DNA of 64,000 nt from IMG/VR virus record IMGVR_UViG_3300037091_000060, positions 1-64,000 of that record; one strand, written 5' to 3'. Source of the DNA: a virus. A program made the translations under genes and the position numbers. This document shows, piece after piece, positions 1 through 64,000 of this stretch. Position 1 is the first letter of the stretch; each line of letters begins with the position of its first letter. The notes beneath the pieces are model-generated. The model was not told where the DNA came from, made no database searches, and was given only the letters and a program-made list of their open reading frames with translations.

Positions 1-345
1 CGACTTATTCGGTGAAAAAGTCGCGTAGCGATTTTTCTGACAATCAGCCACGTAATCCAGATGAGCGTCGATCGATGATAAAGCATGTGTTTTGTTGAAG
101 ATGCGTCGGAAAACTTCGGTGGTTCAATTGGGTGAGCGTTAGAACGCTGTCACCGAGAATGTCACGAGCACTGTCCTCATAGGTACGGCTAAAAAGGGTC
201 ACAATTATTAAATCCTTTGTTATCAACTCACTAACCTGATTTGAGCACAATACACAGAGCGTGTGTAGCGTGCATGTCAGCTTTAGCGTCCTCGATTGTC
301 AACTTTACGGCTGCGACACCGGGTCACCGCGCTGCGCGCCGGATG
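1..345. other. Gene-free left flank
   Basis: No convincing gene lies here. A short hairpin (TCGC-GTA-GCGA, 21-31) followed by five T residues could be a weak terminator. A TTGACA on the minus strand (297-302) has only a poor -10 at the expected distance. The one minus-strand reading frame (44-250) opens with TTG and has no ribosome binding site. Confidence 0.5.
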
Positions 346-347
346 GT

Positions 348-696
348 GTCATAATTGTGTCATTCGAGCGTTTATGACACTATTTTCGCGTGCAAGTCTA
401 TTGATTTGTTTATCTTACGGCGATTGTGTCATATGAATATGCCTCCGGGACAGAGAGAGACGCGCGCAAAGTGATATCAGTTTACATAATCTTAGGTTAC
501 TCTTATATACATGAAACCTTTTTGTGTACTAATTAGTAACTAAAGCCTGACATCGCATGAGAAGTGATATCACTTGCACATAGCGTTACTCTGTCCCGGA
601 GCCTTATTCATATGACACAATCCCGCTAACCTCATCAATTCAATGGTTTTACACACAAAAATTGTGTCATAAGTGGTCGAATGACACAATTATGAC
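348..696. repeat. 349-bp imperfect inverted repeat with 9-bp iterons
   Basis: Three pairs of sequence blocks mirror each other around one axis at base 522: 348-367 with 677-696, about 370-390 with 654-674, and 422-455 with 589-622. The last pair is 34 bp with two or three mismatches. The repeated word is TTGTGTCAT or its complement at 355-363, 424-432, 612-620, 662-670 and 681-689, with partial copies at 345-352 and 374-380. GATATC blocks at 473-478 and 566-571 keep the same axis. The layout is typical of a replication origin, a partition site or a cooperative operator; which of these is inference. Nothing in it codes for protein. Confidence 0.85.
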
Positions 697-731
697 AGCA
701 TGACAGCATTTGTTGATAACAAAGGACTTGC

Positions 732-774
732 GCAAAGTGATATCAGTTGCGCACGTGCAAAGTGATATCAGTTG
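732..774. promoter_or_regulatory. Tandem GTGATATCAGTT operator-like repeats
   Basis: GCAAAGTGATATCAGTTG occurs at 732-749; the same word lacking its first G (it reads TGCAAAGTGATATCAGTTG) spans 757-774. The period is about 25 bp. Related sites lie at 467-484, 562-577 (inverted) and 841-855, where the palindrome AACTGATATCAGTT fills the spacer of the first promoter. This looks like a repressor binding array for the rightward early promoter. Confidence 0.6.
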
Positions 775-835
775 TCACACTCGTGCCCGAATGCGGCTTA
801 CGCGTTTCACGAGGATGAGCCGATAACTTTTGTGC

Positions 836-864
836 TTGACAACTGATATCAGTTGTGTTATCGT
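836..864 (+). promoter_or_regulatory. Sigma70-like promoter of the first rightward gene
   Basis: TTGACA (836-841), 17-bp spacer, TATCGT (859-864). The spacer is occupied by the palindrome AACTGATATCAGTT, so a bound repressor would block polymerase. The ATG of the next gene (871) begins seven bases after the hexamer ends and has no Shine-Dalgarno sequence, predicting a leaderless mRNA. Confidence 0.7.
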
Positions 865-870
865 CACGTC

Positions 871-1257
871 ATGCGCCAATTATGCCAACACGGTCGACGT
901 CCCTCGATGTGCAGGGTCTGTGACGGCGGCTGCTTCTGTGTGCATGACCGCCAGCGTCTCACTTGCTCAACATGTGAGCCTGCCAGCGTCTTCCAGATAT
1001 ATAGGCGTGGCGCGTCGCAGCGAGGTCTCGCGTTCGTTATATCGTTAGATCAATTCAAATCGCTGGTGTCTCGGTCTTGCTTTTATTGTGGTGAGCACAG
1101 CGAACCGCGTGGTATCGATAGATGGGACAACACCGTTGGCTATGCGCTGACTAACTGTCTGCCGTGCTGCAAGGTCTGCAATCTTATGAAGGGGTCGTCT
1201 ACCGCGTCAGAGTTCATCAACAAAGCACATCAAATCGCGGCGACACACGGGCTATGA
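871..1257 (+). CDS. HNH endonuclease with Cys/His repeats
   Basis: The 128-residue protein has an N-terminal run of short Cys/His motifs (CQHG..C.VC, CVHD..C.TC; about residues 5-40) that probably bind zinc. The C-terminal nuclease core starts at CFYCGE (about 73), continues with GIDRWDN and ends with CCKVCN. This is the pattern of HNH enzymes that cut DNA and promote their own spread. Its closest relatives in the window are at 5147 and 17477. The start at 871 is chosen because an upstream TTG (853) lies within the promoter. The stop overlaps the next gene as ATGA. Confidence 0.8.
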   Translation: MRQLCQHGRRPSMCRVCDGGCFCVHDRQRLTCSTCEPASVFQIYRRGASQRGLAFVISLDQFKSLVSRSCFYCGEHSEPRGIDRWDNTVGYALTNCLPCCKVCNLMKGSSTASEFINKAHQIAATHGL

Positions 1258-1418
1258 AGCGATTCATCACACAACTGGATGAGGCCACGCTGGCGCGCCT
1301 GCAAGCATGCGCATCAGCCACCAGCACGAGCGTCGCGCAGGTCATCCGCTTGTGCATTGAGCGTCGGCTGCCCGTAATAGAGGCAGACATCAAGCAGCAA
1401 CAGGAGAAAAACAAATGA
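1254..1418 (+). CDS. Ribbon-helix-helix-like small regulator
   Basis: The 54-residue protein begins with a short strand (KRFITQLDE), followed by two helices around ATLARLQACA and SVAQVIRLCIERR. This is the spacing of CopG/Arc ribbon-helix-helix DNA-binding proteins. It starts on the ATGA overlap with the HNH gene and lies just downstream of operator-like repeats. A repressor or autoregulator of this early region is plausible but is inference. The lysine/glutamine-rich tail has no recognised role. Confidence 0.6.
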   Translation: MKRFITQLDEATLARLQACASATSTSVAQVIRLCIERRLPVIEADIKQQQEKNK

Positions 1419-1495
1419 CAATCGTAATCGGTCTCGCTTTGTTCTACCTAATCGTGATGGCCTGCATCTTTGTGCCCCGACGACGCAAGGACTAG
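1415..1495 (+). CDS. 26-residue membrane peptide
   Basis: A single hydrophobic helix (IVIGLALFYLIVMACIFV) is followed by a basic tail (RRRKD), predicting an N-out/C-in membrane peptide. An AGGAGA ribosome binding site lies at 1402-1407, and the ATG overlaps the previous stop as AATGA. It matches no family I recognise. The gene ends at the start of the next promoter element. Confidence 0.5.
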   Translation: MTIVIGLALFYLIVMACIFVPRRRKD

Positions 1496-1537
1496 TACCA
1501 ACGTACCATTGACTCTGCCGCGCCGTCATGAGAGGAT
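1494..1537 (+). promoter_or_regulatory. Promoter with GTAC element
   Basis: AGTACCAACGTACCA (1494-1508) abuts TTGACT (1509-1514). After a 17-bp spacer ending in the extended -10 TGA comes GAGGAT (1532-1537). The ATG at 1544 is seven bases past the hexamer, so the transcript should be leaderless, although GAGGA could be mistaken for a ribosome binding site. Confidence 0.65.
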
Positions 1538-1543
1538 GGACAC

Positions 1544-2740
1544 ATGGAAACCACACGCACCGACATCCACCGTCCCAGCCAGATCATCCCTTCCGATTAC
1601 AACTATATCGCCATCTGCGCGATGAACATTCAAGGCATAGGCGACTGCGAATTCATTCTGCGGGAACGCGAAACCATCCGCCGCCACATGGACAAAACTG
1701 GCGGCACTTACGCGCACGTGGAAACCTCTGGTTCTTGTCAAGTTTGCGGGAACGTGCAGGCAATTTATCTCGCGCTGTTCTACCACGAGGCGAGCAATTC
1801 TTATCTGCGCGTCGGTTTCGACTGCACACAAAAACTTGAGATGTCCGGCGACTTCGCGGCGTTCAATATGTTTCGCAAGAATGTTCAGAACGCGCGTGAG
1901 GCGCAAGCGGGTAAGCGCAAGGCTATCGCGATTCTCGGGGACCTAGGCCTAGCAGAGGCGTGGGATATCTTCACCGCCGATTGGCCGCTGCACTCTGATG
2001 ACTGCGCATCGAAGTCTCACACACCAGATTGCACCATCTGTGATGGCAGTGGGCAGCACGAACGGGAATTGTGCACCTGCGACGTCGACTCTCGCCGCAA
2101 GCTGTATAACTCATTCCCAGAGTCCACCATTCGCGACATCGTCGGCAAGCTGGTGAAGTACGGCAGCGTCTCCCCCAAACAGACCGACTTTATCGGCAAG
2201 TTACTCAAGCAGATTGCAGATCGTCCGATAGTGGAAGCACAACGGCAGGCGGAAGCTGATGCCGCTGGCCCGGTTCCTACTGGCCGGGTTCAGATGACGG
2301 GCACCGTGTTATCAGTGAAGCAAGTCGAGGGTCGCGCGTTCTCTTACCATGATGACGGCGTTCGCACCAAGCTGCTCATCAAACTGGAAAATGGTTCGAA
2401 GGTGTACGGCAACCGTTTCGCGAATATCGACAAGGGCGACAACGTCACGTTCACCGCCACCGTGGAAGCATCTAAGACCGATGCGAAATTTGGGTTTTAC
2501 AAACGCGCGTCGCTACCCGCCACTGAACCGACCGAGACCGCGAAGCGCAACAAGAAGGCGATAGCAAAATTAAAACGCGTCATGAAGGCCGCTGGCATGA
2601 TAAGCGCGAAGGGCATGGCCTTCAGCGCGTGGGAGCAACAGCAGAACGGCACACCGGAACTGTACACAGCGTACGTGGAACTGAGCAATCTTCAAAACGA
2701 ATTGTACACCGAGATCGAGGACAGCAACCAATTGAGATAA
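1544..2740 (+). CDS. Zinc-finger/OB-fold-like phage protein
   Basis: The 398-residue protein has two Cys clusters: SCQVCGN (about residue 65) and a CTIC...CTCD pair (about 165-182), both likely zinc sites. Next is the segment YGSVSPKQTDFIGKLLKQI (about 207-225). A strand-rich region (about 247-325, from VQMTGTVLSVKQ to FGFYKR) looks like an OB fold, and the C-terminus is lysine-rich and helical. A nucleic-acid-binding role fits but is not proven; I do not recognise a named family. It has its own promoter with the GTAC element and is predicted to be translated from a leaderless message, which suggests strong early expression. Confidence 0.75.
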   Translation: METTRTDIHRPSQIIPSDYNYIAICAMNIQGIGDCEFILRERETIRRHMDKTGGTYAHVETSGSCQVCGNVQAIYLALFYHEASNSYLRVGFDCTQKLEMSGDFAAFNMFRKNVQNAREAQAGKRKAIAILGDLGLAEAWDIFTADWPLHSDDCASKSHTPDCTICDGSGQHERELCTCDVDSRRKLYNSFPESTIRDIVGKLVKYGSVSPKQTDFIGKLLKQIADRPIVEAQRQAEADAAGPVPTGRVQMTGTVLSVKQVEGRAFSYHDDGVRTKLLIKLENGSKVYGNRFANIDKGDNVTFTATVEASKTDAKFGFYKRASLPATEPTETAKRNKKAIAKLKRVMKAAGMISAKGMAFSAWEQQQNGTPELYTAYVELSNLQNELYTEIEDSNQLR

Positions 2741-2752
2741 TCGCATACGCCT

Positions 2753-2796
2753 AGTACCAACGTACCATTGACTCAAATCAGGTGTTGTGATATCAT
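2753..2796 (+). promoter_or_regulatory. Promoter with GTAC element
   Basis: AGTACCAACGTACCA (2753-2767) directly precedes TTGACT (2768-2773); a 17-bp spacer ending TGA leads to TATCAT (2791-2796). The gene at 2818 has a normal leader with a GAGGA ribosome binding site. Confidence 0.7.
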
Positions 2797-2817
2797 CTTA
2801 ACAGTGAGGAAAACAAA

Positions 2818-3033
2818 ATGCGAGTCAGAGTAAACAGCATCTACCGCTTCAACCTGGGTTTCATGGACCGTAACAGCGGCATCGAGGTGGGTGCTCTGGT
2901 TCGCGTTATTAATCTTCGCGGCTGCCCACCAGCGAACACGATGGGCCAGTGCTACGTTGTCGACGCGGACAACGCGAAGGGCGACACCAGCAATTTTGAG
3001 ATGGTCGACACAGGAAGTTTGGAGGCACGATAA
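2818..3033 (+). CDS. Hypothetical 71-residue protein
   Basis: Not recognised. It is a soluble, strand-rich protein; the segment GIEVGALVRVINLRG followed by CYVVDAD resembles a small beta-barrel. It is preceded by a good GTGAGGA ribosome binding site and is the first gene after a promoter. Its stop overlaps the next start as TAATG, so it is co-transcribed and probably co-translated with the secreted protein at 3033. Confidence 0.7.
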   Translation: MRVRVNSIYRFNLGFMDRNSGIEVGALVRVINLRGCPPANTMGQCYVVDADNAKGDTSNFEMVDTGSLEAR

Positions 3034-3464
3034 TGAAAACTCTTCTCATGGCAATCTTTACGACGGTCTTGATTTTGTCACTCTCAGCGGTAGGAACTAA
3101 GGCTACACCCCTTACAGGAGGAAAACTTCTCATCGACTGCAAGGTCCTTGGTGTGGCAAATGCGCCGAATGCCCCCGAGCCTAGCGCGATAGAGAGTTTT
3201 GACGGGGGCATGTGTCTCGGATACATGTTAGGTTATATGGAAGGCGTAAACGACATGATGGTGGTGATTGATAAGGTGCTAGTCACCGTCGTATTCCGCG
3301 AGGGCGTCACACCGGGACAGATGGCACGAGTGTACGTCATCTACATGGCAAAGCATCCCGAGGAAGAGACTAACAGCGCAGCGCAGACCGTCACCAATGC
3401 GATGTTCGACGCTAAACTGGTGACCGTGGTTCCAGTGAAGTCCGAGACGCCGACACTTCAGTAG
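3033..3464 (+). CDS. Secreted Rap1a/Tai-like protein
   Basis: Residues 1-25 form a signal peptide (KTLLMAIFTTVLILSLSAVG, likely cut after TKA). The mature part matches the Rap1a/Tai layout: LLIDC, MCLGYMLGYMEGVND, EGVTPGQMARVYVIYMAKHP, then a helix with AAQTVTNAMF. In bacteria this periplasmic family includes immunity proteins against type VI secretion effectors. The usual cysteines before the GVT motif and in a final PC are missing here, so only the LLIDC and MC cysteines remain for a disulfide. In a phage it might protect the host envelope or exclude competitors; that is inference. Confidence 0.65.
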   Translation: MKTLLMAIFTTVLILSLSAVGTKATPLTGGKLLIDCKVLGVANAPNAPEPSAIESFDGGMCLGYMLGYMEGVNDMMVVIDKVLVTVVFREGVTPGQMARVYVIYMAKHPEEETNSAAQTVTNAMFDAKLVTVVPVKSETPTLQ

Positions 3465-3469
3465 GTGGT

Positions 3470-3513
3470 AGTACCGACGTACCATTGACCATAAACTCGA
3501 TTCATGAGATAGT
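3470..3513 (+). promoter_or_regulatory. Promoter with GTAC element
   Basis: AGTACCGACGTACCA (3470-3484), TTGACC (3485-3490), 17-bp spacer ending TGA, GATAGT (3508-3513). The downstream gene has an AGGAG ribosome binding site. Confidence 0.7.
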
Positions 3514-3530
3514 GTTAATAGGAGAACACA

Positions 3531-3725
3531 ATGGCACACGACGCAGGCGGTGAAATCATGAGCGAAAGCAAACGACTGACCCGCGTGCTTGTATTAGAGC
3601 AATTGCAGTACAGGTATGACCACGCGGTAGCCAAGGCCGCCGAGTTGAAGAAACGTTACGACCGCGCTGTGCAGGACCGCATCGCGGTGCACGAAGCAAT
3701 TATGAAGTTCAAGGGGCAATCATGA
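3531..3725 (+). CDS. Small coiled-coil protein
   Basis: The 64-residue protein is mostly one charged helix from about residue 15 onward (LVLEQLQYRYDHAVAKAAEL and similar heptads), so it probably dimerises as a coiled coil. AGGAGAACACA precedes the ATG; a second in-frame ATG at 3558 (MSESK) is possible but lacks as good a binding site. Function unknown. It overlaps the next gene by ATGA. Confidence 0.65.
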   Translation: MAHDAGGEIMSESKRLTRVLVLEQLQYRYDHAVAKAAELKKRYDRAVQDRIAVHEAIMKFKGQS

Positions 3726-4018
3726 ACTGCGAAACCTGCAATGTGAAGATACCCACGCTACACACGCGACTGATGCGCGTCAATTCAGAGTTGTGGCAAG
3801 TCGGGTTGGAGTATTACACCACACTCGCATATCCACTAGGCGCAGTCGAGCGCATCCTTTCTAAACACGGGTTCGCTATCTCAGATGCGCCTGACGTAAC
3901 GGTATGCGCTGGCGTCGACGGCAGACGCCACACCGAGATCGGCGACGGCAAATGGCTGAGTCTCACGTGGCACCGTATGGAGTCCGGACGTTTCGAAATT
4001 GTAGTATATGTGAACTAA
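3722..4018 (+). CDS. Hypothetical 98-residue protein
   Basis: Not recognised. The N-terminus has a CETC pair, and the C-terminal half is strand-rich (ERILSKHGF, DGKWLSLTWHRM, FEIVVYVN). It starts on an ATGA overlap and ends two bases before the HNH gene, so it belongs to the promoter-3470 operon. Confidence 0.65.
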   Translation: MNCETCNVKIPTLHTRLMRVNSELWQVGLEYYTTLAYPLGAVERILSKHGFAISDAPDVTVCAGVDGRRHTEIGDGKWLSLTWHRMESGRFEIVVYVN

Positions 4019-4019
4019 A

Positions 4020-4541
4020 ATGAGACAGAATATGTTCACAGACGCGGAAGAAAAAGTTATAACAGAATTTTATTCTGAGGGCCTATCATCTCATGACGTC
4101 GCGAAAATATGTAAATGCACATTGCAGACAGTTCTTCATATCGTCCGCAGGCAAGGCGGGGCTGTCCGTGGTAAATGGGATAATCACAAGATATATTTTC
4201 GCAACAAAGACCGCGAATGCAGTTTGCGCCAGCTTTACGATTTATCGGCAGAAGATATGGATTGGATGCACAAACATCAGAGTGGTGAGTGTTTGTGGTG
4301 CACCGCCAAACTACCAACAGACTCATTGAAGTGTGTAGTAGATCATATTGGCGGGGTAGAGACGCGCGGCGACCGTACTAAAGTTCGCGGACTTGTGTGT
4401 TCAGTCAAATGTAACTATATCGCGGGCATCGTCGAGAATGACTATATCCAGAACAAAGATTTTGGATTACTAGCGTCGTTCGTAGCACGTGTGCGCCATG
4501 TGATGAAATTTAATAAAGGGAGCCTTTCATATGTCAACTAA
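4020..4541 (+). CDS. Endonuclease VII-like HNH nuclease with N-terminal HTH
   Basis: The 173-residue protein combines a helix-turn-helix (about residues 8-45, GLSSHDVAKICKCTLQTVL) with a zinc-binding nuclease core: CLWC at about 90, VDHIGG at about 108 and VRGLVCSVKCN at about 122-132. This is the order seen in T4 endonuclease VII-type HNH proteins. The HTH probably aids target binding. Typical of a free-standing homing nuclease. The last residues overlap the next small gene. Confidence 0.8.
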   Translation: MRQNMFTDAEEKVITEFYSEGLSSHDVAKICKCTLQTVLHIVRRQGGAVRGKWDNHKIYFRNKDRECSLRQLYDLSAEDMDWMHKHQSGECLWCTAKLPTDSLKCVVDHIGGVETRGDRTKVRGLVCSVKCNYIAGIVENDYIQNKDFGLLASFVARVRHVMKFNKGSLSYVN

Positions 4542-4653
4542 CGCCACACTCGTTTGCGCACGCTGCGCGCGACCAGCACGAGAACAACGCAAGATCGGTG
4601 CTTACACGTATTGCACCGACTGTGCCGATAAAGTTCGAGAGGCGAAGCCATGA
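4531..4653 (+). CDS. 40-residue zinc-ribbon protein
   Basis: Two Cys pairs, CARC (residues 9-12) and CTDC (about 29-32), predict one zinc ribbon and little else. AAGGGAG lies eight bases upstream of the ATG, inside the end of the HNH gene. The stop overlaps the next start as ATGA. Role unknown. Confidence 0.65.
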   Translation: MSTNATLVCARCARPAREQRKIGAYTYCTDCADKVREAKP

Positions 4654-4826
4654 GCATAGGCTACGAGAATGATAGATGTCACTTCTGCCATAAGAAGAAC
4701 GCGGGACACGCGCGTGCAGAGGATTCGAAACCCGGTGGCCCGTACTTCGATGCGTGCGAATCGTGCGCAAAGAAGCAATACCCAGAGCAGGGTACTGGTA
4801 CCGATGCACCATTGACTCGAAACTGA
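4650..4826 (+). CDS. 58-residue zinc-ribbon protein
   Basis: CHFC (residues 10-13) and CESC (about 36-39) form a probable zinc ribbon. The last codons run through the GTAC element and -35 box of the next promoter, so coding and control sequences share DNA here. Translationally coupled to 4531-4653. Confidence 0.6.
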   Translation: MSIGYENDRCHFCHKKNAGHARAEDSKPGGPYFDACESCAKKQYPEQGTGTDAPLTRN

Positions 4827-4840
4827 ACTTATGAGATATT
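4797..4840 (+). promoter_or_regulatory. Promoter with divergent GTAC element
   Basis: GGTACCGATGCACCA (4797-4811), TTGACT (4812-4817), 17-bp spacer ending TGA, GATATT (4835-4840). The element has drifted at two or three positions from the other copies but keeps its position against the -35 box. Confidence 0.65.
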
Positions 4841-4859
4841 GTTACCAGAGGAAAACACA

Positions 4860-5150
4860 GTGCTTAGTTTAATCAGGGAGTGGCAGTGGGTAAACGAACT
4901 AAGAGTGTGGCTTTCGAAGCCTGTACCAGAAATCTTTGTGGAGCGTCATGCGGGAGAAGAGATAGCACAGTGCAATGACTGCCACCGTTTGCTAAAGATT
5001 CGTTACTTCAATAGGCTCATTATACATCTGAGGAACGACCACAAGCTGTCTACAGATGCCGCTATCGAGACTACCACATGGATTATGAATAGAGTGGACC
5101 GCGCGAATGCGGAACACGCGAGACTAGCGAATCAAATGGGAAAATTATGA
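4860..5150 (+). CDS. Ros/MucR-like zinc-finger protein
   Basis: The 96-residue protein contains CNDCHRLLKIRYFNRLIIH then LRNDH (about residues 41-65). This Cys-Cys-His-His arrangement with a following LSTDAA helix resembles the prokaryotic Ros/MucR zinc finger, a transcriptional regulator fold. GTG at 4860 is preferred because GAGG lies eight bases upstream, whereas an in-frame TTG at 4839 falls in the -10 box. DNA binding is inferred from the fold. Confidence 0.6.
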   Translation: MLSLIREWQWVNELRVWLSKPVPEIFVERHAGEEIAQCNDCHRLLKIRYFNRLIIHLRNDHKLSTDAAIETTTWIMNRVDRANAEHARLANQMGKL

Positions 5151-5587
5151 AGTGTAAACACAACCAATATCGTACCCGCTGTAAAGAGTGTGGCGGTGGC
5201 AGCATTTGTGAACACAAACGACGACGATATACGTGCAGAGAGTGCAAAGGCGGTCGTTTTTGTGAACACAGCCGACAATGCAACACCTGCTCGATATGCA
5301 AACCCAGCGGTGCTTTCAAGTTATATAAATATGCTGCAACCCAGAAAAATCAGGATTTTACTCTATCATTAGATGATTTCAAGTCGTTGGTAATCCAGCC
5401 GTGCGTTTACTGCGGCGAACAAGAGAAGCCACGTGGCATTGATCGGTGGGATAACTCTATTGGTTATACGTTAGAGAACAGTCGCCCCTGCTGTGAAATA
5501 TGTAATTACGCGAAACGAATGACGCGCGGTGACCTTTTCGTGGAGTGGTTGCAGCGCGCAGCAAATTATACGAAGGGGAAGCTGTGA
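5147..5587 (+). CDS. HNH endonuclease with Cys/His repeats
   Basis: The 146-residue protein is a paralogue of the one at 871. Three repeats of the form C.H......C..C (residues 3-52: CKHN..CKEC, CEHK..CREC, CEHS..CSIC) precede the nuclease core CVYCGE, GIDRWDN, CCEICN (about 97-133). Both ends sit on stop/start overlaps (ATGA at 5147, GTGA at 5584). The repeats probably bind zinc and DNA. Likely a free-standing homing nuclease. Confidence 0.8.
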   Translation: MKCKHNQYRTRCKECGGGSICEHKRRRYTCRECKGGRFCEHSRQCNTCSICKPSGAFKLYKYAATQKNQDFTLSLDDFKSLVIQPCVYCGEQEKPRGIDRWDNSIGYTLENSRPCCEICNYAKRMTRGDLFVEWLQRAANYTKGKL

Positions 5588-5700
5588 ACCATATGAGTTA
5601 TGCGGCCTACCTGTTGATTCTGATTATATCAGGCGTGGGGCTGCTGGCAGTCGACATCTACATCCTAATTACGAACTGGTTTTCGAGGGAGTTAAAGTGA
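5584..5700 (+). CDS. 38-residue membrane protein
   Basis: One strongly hydrophobic helix (SYAAYLLILIISGVGLLAV) with a short charged tail. GTG at 5584 overlaps the HNH stop as GTGA; ATG at 5593 is an alternative start. Unknown function; small phage membrane proteins of this kind can act in lysis or superinfection exclusion. Confidence 0.5.
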   Translation: MNHMSYAAYLLILIISGVGLLAVDIYILITNWFSRELK

Positions 5701-5963
5701 AAGATCATCTGAATCCAATGCAAGATATTCACGACTTAGCAGATTTGTTCATCGACCGATACATTGCGGGTAACCCCACCGTGCCGACTATGCACGTGTT
5801 CATCAACGCGGACTCAAAATACCTCCACGGCAAGCTGGCATCAGGCAAGGCAATCTTCCGCACCGAGATCGAGGGCGCGCAGGTATTCTTAACTGAAGAG
5901 GACCTTGGCATGGAAGGCACCTACTTACCTGCACCGTTCTTTCTGATTCAAGGGAGCAAATAA
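5697..5963 (+). CDS. Hypothetical 88-residue protein
   Basis: Not recognised. It is a soluble alpha/beta protein with segments ADLFIDRYIAGN, MHVFINADSKYLHGKL and GAQVFLTEEDLG. The GTG start at 5697 overlaps the previous stop and has an AGGGAG site six bases upstream, better than any internal start. It ends on a TAATG overlap with the next gene. Confidence 0.65.
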   Translation: MKDHLNPMQDIHDLADLFIDRYIAGNPTVPTMHVFINADSKYLHGKLASGKAIFRTEIEGAQVFLTEEDLGMEGTYLPAPFFLIQGSK

Positions 5964-6196
5964 TGTTCAAAGACATTTACACTTTTCCGATAAAGGAATT
6001 AAAACTCAGCCGCTGCGAAATGATTACCACGCTGAACTACCACCGTCGGTTGGAGCGCATCGCTAACCCCGAGGTCGACAGTTCATGCGGTCCCGTTCGT
6101 TCGATGCTGCTGGTGACCTGCGCGGAGCCTTCAAAGGCACGCTACATCGGTTACACGGTAGCAGGTAAGCAGATAATCGAGGAGGTAGCACTGTGA
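5963..6196 (+). CDS. Hypothetical 77-residue protein
   Basis: Not recognised. Mixed helix and strand, with no membrane segment or metal motif beyond isolated cysteines. It lies in a tight series of overlapping small genes from 4860 to 6444. Confidence 0.65.
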   Translation: MFKDIYTFPIKELKLSRCEMITTLNYHRRLERIANPEVDSSCGPVRSMLLVTCAEPSKARYIGYTVAGKQIIEEVAL

Positions 6197-6444
6197 GCGA
6201 CAACTACAGCGACATCACACCGACGGGTTTCACCACTAACGCGGCGGACACGTCTGCACCACAAGCGAAATCCACCCAGCGCGAGAACGCGCGCGAGTAC
6301 GAGGCCGCCTTACAACATCTGGACAACGAGATATTCAGGCTGCTCATTAAACGCGAGCGAGAACTGGACGCGCTGCGCGCAGCCAGCGAGGGACTCGCGA
6401 AACAGAACTTCGAATTGCTCAAAGAGACCGTACCGGAGTACTAG
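6193..6444 (+). CDS. Small coiled-coil protein
   Basis: The 83-residue protein has a polar, Thr/Ala-rich N-terminus and one long charged helix (about residues 30-80) with heptad leucines, predicting a coiled coil. GTG start on a GTGA overlap. Function unknown; last gene of its operon before the promoter at 6451. Confidence 0.65.
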   Translation: MSDNYSDITPTGFTTNAADTSAPQAKSTQRENAREYEAALQHLDNEIFRLLIKRERELDALRAASEGLAKQNFELLKETVPEY

Positions 6445-6450
6445 GCCAAA

Positions 6451-6495
6451 AGTACCACGAGGTACTATTGCATTCTCCTCTGGGTGTGATATACT
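6451..6495 (+). promoter_or_regulatory. Promoter with symmetrical GTAC element
   Basis: AGTACCACGAGGTACT (6451-6466) is an inverted repeat with AGTACC/GGTACT arms. It abuts TTGCAT (6468-6473); a 16-bp spacer ending TGA leads to TATACT (6490-6495). The ATG at 6502 follows seven bases later with no ribosome binding site, predicting a leaderless mRNA. Confidence 0.7.
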
Positions 6496-6501
6496 TTAAA
6501 C

Positions 6502-6702
6502 ATGGAAAACATCATAGCAATTTGTAAAGACTGCGGCAACGGCACACTGAACGGAAAGACGAACCCTCAGTTCCATATGTATGAGGGCAGGTATAACGAC
6601 GTGGTCGTCTGCAACCGCTGCGACAGCAGCCACGTGGATGTAGTCTCCACCGGGGACGCGGACGATGTTGAATTCGAGAACCGCTACGGGGTAGGTGAAT
6701 AA
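6502..6702 (+). CDS. 66-residue zinc-ribbon protein
   Basis: CKDC (residues 8-11) and CNRC (about 37-40) predict a zinc ribbon; the C-terminal third is acidic. Its ATG lies at the expected transcription start. Stop overlaps the next ATG as TAATG. Confidence 0.65.
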   Translation: MENIIAICKDCGNGTLNGKTNPQFHMYEGRYNDVVVCNRCDSSHVDVVSTGDADDVEFENRYGVGE

Positions 6703-6833
6703 TGGACATCCGCCGCGCAGTGATGATGGCGAAGGACTGCATGAACTACCACGGCCTGCACAACAGCGGGTGGCGGTTCGAACTGGACAACGCGAAACGC
6801 CGCATGGGCGTTTGCAAAATCTGGGTACACTGA
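6702..6833 (+). CDS. SprT-like N-terminal fragment
   Basis: The 43 residues match the N-terminus of phage SprT-like proteases: a helix, then GWRFELDNAKRRMGVC. In full-length members this leads to a strand and a HExxH zinc site. Here the frame stops after KIWVH and no HExxH follows in any frame, so the protein is either a decayed remnant or a retained mini-domain. A complete SprT-like gene with HEMCH lies at 44984. Confidence 0.5.
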   Translation: MDIRRAVMMAKDCMNYHGLHNSGWRFELDNAKRRMGVCKIWVH

Positions 6834-6838
6834 TTAAG

Positions 6839-6982
6839 ATGAAAGTCAGACGACAGTTTGACAAAGCTACCGAGGCCCGCCGCGCGGCACGATTGCACGC
6901 GGCGAAGCCCGGGGCTACACGCAAGATCGAAGATAAGCGACGCAAGGCACCGAAGCACGCCAAGCCGTTGCAGGAGGAATAA
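6839..6982 (+). CDS. 47-residue basic protein
   Basis: Highly basic (about a third Lys/Arg) and probably a single helix, suggesting nucleic-acid binding. There is no clear ribosome binding site, so translation would depend on termination of the SprT fragment six bases upstream. Not recognised. Confidence 0.45.
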   Translation: MKVRRQFDKATEARRAARLHAAKPGATRKIEDKRRKAPKHAKPLQEE

Positions 6983-6983
6983 A

Positions 6984-7091
6984 ATGTTCTGGCAATTTTC
7001 GAGCACGAAGTTGGGCGTTCTACTGGGTGCCGTGTTATTCATCGGATGGGTTCTGGGCGCGTACTCAGCGGTGTTGGTGATGTTGTGGTAG
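6984..7091 (+). CDS. 35-residue membrane protein
   Basis: A single transmembrane helix (LGVLLGAVLFIGWVLGAYSA) after a short N-terminus, preceded by a strong AGGAGG. First of three consecutive tiny membrane proteins. Function unknown; lysis, exclusion or envelope modification are candidates. Confidence 0.6.
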   Translation: MFWQFSSTKLGVLLGAVLFIGWVLGAYSAVLVMLW

Positions 7092-7168
7092 ACCTTTTGC
7101 TATTAGGTGTTATGGTGGCCGGGGCTATCGTGCTGGTACTCTGCATCAAATCGGCGAACCGCGAATGA
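7085..7168 (+). CDS. 27-residue membrane peptide
   Basis: Hydrophobic helix DLLLLGVMVAGAIVLVLC with a short polar tail; GTG start overlapping the previous stop. Weak ribosome binding site. The tight overlap with genes on both sides is the main support. Confidence 0.4.
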   Translation: MVDLLLLGVMVAGAIVLVLCIKSANRE

Positions 7169-7311
7169 GGACCCGTCTGCGCGTGTACACAATCGCGACG
7201 CTGCTCACCTCTGGGCTGTTCTTGGTGGTCGCCTACTTCATTGTACATGCGCTTAATGTACTCTTCGGGCATCCTACGCCGAGTCATTACAACGTGACAA
7301 AACTTTTGTAA
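7165..7311 (+). CDS. 48-residue membrane protein
   Basis: Basic N-terminus (RTRLRVY) followed by a transmembrane helix (TIATLLTSGLFLVVAYFIVH) and a short polar tail, so the N-terminus should be cytoplasmic. ATG overlaps the previous stop as ATGA. Third of the membrane trio. Confidence 0.55.
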   Translation: MRTRLRVYTIATLLTSGLFLVVAYFIVHALNVLFGHPTPSHYNVTKLL

Positions 7312-7336
7312 ATTGAAAACGAAAGAGGAAAATAAT

Positions 7337-7774
7337 ATGGCGACACAATTCAAAGTCGGAGACAGGGTTCGCATTCCTGAATCATTAAACGATTGCTGGG
7401 TAGGCGAAGGCGAGGTGTATAACCTCTATCATCCTGAAAGTCGCAGTGTCGGCGTTCGCATGACTAGTGGCGCACATACCGGAGATGAGGGTGGCTTCGA
7501 TAAGGATAAGGTCGTACTGCTCTCCTTTGGAGTCCCCGCAATGCAGATCACCAAGATCAAACGTAGCAGCCAGAAGACCGGGCTGAAGGTGTACGGCGTA
7601 GTTCGCAGTACCTCCGGCAAGGATTACAACTTCGCTTACATCCGCCGTTCGAATTTTCGCGGGTGGATTTGTTCTTGCGAGAATTTCTTTTTCACGATGT
7701 TTAAAAAGAACCGCAATTGCAAGCACATTAAGTTCGTGCGTCAAGAAGTCGGACGTTACGCGAGCAAGGCCTAA
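7337..7774 (+). CDS. KOW/SH3-like protein with SWIM-type zinc site
   Basis: The 145-residue protein starts with FKVGDRVRIPE, a typical small beta-barrel opening, and ends with a CSC ... CKH cluster (about residues 112-131). This is the spacing of SWIM zinc fingers, which bind DNA or protein. ATG 7337 is chosen because AGAGGA sits seven bases upstream; a TTG at 7313 has none. Role unknown. Confidence 0.6.
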   Translation: MATQFKVGDRVRIPESLNDCWVGEGEVYNLYHPESRSVGVRMTSGAHTGDEGGFDKDKVVLLSFGVPAMQITKIKRSSQKTGLKVYGVVRSTSGKDYNFAYIRRSNFRGWICSCENFFFTMFKKNRNCKHIKFVRQEVGRYASKA

Positions 7775-7784
7775 GGAGGATAAC

Positions 7785-7922
7785 ATGAGCAAATCATGGA
7801 AGCAACCGAAGTGGCACACAGCGACACCGCAGGCGGCGATTGACCGTCTACGCATGCAGGACGCCAAATCAGAGATTCGCGAGGCCCTAAAGCCTCGTCA
7901 GGAGGCATCACGTGGACAATAG
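7785..7922 (+). CDS. 45-residue polar protein
   Basis: Strong AAGGAGG site 6-7 bases upstream. Rich in Lys, Gln and Ala, and probably helical after residue 15. Not recognised. It overlaps the next gene by 11 bases. Confidence 0.5.
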   Translation: MSKSWKQPKWHTATPQAAIDRLRMQDAKSEIREALKPRQEASRGQ

Positions 7923-8130
7923 ACATCGACAGAACCTAGATAACTATATCACTGGGCGCTACGGCGAGGACCAGTTCCGCAGCGATTTCTGGCCCGACTT
8001 ATCCGCGCACCAAGAATATTGGGAGCACCGCAATCTCTCGGACGTCTATGAATACGACCCGACCGACGATGGCCCCGAGGTCGGGATCATCAACCGCGTC
8101 AACATCGCAATATTTCATCAGGACTTGTGA
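7912..8130 (+). CDS. Hypothetical 72-residue acidic protein
   Basis: Not recognised. Many aromatic and acidic residues (DFWPDLSAHQEYWEH, DVYEYDPTDDGPE). GTG start with GGAGG upstream inside the preceding gene. The stop overlaps the nuclease start as GTGA. Confidence 0.6.
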   Translation: MDNRHRQNLDNYITGRYGEDQFRSDFWPDLSAHQEYWEHRNLSDVYEYDPTDDGPEVGIINRVNIAIFHQDL

Positions 8131-8558
8131 ACGAGCAATCCAAAGAACGCGCGCGCGCCAAACGGCTGATGGACAGCTACAAGCTGACCATCGCGCAGTA
8201 CGATATCATCTGGAATTTTCAAGGCGGTATTTGTTACGCGTGCCGCCAACCGGAACCAGTCAAAGGCCGCCGTCTATCTGTTGACCACTGCCACACGACC
8301 GGATTGATACGCGGGCTGTTGTGCAGCCGCTGCAATCCCATCGTCGGCAAATTGGAAAACGCGTTCAAGCGTTATGGTCTGGGCAAGGTCACGGGACTGG
8401 ATGTGCAGATATTAGCCAGTCGAATCGCCACCTACTTGTGGGAGCCGCCAGCCACTAAAGCGTTGGGCTACAATCACTTCGGATACTCGGGAAAAACTGG
8501 CACCAAGGCGCATCGCAAGCGGCTACGCAAGGAACGTAAAACTAGTGACCCTAATTAG
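8127..8558 (+). CDS. Recombination endonuclease VII-like nuclease
   Basis: The 143-residue protein contains the family's complete core: CYACRQ (about residue 36), LSVDHCHTTGLIRGLLC (about 50-67), CNPIVGKLENA. Enzymes of this type use four cysteines for zinc and a DH motif for catalysis, and resolve branched DNA or act as homing nucleases. Unlike the 4020 gene it has no HTH; the basic C-terminal tail may contact DNA. Confidence 0.8.
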   Translation: MNEQSKERARAKRLMDSYKLTIAQYDIIWNFQGGICYACRQPEPVKGRRLSVDHCHTTGLIRGLLCSRCNPIVGKLENAFKRYGLGKVTGLDVQILASRIATYLWEPPATKALGYNHFGYSGKTGTKAHRKRLRKERKTSDPN

Positions 8559-8578
8559 CCGTACCTATGAGGAGCTAA

Positions 8579-9271
8579 ATGACCACACCAACAGAAATAC
8601 AGAGCATCGAAACCAAGGCTGGCGTTTGGATAACCGCACACCACGCCGTGCTCTACATTCTTCTAGGCATCGCCCTGCTCGCTGGCGTTTATATCTTTGA
8701 ATCCAAGTACGCGGACATCGCGACCGCGAAGGCCAACGCGGCAGAGCAGGCCTTGGCCGTCGAGAAGGACCACAGCACACAGCTTGCGAATCTTTACGCG
8801 GCTAATCAGGCGCAGCGCGACAAGGATAACGCGGCCTTCTTGCTATCTATTTCTCAAACACAGGCACAAACAAGGGTTCAGATCATTCACGACAAGGCGT
8901 TGCCCGCTCCGGATTTAGGGCACCGCATCGAGACGATAACAGGATTCAAGCAGGGTACTATAATGCTCGATGCCTCTCAAGATTTAATCGTGCCGCTGCC
9001 GCTGGCCGTCGACATAGTCACCAGATTAGATCAGGGTATGGCGGACGCGCAAACAGTTGTGCAGCAAGCGGGTATAATTAAAAACCAAGCCGGGACAATC
9101 GCCGACCAGACCGCGATAATCGCAGAGGATAAGAAAGTTTTGACGGCGCAAATCGACACTGACGACAAGGTGTTGAAGGCAGAGAAGGCCAAGAATCGAA
9201 AGAGCAAATTCAAATGGGCAATCGGCATGTACGTTGCCGGATTCCTTACAAGGGAGTTCATCAAACCATGA
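8579..9271 (+). CDS. Membrane-anchored coiled-coil protein
   Basis: The 230-residue protein has a transmembrane helix at about residues 23-42 (VLYILLGIALLAGVYIF), long Ala/Gln/Asp-rich coiled-coil segments (about 45-95 and 140-205), and a weaker hydrophobic stretch at the end. The plan resembles i-spanins and related envelope-spanning phage proteins, but the endolysin lies 32 kb away, so a lysis role is unproven. GAGGAG precedes the ATG. Confidence 0.6.
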   Translation: MTTPTEIQSIETKAGVWITAHHAVLYILLGIALLAGVYIFESKYADIATAKANAAEQALAVEKDHSTQLANLYAANQAQRDKDNAAFLLSISQTQAQTRVQIIHDKALPAPDLGHRIETITGFKQGTIMLDASQDLIVPLPLAVDIVTRLDQGMADAQTVVQQAGIIKNQAGTIADQTAIIAEDKKVLTAQIDTDDKVLKAEKAKNRKSKFKWAIGMYVAGFLTREFIKP

Positions 9272-10878
9272 ACGTATCAAAGGCAGAGCGTGTCTCACCT
9301 GAACTCGTAGAAGCTGAGTACGAAGCGAACGGCGGCAACATCCGCGCGACGGCGGCAGCTTTAGGCATCGAGCGTTCGACCGTGCGCGCCAAGCTGGCCC
9401 TCTTAGGTAAGAAGGATAAGCCGTTGGCCGCTGGCTCCGAAGAGGGAACGAAGACCGTCAAATTAAAGTTGCCAGCGAAAGGTAAGGTCTCGCGCTACAT
9501 CCTGACGTCCGCGCAGAACAACACGTACGTTCACGAATCCGCGTGGGAAAATCTCATGTCACTCGCAGACCATTACGACGCGGAGGTCATTGTCGGGACC
9601 TTCACGTACAACCAGAACGCGTACGGTAAGTTGAGTGTGAAGCGCGGCAAGGACAAGAGCACGCAACAGACATTGTGGTATGACCCGAAATTGACGGACT
9701 ACATCCGCGATGAGCGCGTTGAACTCGCGAACGGTCTCGTGTGGTGCGGAGAAATGAACATCCTGCCGACCGCCGTGAATCCTTTGGCTGGGTTGGACAG
9801 CTACACACAACGCAAGTCTGCAATCTTTCCCCACGCGAAGTTGGCGGCGCGCAGCATCGCAACGATGCAAGGTGAAGGCGTCAAACTGAATTACACCACC
9901 GGAACGGTGACGCAGCGCAACTACATTCAGAAACGCGAGGGTGTGATCGCCGAGTTTCATCACGTCTACGGCGGCCTGCTCGTCGAAGTTAACAGCGATG
10001 GTAATTGGTGGGTGCGCCAGTTGAACCAAGACGGAGAACAGGGAGCGATTCAGGACCTAGGCGTCGTAGTTAAGGACGGCAAGGTCACCACTGGCAACCG
10101 CGTCGAGGCCATCACCTTCGGCGACCTGCACGGCACGTTCGCTGACCCGGTTGTCGTCAAGGCGTCGCTCGATATGCTCGACACGTTGCAGCCGAGGTAT
10201 CAATTCCTTCATGATGTGATGGAAGGTGTCAGCATCAATCCCCACGTTCGCAAGCACAACGATAACCACGCTAAGTTCTCCACATACCTGCGCGGGTACG
10301 GCACACTAAGCGCAGAACTGCGCGACACCGTTGCGCTGCTCGATTCATACACGCGTAAGTTTTCCAGCACGGTCATCGTCGACTCAAACCACGACGACGC
10401 GTGGATTCAGAAGTGGCTGCGTGAGTACGACTACCGGAAGGACCCGGCGAACGCTGAACTATTCTTGGATTTACAAGCGTTCATGTACATCGAACTCCGC
10501 AAAGGTAAGATGCCTCGCGACATCAGCGTGATCGAAGAGGCTATGAGTAAAATAGGTTATAAGAAGGCTAAGTTCCTCCGCGCCGACGAGTCGTTCCTTA
10601 TTTGTGGGCGCAAGATCGAATGCGGGATGCACGGGCACCTCGGGCCGGGTGGCCGCCGTGGCAGTCCAGACAACCTTAGCAAGATGGGCCGTAGAGCGAA
10701 CACGGCACACACGCATAGCACGGGCATCTACAACGGCCTCTACGTGGCCGGAACCAGCAGCAAACTGCGCTGGGACTACAACCGTGGACCGAGTTCGTGG
10801 ACAAACACCCACATTGTAACTTACCCGAATGGCAAAAGAACTTTGGTCACAATATATAATGGGAAATGGAGTGCTTAA
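9268..10878 (+). CDS. Metallophosphatase-like nuclease, possibly T5 A1-like
   Basis: The 536-residue protein has an N-terminal HTH-like region (ELVEAEYEANGGNIRATAAA, about 12-31). It continues with calcineurin-superfamily metal motifs: FGDLHG (about 284), DSNHDDAW (about 371), GMHGHLGPGG (about 452) and HTHSTG (about 480). Length and motif order recall the A1 protein of phage T5, which takes part in host DNA degradation and in second-step DNA transfer. The assignment to A1 is from memory and less certain than the metallophosphatase call. Starts on an ATGA overlap. Confidence 0.6.
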   Translation: MNVSKAERVSPELVEAEYEANGGNIRATAAALGIERSTVRAKLALLGKKDKPLAAGSEEGTKTVKLKLPAKGKVSRYILTSAQNNTYVHESAWENLMSLADHYDAEVIVGTFTYNQNAYGKLSVKRGKDKSTQQTLWYDPKLTDYIRDERVELANGLVWCGEMNILPTAVNPLAGLDSYTQRKSAIFPHAKLAARSIATMQGEGVKLNYTTGTVTQRNYIQKREGVIAEFHHVYGGLLVEVNSDGNWWVRQLNQDGEQGAIQDLGVVVKDGKVTTGNRVEAITFGDLHGTFADPVVVKASLDMLDTLQPRYQFLHDVMEGVSINPHVRKHNDNHAKFSTYLRGYGTLSAELRDTVALLDSYTRKFSSTVIVDSNHDDAWIQKWLREYDYRKDPANAELFLDLQAFMYIELRKGKMPRDISVIEEAMSKIGYKKAKFLRADESFLICGRKIECGMHGHLGPGGRRGSPDNLSKMGRRANTAHTHSTGIYNGLYVAGTSSKLRWDYNRGPSSWTNTHIVTYPNGKRTLVTIYNGKWSA

Positions 10879-11154
10879 ATGTCTACCTTTGCAATTAGTT
10901 ATGCGAATGCAACGACGGGCACGAAGAGTTACGCTACTAACAGTCTATCGTATAGCAAGATACTGAGGCCGGGAGACCACATTTTACAGGTTAACAAAGA
11001 AGGTCTTGTGGACCACGAGGCGGTCTTAGCAGAGACAAATACACATCTCTCCGGCACGCTGTTTTTGGTGTTCGAGGCGGTCTACCCGGTAGTGCCATAC
11101 CCGCCCCCTGTTCGCATGTGTTTTCCTATTAATCAGGTCGAAGAAAAGGCTTGA
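10879..11154 (+). CDS. Hypothetical 91-residue protein
   Basis: Not recognised. Ser/Thr/Tyr-rich N-terminus, then a likely beta-sandwich region (GDHILQVNKEG, TLFLVFEAVYPV). It follows the previous stop without a gap, and its own stop overlaps the -35 box of the next promoter. Confidence 0.65.
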   Translation: MSTFAISYANATTGTKSYATNSLSYSKILRPGDHILQVNKEGLVDHEAVLAETNTHLSGTLFLVFEAVYPVVPYPPPVRMCFPINQVEEKA

Positions 11155-11179
11155 CAACCGACCGCGATTCTGGTACACT
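11151..11179 (+). promoter_or_regulatory. Sigma70-like promoter with GGTAC repeats over the -10
   Basis: TTGACA (11151-11156), 17-bp spacer ending TGG, TACACT (11174-11179). Two GGTAC words (11172-11176 and 11182-11186) flank the -10 box; they may bind the same factor as the GTAC elements at other promoters. Confidence 0.65.
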
Positions 11180-11210
11180 AGGGTACAGTTAAAAGAAAGG
11201 TTTGGTTTCG

Positions 11211-12164
11211 ATGTCCATCAACGAACGGTACATCTGGTTAAGGCAACTGATGCCAAGGGCAGCGAGTCAGATTTTACACACATTCGCTAATCTGATTTTA
11301 CACCCCATCACAGTCGTTGTGACGACATGCTCAAAGTCAGAGGACGGGGAGATAAAACGCAGGCAATGTCGTAAAATGTATGCTACACCGTTTTTTAAGT
11401 TGGTTTTTGTTTACGCGTCCAACGACACCGTTAGCGATGTATCTGAGGCTGAGACATTACGATACCCGAGCAATCTAGCCGGGGACTTGTTCAAGATTCG
11501 TAAACACCTTGAGGAAGTCTGTTTTATACCCAGGGGGTTTTTGATAATAAGCGACGACGACCCCGGAAGCAGTTTTGGGGGCGGGGAATATAAACCAAAT
11601 CTTCCCCGAGCAGTTATACCGGACTTAGTGTCTATAAGCAAGTGCGGTGCCAAGAGGAATAAAGTCTCCGCCGAACAGTTAGCTTTACTCTGGCACATAG
11701 TTTTCTATTTAGGTGATAAGAACGGGGTCGCCTACGCGGGCTTGAACGGGAGTGAGCAACAGATAGCCGCAGAACCGGGCTATGAGACGACAGGGGGCTG
11801 TCCTAACAGGAGTCACGGGAGTCACGGCTTTCATCCGGTAAAGATAGGCGTAGCGATTACTGGGGCAGTAGGAGTTTTACAGCCGATGCGCAAATTGGTT
11901 CCTAAAGAACTTCGAAAAATGAAACAGGAACACGCGACGGCCTGCGCTGTAGCGATTTCAGAAGGGCCGGGCACGCTGATGCTGATGCCAGTATATGCAA
12001 CTTTTGCGGTGAAACCACCGAGAGACCCGCAAGCGGACATCACTACTTTGGCCCGCTTATACCCTGAGATTGTTGGCCCCGGCAACACGCACGGAGGCCT
12101 ATCTAACGATGAGAAAAAGGGATGCATCATACACTTTTTAACAGCGAAGCGTCTAGTTATATAG
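11211..12164 (+). CDS. Unknown 317-residue protein, first gene of a glycosyltransferase operon
   Basis: Not recognised. Soluble alpha/beta protein with Gly/His-rich segment NRSHGSHGFHPVKIGVAITG (about 202-221) and a strand-rich C-terminal half. Start ATG 11211 follows AAAGAAAGG. It heads the operon that ends in the glycosyltransferase at 12436, so a role in base modification or its control is a reasonable guess. I looked for a 2-oxoglutarate/Fe(II) oxygenase signature (HxD...H...R) and could not find one. Confidence 0.65.
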   Translation: MSINERYIWLRQLMPRAASQILHTFANLILHPITVVVTTCSKSEDGEIKRRQCRKMYATPFFKLVFVYASNDTVSDVSEAETLRYPSNLAGDLFKIRKHLEEVCFIPRGFLIISDDDPGSSFGGGEYKPNLPRAVIPDLVSISKCGAKRNKVSAEQLALLWHIVFYLGDKNGVAYAGLNGSEQQIAAEPGYETTGGCPNRSHGSHGFHPVKIGVAITGAVGVLQPMRKLVPKELRKMKQEHATACAVAISEGPGTLMLMPVYATFAVKPPRDPQADITTLARLYPEIVGPGNTHGGLSNDEKKGCIIHFLTAKRLVI

Positions 12165-12172
12165 GAGCAACA

Positions 12173-12436
12173 TTGAGTACTGAAAACAAAAGAGCGGACT
12201 CGTTTGCGGTCGCGAGCGAGCACTGGAAGAACATGCCGGAGTATGTCTCCGAGGACCTCACGCCGTATCGGACTTTACCCGTGCACTTCGCTACAGAGGC
12301 AGATATGTTGGCCTTCTCTGCTTTAGTTGGTCAAAAGATCACCAAGATAACGAAGAGCATCTGGTACCCAGAGGCAGAGATCGGTCGCACCGCTGATAAA
12401 AAGTATGTTGACGAAGATACGTCAGAGGGCTTTTAG
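12173..12436 (+). CDS. Phage protein with SIWYPE motif
   Basis: The 87-residue protein has the layout HWKNMPEYV ... LPVHFATEADMLAFSALVGQ ... KSIWYPEAE. I associate this pattern with small phage proteins found beside DNA-modification or ParB-like genes. TTG at 12173 is chosen because AGGAG lies eight bases upstream; an in-frame ATG at 12122 would overlap the previous gene by 43 bases. The stop overlaps the glycosyltransferase start as TAGTG. Confidence 0.6.
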   Translation: MSTENKRADSFAVASEHWKNMPEYVSEDLTPYRTLPVHFATEADMLAFSALVGQKITKITKSIWYPEAEIGRTADKKYVDEDTSEGF

Positions 12437-13302
12437 TGAATCCTACGTACCCAGTGTACATCATATCGAAAGGCCGATGGAAGCAAAGGCACACGGTCAA
12501 GGCCTTAGAGAAGATGGGTGTGCCTCATAAATTAGTTATCGAACCGCAGGAGTTTGATGATTACGCAGCGGTTGTGAGCAGGGATAATATTTTAGTGTTG
12601 CCATTCAGCAACTTAGGACAAGGCTCCATCCCGGCGAGGAATTGGGTCTGGCAGCACGCCGTAGGTAGCGGGACAACGCGACACTGGATTTTAGACGACA
12701 ACATTGCAGGATTTTATCGGTTGAACCACAACTTAAAAGTGCGCACGTTAACTGGTTCTATTTTTCGAGCAGCAGAGGACTTCGTTGATCGATATGAGAA
12801 CGTAGCGTTGTCTGGGTTTCATTATAAAATGTTCGCGAAACGAAAAGATTATTTGCCTGCTTTTTATATGAACACCCGAATTTATTCATGCATCTTAATC
12901 AAAAATGATTTACCCTACCGCTGGCGCGGGCGTTACAACGAGGACACAGATTTATCGCTAAGAGCGCTTAAAGATGGTTGGTGTACAGTTTTGTTCGCCG
13001 CATTTTTAGCCGAGAAGTTGACAACGATGACAATGAGCGGCGGGAACACTGACGAGCTATATAAAGATGATGGTCGATTGAAGATGGCAGAGTCCCTCGT
13101 CGAGCAGCACCCTGACGTAGCGACTGTGTCTTGGAAGTTTAATCGGTACCAGCACCATGTAGATTACCGCCCCTTCGGAAAGAACGAGTTGAAACTTAAA
13201 CCCGGTGTTGTTGTGCCTGATGTTGTGAATAATTTCGGGATGAAGCTAGAAATAGACGGGAGTAAATTTTCCGAAAATGAGAAAATTATTATATCTCATT
13301 GA
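12436..13302 (+). CDS. TET-associated-type (GREB1-like) DNA glycosyltransferase
   Basis: The 288-residue protein opens with YPVYIISKGRWKQRHTVKAL. It then carries VIEPQEFDDY (about 35), LGQGSIPARNWVW (about 59-71), HWILDDNIAGFYR (about 81-93), FRAAEDFVDRYENV (about 110), RWRGRYNEDTDLSLRALKDG (about 160) and MTMSGGNTDELY. These match the glycosyltransferases found with TET/JBP oxygenases in phages, which add sugar to hydroxymethylated pyrimidines. The LDDN motif probably binds the nucleotide-sugar metal. No TET/JBP or pyrimidine methylase gene is visible in this window; such partners may lie outside it or the substrate may differ. Confidence 0.75.
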   Translation: MNPTYPVYIISKGRWKQRHTVKALEKMGVPHKLVIEPQEFDDYAAVVSRDNILVLPFSNLGQGSIPARNWVWQHAVGSGTTRHWILDDNIAGFYRLNHNLKVRTLTGSIFRAAEDFVDRYENVALSGFHYKMFAKRKDYLPAFYMNTRIYSCILIKNDLPYRWRGRYNEDTDLSLRALKDGWCTVLFAAFLAEKLTTMTMSGGNTDELYKDDGRLKMAESLVEQHPDVATVSWKFNRYQHHVDYRPFGKNELKLKPGVVVPDVVNNFGMKLEIDGSKFSENEKIIISH

Positions 13303-13441
13303 AGGCGGCGCACTCTCGTGGAGAGTAAGACTGACAGCAAGTTGCGTTTTAGCAAAGATCATAAATATGCAAGAGCCGTGCACTGATTTGTCGCGGCGAT
13401 TAATAGAGATAAGAGAAGAATTAATCTCAGGGAGCAACTAA
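13277..13441 (+). CDS. Hypothetical 54-residue protein
   Basis: Basic helical protein (RLIEIREELISG tail) that overlaps the glycosyltransferase end by 26 bases and stops exactly before the next ATG. The ribosome binding site is weak. Included because it fills an otherwise empty gap; not recognised. Confidence 0.4.
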   Translation: MRKLLYLIEGGALSWRVRLTASCVLAKIINMQEPCTDLSRRLIEIREELISGSN

Positions 13442-13633
13442 ATGACCGAACCCCGCAAACCGAAGCGCGACATGAAACCGAAGCACGTCATCTACATCAA
13501 CACCTCGCTGGCGTGCAGCCGCTGCCCGGTCGAGTGGTTCGTAGTCGACCTGAATCCCGAACTCAAGGCCGTTAAGTGCCCGCGCTGCGGCGAGTACAAC
13601 GACATCCGCGAAGCAATCAAGAGGGCCGCATGA
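13442..13633 (+). CDS. 63-residue zinc-ribbon protein
   Basis: CSRC (about residues 25-28) and CPRCGEYN (about 46) form a rubredoxin-like zinc ribbon; the N-terminus is basic. CAGGGAG precedes the ATG. Coupled to the next gene by ATGA. Confidence 0.7.
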   Translation: MTEPRKPKRDMKPKHVIYINTSLACSRCPVEWFVVDLNPELKAVKCPRCGEYNDIREAIKRAA

Positions 13634-13869
13634 GCGAGATGGCTAAAGCACTCCCACTGATGATTCAACTTATGAACAACCCGTCGTTCGTCAAGCACGC
13701 GAGCGAGGCCGGGTACGAGTTTGACGCGAACGCTATTTTTCGCGCGTGGGCGAACACGGTAGTGTACACGCCTGACGTTCCCATAAGGACCACCGGGATG
13801 CGCAAGCGTAAACCACGTTTGACGGCATCCGACTTCGTGATGCTTCGAGAAATGGGGATAAAATTATGA
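13630..13869 (+). CDS. Hypothetical 79-residue protein
   Basis: Not recognised. Helical N-terminal half, basic C-terminus (RKRKPRLTASDFVMLREMG). Start ATG 13630 overlaps the zinc-ribbon stop. Its place before the dNMP kinase suggests one operon. Confidence 0.65.
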   Translation: MSEMAKALPLMIQLMNNPSFVKHASEAGYEFDANAIFRAWANTVVYTPDVPIRTTGMRKRKPRLTASDFVMLREMGIKL

Positions 13870-14564
13870 GCCAACTAATTCTAGGCATCGGAAACAAGGC
13901 GCGCCACGGCAAGGACTCGTTCGCGAAGGCTATCGAACTGTACTATGGCAAGATCAACGCGACCGCGCTGAAACATAGCATGAGTCTGAAGCCAATTATT
14001 GTGCAGCAACATGCGTTCGCCGACGCACTGTACAAGGAAGTCAATGCTCAGTTGAAGCACGGCGACTCCATCTGGAAGACCAGATGCGTATACGCGGGCA
14101 ATGATGATGGTTTCACGTTCAGTTATGCAGAACTTCCTGAGTGGGTGCAGCCGGACCCCAACCCTGAAGTCAGCGAGCGTTCGCCATACGGTAAGCACCC
14201 GAAGCTGTTGCAATGGTGGGGCACCGAGTTCCGCCGCGCGCGAGACCCGAACTACTGGGTGGACAAGTTTGTGGCCGGGATTAATCCGAAGGCCGACATC
14301 GTGATCGCTACCGATATGCGCTTCTTGAATGAAGCCGACATGATTAAAAAGCTAGGCGGGTACACCGTGCAAGTGAATCGGTTGAACGCGGACGGTACGC
14401 CGTTCGTCGACACCGCACGGCCAGCGAATCACGTGAGCGAGATTCAGTTGGACGGCTACAACTACGATTACAAGATCACCGTGAAAACGGGAGACCTCCC
14501 GCTGCTAGAAGAGTGGGCGATCACACTCGTGAGTTTTCTTCGAGGCTGGAAAGGAAAGCGATGA
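13866..14564 (+). CDS. Deoxynucleoside monophosphate kinase
   Basis: The 232-residue enzyme starts with a P-loop variant GIGNKARHGKDS (residues 7-18), as in T4 gp1-type kinases. It also carries LLQWWGTEFRRARDPNYWV (about 118-136), which resembles the nucleotide-binding lid region, and a VIATDMRFLNEADMI segment. It phosphorylates dNMPs to dNDPs for phage DNA synthesis. Followed directly by an HD-domain nucleotidase, giving a small nucleotide-metabolism block. Confidence 0.8.
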   Translation: MSQLILGIGNKARHGKDSFAKAIELYYGKINATALKHSMSLKPIIVQQHAFADALYKEVNAQLKHGDSIWKTRCVYAGNDDGFTFSYAELPEWVQPDPNPEVSERSPYGKHPKLLQWWGTEFRRARDPNYWVDKFVAGINPKADIVIATDMRFLNEADMIKKLGGYTVQVNRLNADGTPFVDTARPANHVSEIQLDGYNYDYKITVKTGDLPLLEEWAITLVSFLRGWKGKR

Positions 14565-15112
14565 GCCAAGCGACGATTGTCACCTCGACTGGATTGTGTT
14601 TCGATATCCTCGAACCCACCTTAGACATGGTGTGCATCGAAGATATCGCGCACTCGCTCAGTCAGGTCAATCGTTTCACCGGGCACGGCAAGTTCCCGTA
14701 CCCAGTGAGTCAGCACTCACGTCTCGGCAGTTACTTGGTGCCGCCGAAGTACGCGCTGCGATTCCTTTTGCACGACGGCAGCGAGGCCTACATAGGCGAC
14801 ATGAACCGACCGCTGAAGCACTTCACCACGGCGGGAGAAGAGTACCGCAAGGTCGAGGCACCGATTCAGTATTTGATTTACCGAAAGTTTGGGTTAGCAC
14901 CAGAGGACCCAGAAATAATCCACGAGATCGACAACCAGATGCTGTATGCTGAGAAGGCTCAAGTCATGCCCGCAACTGAGTGGCGAAACAAGTGGAGCGC
15001 GGACCAAAAGGCCGCTGATGTAAAGATCGTCGAGACATCCTTCCGAGTGAACAAGGCACGTTTCCTCGACAGGTTCTATTACGTTCTAGATCACGGCGGA
15101 CCACAATTATAA
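14561..15112 (+). CDS. HD-domain nucleotide phosphohydrolase (YfbR-like)
   Basis: The 183-residue protein has the HD metal motifs: SQHSRL (about 49), FLLHDGSEAYIGDM (about 69-82), and a later helix with HEIDNQMLYAE. YfbR-like enzymes remove phosphate from dNMPs; phage versions adjust dNTP pools. ATG 14561 overlaps the kinase stop as ATGA with AAAGGAAAG upstream. Confidence 0.75.
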   Translation: MSQATIVTSTGLCFDILEPTLDMVCIEDIAHSLSQVNRFTGHGKFPYPVSQHSRLGSYLVPPKYALRFLLHDGSEAYIGDMNRPLKHFTTAGEEYRKVEAPIQYLIYRKFGLAPEDPEIIHEIDNQMLYAEKAQVMPATEWRNKWSADQKAADVKIVETSFRVNKARFLDRFYYVLDHGGPQL

Positions 15113-15123
15113 GGGAGAAAGAA

Positions 15124-15480
15124 ATGCCAATTATAGACACCAACATCAGATCAATACAGTGTGACGGACCAGACTGTGACAAGCACGTGCTCTTCGACCG
15201 TAAGGACGAGAAGACGACGTTTGAACTTCCCGAGAACGTGTGGTTGAGAGCGACACGGGTAACGCAGACCGCTGATGGTCGTAACAAAGTTTATTGCAGC
15301 GATACATGTGAGGTCAAAGGCGTAGGCACGGGCACACACAACATTCCGGAGGCACCGAAGGTAATTCCAGCCGGAAACGCCGCGACTATCATGGCCGCCG
15401 CGCACGCCGCAGCCGCCGCGAAGAACGCCGACGCAGCCATCCGCGCAGGCGAGCCAGCCAAAGTTCAGTTGACCGACTAA
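15124..15480 (+). CDS. Zinc-ribbon protein with Ala-rich tail
   Basis: The 118-residue protein has a DGPDCDK...YCSDTC arrangement (about 14-63) that can bind zinc. After residue 85 comes an Ala-rich helix (AATIMAAAHAAAAAKNADAA). Not recognised. Good GGGAGAAAG site upstream. Confidence 0.65.
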   Translation: MPIIDTNIRSIQCDGPDCDKHVLFDRKDEKTTFELPENVWLRATRVTQTADGRNKVYCSDTCEVKGVGTGTHNIPEAPKVIPAGNAATIMAAAHAAAAAKNADAAIRAGEPAKVQLTD

Positions 15481-15662
15481 TGTGCGGGCCGCAGAGGGAT
15501 TTTGAGAAGTTCATGCCCGACGACGAGCCTATCTGCGATCACGACACCGAACCAACTGGTGAGCGCGACGAAGAGGGCCTCAAGATCACGAAGTGCAAAC
15601 ACTGTTCGAAAGAGTTCGTGAAGCTGTACTCCGGAAGAAAACGCGATGCAACAGATAATTAA
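15480..15662 (+). CDS. 60-residue zinc-binding protein
   Basis: CDH (about 19) and CKHCSK (about 39) give a possible zinc site in an otherwise acidic small protein. TAATG overlap upstream and a 17-base overlap downstream. Function unknown. Confidence 0.6.
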   Translation: MCGPQRDFEKFMPDDEPICDHDTEPTGERDEEGLKITKCKHCSKEFVKLYSGRKRDATDN

Positions 15663-15996
15663 ATTCATCGGCAAAATATCATTCGAAGGGAAAATGAACG
15701 GTTTACCCTCGGAGATTTTCGGCTTCGTCACGCTCCAAGACGCGGACAACAAAACCATCAGCGACGCGATTGCAGGCCAATTCGGACGCTACCGCGAGAT
15801 GGGTGGAATGGTTTCTGAGAAGGACCAAGGCTCGCCCGTTAATCGGCAAGTCACGTGGCTCGGACACATGTACGTGCCGTTCCACTGGATTGTTAACGTT
15901 CAGGTCGCCCTCACTAATCTGACCCAAGAAATAAGTGTGCCTGATGAAGCGGGCGTCGAGCGTTTAGCTGACGGCACCGAACTGGTGAAACAATGA
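15646..15996 (+). CDS. Hypothetical 116-residue protein
   Basis: Not recognised. Strand-rich soluble protein with segments EIFGFVTLQDADN and WLGHMYVPFHWIVNVQVAL. It ends on an ATGA overlap with the exonuclease gene. Confidence 0.65.
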   Translation: MQQIIKFIGKISFEGKMNGLPSEIFGFVTLQDADNKTISDAIAGQFGRYREMGGMVSEKDQGSPVNRQVTWLGHMYVPFHWIVNVQVALTNLTQEISVPDEAGVERLADGTELVKQ

Positions 15997-16712
15997 TAGT
16001 GGTAGGCTTAGACATCGAAGCAACGGGTCTCGACAAGGTCAAGGACCGCCCAATAGAAATTGGCGTGACCTTGTGGACCACGAAATATAACCGTGGTCTA
16101 GATACCCGTGCGCTTCTTGTCCAGTCTGACGGCGTTCCTGTCACCGAAGAAATCACTGGCATCACTGGCATCACTCAGGGCATGATCGACAGTTTTGGTT
16201 ACACCCCCGAAGAGGCCTACGACGAGGCGATGTACTTCGTGGAGCGCGCCGATGCTATCGTGGCCTTCAATGGTATCCGCTACGACATCCCGATGATGCA
16301 CCAGTGGGCGAAGCGAATTCAGAAACAGTTTCCCGATAAATTAATCATCGACCCGTCTACAGATTTACCGATGCGCAGTCAAGAACTGATTACGATGTGC
16401 GCCAAGATGGGCATTTACTATGATCCGCACGAAGCGGGCGCGGACGTCGGCGCGATGCTCCGGCTGATGGGCAAGTTCGACTTCAACGGCGTGCTCGCAA
16501 GATCGAAAAGTCCTACGGTCGTGGTGCGGTCAATGCAAGGCCGCAACGAGAACGACAAGGTTAAGAAACACAAGTTTCGTTGGAACCCAGATCGCAAGAT
16601 TTGGTGGAAGGCCGTGAAAGAGATAGACCTTATTGACTTGCAACAAGCGGTCAACAACGAATTCGAGATGCAGGTCCTCGACTTGCAGCCCGAAGATTTA
16701 GAAGATCAGTAG
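15993..16712 (+). CDS. DnaQ-like 3'-5' exonuclease
   Basis: The 239-residue protein has DEDDh motifs: DIEATGLD (residues 7-14), AFNGIRYDIPMM (about 91-102) and HEAGADVGAML (about 148-158). The C-terminal 70 residues (HKFRWNPDRKIWWKAV) form an extra basic, aromatic region. It degrades single-stranded DNA from the 3' end for proofreading or processing. It precedes the likely SSB and primase genes. Confidence 0.8.
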   Translation: MIVVGLDIEATGLDKVKDRPIEIGVTLWTTKYNRGLDTRALLVQSDGVPVTEEITGITGITQGMIDSFGYTPEEAYDEAMYFVERADAIVAFNGIRYDIPMMHQWAKRIQKQFPDKLIIDPSTDLPMRSQELITMCAKMGIYYDPHEAGADVGAMLRLMGKFDFNGVLARSKSPTVVVRSMQGRNENDKVKKHKFRWNPDRKIWWKAVKEIDLIDLQQAVNNEFEMQVLDLQPEDLEDQ

Positions 16713-16758
16713 ACTCAAACTAAACTACGTGGTAACCCCACAAAAGGAAAACCAAATC

Positions 16759-17400
16759 ATGGAAATAAGAACACAAAAGCCGTTTGAAAAACCGGAAGGT
16801 GGTTCATACATTGGTACCATCATCGACGTCACGCCGAAGGAAGTAGCCGATACCGACTACCTCACCCGTTTGCAGAAGGTCGACGGCAACGGTAAGGGCT
16901 TGACGAAGGTTCAAGTCACCTTCACGTGGACGATGGGATTTGCCGACGGCAAGCCTGCCGTTGATTCAGAAGGTCGCGCGTTTCAGGTGTTTGAAACGTA
17001 CGACGCATACCAGAATCCAGCGAAGCCATCGAAGTTGGACAAAGCAATTACGCAGATTTTGAATACTGCCGCTCCACTTCTCTCGAACACCGATCAGTTG
17101 GAACCACTGTTGCTCGGAAGGTCCAATGAGTTGTTCATCACCAAGACCCCAAAGGTCAATAACCCGAACGAGATGACTGTTAAGGTTATTGGTCACTCAC
17201 CGCTGAAGCCCGGGCAGATTGCCCCGGTTGTACCAGTGGGCTTCGTACGCTTCAAGGACCGAGTCAAGACCGTAGCTGGCCCTCAAGGCCGTCCCGTGCA
17301 GACGTACGCGCAGGCTCCCCCGCAGACCCAGCAACAGCCCGCAACCAATAGCGTGTCGTTGAACGCATCCGCACCAGCGGGAACCCCAGAAGCATTCTAA
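16759..17400 (+). CDS. Putative single-stranded DNA-binding protein
   Basis: The 213-residue protein has a strand-rich core (about 1-155; GGSYIGTIIDVTPKE, KVQVTFTWTM, NEMTVKVIGH) compatible with an OB fold. A Pro/Gln-rich flexible tail (QAPPQTQQQPATNS) follows and ends in AF. This core-plus-linker plan and its position between an exonuclease and a primase support an SSB, but the fold is not proven by motif. AAAGGAAAACC precedes ATG 16759. Confidence 0.5.
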   Translation: MEIRTQKPFEKPEGGSYIGTIIDVTPKEVADTDYLTRLQKVDGNGKGLTKVQVTFTWTMGFADGKPAVDSEGRAFQVFETYDAYQNPAKPSKLDKAITQILNTAAPLLSNTDQLEPLLLGRSNELFITKTPKVNNPNEMTVKVIGHSPLKPGQIAPVVPVGFVRFKDRVKTVAGPQGRPVQTYAQAPPQTQQQPATNSVSLNASAPAGTPEAF

Positions 17401-17434
17401 TCTTCCTCAAACCCGAAAGCCGGGGTAACAAGGC

Positions 17435-17463
17435 TTGACACCACGGAGAGCACGTGGTATACT
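17435..17463 (+). promoter_or_regulatory. Sigma70-like promoter upstream of HNH gene
   Basis: TTGACA (17435-17440), 17-bp spacer ending TGG, TATACT (17458-17463): a near-consensus promoter that serves the HNH gene and probably the primase-polymerase block behind it. Confidence 0.75.
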
Positions 17464-17476
17464 TTCGAGGATGACA

Positions 17477-17995
17477 ATGAAAAAGAAAACCCACATAAGA
17501 TGTGAACATGGCAAGATTAAATTTACTTGCAAAAAGTGTGCTCCCGGCTCCTTTTGTGTTCACGGCAAAGCAAATACCCGATGTGCTAAATGCGGCGGCG
17601 GCTCAGTCTGCGCCCATAAAAAGGCGCGTCAACTGTGTCGCGAGTGCAACCCCCTTGGTTGGGCGAGACAGGCGTTATTAAGATTTAGGGGAGATGCCAC
17701 TAAAAAAGGATTTGAACCACCGGACATATCCGCAGAGGGGATAGTAGAATTAGTTAATAAAACTACGACTTGTTGCGGTTGTAAGCAGCCCTTAATTTTT
17801 GATTATAGTCTCCGTCGGCATATGTGGTCTCCCAGTCTCCACCATAGCCATATAACGGGTACGGTGATAGGTTATTCTCACAGTGTCTGTAACACCATCG
17901 AAGGGCAGTTTGCGAAGTTAAGTTTAACGCAGCGCGCTGCTTTGTTAGATAGCTTTTTCCCCGAAACAGTTTCTAGAATCAAGGACCGCTCATGA
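17477..17995 (+). CDS. HNH endonuclease with Cys/His repeats
   Basis: The 172-residue protein has N-terminal repeats CEHG..CKKC, CVHG..CAKC, CAHK..CREC (about residues 7-55), as in the nucleases at 871 and 5147. The C-terminal core is CCGCKQPL, LHHSHITGTVIGYSHSVCN, closer to the one at 45824. It therefore looks like a domain-swapped hybrid. ATG 17477 has GAGG six bases upstream; ATG 17471 is possible. The stop overlaps the primase start as ATGA. Confidence 0.75.
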   Translation: MKKKTHIRCEHGKIKFTCKKCAPGSFCVHGKANTRCAKCGGGSVCAHKKARQLCRECNPLGWARQALLRFRGDATKKGFEPPDISAEGIVELVNKTTTCCGCKQPLIFDYSLRRHMWSPSLHHSHITGTVIGYSHSVCNTIEGQFAKLSLTQRAALLDSFFPETVSRIKDRS

Positions 17996-20037
17996 CGTTT
18001 TTTGAAATCGCGAAACCGATGGCAGAGATGGGCGTGCCGCAAATTCGTGTGCGTCACGACTCCAAGGCGGCATTTGATAAAGATTGGCCGTCAATGGCAA
18101 CGACAGATTTGGTGCGCCTCGCTGAGTTATCGAAAGAATACCCGAACAGCAACGCGGCTTCTGTAGCGCAGGCAAAGATCGGAGGTTTTTGGGTATGGGA
18201 AGTTGACTCACCCGATGTTATTCCTCGCATGGAGAAGGAGACAGGACAAACACTCCCTCAAACTTTTAAAGTGCGAAGCCGCCCCGGCAGGGGCCACATA
18301 TATTTTCACCAGACTCCTGCATCAATCGAAATGGGTAATTTGAGTCAGAGTTACGTGACGGGGCAGGATTTCTCCGTGAGAGTCAACAATATGTACTGTG
18401 TTTCCGCAGGCAGCCTTCATCCATCAACAGGGCAGCCATATATGGCCCTGAATTGGAGCACACCGATTACCGAGGCCCCGGATTGGCTTGTACGTTGGCT
18501 CATCAGCCAAAAGATTCAAAAGCAGAGTAACCCAGCCGCCGATGGAACGCCCCGCGATTTCAACAATAAAGTGCCCCACGGTTCGATACATGGTTTTCTT
18601 CTCTCCACAGCGGGCCGTCTCAGAGCCGCAGGTTTAACCCAAGACGAGATTGAGGTGGCTCTCGTTCGTATCGCAGAAGAACAGTGCGCCCCACCTGTCG
18701 ATTTTTCGAAAGTGCGGACGATGGCGAAGTCGATTTGTAACTTTCCTCCGGGCCAGCAGGGCCACAGCATCGCGCTGTCGCAGCCGCCACAGCCAGCGGC
18801 AAACGAGGTAGCAGAGGATGCGCCGGAGTTCGTGACCATCGAGTATCCGCTGTTCCCCCGCCACGTGATGTTTGGCACTAGCATTTATGATGGATTCATC
18901 AAACCGTATTGCGAAAACAGTTCACGCATCGACTACTTCATGTTTATACCGACCGCTGCGCTGATGATGAACTACCTCGGCACCAAGGTCACCGTTCCGT
19001 TCTCTTCATGGAAGCCAAGTTTTTATATTGTGCTGATTGGCAAGAAGGCGCGCACGCACAAGACATCGTCTATTAAGGACGCGATGAAGTTCTTGGAGTA
19101 CGGCAGTGCCTTAGCGATGTATTCGAAGAACGTCAAGAACGCCGACGGAAAGTCTTTGGTGTGGCAGGTAGGTTCTCCGGAGGGACTCGGCACCGACATG
19201 ATGCGCACCAACTGCAAGAACGCGGTTCTCTCTTACGGCGAGTTATCTACTCTGGTAGGAAAGGCCCGCATCGAGGGCAGCAGCATGAAGAGCGCGCTGC
19301 TGGATTTGTACGAGTCGGACAACTTCTCCAACTCAATCAAGACCAAGAAGGACACCTTCAGCATCGACCCGGGTAGCTACGTGACGACACTCATCACAGC
19401 CACGACCGACAAAAAGTTTACCGAACTGTGGTCACAACTCGCGGGAGAAGATAGCGGATTGAATGATCGATTCACGTGGGTGTTGGAGCCGCAGACGTTG
19501 CCGGAAAAGAAACTGGAGAACACGGTAAACTATAACGAGGCCGCGCTCGCGACCCGACGCATCATGGACAACGCCGTCTCGAAGGGCAAGTACGAGTTCT
19601 TCGATAAGACCCCGTTGCAGCGCATCTTGCTAGTGTACGGCCCTCGTCAAGTGGCCCGCGCGGAGAAATGGGCGTTGTACTTCGCGATTGATTTGCAGCT
19701 TGACGAGATCGATGAGGACTGCGTAGCACGCGGCATTGAAATGGTGAAGTATGAGGAAGCCGTGAAGGACTACTTGTTGACCTTCGAAGCAAAGAACGAC
19801 GAAGCAGCGATTCAGCAAGGAGTGGTACGTCTATTAAAGAAAAACGGCGGTCTGCTGGAGAAGCGCGACATCATCCGCGCGTTAAACGCAAATAAGTATG
19901 GCGGCACTATCTGGGACCGCTCGTATAACTGGCTTGTAAACTCCGGACACGTAGTTGAGTACGGTAAGGGCATCAAGGGTGACCCGAAGATGGTGAAGCT
20001 ACTTCGAGACATGAGTTTTGGAAGGGACAACGATTGA
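17992..20037 (+). CDS. Primase-polymerase / helicase-like replication protein
   Basis: The 681-residue protein begins with a bifunctional primase-polymerase domain (GFWVWEVDSPD about 65-75, SRPGRGHIYF about 96-105). A PriCT-like helical domain follows (about 200-250: GSIHGFLLSTAGRLRAAGLT). The C-terminal ATPase-like half has a modified P-loop, IGKKARTHKTSS (about 349-360), as in DUF3987 proteins. It should make primers and perhaps unwind DNA at forks. Key glycines of a classic Walker A are replaced, so ATPase activity needs testing. It is followed by DUF4326 and polymerase genes. Confidence 0.75.
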   Translation: MTFFEIAKPMAEMGVPQIRVRHDSKAAFDKDWPSMATTDLVRLAELSKEYPNSNAASVAQAKIGGFWVWEVDSPDVIPRMEKETGQTLPQTFKVRSRPGRGHIYFHQTPASIEMGNLSQSYVTGQDFSVRVNNMYCVSAGSLHPSTGQPYMALNWSTPITEAPDWLVRWLISQKIQKQSNPAADGTPRDFNNKVPHGSIHGFLLSTAGRLRAAGLTQDEIEVALVRIAEEQCAPPVDFSKVRTMAKSICNFPPGQQGHSIALSQPPQPAANEVAEDAPEFVTIEYPLFPRHVMFGTSIYDGFIKPYCENSSRIDYFMFIPTAALMMNYLGTKVTVPFSSWKPSFYIVLIGKKARTHKTSSIKDAMKFLEYGSALAMYSKNVKNADGKSLVWQVGSPEGLGTDMMRTNCKNAVLSYGELSTLVGKARIEGSSMKSALLDLYESDNFSNSIKTKKDTFSIDPGSYVTTLITATTDKKFTELWSQLAGEDSGLNDRFTWVLEPQTLPEKKLENTVNYNEAALATRRIMDNAVSKGKYEFFDKTPLQRILLVYGPRQVARAEKWALYFAIDLQLDEIDEDCVARGIEMVKYEEAVKDYLLTFEAKNDEAAIQQGVVRLLKKNGGLLEKRDIIRALNANKYGGTIWDRSYNWLVNSGHVVEYGKGIKGDPKMVKLLRDMSFGRDND

Positions 20038-20312
20038 AGCACACAGTCATTAATGTTCGTAAACTGCAATCAACCCCCTGTCGATTCGTCGGCAGACCAA
20101 CGGTGTATGGGAATCCGTTTGTTCTATTAAATGAACGAGACAGAGACGAAGTATTAGTGAGATTCGCGGTGTACTGGTATGCGCCAGAGCAGAGGTGGCT
20201 CAGGGAGCGAGCGCTAGCAGAAATCACGGTACCAGTTCTCGGCTGCTTCTGCGCCCCTAAACGATGCCACGCGGATATTATTGCAGGGTACTTAGATTGG
20301 AAGAGACGATGA
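20034..20312 (+). CDS. DUF4326 protein
   Basis: The 92-residue protein has FVGRPTVYGNPF (about 18-29) and GCFCAPKRCHADIIAGYL (about 69-86), the two hallmark segments of DUF4326. The Cys/His cluster may bind metal. TTG start on an overlap with the primase stop. Role unknown, although the family is often found near phage replication genes. Confidence 0.75.
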   Translation: MKHTVINVRKLQSTPCRFVGRPTVYGNPFVLLNERDRDEVLVRFAVYWYAPEQRWLRERALAEITVPVLGCFCAPKRCHADIIAGYLDWKRR

Positions 20313-21538
20313 TTGAACTGCACTGCGACTTCGAGTCTCGCAACCCCGTTTATGGACCTAGTGATGTTGGTTTGCACAACTACATCTTTAGTCCGGAGAC
20401 GGAGCCGTTATTCTTTTGGTATCGACTCGGCGACGGCGAGTACAAGCGCGTGTCCTTTTATCTCGGCGAGATCATCGAGCAATCATCAGAACTTCATATA
20501 GCATTGATGAATCCAAATGTGACGCTCGTCGCGTACAATTCAAGTTTTGAGCGTTACATGTTCCAAAAGCTAAATTATATCATCCCCGCCAGTCGGTTCA
20601 TCGACCCGCAAGTCGGTGGTCGCTATCTGTCTCTCCCGGCCAGCTTGGAGGTACAAGGTAAGGTATTGGGACTCCCGCCACACTTGGCGAAGCGAGAGGG
20701 CGATCTCGTCAATTTCTTTTGTAAGCACCAGATTGTGAAGGCTACGAAGAAGAGAGAAGGCCGCGCGTATTACAATGACTGGAACTCTCACCCGAAAGAG
20801 TGGGCGGAGTTTCTTGAGTACGGTAAGCAGGACGTTGTGGCGGAGGGCGAATTGCTTCGCCGCATGCGCATCTTGGGCGCGCTGCCGCTGCCACCGTTCG
20901 AGCAGAAGATGTGGATTCTTGACCAGAAGATTAATGATCGCGGCATGCCCGTGGACGTCGAGTTCGTTCGCAAGATGTACAACCTTGGTCTCCGCGCGAA
21001 GGCTGAAGCTAAGAAAAACTTTGAAGATTTCACAGGCGTGAAGAACGCCAACTCGCCACAACAAGTCAAGGCGTGGGCCAAACCACAAGGCTACCCGTTC
21101 GACACCTTGAAGAAAGACACCGTCGCCTCGGTGTTGAAAGACCCCGAAATAAAACTCACTGATGCGTGCCGCGCTGCGCTAAAGATGCGCGCAGAGGCCG
21201 CCAGCACTAGCTACCAAAAACTTGGGAAGATTCTCGAATGCGTTTCGCCGGATGGGAGAGTGCATGGTCAATTCATCTTTATGGGTTCAAGCCGTTGCGG
21301 TCGTTGGTCTGGGAACGCAGTCCAGCTACATAACATGGCTCGCCCTGCTGTGGTCGGAGAAATTAAAGACGACAAGGGCAATGTTATCCACCCGGGCTAC
21401 GACTTCGAAGATCAGAAGGTAGTTCAAGAGGCCCGTGCAATGGTTCACGCGGAAGACTACGACGGCATCAAGGCCAAGTACGGCAGCGTACTCCTCGTGG
21501 TCAAGTCGCTCATCCGCACGGTGTTCGTCGCGCCATGA
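20309..21538 (+). CDS. Family A DNA polymerase, N-terminal part (split gene)
   Basis: The 409-residue protein has the 3'-5' exonuclease motifs HCDFESRN (residues 5-12), AYNSSFERYMF (about 73) and EYGKQDVVAEGELL (about 170). It continues into the polymerase thumb and the start of the palm (GSSRCGRWSGNAVQLHNM). It stops at LIRTVFVAP, where intact relatives go straight on to the catalytic motif A. The second part begins at 22151. Two small genes lie between, joined by ATGA overlaps. The two polypeptides probably reassemble. Confidence 0.8.
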   Translation: MIELHCDFESRNPVYGPSDVGLHNYIFSPETEPLFFWYRLGDGEYKRVSFYLGEIIEQSSELHIALMNPNVTLVAYNSSFERYMFQKLNYIIPASRFIDPQVGGRYLSLPASLEVQGKVLGLPPHLAKREGDLVNFFCKHQIVKATKKREGRAYYNDWNSHPKEWAEFLEYGKQDVVAEGELLRRMRILGALPLPPFEQKMWILDQKINDRGMPVDVEFVRKMYNLGLRAKAEAKKNFEDFTGVKNANSPQQVKAWAKPQGYPFDTLKKDTVASVLKDPEIKLTDACRAALKMRAEAASTSYQKLGKILECVSPDGRVHGQFIFMGSSRCGRWSGNAVQLHNMARPAVVGEIKDDKGNVIHPGYDFEDQKVVQEARAMVHAEDYDGIKAKYGSVLLVVKSLIRTVFVAP

Positions 21539-21672
21539 GATACATTAGCTGGCGTTGCAACGAAGTGCTGATGCCAATCCGCCGTGGGCTGTGGCGTTGG
21601 ACCAGTTTCGCGCATCCGAAGTTGCACTTGTTTTACGAGATCAAAGATAACGAACTATGGGAGTGGATGTGA
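21535..21672 (+). CDS. 45-residue protein inside the polymerase split
   Basis: Trp/Arg-rich small protein (RRGLWRWTSFAHPKLHLF) starting on the ATGA at the polymerase break. Not recognised; it may be passenger sequence of the HNH cassette. Confidence 0.4.
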   Translation: MRYISWRCNEVLMPIRRGLWRWTSFAHPKLHLFYEIKDNELWEWM

Positions 21673-22154
21673 TAACAAGAGCGAGAATTTCGAAAAATTG
21701 GCGCGAGCGCAATCGTCGCAACGGGTTATGCGTAGGCTGCACCCGCAAAGCTACCAATGGATTTGCCCTTTGTGACGTATGCCGCAAAGCTAGAGCTAAA
21801 TTTTCAGAGGGCCGCGTCGAGAAAGGCTTATGCCTTCGATGCATCAACGTCTCAGAACCCGGAAGAACAAAATGTTTGGACTGCGTACTCAAGGCCGCTT
21901 TGTATCAATTGAAACGAAGAGGTCTACCACAGAACGAACTTGAGATAGCTGCGGTAGCGTTTCATAATTATGCTGGATTCTGCGCTGCATGTCGTTTGCC
22001 GATTCCAACGGGTAAAGAGCGTTTTGACCACGACGATAGAAATAAAAAGTTTCGTGGAATTGTTTGTCACGGATGCAACGTAGCTATCGGTTTTGCCGAA
22101 GAGAACATTCAGAGATTATCTGGGTGTATCCGCTATCTGGAGAAGCAGCGATGA
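21669..22154 (+). CDS. Endonuclease VII-like HNH nuclease interrupting the polymerase gene
   Basis: The 161-residue protein has two N-terminal zinc pairs (CVGC..CDVC and CLRC..CLDC, about residues 18-75). The nuclease core is CAACRLPI (about 105), FDHDDRNKKFRGIVCHGCN (about 118-136). GTG 21669 is preferred: GGGAG is five bases upstream and the GTGA overlap fits. ATG 21657 is the alternative. Its position exactly in the polymerase active-site region is typical of homing nucleases that target conserved sequence. Confidence 0.75.
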   Translation: MITRARISKNWRERNRRNGLCVGCTRKATNGFALCDVCRKARAKFSEGRVEKGLCLRCINVSEPGRTKCLDCVLKAALYQLKRRGLPQNELEIAAVAFHNYAGFCAACRLPIPTGKERFDHDDRNKKFRGIVCHGCNVAIGFAEENIQRLSGCIRYLEKQR

Positions 22155-23246
22155 CAACACGTTTTAACGTCTGCGATCTTTAATGCTATAGAAACCCGCG
22201 TCGGCGCGTGGCTGGCGGGGTGTACCGATTTGATGGACGTGTTCGTGCCGTACACCGACGTGTTTGGTGTTTACCAGCGCAACGGTCGCGACCCGTACCT
22301 CGCGTTCGCGTGCAAGATGTTTGGTCTCACGTACGACGTTCTTTACGCCGACTACAAAGGTAGAAACGGCAAAGAGCGCAAGGCTGCCGCGAAGCGTATG
22401 CGACAAGTCGCGAAGCCGGGAGTGCTGGGAGCCATCTACCGTCTCGCTGGCGGTATACTTATTCGCATTCACACAGACGAGTGTAAGCTGGCGCAAGCGA
22501 AGGGCGAGATAAAGGCCGACGAGTGTGGCTGCCCCAAGGGCAAGACTGGTCTCTGGGACTACGCGGACAAGATGGGCGTTGAGATGTCACAAAAACAATC
22601 GCACGAGGTGGTGGACATCTTCCGCAACTCGTACCCAGAAATATGTGACCCGAAGGTTGGAATTTGGAAGCAGTTGGAACTCGCGGTCGCCGACGTGATG
22701 CACCCGGACCACCCGGCCACGGTTCGTTATATCGGCCCGGGCAACTGCGTGAAGATCGACCGCATCAACTTCATTGACCCAGTGACGGGTGAGCAAGAGC
22801 GTCACCCGATGATGAGGATGCAATTACCGAGTGGCCGTTACCTGCACTATTTAGACGCGCGTCTCGAATCAACGATGATGCCGTGGAAGGGACAAGACGA
22901 CGATGGAAACGAAATTGACGTTTACCGTGACAGCCTCATTTACGCCGGAACAAATCAGAAGACTAAGCAGTGGGATATCTGGATTTCCACCCACGGCGGG
23001 AAACTCTTTGAAAATCTCGTCCAAGGAATCGCAAGAGATATTCTGGCCTACTGTCTTCTCCAATTTGAGTTGCGCGAAATGCCAGTCGTCGGGCACGTCC
23101 ACGACGAGGGTATCACGCTGGTGGAAGACGATTTGCTCTCGCCTACGTACCACGACATGGTCGAGATAATGAGTACGCCCATCAACTGGGCACCGGGCCT
23201 GCTGCTGGGCGCGGACGGATACGAAGAAACGTACTACCACAAGTGA
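22151..23246 (+). CDS. Family A DNA polymerase, C-terminal part (needs +1 frameshift)
   Basis: The first ten codons from ATG 22151 read MTTRFNVCDL and hit TAA at 22181. Reading then resumes one base ahead as NAIETRVGAWLAGC and runs to 23246. Together they restore motif A with the catalytic Asp (VCD-x-NAIETR). Motif B (RQVAKPGVLGAIYRLAGG) and motif C (VGHVHDEGI) follow. The shift site is CTT TAA, like the CTT TGA of bacterial release factor 2. Without the shift, a start at 22230 would lack the catalytic Asp. A one-base sequencing or natural indel is the main alternative. Confidence 0.75.
22175..22184 (+). other. Putative +1 frameshift site GAT CTT TAA T
   Basis: A peptidyl-tRNA on CTT could slip to TTT and read AAT next, giving VCDLNAIETR. 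No Shine-Dalgarno-like stimulator is seen just upstream, unlike release factor 2, so programmed shifting is uncertain. Confidence 0.45.
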
Positions 23247-23253
23247 GGATAAG

Positions 23254-23427
23254 ATGAGACTACAAACAGACGACCGTTGCATGATTTGCGAACAAGACGA
23301 ACCGGGAGAACTCTCGTGGTGCACGTACTGCGGACTGAGACTTTGTTTCGATTGTGTCGCCGACCACGAAGAGTATTGCGATGACAATGACGCGGACGGA
23401 TATGAGGAGACGTACTACCACAAATGA
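23254..23427 (+). CDS. 57-residue zinc protein, copy 1
   Basis: Three or four Cys pairs (CMIC, CTYCG, CFDC and a later C) suggest zinc binding. Its last nine residues, GYEETYYHK, repeat the C-terminus of the polymerase just upstream, showing that the polymerase tail was copied onto this gene. GAGGATAAG precedes the ATG. A second copy of the body lies at 23563. Confidence 0.65.
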   Translation: MRLQTDDRCMICEQDEPGELSWCTYCGLRLCFDCVADHEEYCDDNDADGYEETYYHK

Positions 23428-23555
23428 GCGATAAACCTAACTGTCCGAACTCAGATATAGCCCAGAAGGTGCATCACAACTGTATTCAAAAGATTGTCAA
23501 TGGTCGCCCCGCGTGGGTCTGTCCACTGTGTTGGAAAATTGTATACATAAAGTGA
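23424..23555 (+). CDS. 43-residue zinc-finger-like protein
   Basis: A CPN...HHNC...CPLC arrangement could hold one zinc. Short, with ATGA overlap upstream. It separates the two copies of the duplicated zinc protein. Confidence 0.5.
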   Translation: MSDKPNCPNSDIAQKVHHNCIQKIVNGRPAWVCPLCWKIVYIK

Positions 23556-23562
23556 GGACAAA

Positions 23563-23718
23563 ATGAGATTACAAACAGACGACCGTTGCATGATTTGCGG
23601 ACAAGACGAACCGACAGAACTCTCAAATTGCACGTACTGCGGGCTGGGACTTTGTTTCGATTGTGTCGTCGACCACGAAGAGTATTGCGATGACAATGAC
23701 GCGGACGGTCGGTCATAA
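23563..23718 (+). CDS. 51-residue zinc protein, copy 2
   Basis: Same Cys pairs as 23254-23427 (CMICG, CTYCG, CFDC) but ending in DGRS instead of the polymerase-derived tail, so this may be the older form. GAGGACAAA precedes the ATG. Confidence 0.6.
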   Translation: MRLQTDDRCMICGQDEPTELSNCTYCGLGLCFDCVVDHEEYCDDNDADGRS

Positions 23719-23727
23719 AAATAATGC

Positions 23728-23756
23728 TTGACAAAGGTACTAGGACTATGGTACTG
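23728..23756 (+). promoter_or_regulatory. Sigma70-like promoter with two GGTAC words
   Basis: TTGACA (23728-23733), 17 or 18 bp spacer, GTACTG/TACTGT (23751-23757). GGTAC at 23736-23740 and 23750-23754 may be half-sites of the GTAC-binding regulator. Confidence 0.6.
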
Positions 23757-23773
23757 TTAATTATGGAGACACC

Positions 23774-25159
23774 ATGAGCAAAAAACAGCTAGTTATTCAG
23801 CACGATTTATCGAAGTTAGACGCACCCACGCTGGCGCAGTATCTGCGCGACGTCAGCGAGTTCATCGGGCTGGACCCAGACCTGAACGCACTCGACACCA
23901 TCTGGATGCAGAACGAGAACGGCCCCGGCCAGTCGCTGGTAGTGTACGCGCGCCGTGGCACCGCCGAGATTCTCCGCAACAAGCTAAACATCGTGGTCGA
24001 GTCCCTTACTCAGGTCACTGTCGGCGGTTCGATTATCTTCACAGCGACAGGTTCAGATGGCAATCGCAAAGAGATCGCAGTCGGTTCGAAGTACATCACA
24101 GGATTAACGGGCAAGGCACTGGACGACGCGATTATGACCGCGAGCACCCGCGCGCTGCGCCGCCTCACGATGCAGTTCACGACCCTCGGCCTGCTCGACG
24201 AGAGCGAGGTTAAGGCGACCGTGGGCGACGCCACGAACCCCGCCACTGGCGCAAAACTCGAAGGCGGCCCTATCGCCGCCGTCTTCCTCGTGCCGACCGG
24301 CCCCGCAAATAACGCGCCGGGTCGCGACGTCACGCTGCCGACACCAGATCAAGCCGAGTTTGTCTCTCCAATAGGCCGTAAGAAGGGATTCACGCCTGTA
24401 GAAACCACTAACGTCCCCGCGCTGCCAGCGGAGCCAGTAGTCATCACCGGAGTTATCGCGGTTGGCGGCGGCTCGACCGAAGCGGATTTAGGCAAGCCAA
24501 CGATGCAAGAAATGCGCGACGAGGCCACCGCCTTCCTCGCGGGGAAAGCAGCGGCAAAACCCGTCTGTGTCCTGAGTAACGGTCTTGATAAAGTGGATAA
24601 ACCGAAGCGCGCCCGCAAGCCAAGGAACAGCGTATCGCTGGAGACCGGCCCGGAAGCGGAGGTCTACTCCCCCGGCGCGATAACAGCGGTCGTCCAGGCC
24701 ATTATGACCGCAGACGCCGCGCCCGCCCCTGAGTTCCCCACGGGATTCCCAATTCATGAGGTTAAAGCAACCGCGTTTGTCGCGGCCTTGGTCCCCATAG
24801 TGTCCACCCCGGACCCGCTAGCGGTTCTGGCAACCCAGGCCGCTAATTGTGAGATACCGGCCCCCGTAGCGCCTCTCGCGCAGGTGATAGCTGACGCGTT
24901 CGTAGGGAAGCCGTCTGTAGAGCAGATGGCCGACTACCGCAAGAAGGTCTCGGTGTTCACGTCCCAGCTACCGTCAAGTGAGAATCTGGGCAGCGTCCAA
25001 AAGATGCGCGCCTTCATCACTAGGATGTCTGGCACCGCGCCACAGTTCATGACCGTCGACCAGTGGGAAGAAACGCTGGCGTGGTTCGAGTCTTTCGTAG
25101 GACGCAACCAGATCAAAGGCCTTGTCACCTACATCAACGACGCGCTGGGAGTCAAATAG
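23774..25159 (+). CDS. Putative RecT-like single-strand annealing protein
   Basis: The 461-residue protein has a conserved N-terminal region (about 20-150): [62 protein letters not shown] long Ala/Pro/Val-rich linker and a C-terminal helical domain (about 375-461) follow. The N-terminal pattern resembles phage recombination mediators that anneal single strands. A RecB-type nuclease nearby (28637) would make the usual exonuclease-annealase pair. This family call is moderate. Confidence 0.5.
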
Positions 25160-25587
25160 TGCGAAAAGTTCAATCGAACCTACGCTGTAATAGACTTTGT
25201 AAGTTTTGCGATAAGGTGTTCAAAGTTCTGCGGTCTCGTGTGAAGAAAGGAAAAGGAAAATATTGTTCTCAAAAGTGTTTTAAGCAAAGTGCCCGAAAGG
25301 GTTACACTAGAACAGACGGCTACCGCGTAACTTCGATTGATGGTACTCACTGGTTTGAGCATAGATATGTGATGATGCGCCACCTTGGCCGCGTTTTGAA
25401 ACGAACTGAGACAGTTCATCATAAAAACGGCGTTCGGCACGATAACCGAATCGAGAATTTAGAACTACGGTTAGGTCAACACGGTCCCGGTCAGAGCACC
25501 GAGGCATCAGTTCAAAACGCGGTTCAGCTTTTAGTTGAAGCAGGTTATTTAGTGATAAGACCGGGAGATGTAAAATACATTCAATGA
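25159..25587 (+). CDS. HNH_3-type homing endonuclease
   Basis: The 142-residue protein has a CKFC...CSQKC zinc knuckle (about 14-40). It then has [17 protein letters not shown] and [18 protein letters not shown] (about 88-105), the canonical HNH_3 core with an Asn-rich end. GTG start overlaps the previous stop (TAGTG), and its stop overlaps the helicase start. It belongs to a different HNH subfamily from the endonuclease VII-like genes. Confidence 0.8.
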
Positions 25588-27218
25588 CCTTAACTCTCAA
25601 TTCGGAGCAACAGTTGGCGGTCGACGCAGTCGACGGAGATTTCGTTGTAATCAGCGGTCCCGGCTCAGGAAAGACGCGTGTCATGGTTGAACGATATTTG
25701 AAAATGAGAACCAGAGGCATTCCCGACCGAGACATACTGAATCTAACCTTTACGAGTGGGGCCGCTAAAGAGATGGTCGAGAGAGTCGGGTTACTTAATT
25801 CAGCAGACGTGTTTCGTACCTTTCATAGCTTCTGTTTAGATTTGCTCAAACGGGAAAGAGCGCACCTACCTTTCCCAACTTGTCCAGCCATCATCCCTGT
25901 GAGGGGAGAATCTTTTATGCTGATGAAAGATTTGCTCAAGGCCTACCCGCCTATAACTTCCTTCTTCGCACTACGCGATGCGATCTCGCACTGGAAGGCC
26001 GAGAACGTGGACCCGGAGCAGGCGATGGAAGAGGAGTTCGACTCCGGCATCAGATACTTCTACGCGATGGCGTACCGCGACTACGAGAGAAAATGCCGCG
26101 AGCAAGGCTGGCTGGATTTTGATTCGCTGATGAAAGAGACTGTCGCATTATTGGAGACCAACAATGCTGTCCGTGAACGAAGCAGGCGAAAGTACATCGC
26201 TGTCGACGAGTGTCAAGACACCGACACCACCCAGTTCCAACTCCTCAGACTCTTGTACAACGGAAATATTTTTGTCGTTGGTGATGAGAACCAGCTTATC
26301 TACGAATGGCGCAGTGCTCAATCAGGAAACTTATCGAATTTCTCGAAAAGTTACAACGGAGCAAGGACGCTGTATCTGGGTCAGAATTATCGCAGCACTC
26401 AGAGGCTGGTAGAGTTCTTCAAAAAGATTATCCCGGTCGACAACGGGCTGGCAAGTCACATGATCTCGATGCGGCCAGAGGGTGAGCCTGTTCGAATCAT
26501 CAACTACCTGCACGAGGATGAAGAGGCCAACGAGGTCTTGAATGACATCTTGGAGCGCAACGTGGCGGACGCGGCGGACAACTCGGCAATTCTGGCGCGC
26601 ACCAATCGTCAGCTACAACTGATTCAACGGCGCGCGATGAGCCGCAACATCAAGGCCGAAATTCTTGGTAAGAAAAACGTGTGGCAGGAGAACGAGGTCA
26701 AGCACCTGATCGAACTTACCAAAGAAAGTTTTAAGGATTCTCGTCCGGCAGCGGTCGTGATGAAGGACCTGATTCATAGTCACAACATGGTGTACCGTTA
26801 CACCAACACCAAGGGCAATCCTATGGATAAAGACCCTATCGAAAACATGAACGACATCGTTCGCATGGCGGGCCGCAAGAGCAAGGCGACGGGGCAGCCT
26901 CTCAGTGTGCTCGAATTTCTCGACTGGATGCGCAAGATCACACACATGCGCCGGACCAAGACCGAACCGATATTGACGCTCTCAACGGTGCACCAAGCGA
27001 AGGGCCGGGAGTGGAAGTACGTCTACGTGGTCGGATGCAACCAAGGCACGATGCCGCACATTAGTGGCGAGATAATGGAAGAGAGTCGTATATTCTTCGT
27101 GGCGTGTAGTCGCGCGGCGGATGAGTTGCAAATCAGCTACTCGAAAGTTCGCAGTCAATTCTTGAATGACTTCGTGCAAGACATTGAAACTTTTGGTGAA
27201 GACAATGGCGATGCCTAG
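25584..27218 (+). CDS. UvrD/PcrA-type superfamily 1 helicase
   Basis: The 544-residue protein contains all SF1A motifs: Q motif and Walker A GPGSGKTR (about 25-32), Walker B VDECQDT (about 206), [12 protein letters not shown] (about 228), LGQNYRS (about 260), [18 protein letters not shown] (about 470) and IFFVACSRA. It moves 3'-5' along single-stranded DNA in repair, recombination or replication. It is shorter than host UvrD, lacking much of domain 2B. It overlaps the HNH gene upstream. Confidence 0.85.
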
Positions 27219-27276
27219 TAGCTCGTGGTCAGAACGATTTAGAAAAAATGGGATGAAGATTGAAAGGGAGTATCTA

Positions 27277-28176
27277 ATGAGACCTGAACCTAAAAAAGAA
27301 AAGAACTACACCCACTGGGCGAAACGAAAGGACCGCTTCTACCCGACGTTGGTGACTCACGACTTCATACCCAGCGCGGTATACGAGAGCCGGGAGGACT
27401 CAGAGGGCAACACGTACCTGCGCAAGATCGCGTTCCCGTCTGATGACCTGCTGCTGATTCCCGGGACGCCCGTGGACTACGTGCTCAACCAGATCGAAGA
27501 GTTCTGGGGTCGAGAGGAGTTCTTTAAAGAGTTAGGCCTCGTGTACAAGCGCGGCGTGTTGTTCTACGGCCCTGCTGGCTGCGGTAAGACTAGCATCATC
27601 CGCTTGCTATGCACTGAGATCATCAAGCGCGATGGACTCGTACTCTCCATCACCGACTTGGAGCATGACCAAGACATCCTGTTGAAGGTGCGCGAGGTGG
27701 AACCCGACCGCCCAATCATGTGCATCTTCGAAGACATCGAAAAGCTGACCGAGAATAAGGAAACCGAGAGCGACCTACTATCCTTCCTAGACGGCGAAAA
27801 ACAGATCGGCAACGTCATTAACGTGGCGACCACCAATAAGCCGGACATCTTAGAAGAGCGTTTGATAAAACGTCCGGGCCGATTTGACCTCGTGATCGGA
27901 CTCAACCCGCCAGTGGTAGAGGCACGCGCCACTTACCTAACCAAGCTGTTCAAAGATAAAACACCCGAAGAGATCGCACACTACGCAGCAGAGACAGACG
28001 GTCTCGGCATGGCCCACCTCCGCGAGTTGGCCGTCTCGATGTTGGCCTTCAATCACACCTTCGAGGCCACCGTGGCCCGCATGAAGGGCAATGTCAAGGA
28101 AGTCTTCCGCATGAGCAAGGTCGGGGAGAAGATGGGGAACGTCGGATTCACCATCGGCTTCAAAGGCCACAAATGA
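27277..28176 (+). CDS. AAA+ ATPase
   Basis: The 299-residue protein carries Walker A GPAGCGKTS (about 98-106), Walker B CIFEDIEK (about 149), sensor 1 TTNKPD (about 185) and arginine-finger region KRPGRFD (about 197), like FtsH/Bcs1-type AAA modules without a protease. It may remodel protein or replication complexes. AAAGGGAG six bases upstream supports ATG 27277; in-frame ATGs at 27205 and 27211 would add 22-24 residues. Confidence 0.8.
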   Translation: MRPEPKKEKNYTHWAKRKDRFYPTLVTHDFIPSAVYESREDSEGNTYLRKIAFPSDDLLLIPGTPVDYVLNQIEEFWGREEFFKELGLVYKRGVLFYGPAGCGKTSIIRLLCTEIIKRDGLVLSITDLEHDQDILLKVREVEPDRPIMCIFEDIEKLTENKETESDLLSFLDGEKQIGNVINVATTNKPDILEERLIKRPGRFDLVIGLNPPVVEARATYLTKLFKDKTPEEIAHYAAETDGLGMAHLRELAVSMLAFNHTFEATVARMKGNVKEVFRMSKVGEKMGNVGFTIGFKGHK

Positions 28177-28637
28177 AAAAGCAGTGTTCAAAATGTTTGC
28201 GCACCCGTAAACTGCGGTTTTTTAACAAGGACCCACGCTATAGGATGGGCGTGGCCGGGTGGTGCCGGAACTGCAAAAGCGAGTACGCACAAACGCCCAT
28301 CCGTAAAGAGTATCACAAAGAACGTTATCATCAAAAAATGCAGAATCCTGAATTCAGAGAGTCCGAGAGGCTTCGCAGCAGTAAAAAGTACCACGATAAT
28401 CCAAGAAAGCAAAAATCGGGCGCGTATAAACGCAAGTACGGCGTCAGTCTCGACAGATTTGAAAAAGCAAAACGCTGCGCCCTGTGTTCGGAGAAAAGAA
28501 AGTTGGTCCCAGACCACAATCACGAGACAGGGAAATATCGAGGACCGCTGTGTTACCGTTGTAATTTAGCAATTTCTCAAGCCGATAAGTACAGGGGTTG
28601 GCTCGTGAGAGTTCGTAAGTATTTGAGGAGGGGTTGA
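28173..28637 (+). CDS. Endonuclease VII-like HNH nuclease
   Basis: The 154-residue protein has an N-terminal zinc ribbon (CSKC..CRNC, residues 5-34) and a basic helix. The core is CALCSEKRKLVPDHNHETG and YRGPLCYRCN (about 98-129). The HNH Asp-His pair is intact. ATGA overlap with the AAA gene upstream; the next gene starts at once. Confidence 0.8.
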   Translation: MKKQCSKCLRTRKLRFFNKDPRYRMGVAGWCRNCKSEYAQTPIRKEYHKERYHQKMQNPEFRESERLRSSKKYHDNPRKQKSGAYKRKYGVSLDRFEKAKRCALCSEKRKLVPDHNHETGKYRGPLCYRCNLAISQADKYRGWLVRVRKYLRRG

Positions 28638-29854
28638 TGGCTTTTTTGTATGTGAATGTGAAGGGACAAGCGTGGCGAAAACACAGCTACAGCGCGGGCT
28701 CGACTTTCGATCATAGTCCTTATAAATACTATTTACAAAAAATAATGGGCTGGAAGGAAAAGAATCTGAAGGCGCGCTTCGAACTGGGCCGCGCGTTCGA
28801 GTCTGCGGTTCAGTATTTTCACGAGAACAGCGGAGACACCGCCGCCGCGATTAAGCATTTCCTCGCGCAGTGGGAGACGTGCCACACCACAACGGGACTG
28901 CAATATACGAAGGTCGAGAGGGACTGGGACACGTGCGCGCGCATCGGGACCGACTGGTTGAAGTTGTACGCTATCCGTCGGCCATCTTTGCCAATCCCGC
29001 TGGGTGGGCAGGTTGTGTTTCAACGTCAGTACGAGAAAGAAGTATTTCCGGGAGACCCAAACTATGGAGAAATTCTCGACATCGGTAAACTTGACATTGT
29101 GGCCTTTGTGGAACCGAACCATCCTCTATTACCCAAACTCAATTGGCTTCCAGAGTACGGAGCCTTTCGGCCTATCATTGTTGACATTAAGACAGCGGGC
29201 GCAGACTTCCCAGAACAATACGGCATCGCCGCCTTTGACCCCCAGTTGCGTCGCTACTCTTGGCTCTCTGGCATCCGAGATGTCGCGCTCTTGTGGTTTG
29301 TCAAGAAGGGATTAAAGATTCAGAAGGGCTACTCAGTAACCCTCTTGGAGGACGCCGGGTTCATGAAGGCCGGACAGGAGGCCGTGGTCGCGCAGTGCGA
29401 CGGCGAAGACATCTGGTTGCTCTCGAACGACTTCATGGTAGAAGAGATGGAGCGCGTTCAGGGCAAGAAGACAGATAAGAAGGGCGTAGTGAAGACGGAC
29501 CAGACCGACGTGGCAAAGGAACGCCGCGACGTCTGGTTGAAAGAGAACGGGACCAACGTCGACGAGGACATGATTACCAAGCAGCGTCTGCAATTCAACG
29601 CGGGCTTCGTGACCGTGGAGTCGGCGGACGACGCTGGCAAGATCGCGCAACGCCAGATCATCAACATCGTAAACTCGTGGCACTCCGGCAACTGGGAGAA
29701 CAAGTTTGGCGTGCGCTACCCGCACGACGACCGCTCGGACCCGTACTTCCGCGCCTTCGTGTTAAACGAGGTAGGCTTCAAGGACCAGAATTTCGAAAAA
29801 TCGGACGAGGACGTTGACCTTTTCGCCGACGAAGACACAGAGGGGCAGGAGTAA
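28637..29854 (+). CDS. RecB-like PD-(D/E)XK nuclease
   Basis: The 405-residue protein has a helical start (HSYSAGSTFDHSPYKYYLQK) and FELGRAFESAVQYF (about 49). The nuclease core DIGKLDIVAFV (about 146) leads to PIIVDIKTAG (about 178-187), matching the D...DxK of RecB/Cas4-type exonucleases. A Lys/Asp-rich insert and acidic tail (SDEDVDLFADEDTEG) follow. It likely resects double-stranded DNA ends for recombination. GAGGAGG is six bases before ATG 28637. Confidence 0.75.
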   Translation: MAFLYVNVKGQAWRKHSYSAGSTFDHSPYKYYLQKIMGWKEKNLKARFELGRAFESAVQYFHENSGDTAAAIKHFLAQWETCHTTTGLQYTKVERDWDTCARIGTDWLKLYAIRRPSLPIPLGGQVVFQRQYEKEVFPGDPNYGEILDIGKLDIVAFVEPNHPLLPKLNWLPEYGAFRPIIVDIKTAGADFPEQYGIAAFDPQLRRYSWLSGIRDVALLWFVKKGLKIQKGYSVTLLEDAGFMKAGQEAVVAQCDGEDIWLLSNDFMVEEMERVQGKKTDKKGVVKTDQTDVAKERRDVWLKENGTNVDEDMITKQRLQFNAGFVTVESADDAGKIAQRQIINIVNSWHSGNWENKFGVRYPHDDRSDPYFRAFVLNEVGFKDQNFEKSDEDVDLFADEDTEGQE

Positions 29855-29855
29855 C

Positions 29856-30023
29856 ATGAAGTACCACGAAGACACGAATTTGAGGTGTTTGGATTGTAGA
29901 AAAGTTTTTCTTCCAAATATGAACGGACTAAGCGATAGCGGGGTAAAAAGGCCGCAGTGTCCCAAATGTTTAGAAGAGATTGATTTAGAGGGTTGGACAA
30001 ACCAGTATTTAGAGGAGAACTGA
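29856..30023 (+). CDS. 55-residue zinc-ribbon protein
   Basis: CLDC (about residues 11-14) and CPKC (about 36-39) define a zinc ribbon; acidic C-terminus. CAGGAG precedes the ATG. The stop overlaps the next start as TGATG. Confidence 0.65.
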   Translation: MKYHEDTNLRCLDCRKVFLPNMNGLSDSGVKRPQCPKCLEEIDLEGWTNQYLEEN

Positions 30024-30616
30024 TGAGCACTACACTGAGTTGCGCGGTACCTGAATGCACCACCGTACTCGTGGTAGAGGAGGCGGTTTCTCCCGTCGCT
30101 AAGTACGTGTGCAGATATCACCTGAAGTCCGAACAGAAAAAGGCTCTGCATTTTCAAGAGTTCGCCTTCGACCCGAAATTGAATCCGGGCAACGAAGACA
30201 CCTTGCCAGAAGAATATGATAAGGATTGGGGCATGGGCGGCGAACAGATGCAGCCGGGGGAGAAGTGCAGACACAGCGTCTATGACCCGACCGAAGACCA
30301 GCGATATTGCAGCATCTGCAACCCAGTAAAGATCACGACGGTGGTCAGCGAAGTTAAGAAGACCAAGATCGGTAAAATCGGAATCTTAAAAAACCCAACC
30401 GATTTGGAAGATCAGGCTATTGGTTTGTTGCTCTTTTATCACACGCTGCCGGAAGCGTCTCAACCGCCGTGGTTCAAGGACAGAGACCTACACTTCAAGT
30501 CTTCGGCCAAAGCGGCGTTCACCCAGCGTCTGAGGGGCAACGAAAGTTATTTACGAGATCAGTTCGTGGAGGACACCGAATGGGCAAAATACACGACCAG
30601 CTACGAGGGATTGTAG
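30023..30616 (+). CDS. Zinc-binding protein, 197 residues
   Basis: The N-terminal CAVPEC..C..H cluster (about 7-35) and the middle CRHS...YCSIC (about 88-105) give two likely zinc sites. A helical C-terminal domain (FYHTLPEASQPPWFKDRDLH) follows. No family recognised. It lies just before a sigma-like gene, which it overlaps by 37 bases. Confidence 0.65.
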   Translation: MSTTLSCAVPECTTVLVVEEAVSPVAKYVCRYHLKSEQKKALHFQEFAFDPKLNPGNEDTLPEEYDKDWGMGGEQMQPGEKCRHSVYDPTEDQRYCSICNPVKITTVVSEVKKTKIGKIGILKNPTDLEDQAIGLLLFYHTLPEASQPPWFKDRDLHFKSSAKAAFTQRLRGNESYLRDQFVEDTEWAKYTTSYEGL

Positions 30617-31002
30617 ACGGCAACGACAGCTTTATGACTGGTTTCCAGATCGGGAAGCCTAAGCAGTATAGAAGGAAGGTACCTGTTTGGCTCAACAACA
30701 ATAAGCAGATTCAGGTGATTCTGTTATCAGCTTTCCCGAAGCTGGGTACCGACCAGAGACAGCGCACAATGGCCGCACGTTGGGCCAACGTGGTTCATTA
30801 TTATTTTCGGCTACGCTATACGGATGCCCAGACAGCGGAAGAGTTAGGCATCAAAGTGGAAACCGTAAAAAACGTGCTGAATAGGATTAGGCGAGCGGCT
30901 GGTGGACGCAAGGCCAACGGCTCGGGTGCCCGAGGGGGGAAGTACGGTCGCCCAAAGAAAGTGGTGACCCTAAATGACCTTACCATTGGAAGGGGTTTAT
31001 GA
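30580..31002 (+). CDS. Sigma region 4-like HTH protein
   Basis: The 140-residue protein has a helix-turn-helix, YTDAQTAEELGIKVETVKNV (about 89-108), followed by a basic Gly/Lys-rich tail. The pattern is that of sigma70 region 4 or phage transcription-regulator HTHs. There are no regions 2 or 3. GGAGGA six bases upstream of ATG 30580 fixes the start inside the previous gene. It could direct host polymerase to middle or late phage promoters, an inference. Confidence 0.6.
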   Translation: MGKIHDQLRGIVDGNDSFMTGFQIGKPKQYRRKVPVWLNNNKQIQVILLSAFPKLGTDQRQRTMAARWANVVHYYFRLRYTDAQTAEELGIKVETVKNVLNRIRRAAGGRKANGSGARGGKYGRPKKVVTLNDLTIGRGL

Positions 31003-31580
31003 AGATACTTGTACACCACTGCATCGCTCAAGAGGTGATCGTTTACGGGCTTATGGAGCCGTCACCCAGCATTAAGTGCCGTTGCAGAAAACGCATCTCG
31101 CTAAAACGAGCTACGGAGTTAGTGCGGGTTGGCGAAGCGAGTTGGATTACTGCGAGCCGCGTGCGCGGCGAACGAGCAACGGTCTGTAGGCTCTGCAAAG
31201 CCGATAACGCGGTCGCCAAGTGCGCTTTGTGCGGCGGCAAGGGCATGACTTTAGAGCCTTACGTGGAGGACACACCGGGCAGCGATATCTTGCTGGTTTC
31301 CAGAAATCCTCAAGACGCGAAAGAGAAGAAGTCCTTCTTTTTGAAAGCCAAAACCCCGAGAGCACCCACCATTGAAGAGGGCCACATCATGAGGGCATTA
31401 GACGACAAAGAGGCCAAAGAACGCGTTGAACAGTATGGTGAATCGATTGTGTGGAATTTGCAAGGACTCGGCGCGGAGGTCACCTATAAAGGAAAAGTTA
31501 TTATGGAAGGCCGACCTGAACCAAAGAACGACGCGAAGAAGGGCGTCGGCAGAGATTACGATTGGGGGCGTTGCATATAA
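30999..31580 (+). CDS. Zinc-finger protein, 193 residues
   Basis: Cys clusters CRCRK (about 27), CRLCKADNAVAKCALCGG (about 63-80) predict zinc sites, the second with a DnaJ-like CxxCxGxG flavour. The C-terminal region is charged. Not recognised. Starts on an ATGA overlap with the sigma-like gene. Confidence 0.65.
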   Translation: MKILVHHCIAQEVIVYGLMEPSPSIKCRCRKRISLKRATELVRVGEASWITASRVRGERATVCRLCKADNAVAKCALCGGKGMTLEPYVEDTPGSDILLVSRNPQDAKEKKSFFLKAKTPRAPTIEEGHIMRALDDKEAKERVEQYGESIVWNLQGLGAEVTYKGKVIMEGRPEPKNDAKKGVGRDYDWGRCI

Positions 31581-32200
31581 TGACTGACGATATCAAAGAC
31601 GTAACATTTCAACCGGACCCGTTCGTAACCACGCCGGAGTTACAAGCTGCAATTGACGCGGCCTTGGCTGCGGTTCTAACTCGCACGTACGCTGGCCGCA
31701 ATCCGCAACTCGGTAAGATGATTAACTGTCAAGTGTGCCGCTCCCGTCACCGCAAGAATGAAAGGCAGTGCGAGCAGGTCTTCACACACCGGGTAGATCA
31801 CGACAACTACGAGTTGCTACGAGAGAACGACAATGGTGAACTCGTACCGGACTACCGCACCTGCACGAAGGAAGGCGAGCGTCCCACGATGAAACAGCTT
31901 ATGGGCGCGGCGGCATTCAATAAGAAACGTTTCCACCCGCACCCATCGAAGATCAAGCTGCTGCTCATTAATTACACCCGCGAATATTTCGTAGCCCTTG
32001 GCTTTCCGTTGGAGAGAACCGAAAAGGAGATCGAGAAAAACTTTCCTACTAAAGAAGAGTTCGACAAAGAATTTCAAAAGAATTTGCAACGCTCTCGTGT
32101 CTTGGCCGCTCGTCAAATCCGCAAGGAACGTCGACTGCGCACCCGCGCAACGAACCGCCAAGCGGACAAGGCGCGACGCATCAACCGGGGGCTGTTGTGA
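31580..32200 (+). CDS. Hypothetical 206-residue protein
   Basis: Not recognised. A possible zinc cluster (CQVCRSRHRKNERQC, about 51-65) precedes THRVDHDNYELL. The last 50 residues form a very basic helix (RQIRKERRLRTRATNRQADK), suggesting nucleic-acid binding. It overlaps both neighbours. Confidence 0.65.
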   Translation: MTDDIKDVTFQPDPFVTTPELQAAIDAALAAVLTRTYAGRNPQLGKMINCQVCRSRHRKNERQCEQVFTHRVDHDNYELLRENDNGELVPDYRTCTKEGERPTMKQLMGAAAFNKKRFHPHPSKIKLLLINYTREYFVALGFPLERTEKEIEKNFPTKEEFDKEFQKNLQRSRVLAARQIRKERRLRTRATNRQADKARRINRGLL

Positions 32201-32412
32201 AATACATTAAGGTAGCAGAAACTGAAACGATGATCGCTCACCGGGCGAAGCCGAAGTGGTGGATTCCGATCTACAATTTCTTTTATCGAGTTCAAAGAAA
32301 AGTTCGCGGGCTGCCGCCCGGATACACTTGCCATTTAGTTATCTGGACACCGAAGAATTGGGACGGCTACATTAAGCGACACCACGTCGATAAGGTTGAC
32401 CCCGTTGCTTGA
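32197..32412 (+). CDS. Hypothetical 71-residue protein
   Basis: Not recognised. Trp-rich (KWWIPIYNFFYRVQRKVRG), possibly a membrane-surface helix. GTG start on a GTGA overlap; the C-terminus overlaps the glycosyltransferase start. Confidence 0.55.
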   Translation: MKYIKVAETETMIAHRAKPKWWIPIYNFFYRVQRKVRGLPPGYTCHLVIWTPKNWDGYIKRHHVDKVDPVA

Positions 32413-33172
32413 AAATATTACAATCCTAATCCCGACCTTCCACCGACGCGGCTACCTCCGCGACTGTTTGGATGGCATCGCCGTGAACCTACCCGAGTGC
32501 GCAATTCTGGTTGCTTCGGACGATGGTCTACTACCAGAGCGCGGGATGCTTCCGCAGGCCTGCGACAGAGATAGTTGGTTCACGCTGCCGTACGATAGCG
32601 GTCTGACTGTGAAGCGCAACATTCTTGCGCAAGGAACGCTGACGCGGTACGCGCTGATGGGTTCCGACGACTTCGACTTCTCCACATCGCAGGCGCGCGA
32701 GGGCATCATTAGGATGGCTCAACTATTCAAGGCTTCAGATTTAACTTTTATGGAGGTTGACGTCGCGTGTGGACGGGTCAACAACCGACCGTACGAGGGT
32801 CATCTTGAGTACGTTCCCGGCCAATACATTAAGGAGCACCGCATCGGGCCGCGACAAGCCTCAAGGGTAACCGGAGTCGACATCGCGGCAAACTATTTTC
32901 TCGCCCGCGCCGACTTCCTCCGAAAGTTTCCTTGGGACGAGACCATCCGGCCTATCGGTGGGGAGCACGCGGACTGGTTCCTCGACTTGAAGGCAGCTAA
33001 CAGAAAGGTCGTGTTCGTCCCCGGCGTGAACATCAACGAACTTCCGAAGGACCGCAGTAAAGAGCATCCCGACTACCGCACGTTCCGCAATCGATGCTGG
33101 GAAGGCCACGCGATCTTCATGAAAAAGCGTGGCATCAAGAAGTATTACGGATTCGATGAAGACGTACAATAG
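32396..33172 (+). CDS. GT-A family glycosyltransferase (GT2-like)
   Basis: The 258-residue protein starts with NITILIPTFHRRGYLRDCL, typical of GT2 enzymes. ILVASDDG (about 36) and YALMGSDDFDFS (about 84) would hold the metal and nucleotide-sugar, and GGEHADWFLDLKA (about 190) matches the acceptor/catalytic region. Start TTG 32396 or 32405, both weak. First gene of the glycosyltransferase cassette. Confidence 0.75.
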   Translation: MTPLLENITILIPTFHRRGYLRDCLDGIAVNLPECAILVASDDGLLPERGMLPQACDRDSWFTLPYDSGLTVKRNILAQGTLTRYALMGSDDFDFSTSQAREGIIRMAQLFKASDLTFMEVDVACGRVNNRPYEGHLEYVPGQYIKEHRIGPRQASRVTGVDIAANYFLARADFLRKFPWDETIRPIGGEHADWFLDLKAANRKVVFVPGVNINELPKDRSKEHPDYRTFRNRCWEGHAIFMKKRGIKKYYGFDEDVQ

Positions 33173-33182
33173 GAGAACTAAA

Positions 33183-33377
33183 ATGGCAAAACACAAGGTA
33201 GCAAAGGCAATTCAAATTGGTTCGGTGGTTCAGTTCAAGAGTGGCGGGCCGCTCATGACCGTAGTCAAAGGCGTATCAGGGGGCGACAGCACCATTCTAA
33301 CGGTGTTGTGGATAGCAGAAGAACGCTATCTTCAAAAGGCCGAAGTCGCCATCCAAGCGTTCAAACTGATACGCTAA
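33183..33377 (+). CDS. DUF2158-like small protein
   Basis: The 64-residue protein contains IGSVVQFKSGGPLMTVVKG (about 12-30), the hallmark of DUF2158 (YodC-like) proteins, and a strand with the usual Trp (VLWIAEE). Function unknown even in bacteria. AGGAGAACTAAA precedes the ATG. Confidence 0.7.
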   Translation: MAKHKVAKAIQIGSVVQFKSGGPLMTVVKGVSGGDSTILTVLWIAEERYLQKAEVAIQAFKLIR

Positions 33378-34330
33378 TGGACCTGATAATCTACCACGGA
33401 AATTGTCCCGACGGCTGGGCCGCAGCGTACATCTGCAAGCTGAAGTACCCGGAGGCCGAGTTCATGCCCCTCAATCATGGTCTGACAGACGAGGCATTGG
33501 AAGACCTATTTGCGATGGTCGACAATAAACACGTCATCATGGTCGACTATTCGCTGCGCACTCGCGAGTTGAACGACAAGTTAGCCGCACTCGCGAACAC
33601 GTTCCGTATTCTCGACCATCACAAGACAGCGCAGGCCGTGTTGGAGGGCGCACCGTACGCGATCTTCGATATGAAACGCTCAGGCGCTGGCATGACGTGG
33701 GATTATCTGTTCGGCAAGGACGCGTATTTGGAGGGCGACGGATACTTAGAACGACCATTCTGGATTTCGTACACCGAGGACCAAGATTTGTGGAACTGGG
33801 TGTTGCCGCACTCCCAAGAGATCAACGCCTATTTGATGGTGCAACCGCGCACCGTTGAAGTGTGGGATAAAATAATTGAGATGAGTGCCGCTGATGCTGA
33901 GAAAAGAGGTAAAGGCGTCCGCTCGTACATCGAATACTACACCCGCTCCGTCCTCGCAGAGGTACAAGAGGGCGTTCTATTTTTCCAGACGGGCACAATC
34001 GAGTCAGAGGACGAGACCATCACCCTTCCCGTTTATACCAGTTACCGCACCGGGGTCCTCAACATCCCGTACGTGGGAGTCAGCGAGGCTGGCGCGGCAT
34101 TAGTCGAGAGTGGATTCGACATCGGCCTCGCGTGGTTCGAGCGCGGCGACGGTCTGATTCAGTTCTCTTTGCGTAGCAAAAAGGGCGGCCCAATCGACGT
34201 CGCCGCAATCGCAAAGACCTACGGCGGCGGCGGCCACAACAACGCGGCAGGTTTTCAAGTTAGTCTCAGAGAGGGTCGCGACATCGTCGACGGCATCATA
34301 GGGAGACTCAGTTATGAAAAATCGAATTGA
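33377..34330 (+). CDS. DHH/DHHA1-family phosphoesterase
   Basis: The 317-residue protein has IIYHGNCPDGWAAAY (about 4), IMVDYSLR (about 54), RILDHHKT (about 76) and GGGGHNNAAGF (about 283), the DHH and DHHA1 signatures. Members degrade short RNAs, cyclic dinucleotides or pAp. A phage copy may clear signalling nucleotides used by host defence or recycle nanoRNA; which one is not evident. It sits between a DUF2158 gene and a zinc-peptidase-like gene. Confidence 0.8.
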   Translation: MDLIIYHGNCPDGWAAAYICKLKYPEAEFMPLNHGLTDEALEDLFAMVDNKHVIMVDYSLRTRELNDKLAALANTFRILDHHKTAQAVLEGAPYAIFDMKRSGAGMTWDYLFGKDAYLEGDGYLERPFWISYTEDQDLWNWVLPHSQEINAYLMVQPRTVEVWDKIIEMSAADAEKRGKGVRSYIEYYTRSVLAEVQEGVLFFQTGTIESEDETITLPVYTSYRTGVLNIPYVGVSEAGAALVESGFDIGLAWFERGDGLIQFSLRSKKGGPIDVAAIAKTYGGGGHNNAAGFQVSLREGRDIVDGIIGRLSYEKSN

Positions 34331-34658
34331 CATCATAGAGTTCCCTGTCTTCTCCGACTTCATCGTCCACGTTGAAGTGACAAAGAACTTACAAAAGACT
34401 ACGATGAAGTATCCAAGTGTCGCGTGTTTGGCGGACGAGATCGATAACAACACAGACGCGGTCACGTTGTACGCTAACGGAAAGGTCTGTTTCATATTCT
34501 TACAACCCGATGCTTCTGCTGGAACAGTGGCCCACGAGGCCTTTCACGCCGTCGAGAATATGATGAGCTATTTCGATATGGACTTGGGCGGGGAGACTTC
34601 GGCGTATCACATCGGGTATATAGTGAACCGTGCATTCAAATTGTTGAGGAAACGATGA
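34314..34658 (+). CDS. Zincin-like peptidase domain protein
   Basis: The 114-residue protein has TVAHEAFHAVENMM (about 71-84), a HExxH zinc motif. GGETSAYHIGYIVN follows, where the Glu could be the third ligand, as in compact phage metallopeptidases. Substrate unknown. It overlaps the DHH gene by 17 bases and the next by ATGA. Confidence 0.65.
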   Translation: MKNRIDIIEFPVFSDFIVHVEVTKNLQKTTMKYPSVACLADEIDNNTDAVTLYANGKVCFIFLQPDASAGTVAHEAFHAVENMMSYFDMDLGGETSAYHIGYIVNRAFKLLRKR

Positions 34659-35368
34659 CACTACTTATCGCAGTTAAGAGTTGCCGTGCAGACCTAGATC
34701 GCGGGTGTCATGACGTGATTCGCTCGACGTGGGGGCTAGCCTTGCGCGGTAAGGCGATGGTGCGTTTCTTCGTCGGCCACACGGCCAGCGACTACTTCAT
34801 GGCCCACCCAAAGGCCGACGCGAGAACATTCTCAAACGACGAGGTTGTGGCGGACGCACCCGACGATTATCAGTCACTGCCACATAAGACTCGCGCCATC
34901 TGCGGCTGGGCGATCACTAAGAACGTCAGCCACGTGTTCCTCTGCGACAACGACACTTATGTGAACGCGGCGAAGCTACTCTCTTGCGGGTACGAGGGCT
35001 ACGACTACGTAGGCAAGATCGACAAGCCGTTGGGAGAAACCTTCCCTTACGACGCGGTTGACCGCAATGGAATAATGGAGCACATCCCCTTCTGTTACCC
35101 GTGGGCCAGCGGCGGCATCGGCTATTTTCTGTCTCGGAACGCGGCCTTCGAGGTAGCAGACAGTTATCCGAAAACGTGGGCCGAAGATTTGTGGGTTGGT
35201 CAAGTTCTGGGACGAGAGATCGCGAAGGGAAACATGAGCGCGCGCTCTCTTCCGGCAGGCAATTACTCCCTGCATTTTCCATCTGCCCAATTTAAGCAGG
35301 GTTATGACCCAAAGTTGAATTGGATGCAAGAAATGCACGCGAAGACTACGTGGGATAATTTAGTATGA
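34655..35368 (+). CDS. GT31-like beta-1,3-galactosyltransferase
   Basis: The 237-residue protein has DVIRSTWG (about 20), a Lys-Arg helix with CGWAITKNVSHVFLCDNDTY (about 84-103; the DxD-equivalent metal site), YPWASGGIGYFLSR and WAEDLWVGQVLG (about 174), all characteristic of GT31 enzymes. Family members add galactose or N-acetylglucosamine in beta-1,3 linkage. It lacks the membrane anchor of animal enzymes. With GT6 and GT11 genes just downstream it could start a blood-group-like glycan. Confidence 0.75.
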   Translation: MTLLIAVKSCRADLDRGCHDVIRSTWGLALRGKAMVRFFVGHTASDYFMAHPKADARTFSNDEVVADAPDDYQSLPHKTRAICGWAITKNVSHVFLCDNDTYVNAAKLLSCGYEGYDYVGKIDKPLGETFPYDAVDRNGIMEHIPFCYPWASGGIGYFLSRNAAFEVADSYPKTWAEDLWVGQVLGREIAKGNMSARSLPAGNYSLHFPSAQFKQGYDPKLNWMQEMHAKTTWDNLV

Positions 35369-35793
35369 AGACAGCATTGAAAAACAGAGAGCAGCGTTTG
35401 GGGATTTATAGACGATACTATAGACGACACCGTTTGAAACTCCTCAAAGCGCGCAAAGAGTATTATGATACAAACAGAAAGGAAATAAGAAACAGAAAAC
35501 TCGCGCGTAATTTACAAATAAAGTTTGAAGTTCTCGCGCACTATGGTCCAAGAAAAGAACTGCGCTGTTCATGGCGCGGGTGCGCAATTGTGGATGTGGA
35601 CATGCTCTCATTGGACCACGTAAAAAATGATGGTTTCAAACACCGTCATCAGCATCAACACGATGGAAGTCAGGGCGGGGTCGGTCTTTATTCTCGTTTA
35701 CGAAATATGAAATATCCAAAAGGTTTTCAAACTCTCTGCTACAATCATCAAATGAAAAAAGAGCTTGTTCGTCGTTCATCGGAGGCCTTGTGA
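35365..35793 (+). CDS. HNH homing endonuclease inside the glycosyltransferase cassette
   Basis: The 142-residue protein is very basic at the N-terminus (YRRYYRRHRLKLLKARKEY). Its core is CSWRGC (about 68), LSLDHVKNDG, then LYSRLRNMKYPKGFQTLCYNH (about 111), an HNH type with a final N/H. ATGA and GTGA overlaps join it to the GT31 and GT6 genes. Probably mobile. Confidence 0.75.
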   Translation: MKTALKNREQRLGIYRRYYRRHRLKLLKARKEYYDTNRKEIRNRKLARNLQIKFEVLAHYGPRKELRCSWRGCAIVDVDMLSLDHVKNDGFKHRHQHQHDGSQGGVGLYSRLRNMKYPKGFQTLCYNHQMKKELVRRSSEAL

Positions 35794-36473
35794 CGTCCGT
35801 AGCATTACTAGTTATCGCAACAGGGGAGAGGTACCACAAGTATGTTCAGCCTCTGCTCGCGTCAGCGAGAACCTATTTCGTTCCTCATACGGCAGTCGTC
35901 TTCTCCGACGCCAACAACATCGGCTTGGGAGAACGTCCTTACATGGTGATCGACCACGAAGCGTGGCCCGGTCCCACGCTCCACCGATATCGTACGTTCT
36001 TGAAGGCAAAAGAATATCTAGGATGTTTCGACCAGCTATTTTATATCGACGTCGACATGCTGTTCGTCGCACCAGTTGGGGACGAGATATTCTCCCACGG
36101 TCTGACCGCCGTACTCCACCCCGGCTATGTCGGCACGTGCGGCACTCCTGAAAGACGAAGAGAGTCCGCCGCGTTCACGCCCTATAATAAGGCCTATTAT
36201 TGTGGCGGCTTTCAAGGTGGGGATACAGAAACATATTTGAGGGCGATGGAGTACATGGCTTCTGGAATTAAATTTGACGAGGCGCGAGGAATAACTGCGG
36301 CGTGGCACGACGAGTCTCACTGGAACGCTCTCTTGTCGACCATCGAAAGGCCGACGAAGGTCTTTGGACCTGAGTACTGTTACCCCGAGAACGCGGGCAG
36401 CCACTACACCGACAAATGGCGCGCGGCGGGACTGGGTCACGTTGAGCCTAAGATTTTGGCACTCACGAAATGA
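35790..36473 (+). CDS. GT6-family (ABO-type) glycosyltransferase
   Basis: The 227-residue protein has AVVFSD (about 34), WPGPTLHRYRTFL (about 58), FYIDVDMLFVAPVGDEI (about 84), ERRRESAAF, AYYCGGFQGGDTETYLRAM (about 133) and AAWHDESHWN (about 170). These match the human blood-group A/B transferase family, which adds Gal or GalNAc alpha-1,3 to an acceptor. The DVD metal motif is present, as in vertebrate enzymes; as I recall, most cellular bacterial GT6 proteins have NxN instead. Start GTG on a GTGA overlap. Confidence 0.8.
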   Translation: MTSVALLVIATGERYHKYVQPLLASARTYFVPHTAVVFSDANNIGLGERPYMVIDHEAWPGPTLHRYRTFLKAKEYLGCFDQLFYIDVDMLFVAPVGDEIFSHGLTAVLHPGYVGTCGTPERRRESAAFTPYNKAYYCGGFQGGDTETYLRAMEYMASGIKFDEARGITAAWHDESHWNALLSTIERPTKVFGPEYCYPENAGSHYTDKWRAAGLGHVEPKILALTK

Positions 36474-37198
36474 TTACCATTAAACTGATGGGAGGATTAG
36501 GAAATCAACTTTTCCAGCGGGCCTTCGGGCTGGCGTTAGAGGGCCGAGGCTATCAAGTTCGTTACGACCCGTTCGCGTTGAAAGAGGGCACTCACCGCGA
36601 GTACTCGCTCGGCTACTTCGGGGACTTACCAATCGGTCGTCAAGAGGGGCCGATTGTCAAGGAGGAGGGCGCGGTTTTTAACGCGGCCTATCTCAATCCG
36701 CCTGACACGTGCACGATGATCGGATACTGGCAGTCGGAGAAGTATTTTCTCCCAGTCGCGTACGAGGTTAACGAGGCATTCAGGTTTCGAGGGCCGCGTC
36801 CGCTACTGCCCGACTGTATAGCGGTTCACGTGCGCCGGGGGGACTATGTCGATTTGCAACAGTTTCACGGCATGCCTGACATTAAGTATTATACAGAGGG
36901 CGTTGAGCACATCCGTCGCCGCGTGGGGGAACCTCTTAAGGTTTTAGTGCTATCGGATGACCGCCAGTGGTGTAGGGAAAATCTCCCCTCTGATTTCACA
37001 GTCGTAGAGGGTGCGAACAAGTACGAGGACATGAAGATCATAGCTGCGTGCGGGTTCGCGGTGATCGCCAACAGCAGCTTCAGTTGGTGGGGCGCGTGGC
37101 TGGGAAGACAGCGGATAATAGTTGCACCGAAGCAGTGGTTCACAGAGCCGTCAATGGATTCTAAGGATATCGTACCGGAGCGATGGAGAACACTATGA
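36470..37198 (+). CDS. GT11-family alpha-1,2-fucosyltransferase
   Basis: The 242-residue protein begins MITIKLMGGLGNQLFQRAFG, the family opening. It has IAVHVRRGDYVD (about 117), VLVLSDDRQWCREN (about 158) and VIANSSFSWWGAWLG (about 198), the GDP-fucose-binding and conserved C-terminal motifs. It transfers fucose alpha-1,2 to galactose, making H-antigen-like ends, which are the natural acceptor for GT6 enzymes. ATGA overlaps on both sides. Confidence 0.85.
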   Translation: MITIKLMGGLGNQLFQRAFGLALEGRGYQVRYDPFALKEGTHREYSLGYFGDLPIGRQEGPIVKEEGAVFNAAYLNPPDTCTMIGYWQSEKYFLPVAYEVNEAFRFRGPRPLLPDCIAVHVRRGDYVDLQQFHGMPDIKYYTEGVEHIRRRVGEPLKVLVLSDDRQWCRENLPSDFTVVEGANKYEDMKIIAACGFAVIANSSFSWWGAWLGRQRIIVAPKQWFTEPSMDSKDIVPERWRTL

Positions 37199-37608
37199 GA
37201 GTATACTTAGGCGGCACCTTCGACATCATTCATCCCGGCCACATCAAGCTGTTCCGATGGGCGAAATTTACCTTCGGTGAGGTGATAGTCGCGCTCAACA
37301 CCGACGAGTTTATCCTGCGGTATAAGGGCAAGGCCCCGGCGATGACCTTCGAGCAGCGTAAGGATGTTCTCTCGGAACTTCGCTCGGTGGACCGCGTTGT
37401 CACGAACACGGGCGACGAGGACTCAAGGCCATCGATTATCGAAGCCCGCCCGCAAGTCATCGTGGTAGGCTCCGACTGGACGAGAGATCGCATTTTGAAG
37501 CAACTGAATATCACTGAGGGATTCTTACTGCAATACAGCATCAACCTTGTGATCTACGGCAACTCTGACCCGATACACTCATCAGACATCAAGAAGAGAA
37601 TGGCATGA
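37195..37608 (+). CDS. Cytidylyltransferase-like nucleotidyltransferase
   Basis: The 137-residue protein has GGTFDIIHPGHIKLFRWA (residues 6-23) with the HxGH nucleotide site, and PQVIVVGSDW (about 85). This is the fold of glycerol-3-phosphate cytidylyltransferase (TagD), RfaE-C and related enzymes that activate a sugar or polyol as a CDP/ADP derivative. It could prepare a donor for the surrounding glycosyltransferases. Substrate unknown. Confidence 0.75.
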   Translation: MRVYLGGTFDIIHPGHIKLFRWAKFTFGEVIVALNTDEFILRYKGKAPAMTFEQRKDVLSELRSVDRVVTNTGDEDSRPSIIEARPQVIVVGSDWTRDRILKQLNITEGFLLQYSINLVIYGNSDPIHSSDIKKRMA

Positions 37609-38243
37609 TAATCGAGGCGTTCATTCCGGATTGGGCAAGCCCCCGGGCGCACGCGGGGGCGTTGGCCGAGGCACTTGAGCCTTTTTGCAAGACGACTATC
37701 TTGAGTTCCTTCGACGTGCCTTTTTCAGTTCAGTGGGCGGAAGCGGTTTCTAAATTCACTGGCGACATATTTTTGTGGGCGATGGCGGACATCGAATTTC
37801 GGGACCCTGTTGAAGACATCTTTGTTTCAATGTACCGCGCCTACACACGTGGCGACATCGTGATGTACGCTCCCAATTTGGACTACACCGCGATGGTGTA
37901 TGACACGAGCAAGTTACGGCAGGTCGATCTTGGGCTGTTCGAAGTCGCGGGAACGGATTTAATCTTTGTTAGCCTGCACCGGGACCTGTTGGAATTGCTG
38001 CCCCCGCTGGGCTGCAATACCCATGCGTGGGCCTATGATTATCTGATGACGCACATCGCGCGCAGCAAACTCGGCAAGAAGGTCGTACGCGACTACAATT
38101 TCATGATCGCTCACCCGTACGGGAAAGCGTATAGTGAACCAGAAGCTATAGCGCAGCAAAACGAGTGGATACACCATCTGTCTTTTGTACACCAGATGGG
38201 CATCCGAGAACAGCAAGCGATTCAAGAGAGAACCCATGCTTAA
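37605..38243 (+). CDS. Putative glycosyltransferase-like protein
   Basis: The 212-residue protein has FLWAMADIEFRDPVEDIF (about 64), where the DIEF replaces a DxD motif, and a C-terminal aromatic region (HAWAYDYLMTHIARSKLG). The plan resembles a GT-A fold lacking clear donor-site residues. Assignment is mainly from context. Confidence 0.5.
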   Translation: MIIEAFIPDWASPRAHAGALAEALEPFCKTTILSSFDVPFSVQWAEAVSKFTGDIFLWAMADIEFRDPVEDIFVSMYRAYTRGDIVMYAPNLDYTAMVYDTSKLRQVDLGLFEVAGTDLIFVSLHRDLLELLPPLGCNTHAWAYDYLMTHIARSKLGKKVVRDYNFMIAHPYGKAYSEPEAIAQQNEWIHHLSFVHQMGIREQQAIQERTHA

Positions 38244-39018
38244 GTTATTCACTTTCGTGAGTACGAACCCCGCGCTGCTCGAACTTCAGTACAACAGCTT
38301 TCTGCGACACATGAGGGAGCCGTTCGAGTTCGTCGTTATAAACAACGGCGCGCTCACGGACCACGACAAGTACATTGAGATTGCCAAAGAGTGCATGCGC
38401 CTCCACCTTCGGTTCATAAGTGTGATGTACGACCCTATCCTCGCAGACCGACTGCGCAATTTAGGCGGCCACCGAGTGCTCGTCGGTAATATGTATGCTA
38501 ACATGACTGCGGCCTGCGGATACGGGGTCGCGTGGGCGTGGGAGAACGTGATCTCGAAACAGCGCGGCACCGTCTGTCTGATGCACCACGACATGCTGAT
38601 GGTGCGCGACGCCGTTCTGTCAGATCAGATGGAGGATGCTGACTTGGTCTTTGTCCCGCAATCCCGTGAGGGCGTGCCCGTGCACTTGTGGGAGGGGTTC
38701 GTTCTCGCCAACATCGACCGCATACCTGTGATGGATGCAGCGTGTTGGTGGTACGGTGAGATCGGTGATGTCAATGTGGACGTCGGAGGGATGTCACACT
38801 ACTGGTTTCAAGCGCACCCGCACCTGCGTTGGAAGGGAATTCCTACAGTCTCAGTCGAGGATACGCCCGACGTGAGTTTTCACCCAGCGGTATTTGAGCA
38901 TCTGTATCTCGATGGCGAACCAACAATTCTACACTACCGCGCGGCATCCGACTGGATGAAGCTGGGGCCAGAGTACCACGAAAAGAAGATGCTGTGGCTA
39001 AGGGAGCAACTGCGATGA
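38236..39018 (+). CDS. Putative GT-A glycosyltransferase
   Basis: The 260-residue protein starts LKLFTFVSTNPALLELQYNS, has FVVINNGALTD (about 36), and GTVCLMHHDMLMV (about 113-125), a likely metal site with HHD in place of DxD. The C-terminal region contains repeated aromatic/His residues (MSHYWFQAHPHLRW). Probably a sugar transferase; the donor is unknown. Overlaps neighbours by 8 and 4 bases. Confidence 0.6.
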   Translation: MLKLFTFVSTNPALLELQYNSFLRHMREPFEFVVINNGALTDHDKYIEIAKECMRLHLRFISVMYDPILADRLRNLGGHRVLVGNMYANMTAACGYGVAWAWENVISKQRGTVCLMHHDMLMVRDAVLSDQMEDADLVFVPQSREGVPVHLWEGFVLANIDRIPVMDAACWWYGEIGDVNVDVGGMSHYWFQAHPHLRWKGIPTVSVEDTPDVSFHPAVFEHLYLDGEPTILHYRAASDWMKLGPEYHEKKMLWLREQLR

Positions 39019-39875
39019 TCGCAGGAAAAGTAAACATAGTTATCCCGCTCTACAATCAAGAGCAGTACATCACTCAGTGTGTCAATTCAGCCCTCGCTCA
39101 AACGTATCCGAATTTTGACGTGACCGTTATTAATGATGGCTCAACCGACTATTCGAGACAGGTGTTACAGGAAGCGATTGACGCTTATTTGAACGTAGAC
39201 AGCGTCAAGAGGGCTGAATTTTATAAGGTGGTGGAAGAGAAAGGTCTTGAGACCAAACGAACCAGCGATAACAAATATCCGGACCACGAAGAAAAGTGGG
39301 CCTTGTGGGCGAGCTACTTTCCGAACGGTGAGCGCGTCCCGCCTCTCGTAATCGACCAACCGAATAAAGGTCTTTCTGAGTCTCGAAATATAGGGATTAG
39401 AAGCGGGGACGGGGAGTTTATTTTACCGCTTGACAGCGACGACTGGATTGATGTAGACTATCTAAGTAGGACCGTGCCCAAGATGGCGGACCCGAAGGTG
39501 GGCATCGTCTCCACCGATATGCAGTACGAGGGGCTGTTGCGCAACCGCATCGCACCGCGCGGTCTAACGTTAGCGCATCAGATGAACTGCAATGACCTTC
39601 CAATCTGCTCGCTGATTAGACGAGAGGCGTGGGAGCAAACCCCCGGGTACGAGACCATTTTCATCGAGGTAGCGGGCAGCACGAAGGTTCCCGGATACGA
39701 GGACTGGAATATGTGGATTGACATTTTGAAGCGCGGCTGGACCGTGGCGGTCGTCAACGAGCCGCTGTTCCACTACCGCGTGAAACCAGTTTCGATGATA
39801 ACGCAGGCGAAATCGAAGCACAACGGACTGGTGCGCGTGATTCATCTTCTGCATCCGGATTTGTGGAGACAATAG
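39015..39875 (+). CDS. GT2-family glycosyltransferase
   Basis: The 286-residue protein has the full GT2 signature: VNIVIPLYNQEQYITQCVNS (about 6), TVINDGSTDYS (about 37), NKGLSESRNIGI (about 117), FILPLDSDDWID (about 136) and YEDWNMWIDILKRGW (about 229). It transfers a sugar from a nucleotide donor with inversion. Last of the glycosyltransferases on this strand. The stop overlaps the phosphoesterase start. Confidence 0.85.
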   Translation: MIAGKVNIVIPLYNQEQYITQCVNSALAQTYPNFDVTVINDGSTDYSRQVLQEAIDAYLNVDSVKRAEFYKVVEEKGLETKRTSDNKYPDHEEKWALWASYFPNGERVPPLVIDQPNKGLSESRNIGIRSGDGEFILPLDSDDWIDVDYLSRTVPKMADPKVGIVSTDMQYEGLLRNRIAPRGLTLAHQMNCNDLPICSLIRREAWEQTPGYETIFIEVAGSTKVPGYEDWNMWIDILKRGWTVAVVNEPLFHYRVKPVSMITQAKSKHNGLVRVIHLLHPDLWRQ

Positions 39876-40522
39876 TGAGGATAACTTTTATCGGCGACGT
39901 GCACGGGAAGACCGACCAGTACCAGAAGAAACTGCGCCAGAAGTTCGCGGGGAAGCGCACCTTTCAGATCGGAGACATGGGCATCGGCTTCAAGGGCGTC
40001 CCCGGCATTCACAAGGACATCCAGACGAACGGCGACCATAAATGGATTCGCGGGAACCACGATGACCCGGCGAAGTGCCGACAGCAGTTCGGATACGCGG
40101 GCGAGTACGGCTACCTGCCGGAGGACAAATTATTCTTTATGGGTGGCGCGTTCTCCATCGACCGCGCGTGGCGCACCCCCGGCGTATCGTGGTGGGGCGA
40201 CGAGGAACTCAGTTGGCCGGAACTCGCGAAGGCCGTCGACTTGTACATCGCGACGAAGCCGGAGATCGTGGCGACGCACGACTGCCCCAGCCGCATCTCA
40301 GAGTATATGCTGACCGTAGTGCTCCCCGGCTTCCGACCGGAGAAACTGGACTGCATGTCCAGCCGCACCGCAGCCGCGTTGCAGCAGATGTTGGACATTC
40401 ACCGCCCGAAATTTTGGGCGTTTGGGCACTATCATTGCGACACGTCGTTTGAGTGGCAAGGAACGAAGTTTGTTTGTTTGGCTGAACTCTCAGAGTACAC
40501 TCTGGACACCGATGAAGAATAA
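39875..40522 (+). CDS. Calcineurin-like metallophosphoesterase
   Basis: The 215-residue protein has FIGDVHGK (about 5), QIGDMGIG (about 32), WIRGNHDD (about 54), ATHDCPSR (about 133) and FGHYHCD (about 183), the complete two-metal site. It hydrolyses phosphomono- or diesters; phage homologues are often annotated as serine/threonine phosphatases, but the substrate cannot be read from sequence. GTG start on TAGTG. Confidence 0.8.
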   Translation: MRITFIGDVHGKTDQYQKKLRQKFAGKRTFQIGDMGIGFKGVPGIHKDIQTNGDHKWIRGNHDDPAKCRQQFGYAGEYGYLPEDKLFFMGGAFSIDRAWRTPGVSWWGDEELSWPELAKAVDLYIATKPEIVATHDCPSRISEYMLTVVLPGFRPEKLDCMSSRTAAALQQMLDIHRPKFWAFGHYHCDTSFEWQGTKFVCLAELSEYTLDTDEE

Positions 40523-40659
40523 AACTTACTTTGTTTACGCTTACTTTCTAGGTAAACGAGCCATTTATGTTGGGCACACCACCAATCTCAAAGAACGAAC
40601 AACGAAGGCACCAAAGTGATCGCATGAAAAAGTGGTGGACCGACCGGAGACGACAGTGA
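40512..40659 (+). pseudogene. Frameshifted GIY-YIG nuclease remnant
   Basis: ATG 40512 reads YFVYAYFLGKRAIYVGHTTN, the start of a GIY-YIG nuclease, then stops at 40619. The frame one base ahead continues as EQRRHQSDRMKKWW and ends at 40659, where GTGA overlaps the next gene. Joined, the two give a small GIY-YIG fold with its conserved Arg/His and Trp. A one-base indel between about 40588 and 40605 explains the break; programmed shifting is less likely. Confidence 0.55.
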
Positions 40660-41282
40660 ATTTTTATTTAATTTCGGATACGCATCTAAAACACGAGGCC
40701 ATGAAGACATACTGTCTACGCCCGCCCAACTTCACAGAACTCATACATAAGAACGTGATGAACACAGTGAAGGCAGAAGATACGCTGATACATTTAGGCG
40801 ACGTGGGCATAGGTAAACACGCGGATTGGACGTGGATGGTGCGCGCATGGCCGGGTCGTAAAATACTGATACGTGGTAATCACGATAGGGCACACTCTTG
40901 TGGATGGTGGGCAGAAACAGGCGGCTTTGATTTCGCGTGCGACTCGATGGTCTTCCGCAACGTGCTACTCACCCACGAGCCAGCGAACGCGATCATAAAA
41001 TCTGACGGCCATCGTCCGTACGGCGCGCTGGAAGAGGGTCTGCCGCAAGACTGCGAACTGAACGTGCACGGGCACCTTCACAACATCTGGGACGGATTCG
41101 CCAGCGAAGGACGTTTGGAGCGCGACAAGGAACTGCTCGGAATAGACTTCACCAAACGACTAAAGCACTCGTGGCAGCGGCTGTTCGCCGTGGAGTACAC
41201 GAACTACATGCCCGTCGAGTTCAACAAATTCATATCACAGCCTGACAAGTATCAGGCGAGGGGGCCACGTGGCCGACTTTAA
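40656..41282 (+). CDS. Calcineurin-like metallophosphoesterase
   Basis: The 208-residue protein carries LISDTHLKH (about 5), IHLGDVGIG (about 49), LIRGNHDRA (about 72), LLTHEPA (about 107) and NVHGHLHN (about 138). It belongs to a different subgroup from the enzyme at 39875, which lacks the SDTH opening. GTG at 40656 is chosen for its overlap with the GIY-YIG frame end; an in-frame start at 40632 is possible. Confidence 0.8.
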   Translation: MNFYLISDTHLKHEAMKTYCLRPPNFTELIHKNVMNTVKAEDTLIHLGDVGIGKHADWTWMVRAWPGRKILIRGNHDRAHSCGWWAETGGFDFACDSMVFRNVLLTHEPANAIIKSDGHRPYGALEEGLPQDCELNVHGHLHNIWDGFASEGRLERDKELLGIDFTKRLKHSWQRLFAVEYTNYMPVEFNKFISQPDKYQARGPRGRL

Positions 41283-41796
41283 TCAGGCACTACAGAAAAC
41301 GCTGATTCACGAGGGCGGGTATCAGAACCGTCCGCTGGACAAAGGCAACTGGTACAACGGAATCAACTACGGCACGAAGTACGGCATCACTGCCACCGAC
41401 GTAGCGCATTACTTTCCTACGCTCATTTCGGACTTGAACTGCGTTCGTAATCTGACGACGGCACAGGCCACGATAGTCTACAAGGGCGGGTACTGGAAAG
41501 ACCTTTACTCCCAGATCAACGCGCAACTGGTCGCGGAGAAGCTGTTCGACATGGGCGTGCTGATGGGCGTGGGGACTGCGGTGAAACAATTGCAGATCAC
41601 TTTGAAGAACGCGATTGCGATTGTGCCGGACGGCGTGTTCGGCCCCCAGACCTTGGCCGACGTTAACCAGCAGGACGGTGCTCAACTTCTAAATAGTTAC
41701 CGCACCACGCTTCTCAATCACGCGGTCAACATCGTCAACGCCAACCCGAACGACGCTGGATTTATACAAGGCTGGATTAACAGAATCAACAGTTGA
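41269..41796 (+). CDS. Endolysin, glycoside hydrolase family 108-type muramidase
   Basis: The 175-residue protein has LQKTLIHEGGYQNRPLDKGN (about 8-27); the Glu of HEGGY is the expected catalytic residue, and YGTKYGIT matches the family. A C-terminal peptidoglycan-binding-type helix bundle follows (DGVFGPQTLADVNQQDGAQL). It cleaves the glycan backbone of the cell wall at lysis. No signal peptide, so a holin would be needed; none is certain nearby. GTG start overlaps the upstream gene by 14 bases. Confidence 0.85.
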   Translation: MADFNQALQKTLIHEGGYQNRPLDKGNWYNGINYGTKYGITATDVAHYFPTLISDLNCVRNLTTAQATIVYKGGYWKDLYSQINAQLVAEKLFDMGVLMGVGTAVKQLQITLKNAIAIVPDGVFGPQTLADVNQQDGAQLLNSYRTTLLNHAVNIVNANPNDAGFIQGWINRINS

Positions 41797-41806
41797 AAGG
41801 GCTCCC

Positions 41807-42136
41807 ATGATAAAAAAGTGGGTGATGACAAGGTTCATAGAGTGGGCTCCGGGGGAAAAACATCCGGCGACCCCGGTTAAGGTGTTCAAGAACGTCCACG
41901 ACTGCGATAAGATTCGCCGCGTTCTGCTGGCGCGGTGCAACATCTGCAACTATGTCGTATCTCGCGACCCGATAGCGGTGAAGGAACTGCTTTATAAGTG
42001 CGACAACAAACGGTGCTGTTTGATAAGTCCCGGGCTGCACCAAGTGTGTGACGTTTGTTACTGGATGTGGCGCGCGTTGTACGCGAATCTAGGATTGAAA
42101 GACCAGAGGTACTTCAAAGAGGGAGGAGAGTTATGA
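41807..42136 (+). CDS. Cys-rich protein, 109 residues
   Basis: CNIC (about 44), KCDNKRCC (about 64) and CDVCYW (about 80) suggest one or two zinc sites. Basic N-terminus. Not recognised. AAAGGGCTCCC precedes the ATG. Confidence 0.65.
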   Translation: MIKKWVMTRFIEWAPGEKHPATPVKVFKNVHDCDKIRRVLLARCNICNYVVSRDPIAVKELLYKCDNKRCCLISPGLHQVCDVCYWMWRALYANLGLKDQRYFKEGGEL

Positions 42137-42363
42137 GACACAAAATCAGCACGGTAGTATTTTCACAAGGTTGGCTGGACGGCCAGATTGAGAGCATGAT
42201 CGCGAATACCGCAGCCCATCAAAATGAGGACCCGACCGGGCACTTAATAGTGGCGCAGATTGCAGAACAATGGGCCATCATCACCGCTGCGCTGGACGAC
42301 CTGATTAAAGAGAACGGCGAATTGAAGCGCAAGCTGTCTGTGGTTGAGAGCGCGTTTTTATGA
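42133..42363 (+). CDS. Hypothetical 76-residue protein
   Basis: Mostly helical, with a C-terminal coiled-coil segment (DDLIKENGELKRKLSVVES). GAGGAGAG upstream of ATG 42133 and ATGA overlap. Not recognised. Confidence 0.65.
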   Translation: MRHKISTVVFSQGWLDGQIESMIANTAAHQNEDPTGHLIVAQIAEQWAIITAALDDLIKENGELKRKLSVVESAFL

Positions 42364-42542
42364 ACATCCGCGAGTGCAGACAGTGCCACCGGATGGTCGA
42401 CTTCGACGAACCGTGGTGCGACCACGAGACGATGGAAGAGAGCGCGTGGATAGACATTCGCGAACGAGCCGCCGCCTTCGGTAGAGACGCAGCCGTGATA
42501 GACGACATCGTAGAGCAAGCGGCGAAAGACCTAATCAAGTGA
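42360..42542 (+). CDS. 60-residue zinc-binding protein
   Basis: CRQCHRMVDF...CDHE (residues 6-22) may bind zinc; the rest is an acidic helix. ATGA upstream and GTGA downstream overlaps. Confidence 0.6.
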   Translation: MNIRECRQCHRMVDFDEPWCDHETMEESAWIDIRERAAAFGRDAAVIDDIVEQAAKDLIK

Positions 42543-43066
42543 ACCTAAAGTGGAACGCGTCGCTCAGTCGTTTCGAAGCCGAGTTCTCGGACTTCCACGG
42601 GGACCTTGCTGCCGTGAAGGCGGCGGGTTTCAAAACGGATGGTCGCCCGGACTGGATTTGGTACACATACAAGGCCGAACCACTGAACGCGCTACGCGAT
42701 AATCGTCCGGCCAGCGGACTGACCATCACAGCGGACGCGAAGGCGCAATTTGCCGTGCTGTACGCGGTCGAAGAACGCAACGCGAAGACGAAGGCCGAAT
42801 TCGCGGAGCACACGAAGGCCTTAAAAAAGAAGATTAAAGAAGAGACCCACGAGGGGACGACCCCGGTAATCGTCCCCGCGAAGGGCTACATCGAAGCCAG
42901 CGACCTCCCCCCGTTCACCCCTATTTGTACGCAATTCAACCCCCCGAACAAGCCGTCCACTGTATGCATCATCTGCGGGGACCCCGTTTGGTTTTATGAG
43001 AGGCAGAACCCGCCAGTTTGTTTATGGTGCGAAATAAAAGTACTTGACAACAGCGATGGAATATGA
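42539..43066 (+). CDS. Hypothetical 175-residue protein with C-terminal zinc ribbon
   Basis: The N-terminal half (LKWNASLSRFEAEF, AAVKAAGFKTDGRPDWIWYT) resembles domains that follow SNF2-type helicases in phage. A Lys/Glu helix and a zinc ribbon (CIICGD...CLWC, about 145-165) follow. No helicase is fused here. Its end overlaps the -35 region of the next promoter. Confidence 0.6.
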   Translation: MNLKWNASLSRFEAEFSDFHGDLAAVKAAGFKTDGRPDWIWYTYKAEPLNALRDNRPASGLTITADAKAQFAVLYAVEERNAKTKAEFAEHTKALKKKIKEETHEGTTPVIVPAKGYIEASDLPPFTPICTQFNPPNKPSTVCIICGDPVWFYERQNPPVCLWCEIKVLDNSDGI

Positions 43067-43072
43067 GAGGAT
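43044..43072 (+). promoter_or_regulatory. Sigma70-like promoter, extended -10
   Basis: TTGACA (43044-43049), 17-bp spacer ending TATGA, GAGGAT (43067-43072). A separate AGGAGG ribosome binding site (43079-43084) serves the gene at 43091. Confidence 0.65.
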
Positions 43073-43090
43073 GTATTTAGGAGGTTACAC

Positions 43091-43198
43091 ATGCGATTTG
43101 ATGATGCAGACGAGTCCGCACCGACATTTGTGGAACTGTTCATTTTGTACATACTCGGGATGGCCCCTCCTGAAGTCGAGGACACGCCGCCCCAATGA
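43091..43198 (+). CDS. 35-residue acidic protein
   Basis: Strong AGGAGG seven bases upstream. Acidic, with a short hydrophobic segment (FVELFILYILGMA) too short and acidic for a certain membrane helix. First gene of its promoter; ATGA overlap downstream. Confidence 0.55.
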   Translation: MRFDDADESAPTFVELFILYILGMAPPEVEDTPPQ

Positions 43199-43377
43199 GC
43201 CACAACTGCAAACTGACGGACAAGGACGGGTTCTACACCTTCACCTGCTCCCGCTGTCGAGCCTGTTACGTTTGCAAGCACAAGGCGGTTTATTTCGACG
43301 AGGCAGGTAAGTGGATGTGGAAATGTCGTGACGGTAAATTTCGGGAAGTCATCTTAGACGGGAGAATCCAATCATGA
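43195..43377 (+). CDS. 60-residue Cys-rich protein
   Basis: NCKL...CSRCRACYVCKHK (residues 4-29) is a compact zinc-binding cluster. Not recognised. Confidence 0.6.
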   Translation: MSHNCKLTDKDGFYTFTCSRCRACYVCKHKAVYFDEAGKWMWKCRDGKFREVILDGRIQS

Positions 43378-43781
43378 GCGACAAACAGAAGCACAAGAAT
43401 CCCCGCACCAGACAACCGCAAAAGGCATCGGCCCCGCTCACCGCAGAAGAGCAGGCCAAGATTATCGCCGCCCGGGAGCAAGCGGAGAAGGAAGCGAACG
43501 AGGAAGCCGCGCGCCTTCAACTCTACGGCAAGTCCGTCGAGAAGATGTCGCACCGTCAACTCCGTTCCGAACTCGTGAAGACAATCAAGCGTGAAAGCGC
43601 GGGCCGTCCCCCGGAGCCAATTCCGGGATTGACCGTTGCCTTCGCATCCGTCCTGCTGCTGGTGTTGGACAATACGAAGACCAGCCCCGTGTTCGACACA
43701 GACAAGAACGGCAAGCCGACCCGCGTGGCACGGCTGGACCAGATTAATAAACTCGGTAGGCTGCACCCGTACCCGCTGTAA
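43374..43781 (+). CDS. Hypothetical 135-residue protein
   Basis: Charged helical N-terminal half (about 25-75, coiled-coil-like EEQAKIIAAREQAEKEANEE), then a more hydrophobic segment (GLTVAFASVLLLVLDNTK). Not recognised. TAATG overlap downstream. Confidence 0.65.
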   Translation: MSDKQKHKNPRTRQPQKASAPLTAEEQAKIIAAREQAEKEANEEAARLQLYGKSVEKMSHRQLRSELVKTIKRESAGRPPEPIPGLTVAFASVLLLVLDNTKTSPVFDTDKNGKPTRVARLDQINKLGRLHPYPL

Positions 43782-43906
43782 TGTGGGAGGCACTGTTTTG
43801 TCCCGTTCACGGTATCGTGCCCTTCGTGGTCCGATACCTTAGCGCGGCGGACCCGCAACTTTTGTGCTTGACAATCAAGTCGTATTATGAGAGGATAACA
43901 AAATGA
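43781..43906 (+). CDS. 41-residue peptide overlapping a promoter
   Basis: Hydrophobic N-terminal part (CPVHGIVPFVVRYLSAA). The coding frame runs across the next promoter and ends on ATGA with the gene at 43903. An inverted repeat GGTATCG...CGATACC (43811-43838) lies inside it. Support is only positional. Confidence 0.35.
   Translation: MWEALFCPVHGIVPFVVRYLSAADPQLLCLTIKSYYERITK
43868..43896 (+). promoter_or_regulatory. Sigma70-like promoter, leaderless type
   Basis: TTGACA (43868-43873), 17-bp spacer ending TATGA, GAGGAT (43891-43896); ATG 43903 lies seven bases beyond. Confidence 0.65.
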
Positions 43907-44112
43907 ACGGCATAAACGAAAAGAATCACCGCGATAAAAAGAACGAGACCAGCGCAGAGAACTTCCGCAAGGAAAAGAGAGCGCGCAACGACGCGCGCGG
44001 CAAACAGAAGTGGGTCCCAAGTTCGTTCACGGGAACCTTAGAAGAACTCGATAAGTTATCTGACGCAAAGGTACGGGCAATTGTCCCGGCGCACTGGGAG
44101 AGATCATGTTGA
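43903..44112 (+). CDS. 69-residue charged protein
   Basis: Lys/Arg/Asn-rich N-terminal half (NHRDKKNE, FRKEKRARNDARGK), then KWVPSSFTGTLEELDKLSD. Possibly nucleic-acid binding. Not recognised; predicted leaderless. Confidence 0.6.
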   Translation: MNGINEKNHRDKKNETSAENFRKEKRARNDARGKQKWVPSSFTGTLEELDKLSDAKVRAIVPAHWERSC

Positions 44113-44153
44113 TTCAACCCCCGGCCCACGTAGCGAAGGCAGCGAAAGAGTAA

Positions 44154-44342
44154 ATGACCAACCGTTACACGGTCGACGGCATCCTCGTGGAGGCCACCAA
44201 AAGTATCGGTGGTCTCTTCTACGAGGTGACTGCTGTGAAGACGGGACAGACGATACGCGTTCTCGTCAAGGCATTTGAAAGTATAGCGAAACCAGTACCA
44301 GAGATCATGAGTTCGGCAGCAGACTCGGAGGCAGCGACATGA
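44154..44342 (+). CDS. Hypothetical 62-residue protein
   Basis: Small strand-rich protein (RYTVDGILVEATKS, YEVTAVKTGQTIRVLV). It overlaps the next gene by ATGA. A 41-base gap upstream may hold a 15-codon frame (44106-44153), which I do not annotate. Confidence 0.6.
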   Translation: MTNRYTVDGILVEATKSIGGLFYEVTAVKTGQTIRVLVKAFESIAKPVPEIMSSAADSEAAT

Positions 44343-44710
44343 GCTACGTTGAATTTAATTCTTTACTCGGTAAAACCTTGAAGGCGGTCTATCAGACCGA
44401 CAACGATGTTATAACTTTTGCGACAGAAGACGGCGAAGAGTATCAATTGTATTATGAACCAGACTGCTGCGCAAGTTGTGTCGTCGAGGACGTTGTTGGC
44501 GATTACAACGACCTAGTCGGCTCGCCCATCATTCGTGCAGAAGAAAACAGCAGCAACGAAAACCCAGAGGGCGTTCCTGTGTCAGACTATCAGGAAAGTT
44601 TCACTTGGACATTTTACCGGATTGGCACCGCGAAGGGCACCGTCGTTATCCGCTGGTACGGTAGCTCTAACGGTTACTATTCCGAGTCTGTTAGTTTTAG
44701 GAAGGTATGA
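44339..44710 (+). CDS. DUF7448-like protein
   Basis: The 123-residue protein has LLGKTLKAVYQTDNDVITFA (about 9), EPDCCASCVVEDVVGDYNDL (about 40) and FTWTFYRIGTAKGTVVIRWY (about 83) then GSSNGYYSE, the conserved features of a phage-wide family I know as DUF7448. Function unknown. Confidence 0.75.
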   Translation: MSYVEFNSLLGKTLKAVYQTDNDVITFATEDGEEYQLYYEPDCCASCVVEDVVGDYNDLVGSPIIRAEENSSNENPEGVPVSDYQESFTWTFYRIGTAKGTVVIRWYGSSNGYYSESVSFRKV

Positions 44711-45000
44711 TCGTCGCATTCCAACCCGGGGGCAACATACGTGCCGCGCGCGTGGTGCTAAAGCCGGACGAGACGGTCCCGACGCGGTACAACACGCCGG
44801 AGGCTATCGTTTACCGAGAGGGCGAGAACGGCGGCCCTTGGATTTTAGTGAAGCCGCAGTACACGGTTCTACCAGCGGATTCCCCGCTACTGTCGCAGCC
44901 AGTGCTGCCGGACATCACTCTGCCCGTAGAGCCAGAGGGTAGCGCATTTGACCATACAGACATCATCAGAATGGACGACGACTATGACCCTCCGAAATAA
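44707..45000 (+). CDS. Hypothetical 97-residue protein
   Basis: Not recognised. Pro-rich and acidic at the C-terminus, with a small beta region (EAIVYREGENGGPWILV). Overlaps the lipoprotein gene by 17 bases. Confidence 0.6.
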   Translation: MIVAFQPGGNIRAARVVLKPDETVPTRYNTPEAIVYREGENGGPWILVKPQYTVLPADSPLLSQPVLPDITLPVEPEGSAFDHTDIIRMDDDYDPPK

Positions 45001-45424
45001 GATACTGTTATCTATTCTAGCCGGGGTCCTTTGGTTTGCCGGATGCGAGGGGCTGGACCACGTCCATCCCCGCGTCTCCAATAAGTCCGACGGCTGCATC
45101 ACTGCCGTCTCTCAGGCACAACTTCAAAAGTGGTACGCGGACGCGAACAAAGATTACTTCGACGACAAGCTGCCTCATGACACCGAGATTGTCTGGGAGA
45201 GTTTGCGATACAAGAAGGCGATGGCCGACACCGTGTGCAACGAGCAAGGCTGCAAAATGCGTTTAGACCCGTACGTGAACATCGCCCCGGTCACGGCGCA
45301 GTTAAGTGAGTATCACGAAATGTGCCACGTCGCGACTCAGGGTGCAGACTTCATGCACGGCCCCGAATTTCAGAAGTGCATCCGGATGCTCTTCGACAAG
45401 GGAGCGTTGGACGGATTAATTTAG
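44984..45424 (+). CDS. SprT-like metalloprotease lipoprotein
   Basis: The 146-residue protein opens with a lipoprotein signal (LRNKILLSILAGVLWFAGC, Cys about 21). A SprT-like domain follows: LQKWYADANKDYFDDKLP (about 47), VCNEQGCKMRLDPYV (about 86), YHEMCHVATQG with the HExxH zinc site (about 112), HGPEFQKC. Cytoplasmic relatives degrade DNA-protein crosslinks; an envelope-anchored one would act elsewhere, so its substrate is open. ATG 44984 is the start that gives the signal peptide. Confidence 0.75.
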   Translation: MTLRNKILLSILAGVLWFAGCEGLDHVHPRVSNKSDGCITAVSQAQLQKWYADANKDYFDDKLPHDTEIVWESLRYKKAMADTVCNEQGCKMRLDPYVNIAPVTAQLSEYHEMCHVATQGADFMHGPEFQKCIRMLFDKGALDGLI

Positions 45425-45455
45425 GAGAACACGTGAACTCTTACAGGAGAAAATC

Positions 45456-45602
45456 ATGGAACTTATTGAATTAAAAGCATTAATGGCCGCGTCAGTTTTG
45501 CCGCACATCCCGAGGAAATCTGTTGATATTCGACAGACTGAGGTAGAGCAAGCGGTAATTATAGCGCAATGGATTTGGGAAGAAGCCTTAAAGCAAGGAT
45601 AG
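45456..45602 (+). CDS. Hypothetical 48-residue protein
   Basis: Helical small protein (ELIELKALMAASVLP, VEQAVIIAQWIWEEALK). AGGAGA seven bases upstream. Not recognised. Confidence 0.55.
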   Translation: MELIELKALMAASVLPHIPRKSVDIRQTEVEQAVIIAQWIWEEALKQG

Positions 45603-45649
45603 ACGAAGGTAGTGTAAGAGAACAGACCGTTCTAACAACAGGAGGATTT

Positions 45650-45823
45650 ATGCGTGGAGAAAGAAAAGTACCGACAGAGTGGCCCTCGTGGCAACGGATG
45701 GAGAGAAACGAAACATGGCTCGCTGAGACGCATAAACTTCAGCAAGCGAAAGAGAACGCGGTCGCAAAGAAAAAGCATCTGAGCGACATCGAATTTTTGA
45801 ACCAGAACGAGAGGGGAAAATAG
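45650..45823 (+). CDS. 57-residue charged helical protein
   Basis: GGAGGA just upstream of ATG 45650. Lys/Glu-rich helix (THKLQQAKENAVAKKKHL). Immediately followed by the HNH gene. Confidence 0.55.
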   Translation: MRGERKVPTEWPSWQRMERNETWLAETHKLQQAKENAVAKKKHLSDIEFLNQNERGK

Positions 45824-46264
45824 ATGTTGTGTGGTGAGAAATCAGTTCGCCACACATTTCCTTGCGGCTGTTCGGGAACATTATCTATTAATCGGAGTAA
45901 ATTTATCGACGTAAGAAATCATCGAGGTGGGAGAAAGTCTGCCCATTGTCGCGTGATGGCAATATTGAGTGCCTCGCAACAAAGAGCCAAAAAGTATAAA
46001 TATACTCCAGTCAATCGAGACACGCTACATTCTCTAGTTAGGAAGTTAATGAGAGTCAAAGAGTGCTGGCGTTGCAGACAACCGCTAGAGTGGGTCTTCG
46101 GTCGCGGAAAGACGCCGCACCTCCACCACGACCACGAAACCGGAGAGGTTCATGGTTTCACACACCCAAGCTGCAATCCAAAGGCGTTGCTACACGAGAT
46201 TGATGATTTGAGAAAAGAACTCGCTATTTTAAAAATTTCACTTGACAAGACTCTCCAATCATGA
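45824..46264 (+). CDS. Endonuclease VII-like HNH nuclease
   Basis: The 146-residue protein has CWRCRQPLEW (about 82), PHLHHDHETGEVHGFTHPSCN (about 98), with the Asp-His pair intact, then a coiled-coil tail. Its core resembles that of the protein at 17477. A CGCSG motif at the N-terminus may add a zinc site. It directly precedes the integrase promoter. Confidence 0.75.
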   Translation: MLCGEKSVRHTFPCGCSGTLSINRSKFIDVRNHRGGRKSAHCRVMAILSASQQRAKKYKYTPVNRDTLHSLVRKLMRVKECWRCRQPLEWVFGRGKTPHLHHDHETGEVHGFTHPSCNPKALLHEIDDLRKELAILKISLDKTLQS

Positions 46265-46270
46265 GATGCT
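46242..46270 (+). promoter_or_regulatory. Promoter of the integrase gene
   Basis: TTGACA (46242-46247), 17-bp spacer ending CATGA, GATGCT (46265-46270). It lies in the last codons of the HNH gene, giving the integrase separate control. Confidence 0.6.
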
Positions 46271-46290
46271 TTGGATACGGAGAAACGCAT

Positions 46291-47163
46291 ATGACTTTTC
46301 GAGAACAGGCTGAGAAATATATGCTTGAGATCGCTAATCGAAAGGGTGCCCCAGCGAGAGCTACCACCCTTCACGTCTATCGCTCCGTTCTCGATGCCCG
46401 CGTACTTCCCGCTATCGGCGGGGCAGATATGGCGGCCATTAACAATAAAACCGTCAAGATGCTCGTCGGTCGTCTCGCAGAGGCCCGATTGAGTCCTGCC
46501 ACCATATCCTTGACGGTCGCACTTGTGAAACAGATCGTCGCGTCCGCCACGGATGACGAGGGTACCTACCTGTACCCGGTGAAATGGAACCCCAAGTTTA
46601 TAGACGCTCCCCGGGTCGACCCAGCCTCCCAGACCACGCCTATTGCCTCGGTTGCTGCCATTACGGCTGCATTACAGACGACATCGGGCGAAGTTGGGGT
46701 ATTGGTAGCCTTATTGGCTGGAACGGGCCTACGGGTCGGGGAAGCCCTCGCCTTGAAGGCATCTGACTGGGACCGGGACGCGGGCACCCTCCGAATTCAC
46801 TCCACGATGGTCAAGGGCCAAGTCCAGCCGGACCCGAAAACGAAGGCCGGGAACCGGGTGGTCGACCTAGACCCCTCGCTGAATCGATTCCTTAGCGCGC
46901 TGCTTCCGACCGAGGGCCGCCTGTTTTCATCCCCGGAGCGCACCCTGCACTTCCGCCTTGCGAAGCTGGGCATCCACGGGTTCCACAGTTTGCGCAGATT
47001 TCGCATCACGTATTTGCAAGGCACGGCAATCCCGCCTACGCTGGTGAAGTTCTGGGCGGGTCACGCGGCGGGAGACATCACAGAGCGTTACACAAAATTC
47101 GGAGCACAAATTCAAGAGAGGAAGGTCTGGTCGGAGAAGGCCGGATTAGGGTTCTCGTTGTGA
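46291..47163 (+). CDS. Tyrosine recombinase (integrase)
   Basis: The 290-residue protein has an N-terminal SAM-like core-binding domain (about 1-95) and the catalytic domain with Arg in GTGLRVGEAL (about 146), Lys in KTKAGNR (about 183), HSLRR (about 231), GHAAGD (about 257) and the Tyr of RYTKF (about 266). It would integrate and excise the phage genome. ATG 46291 is preferred because ATG 46261 lies within the promoter. No attachment-site core was identified beside it. Confidence 0.85.
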   Translation: MTFREQAEKYMLEIANRKGAPARATTLHVYRSVLDARVLPAIGGADMAAINNKTVKMLVGRLAEARLSPATISLTVALVKQIVASATDDEGTYLYPVKWNPKFIDAPRVDPASQTTPIASVAAITAALQTTSGEVGVLVALLAGTGLRVGEALALKASDWDRDAGTLRIHSTMVKGQVQPDPKTKAGNRVVDLDPSLNRFLSALLPTEGRLFSSPERTLHFRLAKLGIHGFHSLRRFRITYLQGTAIPPTLVKFWAGHAAGDITERYTKFGAQIQERKVWSEKAGLGFSL

Positions 47164-47243
47164 TGTTCCACATCTACAAATGGATTTTCGTCCTCACTGG
47201 GAACCAGTGGGCATGGGACAAGTTACAGGAGAAACGACGATGA
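47163..47243 (+). CDS. 26-residue peptide
   Basis: Aromatic N-terminus (FHIYKWIFVLTGNQWAW) with a basic tail; TGATG overlap with the integrase and ATGA with the next gene. Weak evidence. Confidence 0.35.
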   Translation: MFHIYKWIFVLTGNQWAWDKLQEKRR

Positions 47244-47422
47244 CCAATTCACACATTAAGATAATTTTGTTTGGCGTGGTGCTGTTCATTATGTCCACGA
47301 TACTGACGGTCGATTTAATAAACCGCCAGTGCCACGGTCAGTGCTTTCAGAAACATGACAAGGGTTGCCAAGCGCGCTGCTTCGACCGGGGTGTGTGCCC
47401 GATGTCCGGGGGAGACCAGTAG
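47240..47422 (+). CDS. Membrane-anchored Cys-rich peptide
   Basis: The 60-residue protein has a transmembrane helix (IKIILFGVVLFIMSTILTV, about 6-24). A tail with five cysteines (CHGQC, CQARC, C) follows, probably outside the cytoplasm and disulfide-bonded. AGGAGA precedes the ATG. Possibly a small exclusion or lysogeny protein next to the integrase; inference. Confidence 0.6.
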   Translation: MTNSHIKIILFGVVLFIMSTILTVDLINRQCHGQCFQKHDKGCQARCFDRGVCPMSGGDQ

Positions 47423-47610
47423 TGCCCGGTAAGGACATCCCGGCAATCGAGTGGAAGACCCTCTTGGACGCCGACCACGTCGCGCATGTCGGCCCCGCAC
47501 TAGACGGAAGAATGATGTCGGGGCATAAACTAACTCTGGCCTGCGCTTGCTGCCCGAAGGTAGACCGGACACGCTACGCCTTAATCGTTGTACACAACGT
47601 AATTCACTGA
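47422..47610 (+). CDS. Hypothetical 62-residue protein
   Basis: Contains HKLTLACACCPKVDRTRYAL, a single Cys cluster that could bind metal with nearby histidines. GTG start on TAGTG. Not recognised. Confidence 0.55.
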   Translation: MPGKDIPAIEWKTLLDADHVAHVGPALDGRMMSGHKLTLACACCPKVDRTRYALIVVHNVIH

Positions 47611-47618
47611 GAGGGAAT

Positions 47619-47849
47619 ATGAGAGCAGAAGTAAAGAAGATAGGCGAGAAGGAATTCGAAGTTGTGCTGGGGAACCACGTGATCGGGACCGCGAAGTCGG
47701 ACTGCGACGCGCGCTTCCACATGCACGCTATCAACAGAGAGATTGACGCGCTAACCGAGAGGCATGATTGGAAGGGACAGGCTGACGGGTATCACGGCGG
47801 CGAATCTGAAAGTGAAAAGTTCCAAGACGAGTTAGAACCTCTCCCATGA
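47619..47849 (+). CDS. Hypothetical 76-residue protein
   Basis: Small alpha/beta protein (EFEVVLGNHVIGTAKSDCDA, then an amphipathic helix). GAGGG upstream of ATG 47619. Not recognised. Confidence 0.6.
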   Translation: MRAEVKKIGEKEFEVVLGNHVIGTAKSDCDARFHMHAINREIDALTERHDWKGQADGYHGGESESEKFQDELEPLP

Positions 47850-48085
47850 AATGTATCACAGTGAAGGGTGAACAGTTCCGGCACCAGTTCTTATACACGG
47901 GTGTCGGCGATGAGCGTCGGTGCCACTTCTGTCAGTTGACCGTGCTGACATCGAGTGATGAAGTGATGGAAGAGACCTACCCCGGGCAGACGTACTTCCA
48001 TGAACACAACCCGAACATCAAACGCGCGGAACAGGATTATAAGGCTCAAAATCCTCGGCGTACTGATCTCGGTTCGAAGTCGTAG
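47846..48085 (+). CDS. Hypothetical 79-residue protein
   Basis: CHFCQLTV (about 26) with a later HEHN could form a zinc site. Last gene of the rightward series; its last 68 bases overlap the end of the leftward glycosyltransferase, so the two operons converge without a clear terminator. Confidence 0.55.
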   Translation: MKCITVKGEQFRHQFLYTGVGDERRCHFCQLTVLTSSDEVMEETYPGQTYFHEHNPNIKRAEQDYKAQNPRRTDLGSKS

Positions 48086-48794
48086 CCATAATCTCCCTCG
48101 CGCGCTGTATCCTCGTTCCTAAATCCAGCCCGTAATTTTTGTAAATATCCAAACTGTCATAAGCCCGAAAACCGATGTGCGCGCAAACCGGAGCCTTCGG
48201 GTACGCGGGCAGCCAGTCGTTCTGGCGCATCACATTGCGAACGAGACCATCATCAAGTTGGGTGATTTCGTGCCATGCCCCGAACGTACGGTCTAGATAT
48301 CCACGCATGTCTTGAAAGTAGGCGTCGCAAATATGGGGAATAAGCCTGTCCAAGAGCGGACGACGCAAGAGGCTACCCGGGTTGGTGTAAAGGTGGCGGA
48401 ACTTCCAACGGCCATCGTGGTGATACCGACCGCAACTGGCGACCGCCGTCTGGCTCTCATGCCACTGAAAATAGTACGGGTAGATTAGAACATCCTCCTC
48501 GATGAGGTAGACGTTCTCCGCGCACTTCGCGGCGTTCTTAATCGCGTGCAAGATGTTCCAACTGCCGGAGGGGGCCTTCGCGTGAGGACGGGCACGAAAT
48601 AAAATAGCCTCCGGAAGGTAGAGATCGCGAACGATCTTCATCTCACGGAGGCGAGAATCTGATACCGAGTCGGCGTAGATGTGAACCGCTGGCCTACCTG
48701 CCGCGCTTGCGAGTTTTTCCAGTGTAAGCGCGAGCAGTTCCGGACGGTTTGCTGCCGGAATTGCCACCACTTGCGTTGTTAAGTTTTGGCCCAC
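48018..48794 (-). CDS. GT-A glycosyltransferase, leftward operon
   Basis: The 258-residue protein starts VAIPAANRPELLALTLEKLA, a GT2-like opening. It has HIYADSVSD (about 38), SGSWNILHAIKNAAKCAENVY and LIEEDVLIYPYYF (about 99), where EED likely replaces DxD. GGAG seven bases upstream fixes GTG 48794. It lies next to the integrase module but on the other strand with its own promoter, the usual place of lysogenic-conversion genes that alter surface sugars. Confidence 0.65.
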   Translation of the reverse strand: MGQNLTTQVVAIPAANRPELLALTLEKLASAAGRPAVHIYADSVSDSRLREMKIVRDLYLPEAILFRARPHAKAPSGSWNILHAIKNAAKCAENVYLIEEDVLIYPYYFQWHESQTAVASCGRYHHDGRWKFRHLYTNPGSLLRRPLLDRLIPHICDAYFQDMRGYLDRTFGAWHEITQLDDGLVRNVMRQNDWLPAYPKAPVCAHIGFRAYDSLDIYKNYGLDLGTRIQRAREIMATTSNRDQYAEDFEPYNPVPRV

Positions 48795-48909
48795 TGTCTT
48801 CTCCAAACGCCGCGTCCCACTTCTCTTGCGAAACGTTGTTGACCCCCCACGTGGCCTTGATCGCGCCTCGTGCGAGTTTGTCTCCACTTCCGATATCACC
48901 TAGTGACAT
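48694..48909 (-). CDS. Hypothetical 71-residue protein
   Basis: Gly/Ser/Lys-rich, low-complexity C-terminal half (SGPKLNNASGGNSGSKPSG). GGAGAATAACA precedes the ATG on the minus strand. It overlaps the glycosyltransferase by 101 bases in another frame. Not recognised. Confidence 0.6.
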   Translation of the reverse strand: MSLGDIGSGDKLARGAIKATWGVNNVSQEKWDAAFGEDSGPKLNNASGGNSGSKPSGTARAYTGKTRKRGR

Positions 48910-48911
48910 TG

Positions 48912-49085
48912 TTATTCTCCTTTATAATCCGGATGCTGCAATTCTTTTGGAATGTCCGCCTCAAGTTCTGCGGGCAGAGGCTTATTGGGGTCCGCTCCCG
49001 GCCAATTGGTCCGGACGTAGTTCTCCCGCGTTACCGGGGTGCCCTTCTTTTTCAAGTAGTCCAGAACGTAATCCATAAGTCTCAT
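48912..49085 (-). CDS. 57-residue leader gene of the leftward operon
   Basis: Starts MRLMDYVLDYLKKKGTPVTR and ends acidic; I do not recognise a family. ATG 49085 is seven bases past the -10 box (leaderless type); ATG at 49076 is an alternative with AGGATG upstream. Confidence 0.55.
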   Translation of the reverse strand: MRLMDYVLDYLKKKGTPVTRENYVRTNWPGADPNKPLPAELEADIPKELQHPDYKGE

Positions 49086-49091
49086 CCTTTT

Positions 49092-49120
49092 ATCGTAGCA
49101 TTTTCTACTGGGGTTGTCAA
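49092..49120 (-). promoter_or_regulatory. Leftward promoter of the glycosyltransferase operon
   Basis: On the minus strand TTGACA (49120-49115), 17-bp spacer, TACGAT (49097-49092), then six bases and ATG (49085). It lies in the 43-base gap behind the tail-fibre gene, so the operon can be expressed without the late genes. Confidence 0.7.
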
Positions 49121-49128
49121 GCCTTATT

Positions 49129-50103
49129 TTAACTGTTCGACGCGTTAATGAGCGCGGGCGTAAAGTTTATGTTGGAGAGGTTCGTGTTGGAGACGACCAC
49201 GTACGCTCTGCGGAGGTACACCCGCACGTTCGCCGGGTCCGTTGCCTCGATGATGTACTCGCCAACAGGAACTGTAAACGAGTAATTTCCGTTCGCGTCG
49301 CTGATCGTAAACAAGGTTTGAGTTTTAGAACTATCGACGCGAGTCGGCGTCATTTGAATCAAAATATTCGAGAAGCTAACGCTCCCGGACACGTTAACAG
49401 ACCCCGCCGTCAAGCTACAGATATCAACTGGCGGCTGGGTTGCGCCAGCGGGACACGGTGTAAGTAGCGACCCGTTCCCTGTATCACCGTTCGACAAAGT
49501 ATTTCCGTTTCCCGAACTATCAAGTGTAAGATTGTCCCCACAAAACTTCCACCACCCTACTAGGTTATTAGAACTTGGCGTACCGCCTAAAGCGACGGAC
49601 GCTATCTGCGAGTCAGAGAGCACGGTATTGTAGATGCGTAGGTCGGAGAGTTCACCGTCGTACTGGTTGGTGCCGCCGTCGTTACCGATATATGCAAACC
49701 CGGCTGTGTCGTTTTTCGGAGTCTGCCCCGTTGGTACCGTGGCCTCCGCAGTGTAAGTGATCTCCGCGCCGTTCCGGTAGAGTTTCAAAGGACCGCCGTC
49801 CACTATATCGAATGACATAGTGTAGTGGAACCAAGTACCCAGTGTGAGAAGGTTGGTTAAGGAATCTGATGTCGCGGGACCAGATGGGTTGTACTTTATC
49901 TTGACGCCCATTTGTCCGCTTGAACTAATCCAGCAGACATCTGTGTAGACACTGGCCGGGGCCTTCACGAACATAGCTGGCTGGGAGTTCGGATATGACA
50001 AGGGCTTGACCCACATGCAGATAGTCCCTTTACCAAGATTCCCGTATGCCGTAGACCCCGGTGCCGTCAGTCCCGATGTGGTGCCGTTCGTTCGTACGCT
50101 CAT
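49129..50103 (-). CDS. LamG-domain tail fibre/adhesin
   Basis: The 324-residue protein has a concanavalin/LamG-like domain (about 25-195): TICMWVKPLSYPNSQPAMFV, WFHYTMSFDI, LKLYRNGAEI, GELSDLRIYN. A short linker (VGWWKFCGDN, SSGNGN) follows. The C-terminal carboxypeptidase-regulatory-like domain (about 230-320: VDSSKTQTLFTISDANGNYS) is shared with the next protein. Such lectin-like folds bind host glycans. It is the last gene of the virion module, the usual place for fibres. Confidence 0.75.
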   Translation of the reverse strand: MSVRTNGTTSGLTAPGSTAYGNLGKGTICMWVKPLSYPNSQPAMFVKAPASVYTDVCWISSSGQMGVKIKYNPSGPATSDSLTNLLTLGTWFHYTMSFDIVDGGPLKLYRNGAEITYTAEATVPTGQTPKNDTAGFAYIGNDGGTNQYDGELSDLRIYNTVLSDSQIASVALGGTPSSNNLVGWWKFCGDNLTLDSSGNGNTLSNGDTGNGSLLTPCPAGATQPPVDICSLTAGSVNVSGSVSFSNILIQMTPTRVDSSKTQTLFTISDANGNYSFTVPVGEYIIEATDPANVRVYLRRAYVVVSNTNLSNINFTPALINASNS

Positions 50104-52695
50104 TTAACTTCCGTTCCATGAGTTCACAGCCGATGGCGTGAGATTAATATCCGTGTTGGCGTTCACGCCGTCTACCACCACGAGGACTTGAAGTCTATAC
50201 ACGAAACCCGACGCCCATGCGCCGATGTAGTATCTCCCGACAGGCAGATTGGAGAAGCTATAATTGCCAGAAGAGTCTGAGAGGGTAGTGAAAATCTGAG
50301 TTTTGCTGCTGTCAAAGTGATCGCTGACACACTCGACCAGCGCGCCAGTTTTGACAACATTTCCTGAGATGGCCCCAGAAGTAGGAACAGGAATGCCCGT
50401 CACAAAGTTCACCGTTGAGCCGGGGGCTAACAAGGTTCCAGCGGCTGGATTAGAACTGATAACGAGACCGCCCGAACCAGTTATTGTACCAACTGCGAAA
50501 CCTTCACTGATTAACAGTGCTATGGCCTGCGCTTGAGTTAAACCAATCAAACTCGACGAGAGAACAAGGCCCGTATTGCCGCCCGCCCATAAACTGATCT
50601 GTGCATCAGTGAGGGCAATCGTGTTATTGATCTGAATTCCGGGGAATCCGGATGTGATCGAGGCAGCGTAATCCTGCGCTTGCAGAATCAGGAACCCGTT
50701 CTGGTAAACCGACAAGACAATGCTGCCGTCACTTCCTTGGGTGGATGCAAGCCTGATGACATCACCAACTTGCACAGTAAGGTTGTTAGGGGTTGCGTTT
50801 GGATTAGAGAGAACAGTTCCTACGTTGTTGACTGACTTTCCGATTTGGAAATCTACGCCACCTGTAATTGTGCCTGTCGGCGAAGTGAGTTGTGCGTAGT
50901 AATAAGTGTGTGTCGCGACTTGTCCCAAAACAAGCGGGAGTATGAACTGAGCCGTACGTCCACCCACCATAGCGTGTACCGTTATCTCACTGTATTGGTT
51001 TACACCAAAAGATGCTCCAGTGTATAAGCCTACGCAGCGGCTTCCGGCAGTAGTTGTTGCTTCAACAAATGGTCCGGCAACAATTTTTAAAGCACCAGCC
51101 GTAGCCTGGGTGGTCCAGTTAGCAGATAAAGGTCCCACCCCGCTTGTGAACGCATCCACCGCAACTTGGGTGGTACCGTCTTCGTTCGTTGATACAATCG
51201 CGGCCAAGGTAGAGCCTACGGGAGCAAGAGCTAGGCCGCCTTGATAAACTTGTGGCCCGGTCGAGTCACCCGGCGAACCGACATAGTACATACCGACACG
51301 GTTCAACGTTGGCATGTAAAGTACCGACGTGGCGTAAGCACCTGATTCCGTTGAATTCAAAGACTCCCATAATCCGGAACGGTGAATAGAGTGATGAACG
51401 AGCGTCCAGTTAATCAAGTCGGTGGAACTGTAAAGTACGGTCTCAAGCGGGTCGAAGTTAGGGGCTGATGGGTTTCCTTGTCCCGGTTGGTTGGCGGTTC
51501 CGTACATGTAGTAGGTCGAGCCAATTTTGAGAACGCTGCAATCCATCCCGAAGACGTTTGCTAGAACAGGATTGCCTGAGTTCTGCATCGCCCACGTAAT
51601 ACCGTCGGCTGAAGTTGCGAGGTAGGTGTTTGGCGCACTACCTGTTCCGTTCAATGCTGAGAACAAGGCATAAAATATTCCAGCGATGACATCAGCGATC
51701 ACTAGATAATAAACATTGGGATACGTCCCACCTGTAGGGAGGTTCGTTGCAGTCTGAGCCGACCAGTGTATCCCGTCCGCGCTGGTGGACATGTAAGCCG
51801 TGGCAGAACCTATAGAAGCGGCTGGTTGGCCCCAGTGATAGTAAATTCCATTGTACTTGAAGACCTGACCGTTAGCGTACGCGCTGATGACTGGATTTGA
51901 TGAATAGCGTGTCCAGCTTATACCGTCTGCCGACTCAGCGTAATTGACCCCGTTGAGATTAGTAAACCAGCCCTTGTATACGCTAGGACCAGCCAGAATC
52001 TGTGGATTGGTGTCGTAGATAACGCCCTGCATCCCCGTTACGCCAGTCCCGAAGTTACCACCCGAGGCCACTTCCGCAGCGGTGGGCGCGAAGATTACGC
52101 CCTGCTTTGTCCAGATACCATCTTGTTGAACGGAATTATAACCGCGCCACGATGCAACTTGGGAATTCACGACTGCGTTGGTTGCTGATTGGAAGAACCC
52201 CGGTGCGCCACCGGACGGAAAAGTTGCGTCTCCGATATAGAAAATTCGGGTGCCGTTCTGATAAACAGCAATGACCGCCCCGAGTGCAGAGAGTGACCAC
52301 ACGTCACCGGAAGCAATAGTTAACCCGGAAACCGTAGAACCAAGTTGGGTTGCAGACCCAGCAGTAATCTTTTGTACAATGAGAGTGGCAACGCCGCTGG
52401 CGTGAGTGATGGCAGCTTGGTATCCACTATTTCCCGACGTATAACGAACACCCAAAGTAAGCACGTTCGTTCCGGTCGTATTTAGTGATTGAATTGTAAC
52501 TTCCGAAATCTGATCGTTGCCCCAAGTCAAGGCCGTCCACAATTGTCCGCAAGAGGTATTTATAGCGGTAGGTTCGGCGTAGAAGGGAGACCCAGCGGTA
52601 ATCGCGGACTCTGCTAGGTTCGGCCACGCAGACCACCCCGCAGCGAGACTGCCGGATGCGAAATTGTCAGATGCTAGTAGGGTGTTGTTTGCCAT
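50104..52695 (-). CDS. Large tail fibre with beta-propeller and PASTA-like domain
   Basis: The 863-residue protein has an N-terminal beta-sandwich (about 1-185, LASDNFASGSLAAGWS). A repeated WTRYSSNP / ADGIHWSAQT / ADGITWAMQNSGNP / TDLINWTLVH region (about 215-510) follows, resembling a GH43-like five-bladed propeller. Next come a second beta-sandwich resembling the first (about 530-725), a PASTA-like segment (GLTQAQAIALLISEGFAVG) and a C-terminal regulatory-like domain with DSSKTQ. It probably binds or cleaves host polysaccharide. No catalytic residues were assigned. Confidence 0.7.
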   Translation of the reverse strand: MANNTLLASDNFASGSLAAGWSAWPNLAESAITAGSPFYAEPTAINTSCGQLWTALTWGNDQISEVTIQSLNTTGTNVLTLGVRYTSGNSGYQAAITHASGVATLIVQKITAGSATQLGSTVSGLTIASGDVWSLSALGAVIAVYQNGTRIFYIGDATFPSGGAPGFFQSATNAVVNSQVASWRGYNSVQQDGIWTKQGVIFAPTAAEVASGGNFGTGVTGMQGVIYDTNPQILAGPSVYKGWFTNLNGVNYAESADGISWTRYSSNPVISAYANGQVFKYNGIYYHWGQPAASIGSATAYMSTSADGIHWSAQTATNLPTGGTYPNVYYLVIADVIAGIFYALFSALNGTGSAPNTYLATSADGITWAMQNSGNPVLANVFGMDCSVLKIGSTYYMYGTANQPGQGNPSAPNFDPLETVLYSSTDLINWTLVHHSIHRSGLWESLNSTESGAYATSVLYMPTLNRVGMYYVGSPGDSTGPQVYQGGLALAPVGSTLAAIVSTNEDGTTQVAVDAFTSGVGPLSANWTTQATAGALKIVAGPFVEATTTAGSRCVGLYTGASFGVNQYSEITVHAMVGGRTAQFILPLVLGQVATHTYYYAQLTSPTGTITGGVDFQIGKSVNNVGTVLSNPNATPNNLTVQVGDVIRLASTQGSDGSIVLSVYQNGFLILQAQDYAASITSGFPGIQINNTIALTDAQISLWAGGNTGLVLSSSLIGLTQAQAIALLISEGFAVGTITGSGGLVISSNPAAGTLLAPGSTVNFVTGIPVPTSGAISGNVVKTGALVECVSDHFDSSKTQIFTTLSDSSGNYSFSNLPVGRYYIGAWASGFVYRLQVLVVVDGVNANTDINLTPSAVNSWNGS

Positions 52696-55600
52696 TTATT
52701 TCGCTCCGTGAAGATTCAGGTACTTGCTCTTCAAAACTGGCATATCGCCCAAATTAGCGACGCCCGACTTCTGGGTGTTGCCTCCAAAATCGAAGGTATC
52801 TGGCTCCAGTTTTGGAGTCTTAGGTTTTTCGGCGTTCTCGGATATTTGTTCACGGGCGGTCTTCGCGTACGCGCTGACTTGCTGTTGCGCCTGTGACTGA
52901 GTGATCTTGCCGTCCTTGTACTTGCCCCAGATGTCATCAATTGCCGTGCGATGGGCTGGGCTGCTCTTCAACTCCGCTGGGAAGTTCTTACGAACCTGTT
53001 CCCACGTGATCGATTGTAGTTGGCGCGGCTGTATGCCGAGTTCCGCAGCGGCTTGACGGTAGGCCTCGGCGTGGACGGCGTACGTGCCCTTCAATCCTGT
53101 GGCGGCGACGCTCAGTCTCCCGAAGTTGTCTAGTACCTCTGGGTCCTTTCCACTCAGCGGACGCTGGTGGCCCGCAGCCACGGCGTGCGTGTCGATGGTA
53201 ACATGGCCGCCCGGGTTATTCGGGTCCACGATGTTGTTGTAAAAGTTTCGAACCTTGTGCGACCCGCCTAGGTTGCGGCTGATATTCTCGCGAGAACCAT
53301 CGTCCAGTATGTTCACGCCCTTCGCGATTTCGTTCAACGCGCCCCACGCGATCTTGGAATTGGAACCGTCGTTGTTCGTCATCGTGTGAGTGTAGTCGCC
53401 TGTGCCCGGGTCTACGTACTTAAACGAGCGGTCGTTGTGCGTCTCATCCCAGATACGAATGAACGCGGCCTTCTCCAACGGCTCGGTAAGCTGGTTCAAC
53501 GTTCGGTCGCCAATCGCGTCGGCCATCCCACCCAGACCAATCTCTCCGGCCTTCTTGTGGGCCTCTGGTGCCAACGAGTCGTCCGCATGCTGGTGGTAGA
53601 TGTCGGTTGTGCGTTCGGCCAGCCCGACGTTCATGTTCCAATCTTTTTGAGGCGACATCGCAGCTAACACGCCCGCGCCCTGCTTGGTGCTCTTGCCGTA
53701 CTTGGAAGCGATGCGGTCGCCGATCTTGTTCGCGCTCTCGTACCACTTCGCTGTAGCGTCGCGAGTCTCTTTCGGAACCTGATTGTAAAGGTCCTTCAAG
53801 TTACTCTTGAACTGGTCGATATATTTGCTGATGACCTTCTGCGGGTCTTTCAGTCCGTCCGGAATTCTCATCCCGGGCATCTCGCGAATCTTGTTCGCAA
53901 TCTTCACCGCAGCCTCGGGTGTGACCGAGTGCATGCCAATGTGGACGTTCTCGGTGTGCGGGTCGGCTATCGCCTTCGTGCCAGTGGGAACCGCAGTCGA
54001 GATGATTCCCTTCTGCTGGTCTTCGGTGCCTTCCGCGTTCTTACCGAAATTAAAATCCTCGCCACCCGTGCCCTCTCCGGTGCCGCCAGTTGGGATAGTC
54101 TCACCGCTGCCTAAGTGGTAGATCGCCTTCTGGTTCGCGTCCTGACCCGCCGCAACTGCGGCGTCACGGTCTGTGTGCAGCTTGGTGATATCCAGTACCG
54201 ACTTCCCAGTGTCCGGGTCCTTCCACGTTCCCACGGCGCGGTCGCCCTGCGATAGCAGGTCCGCGTTGTCGGCCTTGAACTTCGCCAGAACTTCCGGAGT
54301 CAGCTTGTCGACTGACAGGGTACGATCTGGGTGCGCGCCGACAGAATACAAATCCTTACCAGCGAGGTTCTCGCCCTCTGGCGTGAAGGTAGAGCCACCG
54401 TTAGCCTCGTGCGCGGCCACTTGATCGGTCTTGTTGACGTTCGACTGTTCCAACGCCTGAATCTTTTGCAGCATCGGCTTCACGTCGCTGGCACTTGGAA
54501 ATTCCTTTTCGGTTGAAAGGGTGTTGCGGGTTTCTGGAGAGATATCCGCGCGCTCCATGCGCAAGATGCCGTTACGGTCTCCGTTCGCGCCGAATGAACG
54601 GGCCATTGCGTCAGCCTGCTCCGCACTAACTCCATCTTTTGGTACCGAGAATGCGAGCGTATTACCGCCGCGCTCCCGAGACTTATGCACGCGAATTGCC
54701 TTTGACTCGTTTATAAAATCTTGACGGTTATCCTTATAAACGGTCCCATCGCCAAAACCGTTGGCCCCGCCGCCGTGCTCTTCAATGGCTTCGGTATGAT
54801 CTACAGGTAAATCGATGTAACGGCCATCTGGTGTAATGAAACCAGCGGCACGAGAAATCTTCGGGTCATCGTGGACACCGTACGCACGCTTGATGTTGGC
54901 GAGAACCTCATCGTGATCGATGTTCGACTGCTCCGTCTTCGGTTTATCCGCAGCCGCGTACTGAGCACGAGACGCGCGCAACTTCTCTGCGGTGGCCTCC
55001 GGTGTAACGGTTTCCTTCGGAGAGAATCCTAACGTGGTCCCAGACTCGGGGTCGTGGAACATGCGGACGTGGTTGTCCTTGTCGAACTCCATGCGCCCGC
55101 CCGGGACACCGCCGCCTTCCTTGATGGCCGCGTCATCCGCAGCATCTCCCGTGGAACGCTCCGGTGGGACACTCGGCGTCTTCTTTATTTCGCTTTTCTC
55201 GACCCTATCGGCTGTTTCACCCTCTCCATCGCTTCCGCGAACGACTTGTCCGCGTCCGCTTTCACTTCCTCCTGTGTCCTTCTCTTCCGCCCCGTCGCCT
55301 GCTGGGCGTGCATCTTTCTCGCCGCCTTCCCCAGTTCCCCCAGAATCTGGTCCAGAGTCAGTTCCTTCGTGCTCATTGTGTGCCTCCAATATATCTCGTT
55401 GAAACTGCATCATTCTACCACGGCTCATGTGCAGACTCTCGTGCAAACCGTCTTCACGAACTGCGGCATTAGCTTTAATTCTATCCGCAATATGTGGTTG
55501 TGTCAAGAACTTTCTTGTGGCCTCATACTGCGCGTCTATGTAATCCTCGACCTGCGAGGGGGTCCAATCTGGGTAAGCTGTGCGTACAGCGGTGCGCGCG

Positions 55601-58443
55601 CCACTCACATCAGTCCTAGTTGCTGGATGGCTCATCGCTTCGTCTTTCGTCATCCCGCCGAATACCTCGTGGCTCACTGGACCAGCTAATTTCTGATTAA
55701 CCCTCTTATCAATCTGAGACAACAATTTTTCCGGGTCAACGATTCCGTTTTTATCTACAATGCTAGACGTATCATATACATACGCAGCCCCTGAACCCTT
55801 CGGCATGCTGGGGTGTTTATCACTGCGAATTTCAATTCCGGTTGGCTCGTCTACCGCGTCCATAGCAGCGTGTGCCACCTCGTGAATGTGCGCGTCATTT
55901 GATGATACTTTCGTTCCAGTAATTTCTGTTGCAGGAGAGTGAGCCTTCATTGCAACTGAGTGCGACACTAGCGCAGACTCATCGCTACGTCCTAGTGAAA
56001 CTAAGGTCGGATTTAGTTTGGTCGGCTCGCCGTCCGTCGCTCTCTGGTCGGCTTCGCTGATGATGTCGCTCTCGCTCTTGGGGCCTTCCGCTGCCGGGAG
56101 CGAGGTCTTCGCTGCCGCCGCGTGAATTTTACGATCTGCTGCATCCGCTTTCTCGATTTGAAGATTGATTCTCTTCATATCGCCTTCTAACTTTCCACCA
56201 TTCTTCTTGATTGCAGCCACGTCTTTCTTGAAGTCGTCTTCCAACTCCTGATAGCTCAAGGTCGCAGCATCTGGGTCGGAGGAGTTCGCTATCAGTTCTG
56301 CGTGCAAATCCTCGTTCTCGCGTGGAGTTAGATCGATTGGCTCTGGTGCCGCGACTGGCGTGGGCGTTGGTGGTTTCGGAATTGCAGGGCTGCCCTCTCC
56401 GGTGATCTTAGTTGGCTTACGGTCGGTGCCCTTGTACTTCATCGCCTTCTCGATGAGTTGATTACGAGTCTTGGCGCGAGGAGAGAAGAAATCAGCGAGC
56501 GGGTCTGCCGCAGCTTCGCCTATACCTGCGCCAACCATCGCGCCGTGGACGCCGCCAGCTTCCCCACCGACGACTGCGCCTGCTACTGCTCCACCCTTGC
56601 GGGTCAACTTCGCTACCAAGCTGCCTAACTTGCTTTGGCCACCAGTGCCACGAACGGCTACATCGCCACGATTGGCTCTGATTTGCGCTCCCACGGCATC
56701 GCGCACGCGAGCCAGTGACGCAGTCTCGCTTCTAGCCTCTCTAGAGTTTTCGATTCCGTGACCTTCTAAATTGTTGTGAAGCGCATCACGCGCGGCTTCT
56801 AACATGAAAAAGCGGGCCGCAAACTCTGGGTTCGTTTCAATCATGTTGTTGATGTCCCAGTTGTTCGCACCCTTCATCGCACCGCGCTGGTAGTTGTTCA
56901 ACTTCGTGATTAGCTCTATGGTCTCCCCCACAGTCGGGTTGGCAGCGGTTGGGAACTTGTCCAACGTTTTCGCAGCATTGTCAAAGTTGCTGTCTACCTT
57001 CGCCATCTCCATTAACTTTTGGACAGCGATGTTCTTCGGAGACAAAGAATCTTCCGGCTTTGTACCCGCAGGTTCACTGACAACTGGTTCGTCTTTGTAC
57101 GGCTCGGCCTTTTCAAATAGGTTATTCTCGATGCCATCGCGGCCCTCTTCGATTGCGCTATACATCGCCGGAAGGTCCGTAATCTTGGTACCGCCCGCCT
57201 TCGCGGCCTCTGTGTGAGCTAGTGCGCGGTCCAAATCCTCATCCGAATATCGGTTCGTTCCCTTGTTTTTCGGCACGACCTGCTCAATCAAATCTTTTGC
57301 TTTCTTAGAGTCGCTGGCGGTACGTTCGTACTCCGCAGCCTTCGCCTTTTCGTCGGCTGATGTAATACGACGGTGTAGTTTCTCCAACTCGATTTTCGCG
57401 TCGGCGCGGGACTCAGATGCTTGGTCGAATGCCTTTTGAGCATCACCCACGTTCTTTGCAGCCTCATTTGCAAGCTGGCGTGCTGCATCTGTTTGTTGTG
57501 GAGTTCCTTTACCATCGGCCTCCGCTTGTGCCGCATCGAGTGCACGCTGGTGAACTTCCGCCGCCTGTCCGCGTGATGTTTCTAGATTACGTGAACGGTT
57601 GGTGTACTCTGTCTCCGCTGCGGTGTTTTTGTTTACCGCAACTCCGAAGCGTTCGATGACCGGGTTAAGTGCCTCGTGAACCTGACGTCCGGCGACGATG
57701 GCGGCAACGTTGCCGACCATCTCCTGTGTATCCGGGTCTGCGCCCATCGCGGCGGCGGCTTTCACAGCCATCTGTTGGGCAGCCATCGCGGGAGTAATAA
57801 CTGCGAGTGCCTCCGGCTGAAGCATGGCCGCAGGACCTAGTGCCTCAAACGTTCCGGCTACCGTTTTGTTGGCTGCGATTTCTAATTTCTTCGCATCTTC
57901 ACCGTGAGCAGCGGCTGCTGATACTGGGTTCACGCCGTGAGCGATGTCTGTTAGTGTTGGTGCAACTGCACGCTTGACATCGATGGCACCTTCGAGTGCT
58001 GCAGGCGCGCCTGTTAAAGCACTGACACCCGGCATCATCTTCGCCGCGCCCGGTGCCACGCCGTACTCGGTGCCCTTCGCACCGAACTTGCTCAACATCG
58101 AACCAACCCAAGTTGAGTGGGTTCCGTTCTTAACGTCACCTTGAACATCCTGCAACCAAGAATGGAAGTCGTTTGGACGCGCACTCATTGATGTCGGACC
58201 TGCGCCAGCGAACGCTTTATCAGCAACGTCGCGAGACGTGGTTGGTACGACACCACTTGGCGTAGCAATCGGAGTTGACTTGCTCATGTCAACCTTTATC
58301 GGTGCAGCTTGCTGTTGCTGTCCAATCGGAGTTGACTTGCTCATGTCAACCTTTATCGGTGCAGCTTGTTCTTGCGGAGCAGCGTCCTGCGGCGGTGCGT
58401 CAGGAGTCTGCTCGGGAGCCTGCTGTAGTTCTTCGTTACTCAT
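52696..58443 (-). CDS. Giant virion protein, T7 gp16-like position, with zinc-protease-like motifs
   Basis: The 1915-residue protein has an N-terminal repeat (APIKVDMSKSTPI twice, about 30-60), coiled coil (about 290-390) and a Gly/Ala membrane-like stretch (AGAVVGGEAGGVHGAMVGAG, about 625). It also has HIHEVAHAAMDAV (HExxH, about 850), GLHESLHMS (second HExxH, about 1000) and a C-terminal domain (about 1500-1820) with AAMSPQKDWNMNVG and VTIDTHAVAAGH that recurs in phage proteins. Size and place match the ejected core protein of podoviruses, and the many modules recall polyvalent proteins. ATG 58443 preferred over GTG 58455. Confidence 0.65.
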   Translation of the reverse strand: MSNEELQQAPEQTPDAPPQDAAPQEQAAPIKVDMSKSTPIGQQQQAAPIKVDMSKSTPIATPSGVVPTTSRDVADKAFAGAGPTSMSARPNDFHSWLQDVQGDVKNGTHSTWVGSMLSKFGAKGTEYGVAPGAAKMMPGVSALTGAPAALEGAIDVKRAVAPTLTDIAHGVNPVSAAAAHGEDAKKLEIAANKTVAGTFEALGPAAMLQPEALAVITPAMAAQQMAVKAAAAMGADPDTQEMVGNVAAIVAGRQVHEALNPVIERFGVAVNKNTAAETEYTNRSRNLETSRGQAAEVHQRALDAAQAEADGKGTPQQTDAARQLANEAAKNVGDAQKAFDQASESRADAKIELEKLHRRITSADEKAKAAEYERTASDSKKAKDLIEQVVPKNKGTNRYSDEDLDRALAHTEAAKAGGTKITDLPAMYSAIEEGRDGIENNLFEKAEPYKDEPVVSEPAGTKPEDSLSPKNIAVQKLMEMAKVDSNFDNAAKTLDKFPTAANPTVGETIELITKLNNYQRGAMKGANNWDINNMIETNPEFAARFFMLEAARDALHNNLEGHGIENSREARSETASLARVRDAVGAQIRANRGDVAVRGTGGQSKLGSLVAKLTRKGGAVAGAVVGGEAGGVHGAMVGAGIGEAAADPLADFFSPRAKTRNQLIEKAMKYKGTDRKPTKITGEGSPAIPKPPTPTPVAAPEPIDLTPRENEDLHAELIANSSDPDAATLSYQELEDDFKKDVAAIKKNGGKLEGDMKRINLQIEKADAADRKIHAAAAKTSLPAAEGPKSESDIISEADQRATDGEPTKLNPTLVSLGRSDESALVSHSVAMKAHSPATEITGTKVSSNDAHIHEVAHAAMDAVDEPTGIEIRSDKHPSMPKGSGAAYVYDTSSIVDKNGIVDPEKLLSQIDKRVNQKLAGPVSHEVFGGMTKDEAMSHPATRTDVSGARTAVRTAYPDWTPSQVEDYIDAQYEATRKFLTQPHIADRIKANAAVREDGLHESLHMSRGRMMQFQRDILEAHNEHEGTDSGPDSGGTGEGGEKDARPAGDGAEEKDTGGSESGRGQVVRGSDGEGETADRVEKSEIKKTPSVPPERSTGDAADDAAIKEGGGVPGGRMEFDKDNHVRMFHDPESGTTLGFSPKETVTPEATAEKLRASRAQYAAADKPKTEQSNIDHDEVLANIKRAYGVHDDPKISRAAGFITPDGRYIDLPVDHTEAIEEHGGGANGFGDGTVYKDNRQDFINESKAIRVHKSRERGGNTLAFSVPKDGVSAEQADAMARSFGANGDRNGILRMERADISPETRNTLSTEKEFPSASDVKPMLQKIQALEQSNVNKTDQVAAHEANGGSTFTPEGENLAGKDLYSVGAHPDRTLSVDKLTPEVLAKFKADNADLLSQGDRAVGTWKDPDTGKSVLDITKLHTDRDAAVAAGQDANQKAIYHLGSGETIPTGGTGEGTGGEDFNFGKNAEGTEDQQKGIISTAVPTGTKAIADPHTENVHIGMHSVTPEAAVKIANKIREMPGMRIPDGLKDPQKVISKYIDQFKSNLKDLYNQVPKETRDATAKWYESANKIGDRIASKYGKSTKQGAGVLAAMSPQKDWNMNVGLAERTTDIYHQHADDSLAPEAHKKAGEIGLGGMADAIGDRTLNQLTEPLEKAAFIRIWDETHNDRSFKYVDPGTGDYTHTMTNNDGSNSKIAWGALNEIAKGVNILDDGSRENISRNLGGSHKVRNFYNNIVDPNNPGGHVTIDTHAVAAGHQRPLSGKDPEVLDNFGRLSVAATGLKGTYAVHAEAYRQAAAELGIQPRQLQSITWEQVRKNFPAELKSSPAHRTAIDDIWGKYKDGKITQSQAQQQVSAYAKTAREQISENAEKPKTPKLEPDTFDFGGNTQKSGVANLGDMPVLKSKYLNLHGAK
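58266..58368. repeat. 46-bp direct repeats
   Basis: Bases 58266-58311 and 58323-58368 are identical 46-bp copies with an 11-bp spacer, encoding the repeated APIKVDMSKSTPI peptide near the N-terminus of the giant protein. Perfect identity suggests recent duplication. Confidence 0.9.
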
Positions 58444-60763
58444 CTGGTGTCTCACCCGGATTTACTTTACGTAAACCGTTGCCCGCTGCGTCGTGCCAAT
58501 ACAGCGTCTTACCATCTGGTCCCGGTCCAAAGCCTGTTGCTTTCGGTAGATCGGATGGACGCTGTATCGCGCCCTTGGGAGCGTTAGCTGGTAGACCCGC
58601 TGACTTCGTTGGCTGTTGCTTTTGTTCCTGCGGCTGCGGGAAATCCTTAAGCAGGTAACGGTTGTCGCCTATCATCTCTTTCTTACGATTACCTAATAGG
58701 TTGCGCAAGGTTTCAGAGACACCCTTGACTTGGTCCTTGGTAAACTTCTGGTTGAAGAGTGCTTGTGCTTGAACCAATTTTGCGTCGCTGGTGCCGCTGC
58801 CGGAGCCGCCACCTTGCAAAATCTTAGCAACTTGGTCGGCAACTTCCGTGACGGTTGCATAATACGCAGCCATCTGTGAGTCACCTGTGTTGATCTTAGC
58901 CCATGCCTCTGCGTTGTTGATGGGTGGGAATTCTGTACGGTTTATTTTGTCAGACTGTGACACCAACTCACCCAAGTTACCGCTCTTGTTATCTTGTCCG
59001 GTCAAAGAATTTAGGTACTTTAGTGTGTTCTGAGTTGCTGGGTTGTTAGCAAACTTGAAGTCGGTCTGCGCCTTCGCAATATCAAAGTGCTTACCCGTTG
59101 CTGCCATCTCTTGCTTGTCAGCCTCGTTTAAGGTTGCTTGATATGACTTGGCACGCTTCGACAACTGGCTCGGGTCCATATTCCCCGTACGCAGCAGGTC
59201 AGCAGCTTGGGAAACATCGCCCGACTCGTCCGCCTTCTTAAGAGCTTCCTTAGTTGCCGCCTCGCGATCTTCCTTCCGAATCTGACGGTCTTCATCAGCC
59301 TTTGCTACCGCGAGATTCTGTGTAACAAGGTCCCCCAATTGCTTTTTCTGCGTGGCTGTGTAATCATTAGTCGGGTCATCTAGCATTGCTTTAGCTGATG
59401 CCGCTAGTCCTGTAGCCTGTTCGCCAGACGCGCCGATTGACTTCTTTTGCAGTTCGCTATACGTTGTACCGAAATCACTGCTCTTCTTTTCGAAGGCATT
59501 AACTTGCTTTTCAGTGAACGCGTCTGCCGCGAATTGCTTCAACTTCTCATGCTCTTCCTGCACGTCCGCAAGCTGGCTCTTTGCCCAATCATACGCGGGC
59601 TGATTCTTCTGCGCTTGCGCATCAGCCATCTGCTTCTGGTAATCATCGATCTGCGCGTTGCCATTCGCAATCTGTTCTTGGACCCCGCCGTACGGGTCGC
59701 CCGGTTTGTGTGAGATGGCAGCTTGGATGGTCGGGTCCGTCAAGGCTGGTCTCAGCGTTTTAATTTCATCGGCTGACAACGGCTTCTCCCTACCGTTATT
59801 CAAATGGTTGACGGCCATTCTGTCCGCCTGCATGGTCGTGTCCATCGCAACGAACTGCCCCGTGGTCAATTTCGTGCCCACAGGCATCTTGGTGCCGTAA
59901 AAATTCTCCATGTGAGCAGACATAGCTGCGTCGACCGCGTGGTCATCTGGCGCGCCGTCCTTAGTTGCTTTATCAATGATGGTGTAGCGCGGCGTGGTAA
60001 CAGGGTCTCCGTACTTGTCTTTCTGCGGTTTACCGTCTGCGTTTGAAACAGGCTCGCTGCCGATCTCGCGAACGTAGTGATTGAGCGCGAATTTCGGGTC
60101 CTTCATTTTCTTTTGTACTTCGTCAAAACTAGCCTCGACGTTGTTGTGGTTCAAATCCATGATGTCATTGAAGTGCTGGTTGCCCTTGTGAAACTCCGCA
60201 GCATCCTCCGCACTTTGTTTGAACGCGTTACGGTGCAGCGCGATGGTCTCGGCCTGAGTCTTCGCCATCAAGATATCGTCTTTCTTCGCTTGCGCGAGAC
60301 GCTGGTTGCGAGCGTTCAAGGTGTTCGCAACGCCTGATAACCATCCGCCCTTTGTGTCGCTAGCGTGGGCCGCGTCACCGAATCCGGCTGCAACTTCACC
60401 GACCGCACTCGACAACTTACCGCCGAAGGAACCGGGACGCGGCTGGTCGCCGCCCGCTGGTGCTGGTGTTGGCGCATCCGGGTCTGCCGCTGGCTTCGTT
60501 GTATCTACCGGGGCCGCATCCTTCGCAGCCTTAGCGTCCCGAATGGCTTTGGTCTGTTGACCTAAGGGTGAATTCGCCTGCACCTCTGTGATGTGCTGCA
60601 AATAGCCCGCTACGATACCGTCTAAACCCGAACCAGCGAGGATGCCGCCGCCCACAGCGGCTGGTGAGGCCGGAGGCGCGGTCCCTTGGGTATCCGCAGC
60701 TTGAGTCGGGGCCTGCTGTACGCCAGCGAGTGCGCTCGGAATCTGGTTGTCGTTTTCAGTCAT
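58436..60763 (-). CDS. Internal virion protein, T7 gp15-like position
   Basis: The 775-residue protein has an Ala/Pro-rich N-terminus, then long charged helices (about 150-220, 340-430, 490-600) and a Gly/Ser linker (QGGGSGSGTSD). There is no enzyme motif. Length is close to T7 gp15 (747 residues), and it sits between a 205-residue and a 1915-residue protein as gp15 does between gp14 and gp16. Probably part of the DNA-ejection tube. Functional call is by synteny only. Confidence 0.55.
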   Translation of the reverse strand: MTENDNQIPSALAGVQQAPTQAADTQGTAPPASPAAVGGGILAGSGLDGIVAGYLQHITEVQANSPLGQQTKAIRDAKAAKDAAPVDTTKPAADPDAPTPAPAGGDQPRPGSFGGKLSSAVGEVAAGFGDAAHASDTKGGWLSGVANTLNARNQRLAQAKKDDILMAKTQAETIALHRNAFKQSAEDAAEFHKGNQHFNDIMDLNHNNVEASFDEVQKKMKDPKFALNHYVREIGSEPVSNADGKPQKDKYGDPVTTPRYTIIDKATKDGAPDDHAVDAAMSAHMENFYGTKMPVGTKLTTGQFVAMDTTMQADRMAVNHLNNGREKPLSADEIKTLRPALTDPTIQAAISHKPGDPYGGVQEQIANGNAQIDDYQKQMADAQAQKNQPAYDWAKSQLADVQEEHEKLKQFAADAFTEKQVNAFEKKSSDFGTTYSELQKKSIGASGEQATGLAASAKAMLDDPTNDYTATQKKQLGDLVTQNLAVAKADEDRQIRKEDREAATKEALKKADESGDVSQAADLLRTGNMDPSQLSKRAKSYQATLNEADKQEMAATGKHFDIAKAQTDFKFANNPATQNTLKYLNSLTGQDNKSGNLGELVSQSDKINRTEFPPINNAEAWAKINTGDSQMAAYYATVTEVADQVAKILQGGGSGSGTSDAKLVQAQALFNQKFTKDQVKGVSETLRNLLGNRKKEMIGDNRYLLKDFPQPQEQKQQPTKSAGLPANAPKGAIQRPSDLPKATGFGPGPDGKTLYWHDAAGNGLRKVNPGETPDE

Positions 60764-60775
60764 TTTATTAGTCCT

Positions 60776-61393
60776 TTATTTATGCGCCCCGTATATGCTT
60801 GCAGCAGAACCCGCGAGCGCGGTAATGCCGCCTGCGATGTCTTGACCCATCTGGTTGTTTTCCTGCGTGATCTGAGATGCTTGACCGAAGGCGTTTTGGT
60901 TCTCGCCGATTGCACCACTCTGCGCACCGTTTGGGTTGTAGTCTTGAGCCAACGCCTGCATGCCGCCCAACGCGGTATTGTAGTTTCGGTTGCCTTGCTC
61001 TTCGTCCGCGAGAGCGATGTTGCCCTCTTGACCAGCCAAAGCGTTCGCCGCGCCGGAGCCGATCTGAGACTGAATCTGTTTCTGGATGCCAGAAGTTAGA
61101 CCGCTGGTTCCGCCGCCGCCCTGTCCCGCGCCGTACGTGCGGGCCGCCTGCTGCGCTGCGGTGTTTGCACCGCCAGCGGCGTTAATCGCCTTCGTTTCTA
61201 AGGCCGATCTCTCTGCGCCACTGAAGCCGTTCTGGCTCGGACCAGCAGCGAGAGTCGGAGACAGCGTTTTGTTGAGCACGTCCAGCACGCCTCCTTGTCC
61301 AGCGAACAGTTTGGCGTAATTCCCTTGCAGTTGATTTGCAAACGCTTGGCTCGATGCTTGGAGCGACTTTTCGTCTGATGATGGTCCGCACAT
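60776..61393 (-). CDS. Internal virion protein, T7 gp14-like position
   Basis: The 205-residue protein is Ala/Gly/Gln-rich and helical, with a C-terminal hydrophobic stretch (DIAGGITALAGSAASIYGAH). This composition and size are typical of podovirus ejection proteins that enter the outer membrane. The N-terminal QASSQAFANQLQGNYAKLF helix is also typical. It ends 12 bases before the next gene. Confidence 0.6.
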   Translation of the reverse strand: MCGPSSDEKSLQASSQAFANQLQGNYAKLFAGQGGVLDVLNKTLSPTLAAGPSQNGFSGAERSALETKAINAAGGANTAAQQAARTYGAGQGGGGTSGLTSGIQKQIQSQIGSGAANALAGQEGNIALADEEQGNRNYNTALGGMQALAQDYNPNGAQSGAIGENQNAFGQASQITQENNQMGQDIAGGITALAGSAASIYGAHK

Positions 61394-61821
61394 TATTTTT
61401 GTACCTCAAAATCCAGTTGGTAATCGTCGTCTTCCACTGGTTTAAAACCTAAACGTTTACACATGAACGCCACTAAAGTCGGGCTGACTGAGTTGAATAT
61501 CATGCCCTTTTTGTCTGGTAACTCTTTGAAATACCCAATCAACGATTCCATGCACTTCAACATCCCGACAACCAGTCTGCGCTTCGAGACGACGGACTCG
61601 GGCGCGAACTGGGTGTGGATGCGAACATACCCGCCTTCCTCATCAAGTCGAACGTAGGTCAGGGGACCACGCTCGTCCATCAGACAGAAGGCGAGTAAGC
61701 TACCTTTGACACCAGTTAACCACCACTCAGGATGTCCGAGGTGGAAGTGGTAAGGGTCGTGTTGAATCCACTCACTGATTTGTTCCAAATCATCGGTGGT
61801 GGACGAGGTGAAATTAATCAT
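61393..61821 (-). CDS. GNAT-like acetyltransferase, T7 gp13-like position
   Basis: The 142-residue protein (start MINFTSSTTDDL) follows the GNAT layout: an opening helix, strand GSLLAFCLMDERGPLTYVRL, a strand-turn-helix (HTQFAPESVVSKRRLVVGML) and C-terminal MCKRLGFKP. Phage virion modules often contain such proteins at this spot. Acetyl-CoA binding is not certain because a clear Q/RxxGxG/A loop is missing. It overlaps the upstream gene as TAATG. Confidence 0.6.
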   Translation of the reverse strand: MINFTSSTTDDLEQISEWIQHDPYHFHLGHPEWWLTGVKGSLLAFCLMDERGPLTYVRLDEEGGYVRIHTQFAPESVVSKRRLVVGMLKCMESLIGYFKELPDKKGMIFNSVSPTLVAFMCKRLGFKPVEDDDYQLDFEVQK

Positions 61822-63557
61822 TACATGGCCTCTAACTTCATATGCACTTCGTAGATCATTGTTCCCGGCACGTTCGAGGCATAGCCGACGGCCCACTGGA
61901 AGGAAGTTCCCGCCGCCACCCACACAATCATGCTGCCAGTGAGTACGGAAACCGTTGTGTTTATAGAGTTCGACGTGACCGCCGCGCCCGTCTCATCAGC
62001 CATCAACATGATATTGCTCTGAGCGACTGAATCGGTTCCGTCCGTGTATGCTATCGTGACTGGCCCCAACGTAGAAGATGTAGCGTCTACTGTCGTGACT
62101 TTCAAATAGGCCGAGATACGATACAACCTAGTCAAAGGTGGGTTAAGGAAGGTTGTCGGCGCGATTGCAGCGGACTGCGCTGTCAGGTCGACAGTGGCTT
62201 TCTCGATAGCAACTCCGGCACCAGCTAAGTCCGCAGCCGAAATCGTGCCAACTGTGAACGCACCGCCGACGGTGGTCTGCTTTACAAAGTCCCCAGTTCC
62301 GCCCGTCGCACCGAGGTTCGCCCCGGTTCCGCCAGAGAACGTCGATAGAACTCCCTGACTGTTACTAAGATTTATAGGCGCGGGAGTGCGAAATCTTGGG
62401 ATGCCAGCGACCAAAGTTGTAGTTGAAATTTCCAACACTTCAACATTCGCGAGAACCGACGCTAGACCATAAATTCCGCCGTCTTGAAGGTAGACCTGAA
62501 TTGTGAGGGTCTCCGCTCCCGCTAGCGTGTTTGGCAACAACCAAACAGTGCTTTGAGCGTTCGACAAAAACGATTGTTCGAATCCGGTGTACGAGTCCGC
62601 GATGAAAATCGGAGTAAGACCCTGAGTGTCTGATATGCTATACCCGGTTTTGGCGATGCCGTTAGGATTGGAAGCAGTTACAACCGCGCGAAAAATTAAC
62701 AGCAACGCGTGTCCGGCCCCGGTAGGAGCCAGCGTCACAGTAATCTGTGATGTACCGCCGTTACTTCCGCTAGCACTTTGATAAACCGTCGGAAGTGGTC
62801 CCGCAAAGATAGCGATGTTGGTTGCCCAGCTTGCGTTGTTTGCTGTGACAGCACCCTCGGTTGCGACGGCACCAACCCCGGCGACCATCGCCTGTTCCAT
62901 GATCGGATTAGTTGTGGTATGTCCCGGTAGCGCAGTCCAGCCTACGGGGTCCGATGCGAAAGACCCAGCAGTTATGGTGCCGACGTACAATGCCCACGAA
63001 GGAATTACAGAGGCCACGCCGCTCGTTGTTGTAACAATGGTGCCGAGAGACGTCGCACTTCCACCATTGGTCCCGAAGGACGCGTCGAAACCGCCCGCGT
63101 TTGCAGGAGGCCCGGAGAATACAGTCAGAGCGGGTTCTGCCGCCCATCCGAGAACCAACGGCCCCGGGAGAGTGACTGTCTGCGTTGGGGGAGTAAGTTC
63201 CGGTGGGACGTTCAGTGTGATTTGATCTGAGTCGCTACCACCGCCTGAACCGGACCCGCCAGAGCTAGTACCGCCGCCAGCCTTGGTAACCACGGAGGCA
63301 CTCTTCGTTGCCGCGTTCACTGACGCGATAGCCGCAGGGGCGGGCGGCATCAACGAGAAATTCGGAACACGAGGCGAACCAGTTGCGGTACTTACAAAAC
63401 TAGTATCGTGTTGCAACCCCGGGGCGATTGAGCCTGCAAAAAGTGGCGGCGAATCGTGGGGAGCAGGCGCAGTCGGACCAGCGGTAGGGTTCGGAGACTC
63501 CGCTGGCTCCCAGTTGTCCGGAACCTCTCCCTCTTTAATCAGGTTGTTGTTTGCCAT
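61821..63557 (-). CDS. Virion or tail surface protein
   Basis: The 578-residue protein has a Pro/Ser-rich N-terminus, a Gly/Ser linker (GGGTSSGGSGSGGGSDSD, about 94-111) and a long beta-rich body (about 115-578) with Ser/Thr/Gly/Val bias typical of phage fibres or head decorations. No enzyme motif. It lies before the ejection-type genes. The last residues YEVHMKLEAM close the module. Confidence 0.6.
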   Translation of the reverse strand: MANNNLIKEGEVPDNWEPAESPNPTAGPTAPAPHDSPPLFAGSIAPGLQHDTSFVSTATGSPRVPNFSLMPPAPAAIASVNAATKSASVVTKAGGGTSSGGSGSGGGSDSDQITLNVPPELTPPTQTVTLPGPLVLGWAAEPALTVFSGPPANAGGFDASFGTNGGSATSLGTIVTTTSGVASVIPSWALYVGTITAGSFASDPVGWTALPGHTTTNPIMEQAMVAGVGAVATEGAVTANNASWATNIAIFAGPLPTVYQSASGSNGGTSQITVTLAPTGAGHALLLIFRAVVTASNPNGIAKTGYSISDTQGLTPIFIADSYTGFEQSFLSNAQSTVWLLPNTLAGAETLTIQVYLQDGGIYGLASVLANVEVLEISTTTLVAGIPRFRTPAPINLSNSQGVLSTFSGGTGANLGATGGTGDFVKQTTVGGAFTVGTISAADLAGAGVAIEKATVDLTAQSAAIAPTTFLNPPLTRLYRISAYLKVTTVDATSSTLGPVTIAYTDGTDSVAQSNIMLMADETGAAVTSNSINTTVSVLTGSMIVWVAAGTSFQWAVGYASNVPGTMIYEVHMKLEAM

Positions 63558-64000
63558 TAGATTTCAATTACTAGTCGCCCGAATATTGTCAGGTTGAAAA
63601 GTTCATCGGGGTTAGCCGTCACGCCCATATCCACTCTTAGCTGCAAGTGTCTGCAACGCGCCAATGAACCTGTGGTATCAAAGTAGTAGCGATTCGGACT
63701 GTAACTGGTCGGTGAGATCGTGTCGCCGTACAACGACGGCGGGTCAAACTGCGGCACGCCTAGCGCACCGTTTACGAACGACGTGAAGGTGCCGTTTAAT
63801 TCGTTCAACAGATAGCTCACAGTCGGCTGATAACTGATGCCTGAGAAATCCATCTCGAAGAATCTTAGCAACGCAATCGCTCCCGGCTTCGCCAACATTA
63901 TACTGCCCATCGTAAAGTTTGCATCATACGGAGTGCCGTTGTCAGTGAAGACCGTCAAATCACGAGTGGATAGAACTGCGGGCGACGTTGGGCCACCGAT
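63557..64000 (-). CDS. Virion structural protein, 5'-truncated by window end
   Basis: The visible 147 residues (frame open to the window edge, starting IGGPTSPAVLSTRDLTVFTD) form a mixed helix/strand domain (FEMDFSGISYQPTVSYLLNE, then RLVIEI). The pattern of short beta strands around PNRYYFDTT is typical of small tail or neck proteins. It overlaps the next gene by one base. The real start lies beyond base 64000. Confidence 0.6.
   Translation of the reverse strand: MGGPTSPAVLSTRDLTVFTDNGTPYDANFTMGSIMLAKPGAIALLRFFEMDFSGISYQPTVSYLLNELNGTFTSFVNGALGVPQFDPPSLYGDTISPTSYSPNRYYFDTTGSLARCRHLQLRVDMGVTANPDELFNLTIFGRLVIEI

Follow-up and report, generated by a model that had tools for sequence, protein, structure and literature searches.

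A locus in the 64,000-nt stretch of viral DNA analyzed here (the window; IMG/VR record IMGVR_UViG_3300037091_000060) raises the question of how a DNA polymerase can function when its gene is cut a few codons before a catalytic aspartate and other genes lie in the gap. An initial annotation, made from the letters of the sequence, described a family A DNA polymerase split at its active site by an HNH cassette, which must work as two chains unless it is spliced. We used sequence comparison, structure prediction, and searches for relatives to evaluate what the enzyme is, how old the cut is, and how the chain carrying the catalytic residue could be made. Relatives compared with the window are referred to by L-numbers (L002, L005, and so on).

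A family A polymerase in two parts

All features of the locus lie on the + strand. The first part of the polymerase (part 1, 20309..21538) encodes the 3'-5' exonuclease domain and the N-terminal portion of the polymerase, and its product ends in LIRTVFVAP (...VKSLIRTVFVAP*), located in the loop preceding motif A. A 45-residue gene (21535..21672) overlaps part 1 by an ATGA and is followed by an endonuclease VII-like HNH gene (21657..22154), the product of which matches Pfam PF02945 (Endonuclease_7, 2.4e-9) and phrog_2633 (endonuclease VII, 4.1e-13). A possible start for the HNH gene is the GTG at 21669, within a GTGA overlap, and the gene is a candidate free-standing homing endonuclease. Exactly 612 nt (21539-22150) separate the stop of part 1 from the ATG of MTTRFNVCD, which begins the second part (part 2). 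The GGAG at 22139..22142, 8 nt before this ATG, is likely the ribosome-binding site of part 2; its counterpart in two relatives, L008 and L010, is AAGGAG. Codons 1-10 of part 2 (22151..22180, MTTRFNVCDL) include the motif A aspartate (GAT, 22175-22177).

These coordinates bear out much of the initial annotation. The break does fall directly before motif A, with part 1 ending in VFVAP and part 2 starting with MTTRFNVCDL, and the coordinates and the Pfam match agree with a 45-residue gene and an endonuclease VII-like nuclease within the 612 nt. The ATGA/GTGA junctions were also found (ATGA at 21535 and 22151, and GTGA at 21669 provided that the HNH gene starts at that GTG). The proposed start of part 2 at RFNVCD was only half right: the ATG at 22151 does encode MTTRFNVCDL, but these codons are out of frame with the rest of part 2. 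The remainder (22182..23246, NAIETRVGAW...), which comprises the palm and fingers with motifs B and C, is in the +1 frame relative to the ATG, beyond a proposed +1 shift site, CTT TAA T (22178..22184), that has a stop codon at 22181-22183 and an extra T at 22181.

A single profile, phrog_17 ('DNA polymerase'), is matched by both parts in adjacent stretches, part 1 at 673-1003 (2.4e-47) and part 2 at 1015-1232 (4.3e-32). AlphaFold models of the two parts (pLDDT of 88.6 and 89.9, respectively) gave Foldseek matches to Pol I of phage G20c for part 1 (4.3e-8) and to Bst (Bacillus) Pol I for part 2 (1e-7). The Pfam family A model PF00476 has no match to the window polymerase, which is thus very divergent; a sequence search of solved structures likewise returned nothing for it, although the fold comparison did give matches. 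The motif A aspartate is kept in all relatives, and the glutamate of NAIE, the Lys/Arg of motif B, and the HDE of motif C are conserved, giving an active site that is complete across the two chains. Judged from these profiles and predicted folds, the enzyme is a divergent family A replicative DNA polymerase encoded by genes in pieces.

Age of the split and the genes at its junction

Searches of IMG/VR and GTDB genomes yielded 11 distinct relatives, or 12 members with the window, with identities within the group down to about 47%. All 12 are cut at the same place, and in the alignment part 1 of the relatives terminates at the same site as that of the window. Four members (L005, L028, L029, and L012) have no cassette; their halves abut or overlap, with 26-38 nt between the matched ends, differing frames, and ATGA overlaps. 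Five junctions bear an HNH gene (the window, L007, L008, L010, and L030). The gene is of the endonuclease VII type in the window, L007, L008, and L030, with L008 just below the Pfam cut-off, and of the HNH_3 family, with a possible DNA-binding region, in L010. Junctions with other small, non-HNH ORFs were found in L002, L026, and L009; homologues of the 45-residue gene are present at the same junction in both L002 (BLASTP pairwise 9e-8) and L026. The split clade has 100% bootstrap support in the tree of each half, and searches seeded with its deepest members, L029 and L030, found no additional close member. The outgroups L031-L033 (~30% identity) have intact genes, with 30 nt in frame at the split point, and the polymerases of AhaSv and Chi are single genes. 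One relative was found in a metagenome bin labelled as an uncultured archaeon; this host label is doubtful because a further contig in that bin has a family A polymerase gene.

These comparisons show an old split that has become fixed in the lineage of these phages. Since four members are split without a cassette, the HNH gene of the window need not have caused the split, and the initial description of a polymerase "split by an HNH cassette" does not hold for the present one. Rather, with the split being old, the HNH gene occupies a junction that was already open, having apparently entered between the 45-residue gene and part 2. A cassette, either the present one or an earlier one at the same place, could have made the split and later been lost from some relatives. 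HNH insertions are what split T4 gene 39/60 and Aeh1 nrdA (PMC2988022, PMC3014915), and the deep member L030 also has an HNH gene. We nevertheless doubt this origin, as cassette-free members, among them the deep member L029 and also L012, occur on several branches, and the nucleases belong to two families, so that at least some of them arrived later.

Where HNH genes occur in phage polymerase genes, an intron often carries them (SPO1-type), and the group I introns with HNH enzymes in DNA polymerase genes of the SPO1/Bastille type show that HNH genes target phage family A polymerase genes. The polymerase of phage MIJ3 has a split intein with an HNH gene (PMC6892783). By analogy, the cassette could be a self-splicing intron or a split intein, with the polymerase restored to one chain. 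We found this to be the least probable of the readings considered. The Rfam intron search gave no match in the window or in nine relatives, and, unlike in the SPO1/Bastille-type genes, there is no intron RNA here and the gene remains split. No intein halves were found either, as the polymerase ends carry no further residues: part 1 ends at polymerase sequence, and part 2 has just 8 residues before the motif A aspartate. The four insert-free relatives are split all the same, and the extra T would survive splicing. The splicing route that the initial annotation had left open is thereby set aside, and its view that the polymerase works as two chains is upheld. From sequence, the polymerase very likely acts in this way, and we infer the assembly of the two chains.

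A second, distant group of phages bears on whether such an enzyme is workable. The polymerase of the cultured OM43 phage MEP401, of the MEP401-like Zobellviridae, is known to be split (PMC10580990); its second part starts with MILNADAKALEW, and the motif A aspartate is residue 6. We collected 80 MEP401-type loci from IMG/VR and found the cut at this place in 79 of the 79 that were readable; in two of these loci the halves meet in an ATGA overlap with no insert. In the tree, each split clade has intact sister lineages (HMO-2011 and HTVC033P for one; AhaSv, Chi, and L031-L033 for the other), so the two splits arose separately. Like the window, the MEP401-like phages have a family A polymerase whose cut lies a few residues ahead of the motif A aspartate and is fixed in the clade, with a small gene in the gap. 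They differ in belonging to a distant polymerase lineage in which the cut originated independently, and MEP401 itself has no HNH gene between the halves. Nor does motif A carry an additional base in any of the 79 IMG/VR loci; one GenBank relative has an extra A. That relative, ctOsX528 (MW202697), has its additional base just after the motif A aspartate (GAC GCA AAA A GCT), in a single record and within a short A run. The initial annotation had called a break so close to the aspartate unusual; the break does adjoin this residue, but it is not unique, an independent clade being cut at the same place. By analogy, a two-chain polymerase cut here is compatible with life, since the cultured MEP401 has the same cut.

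An extra base in motif A

From its start codon, part 2 of the window reads ATG ACA ACA CGT TTT AAC GTC TGC GAT CTT and then, in frame, TAA (22181-22183). The continuation NAIETRVGAWLAG... (NAIETRVGAW...) starts at 22182 in the +1 frame, that is, GAT CTT T AAT GCT. The extra T is found at the identical dinucleotide in L008 and L010 as well (GAC CTT T AAC), always after CTT, and each of these phages has an HNH gene upstream. Nine other relatives are without the extra base and read GAC CTT AAC, GAC CTC AAT, GAT TTG AAT, and similar. Scanning IMG/VR for the pattern AAYGTNTGYGAYCTTTAAY brought up no polymerase besides those of L008 and L010.

The T is a single-base change in a homopolymer (TT to TTT), as a sequencing or assembly error might be. 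Such an error is very improbable here: three contigs, assembled separately, agree on the position of the base (the two besides the window are 76-78% identical to it in part 2), and the polymerase frames are otherwise unbroken across 12 genomes and 9289 codons. Three occurrences at one dinucleotide, with no other break in all these codons, argue that the T is not a read error. An intact relative combined with a read error here had been named as an outcome that would overturn the split; all 12 members are split, and the T is repeated in L008 and L010.

In the three T-bearing phages the aspartate is in the frame of the ATG and everything beyond the next leucine is in the other frame, so the aspartate is united with the rest of part 2 only by a +1 shift, and an active part 2 needs one. 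If no frameshift took place, translation would start downstream, for example at the ATG at 22233, the product would be a dead or non-polymerizing enzyme devoid of motif A, and the three phages would replicate by other means. Such a start is suggested by an in-frame ATG within DLM in most relatives and by the mechanically listed ORF (22230-23246), which begins at 22230 and is without motif A. It is opposed by the pattern of codon changes. In the 17 codons from the shift to the ATG at 22233, we counted 8 synonymous and 1 nonsynonymous codon changes between L008 and L010, and 10 and 0, respectively, between the window and L010 (binomial ~1e-4 and ~1e-6, with one quarter of codon changes expected to be synonymous). 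Because changes among the three phages are almost only synonymous here, the shifted frame appears to be translated from at or before the shift and not only from the ATG at 22233. Downstream of the T as a whole, part 2 of L008 and L010 differs with dN of 0.142 and dS of 2.31. Motifs B and C are also intact, and no second family A or B polymerase was detected in 11 virus records, which is a weak test because the models used, including PF00476, miss even the known one. Taken together, we consider a motif A-less product unlikely, and a +1 shift at CUU_UAA likely makes part 2 with the catalytic aspartate.

Two other routes were evaluated and rejected. Readthrough of the TGA of the HNH ORF into part 2 gives SAIFNAIE, without the catalytic aspartate; that the HNH ORF and the remainder of part 2 share a frame follows automatically from the ATGA overlap plus one base. 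An alternative genetic code, with TGA read through in the frame of part 1, soon meets other stops. No tRNA genes were found in the window, and no phage-borne frameshift suppressor tRNA was seen there. Separately, a hairpin that pairs the ribosome-binding site with the shift site was predicted in the three T-bearing phages (z of -3.15 for L010, -1.43 for L008, and -1.09 for the window), with outer pairings in differing registers, and we regard it as a weak lead.

The T occurs in 3/5 HNH-bearing junctions versus 0/7 HNH-free junctions, a marginal association (Fisher p=0.045), and the HNH genes of L007 and L030 occur without it. The window and its nearest relative, L007, are 94-97% identical over much of both halves, falling to 62-66% in the ~200 nt left of the cassette and to 73% over the 45 nt that immediately follow the shift site before exceeding 95% again. 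This drop flanking the cassette is suggestive of a conversion tract from a different donor, and only suggestive, as the tract is not unique: identity dips elsewhere too, to about 82% at 20312-20850. The sequences GGAGAAGCAGCGATGA and TTTAACGTCTGCGAYCTTTAAYGC are common to the three T-bearing phages, although the trees place the window with L007 and apart from L008 and L010; a transfer that brought in the right arm along with the T would fit this. Judging by gene type and position, homing into the junction of relatives that lack a cassette is the probable means by which the HNH genes spread.

Precedents and proposed mechanism

The closest precedent in design is the T4 gene series 39-mobA-60.1-60, in which a topoisomerase subunit was split by an HNH insertion and expression of the downstream gene depends on ribosomal bypassing (PMC3014915, PMC5009743). 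In both systems the split falls in the active-site region of an enzyme subunit, the halves are separated by a small ORF and an HNH gene, and recoding occurs, or here would occur, early in the downstream gene. The enzyme is a topoisomerase there and a family A polymerase here, and the 50-nt hop of gene 60 contrasts with a putative one-base +1 shift at codon 10. The T4 halves are known to assemble (PMC3014915, PMC5009743), whereas the polymerase halves would be expected to do so, and the split here extends across the lineage, including members that have no HNH gene. Aeromonas phage Aeh1, with nrdA split by mobE, and phage 25, with a split gene 43, likewise have genes in pieces whose junction holds a homing endonuclease gene, and both split genes give active enzymes (PMC2988022). 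These encode a ribonucleotide reductase and a family B polymerase, respectively, and involve no recoding.

For the shift itself, the comparison is with bacterial prfB (release factor 2), in which a stop codon early in the ORF places its U after CUU and the full product requires a +1 shift. When variants of the prfB shift site were tested, CUU_U far surpassed the others in efficiency (PMC5009743), and this shift codon with a stop in the A site is also present, as CTT TAA, in the window, L008, and L010. The stimulators of prfB are an SD-like element just upstream, a UAU/UCU spacer, and UGA C (PMC13245932). The window sequence, AACGTCTGCGAT CTT TAA T, has no SD-like stimulator just upstream, its spacer codon is GAU rather than UAU/UCU, and it has UAA-U rather than UGA-C. 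By its stimulators, as read from the sequence, the site of the window is outside the prfB class.

The explanation that we favor, with reasonable though not full confidence in its several parts jointly, is a two-chain polymerase with an old split, a junction that hosts HNH and other small genes, and a +1 shift in three phages. Parts 1 and 2 would be separate translation products, with part 2 initiated either by stop-start coupling or at a ribosome-binding site of its own, and the two chains would associate noncovalently. Free-standing HNH endonuclease genes and small ORFs would land in the gap between the two parts, inserts being harmless there because the gene is already cut. In the T-bearing phages, ribosomes would slip +1 on CUU_U with UAA in the A site, as in prfB, to yield ...VCD-L-N-AIETR.... 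The reason that the T is kept is the least certain part of this explanation. Possibly, and we hold this only tentatively, it is an immunity mutation that travels with the HNH cassettes of the junction and is tolerated only because CUU_UAA is a strong +1 site; in analogy to T4 gene 60, the T would shield the junction from cleavage. Alternatively, the +1 shift may have been co-opted to control how much of the catalytic chain is made.

Two independent lineages of phage polymerases have been cut at the same loop beside the catalytic aspartate and have remained cut, which points to the loop before motif A as a place where family A polymerases can divide yet still work. Such a division point is useful for the engineering of split polymerases and for learning how a gene in pieces comes to be fixed. 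Should the +1 shift be real, production of the active-site chain of a replicative polymerase depends on programmed frameshifting no more than two residues from the catalytic aspartate. The link to HNH genes makes the T4 gene 60 model, in which an endonuclease and a recoding element form one mobile unit, testable in an unrelated gene. If the immunity reading is true, this would be a second, independent combination of mobile endonuclease and recoding element, inside the active site of a DNA polymerase.

Predicted RNA structure at the proposed shift site

An RNA hairpin is predicted at 22138-22184 of the window, and equivalents are predicted in L008 and L010, the two relatives that carry the same extra T in motif A. 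In each, the ribosome-binding site of the second polymerase chain pairs with the proposed CUUUAA shift site, with predicted pairing registers that differ among the three. The z-scores of these hairpins were weak in the window and L008, with L010 being the exception.

Repeats and neighboring genes in the window

The 38 nt that close the polymerase gene recur 181 nt downstream with 89% identity (23210-23247 and 23391-23428). Because this repeat copies the polymerase gene end, a small Cys-rich gene (23254-23427) ends in a polymerase-like tail, and a DADGYEETYYHK-type tail is thus common to both C-termini. The Cys-rich gene is itself duplicated (159 nt, 92%; 23241-23399 and 23550-23708).

Another HNH gene (25063-25587; HNH_3, 9e-9) overlaps the 3' end of a 461-aa gene (23774-25159); like the one at the polymerase junction, it may be a homing gene, here within the replication cluster. 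A separate endonuclease VII-like gene (8127-8558; phrog_307, 1.2e-27) has a stronger match than the endonuclease VII-like nuclease lying between the polymerase parts. The exonuclease-like domain in polymerase part 1 coexists with a separate gene resembling a "DNA polymerase exonuclease subunit" (15993-16712; phrog_192, 4.2e-23). The full virus record is 100 kb, and the window also encodes a close match (9214-10878; phrog_1745, 2.5e-168) to a "DNA transfer protein" family, known from T5-like phages.

Split polymerases in two other records

Two GenBank records hold split polymerases, of which the one in MW202697 is of the MEP401 type, a separate clade. In MW202796 (537-6006), the halves are separated by 3.6 kb containing seven genes, one of which encodes a cytosine methyltransferase and another of which is stomatin-like. 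In MW202697 a gene resembling R67 dihydrofolate reductase sits between the halves, and an extra A directly follows the motif A Asp (GAC GCA AAA A GCT CTT GAA, around 1785-1835). The extra A may mark another case of a +1 shift within motif A.
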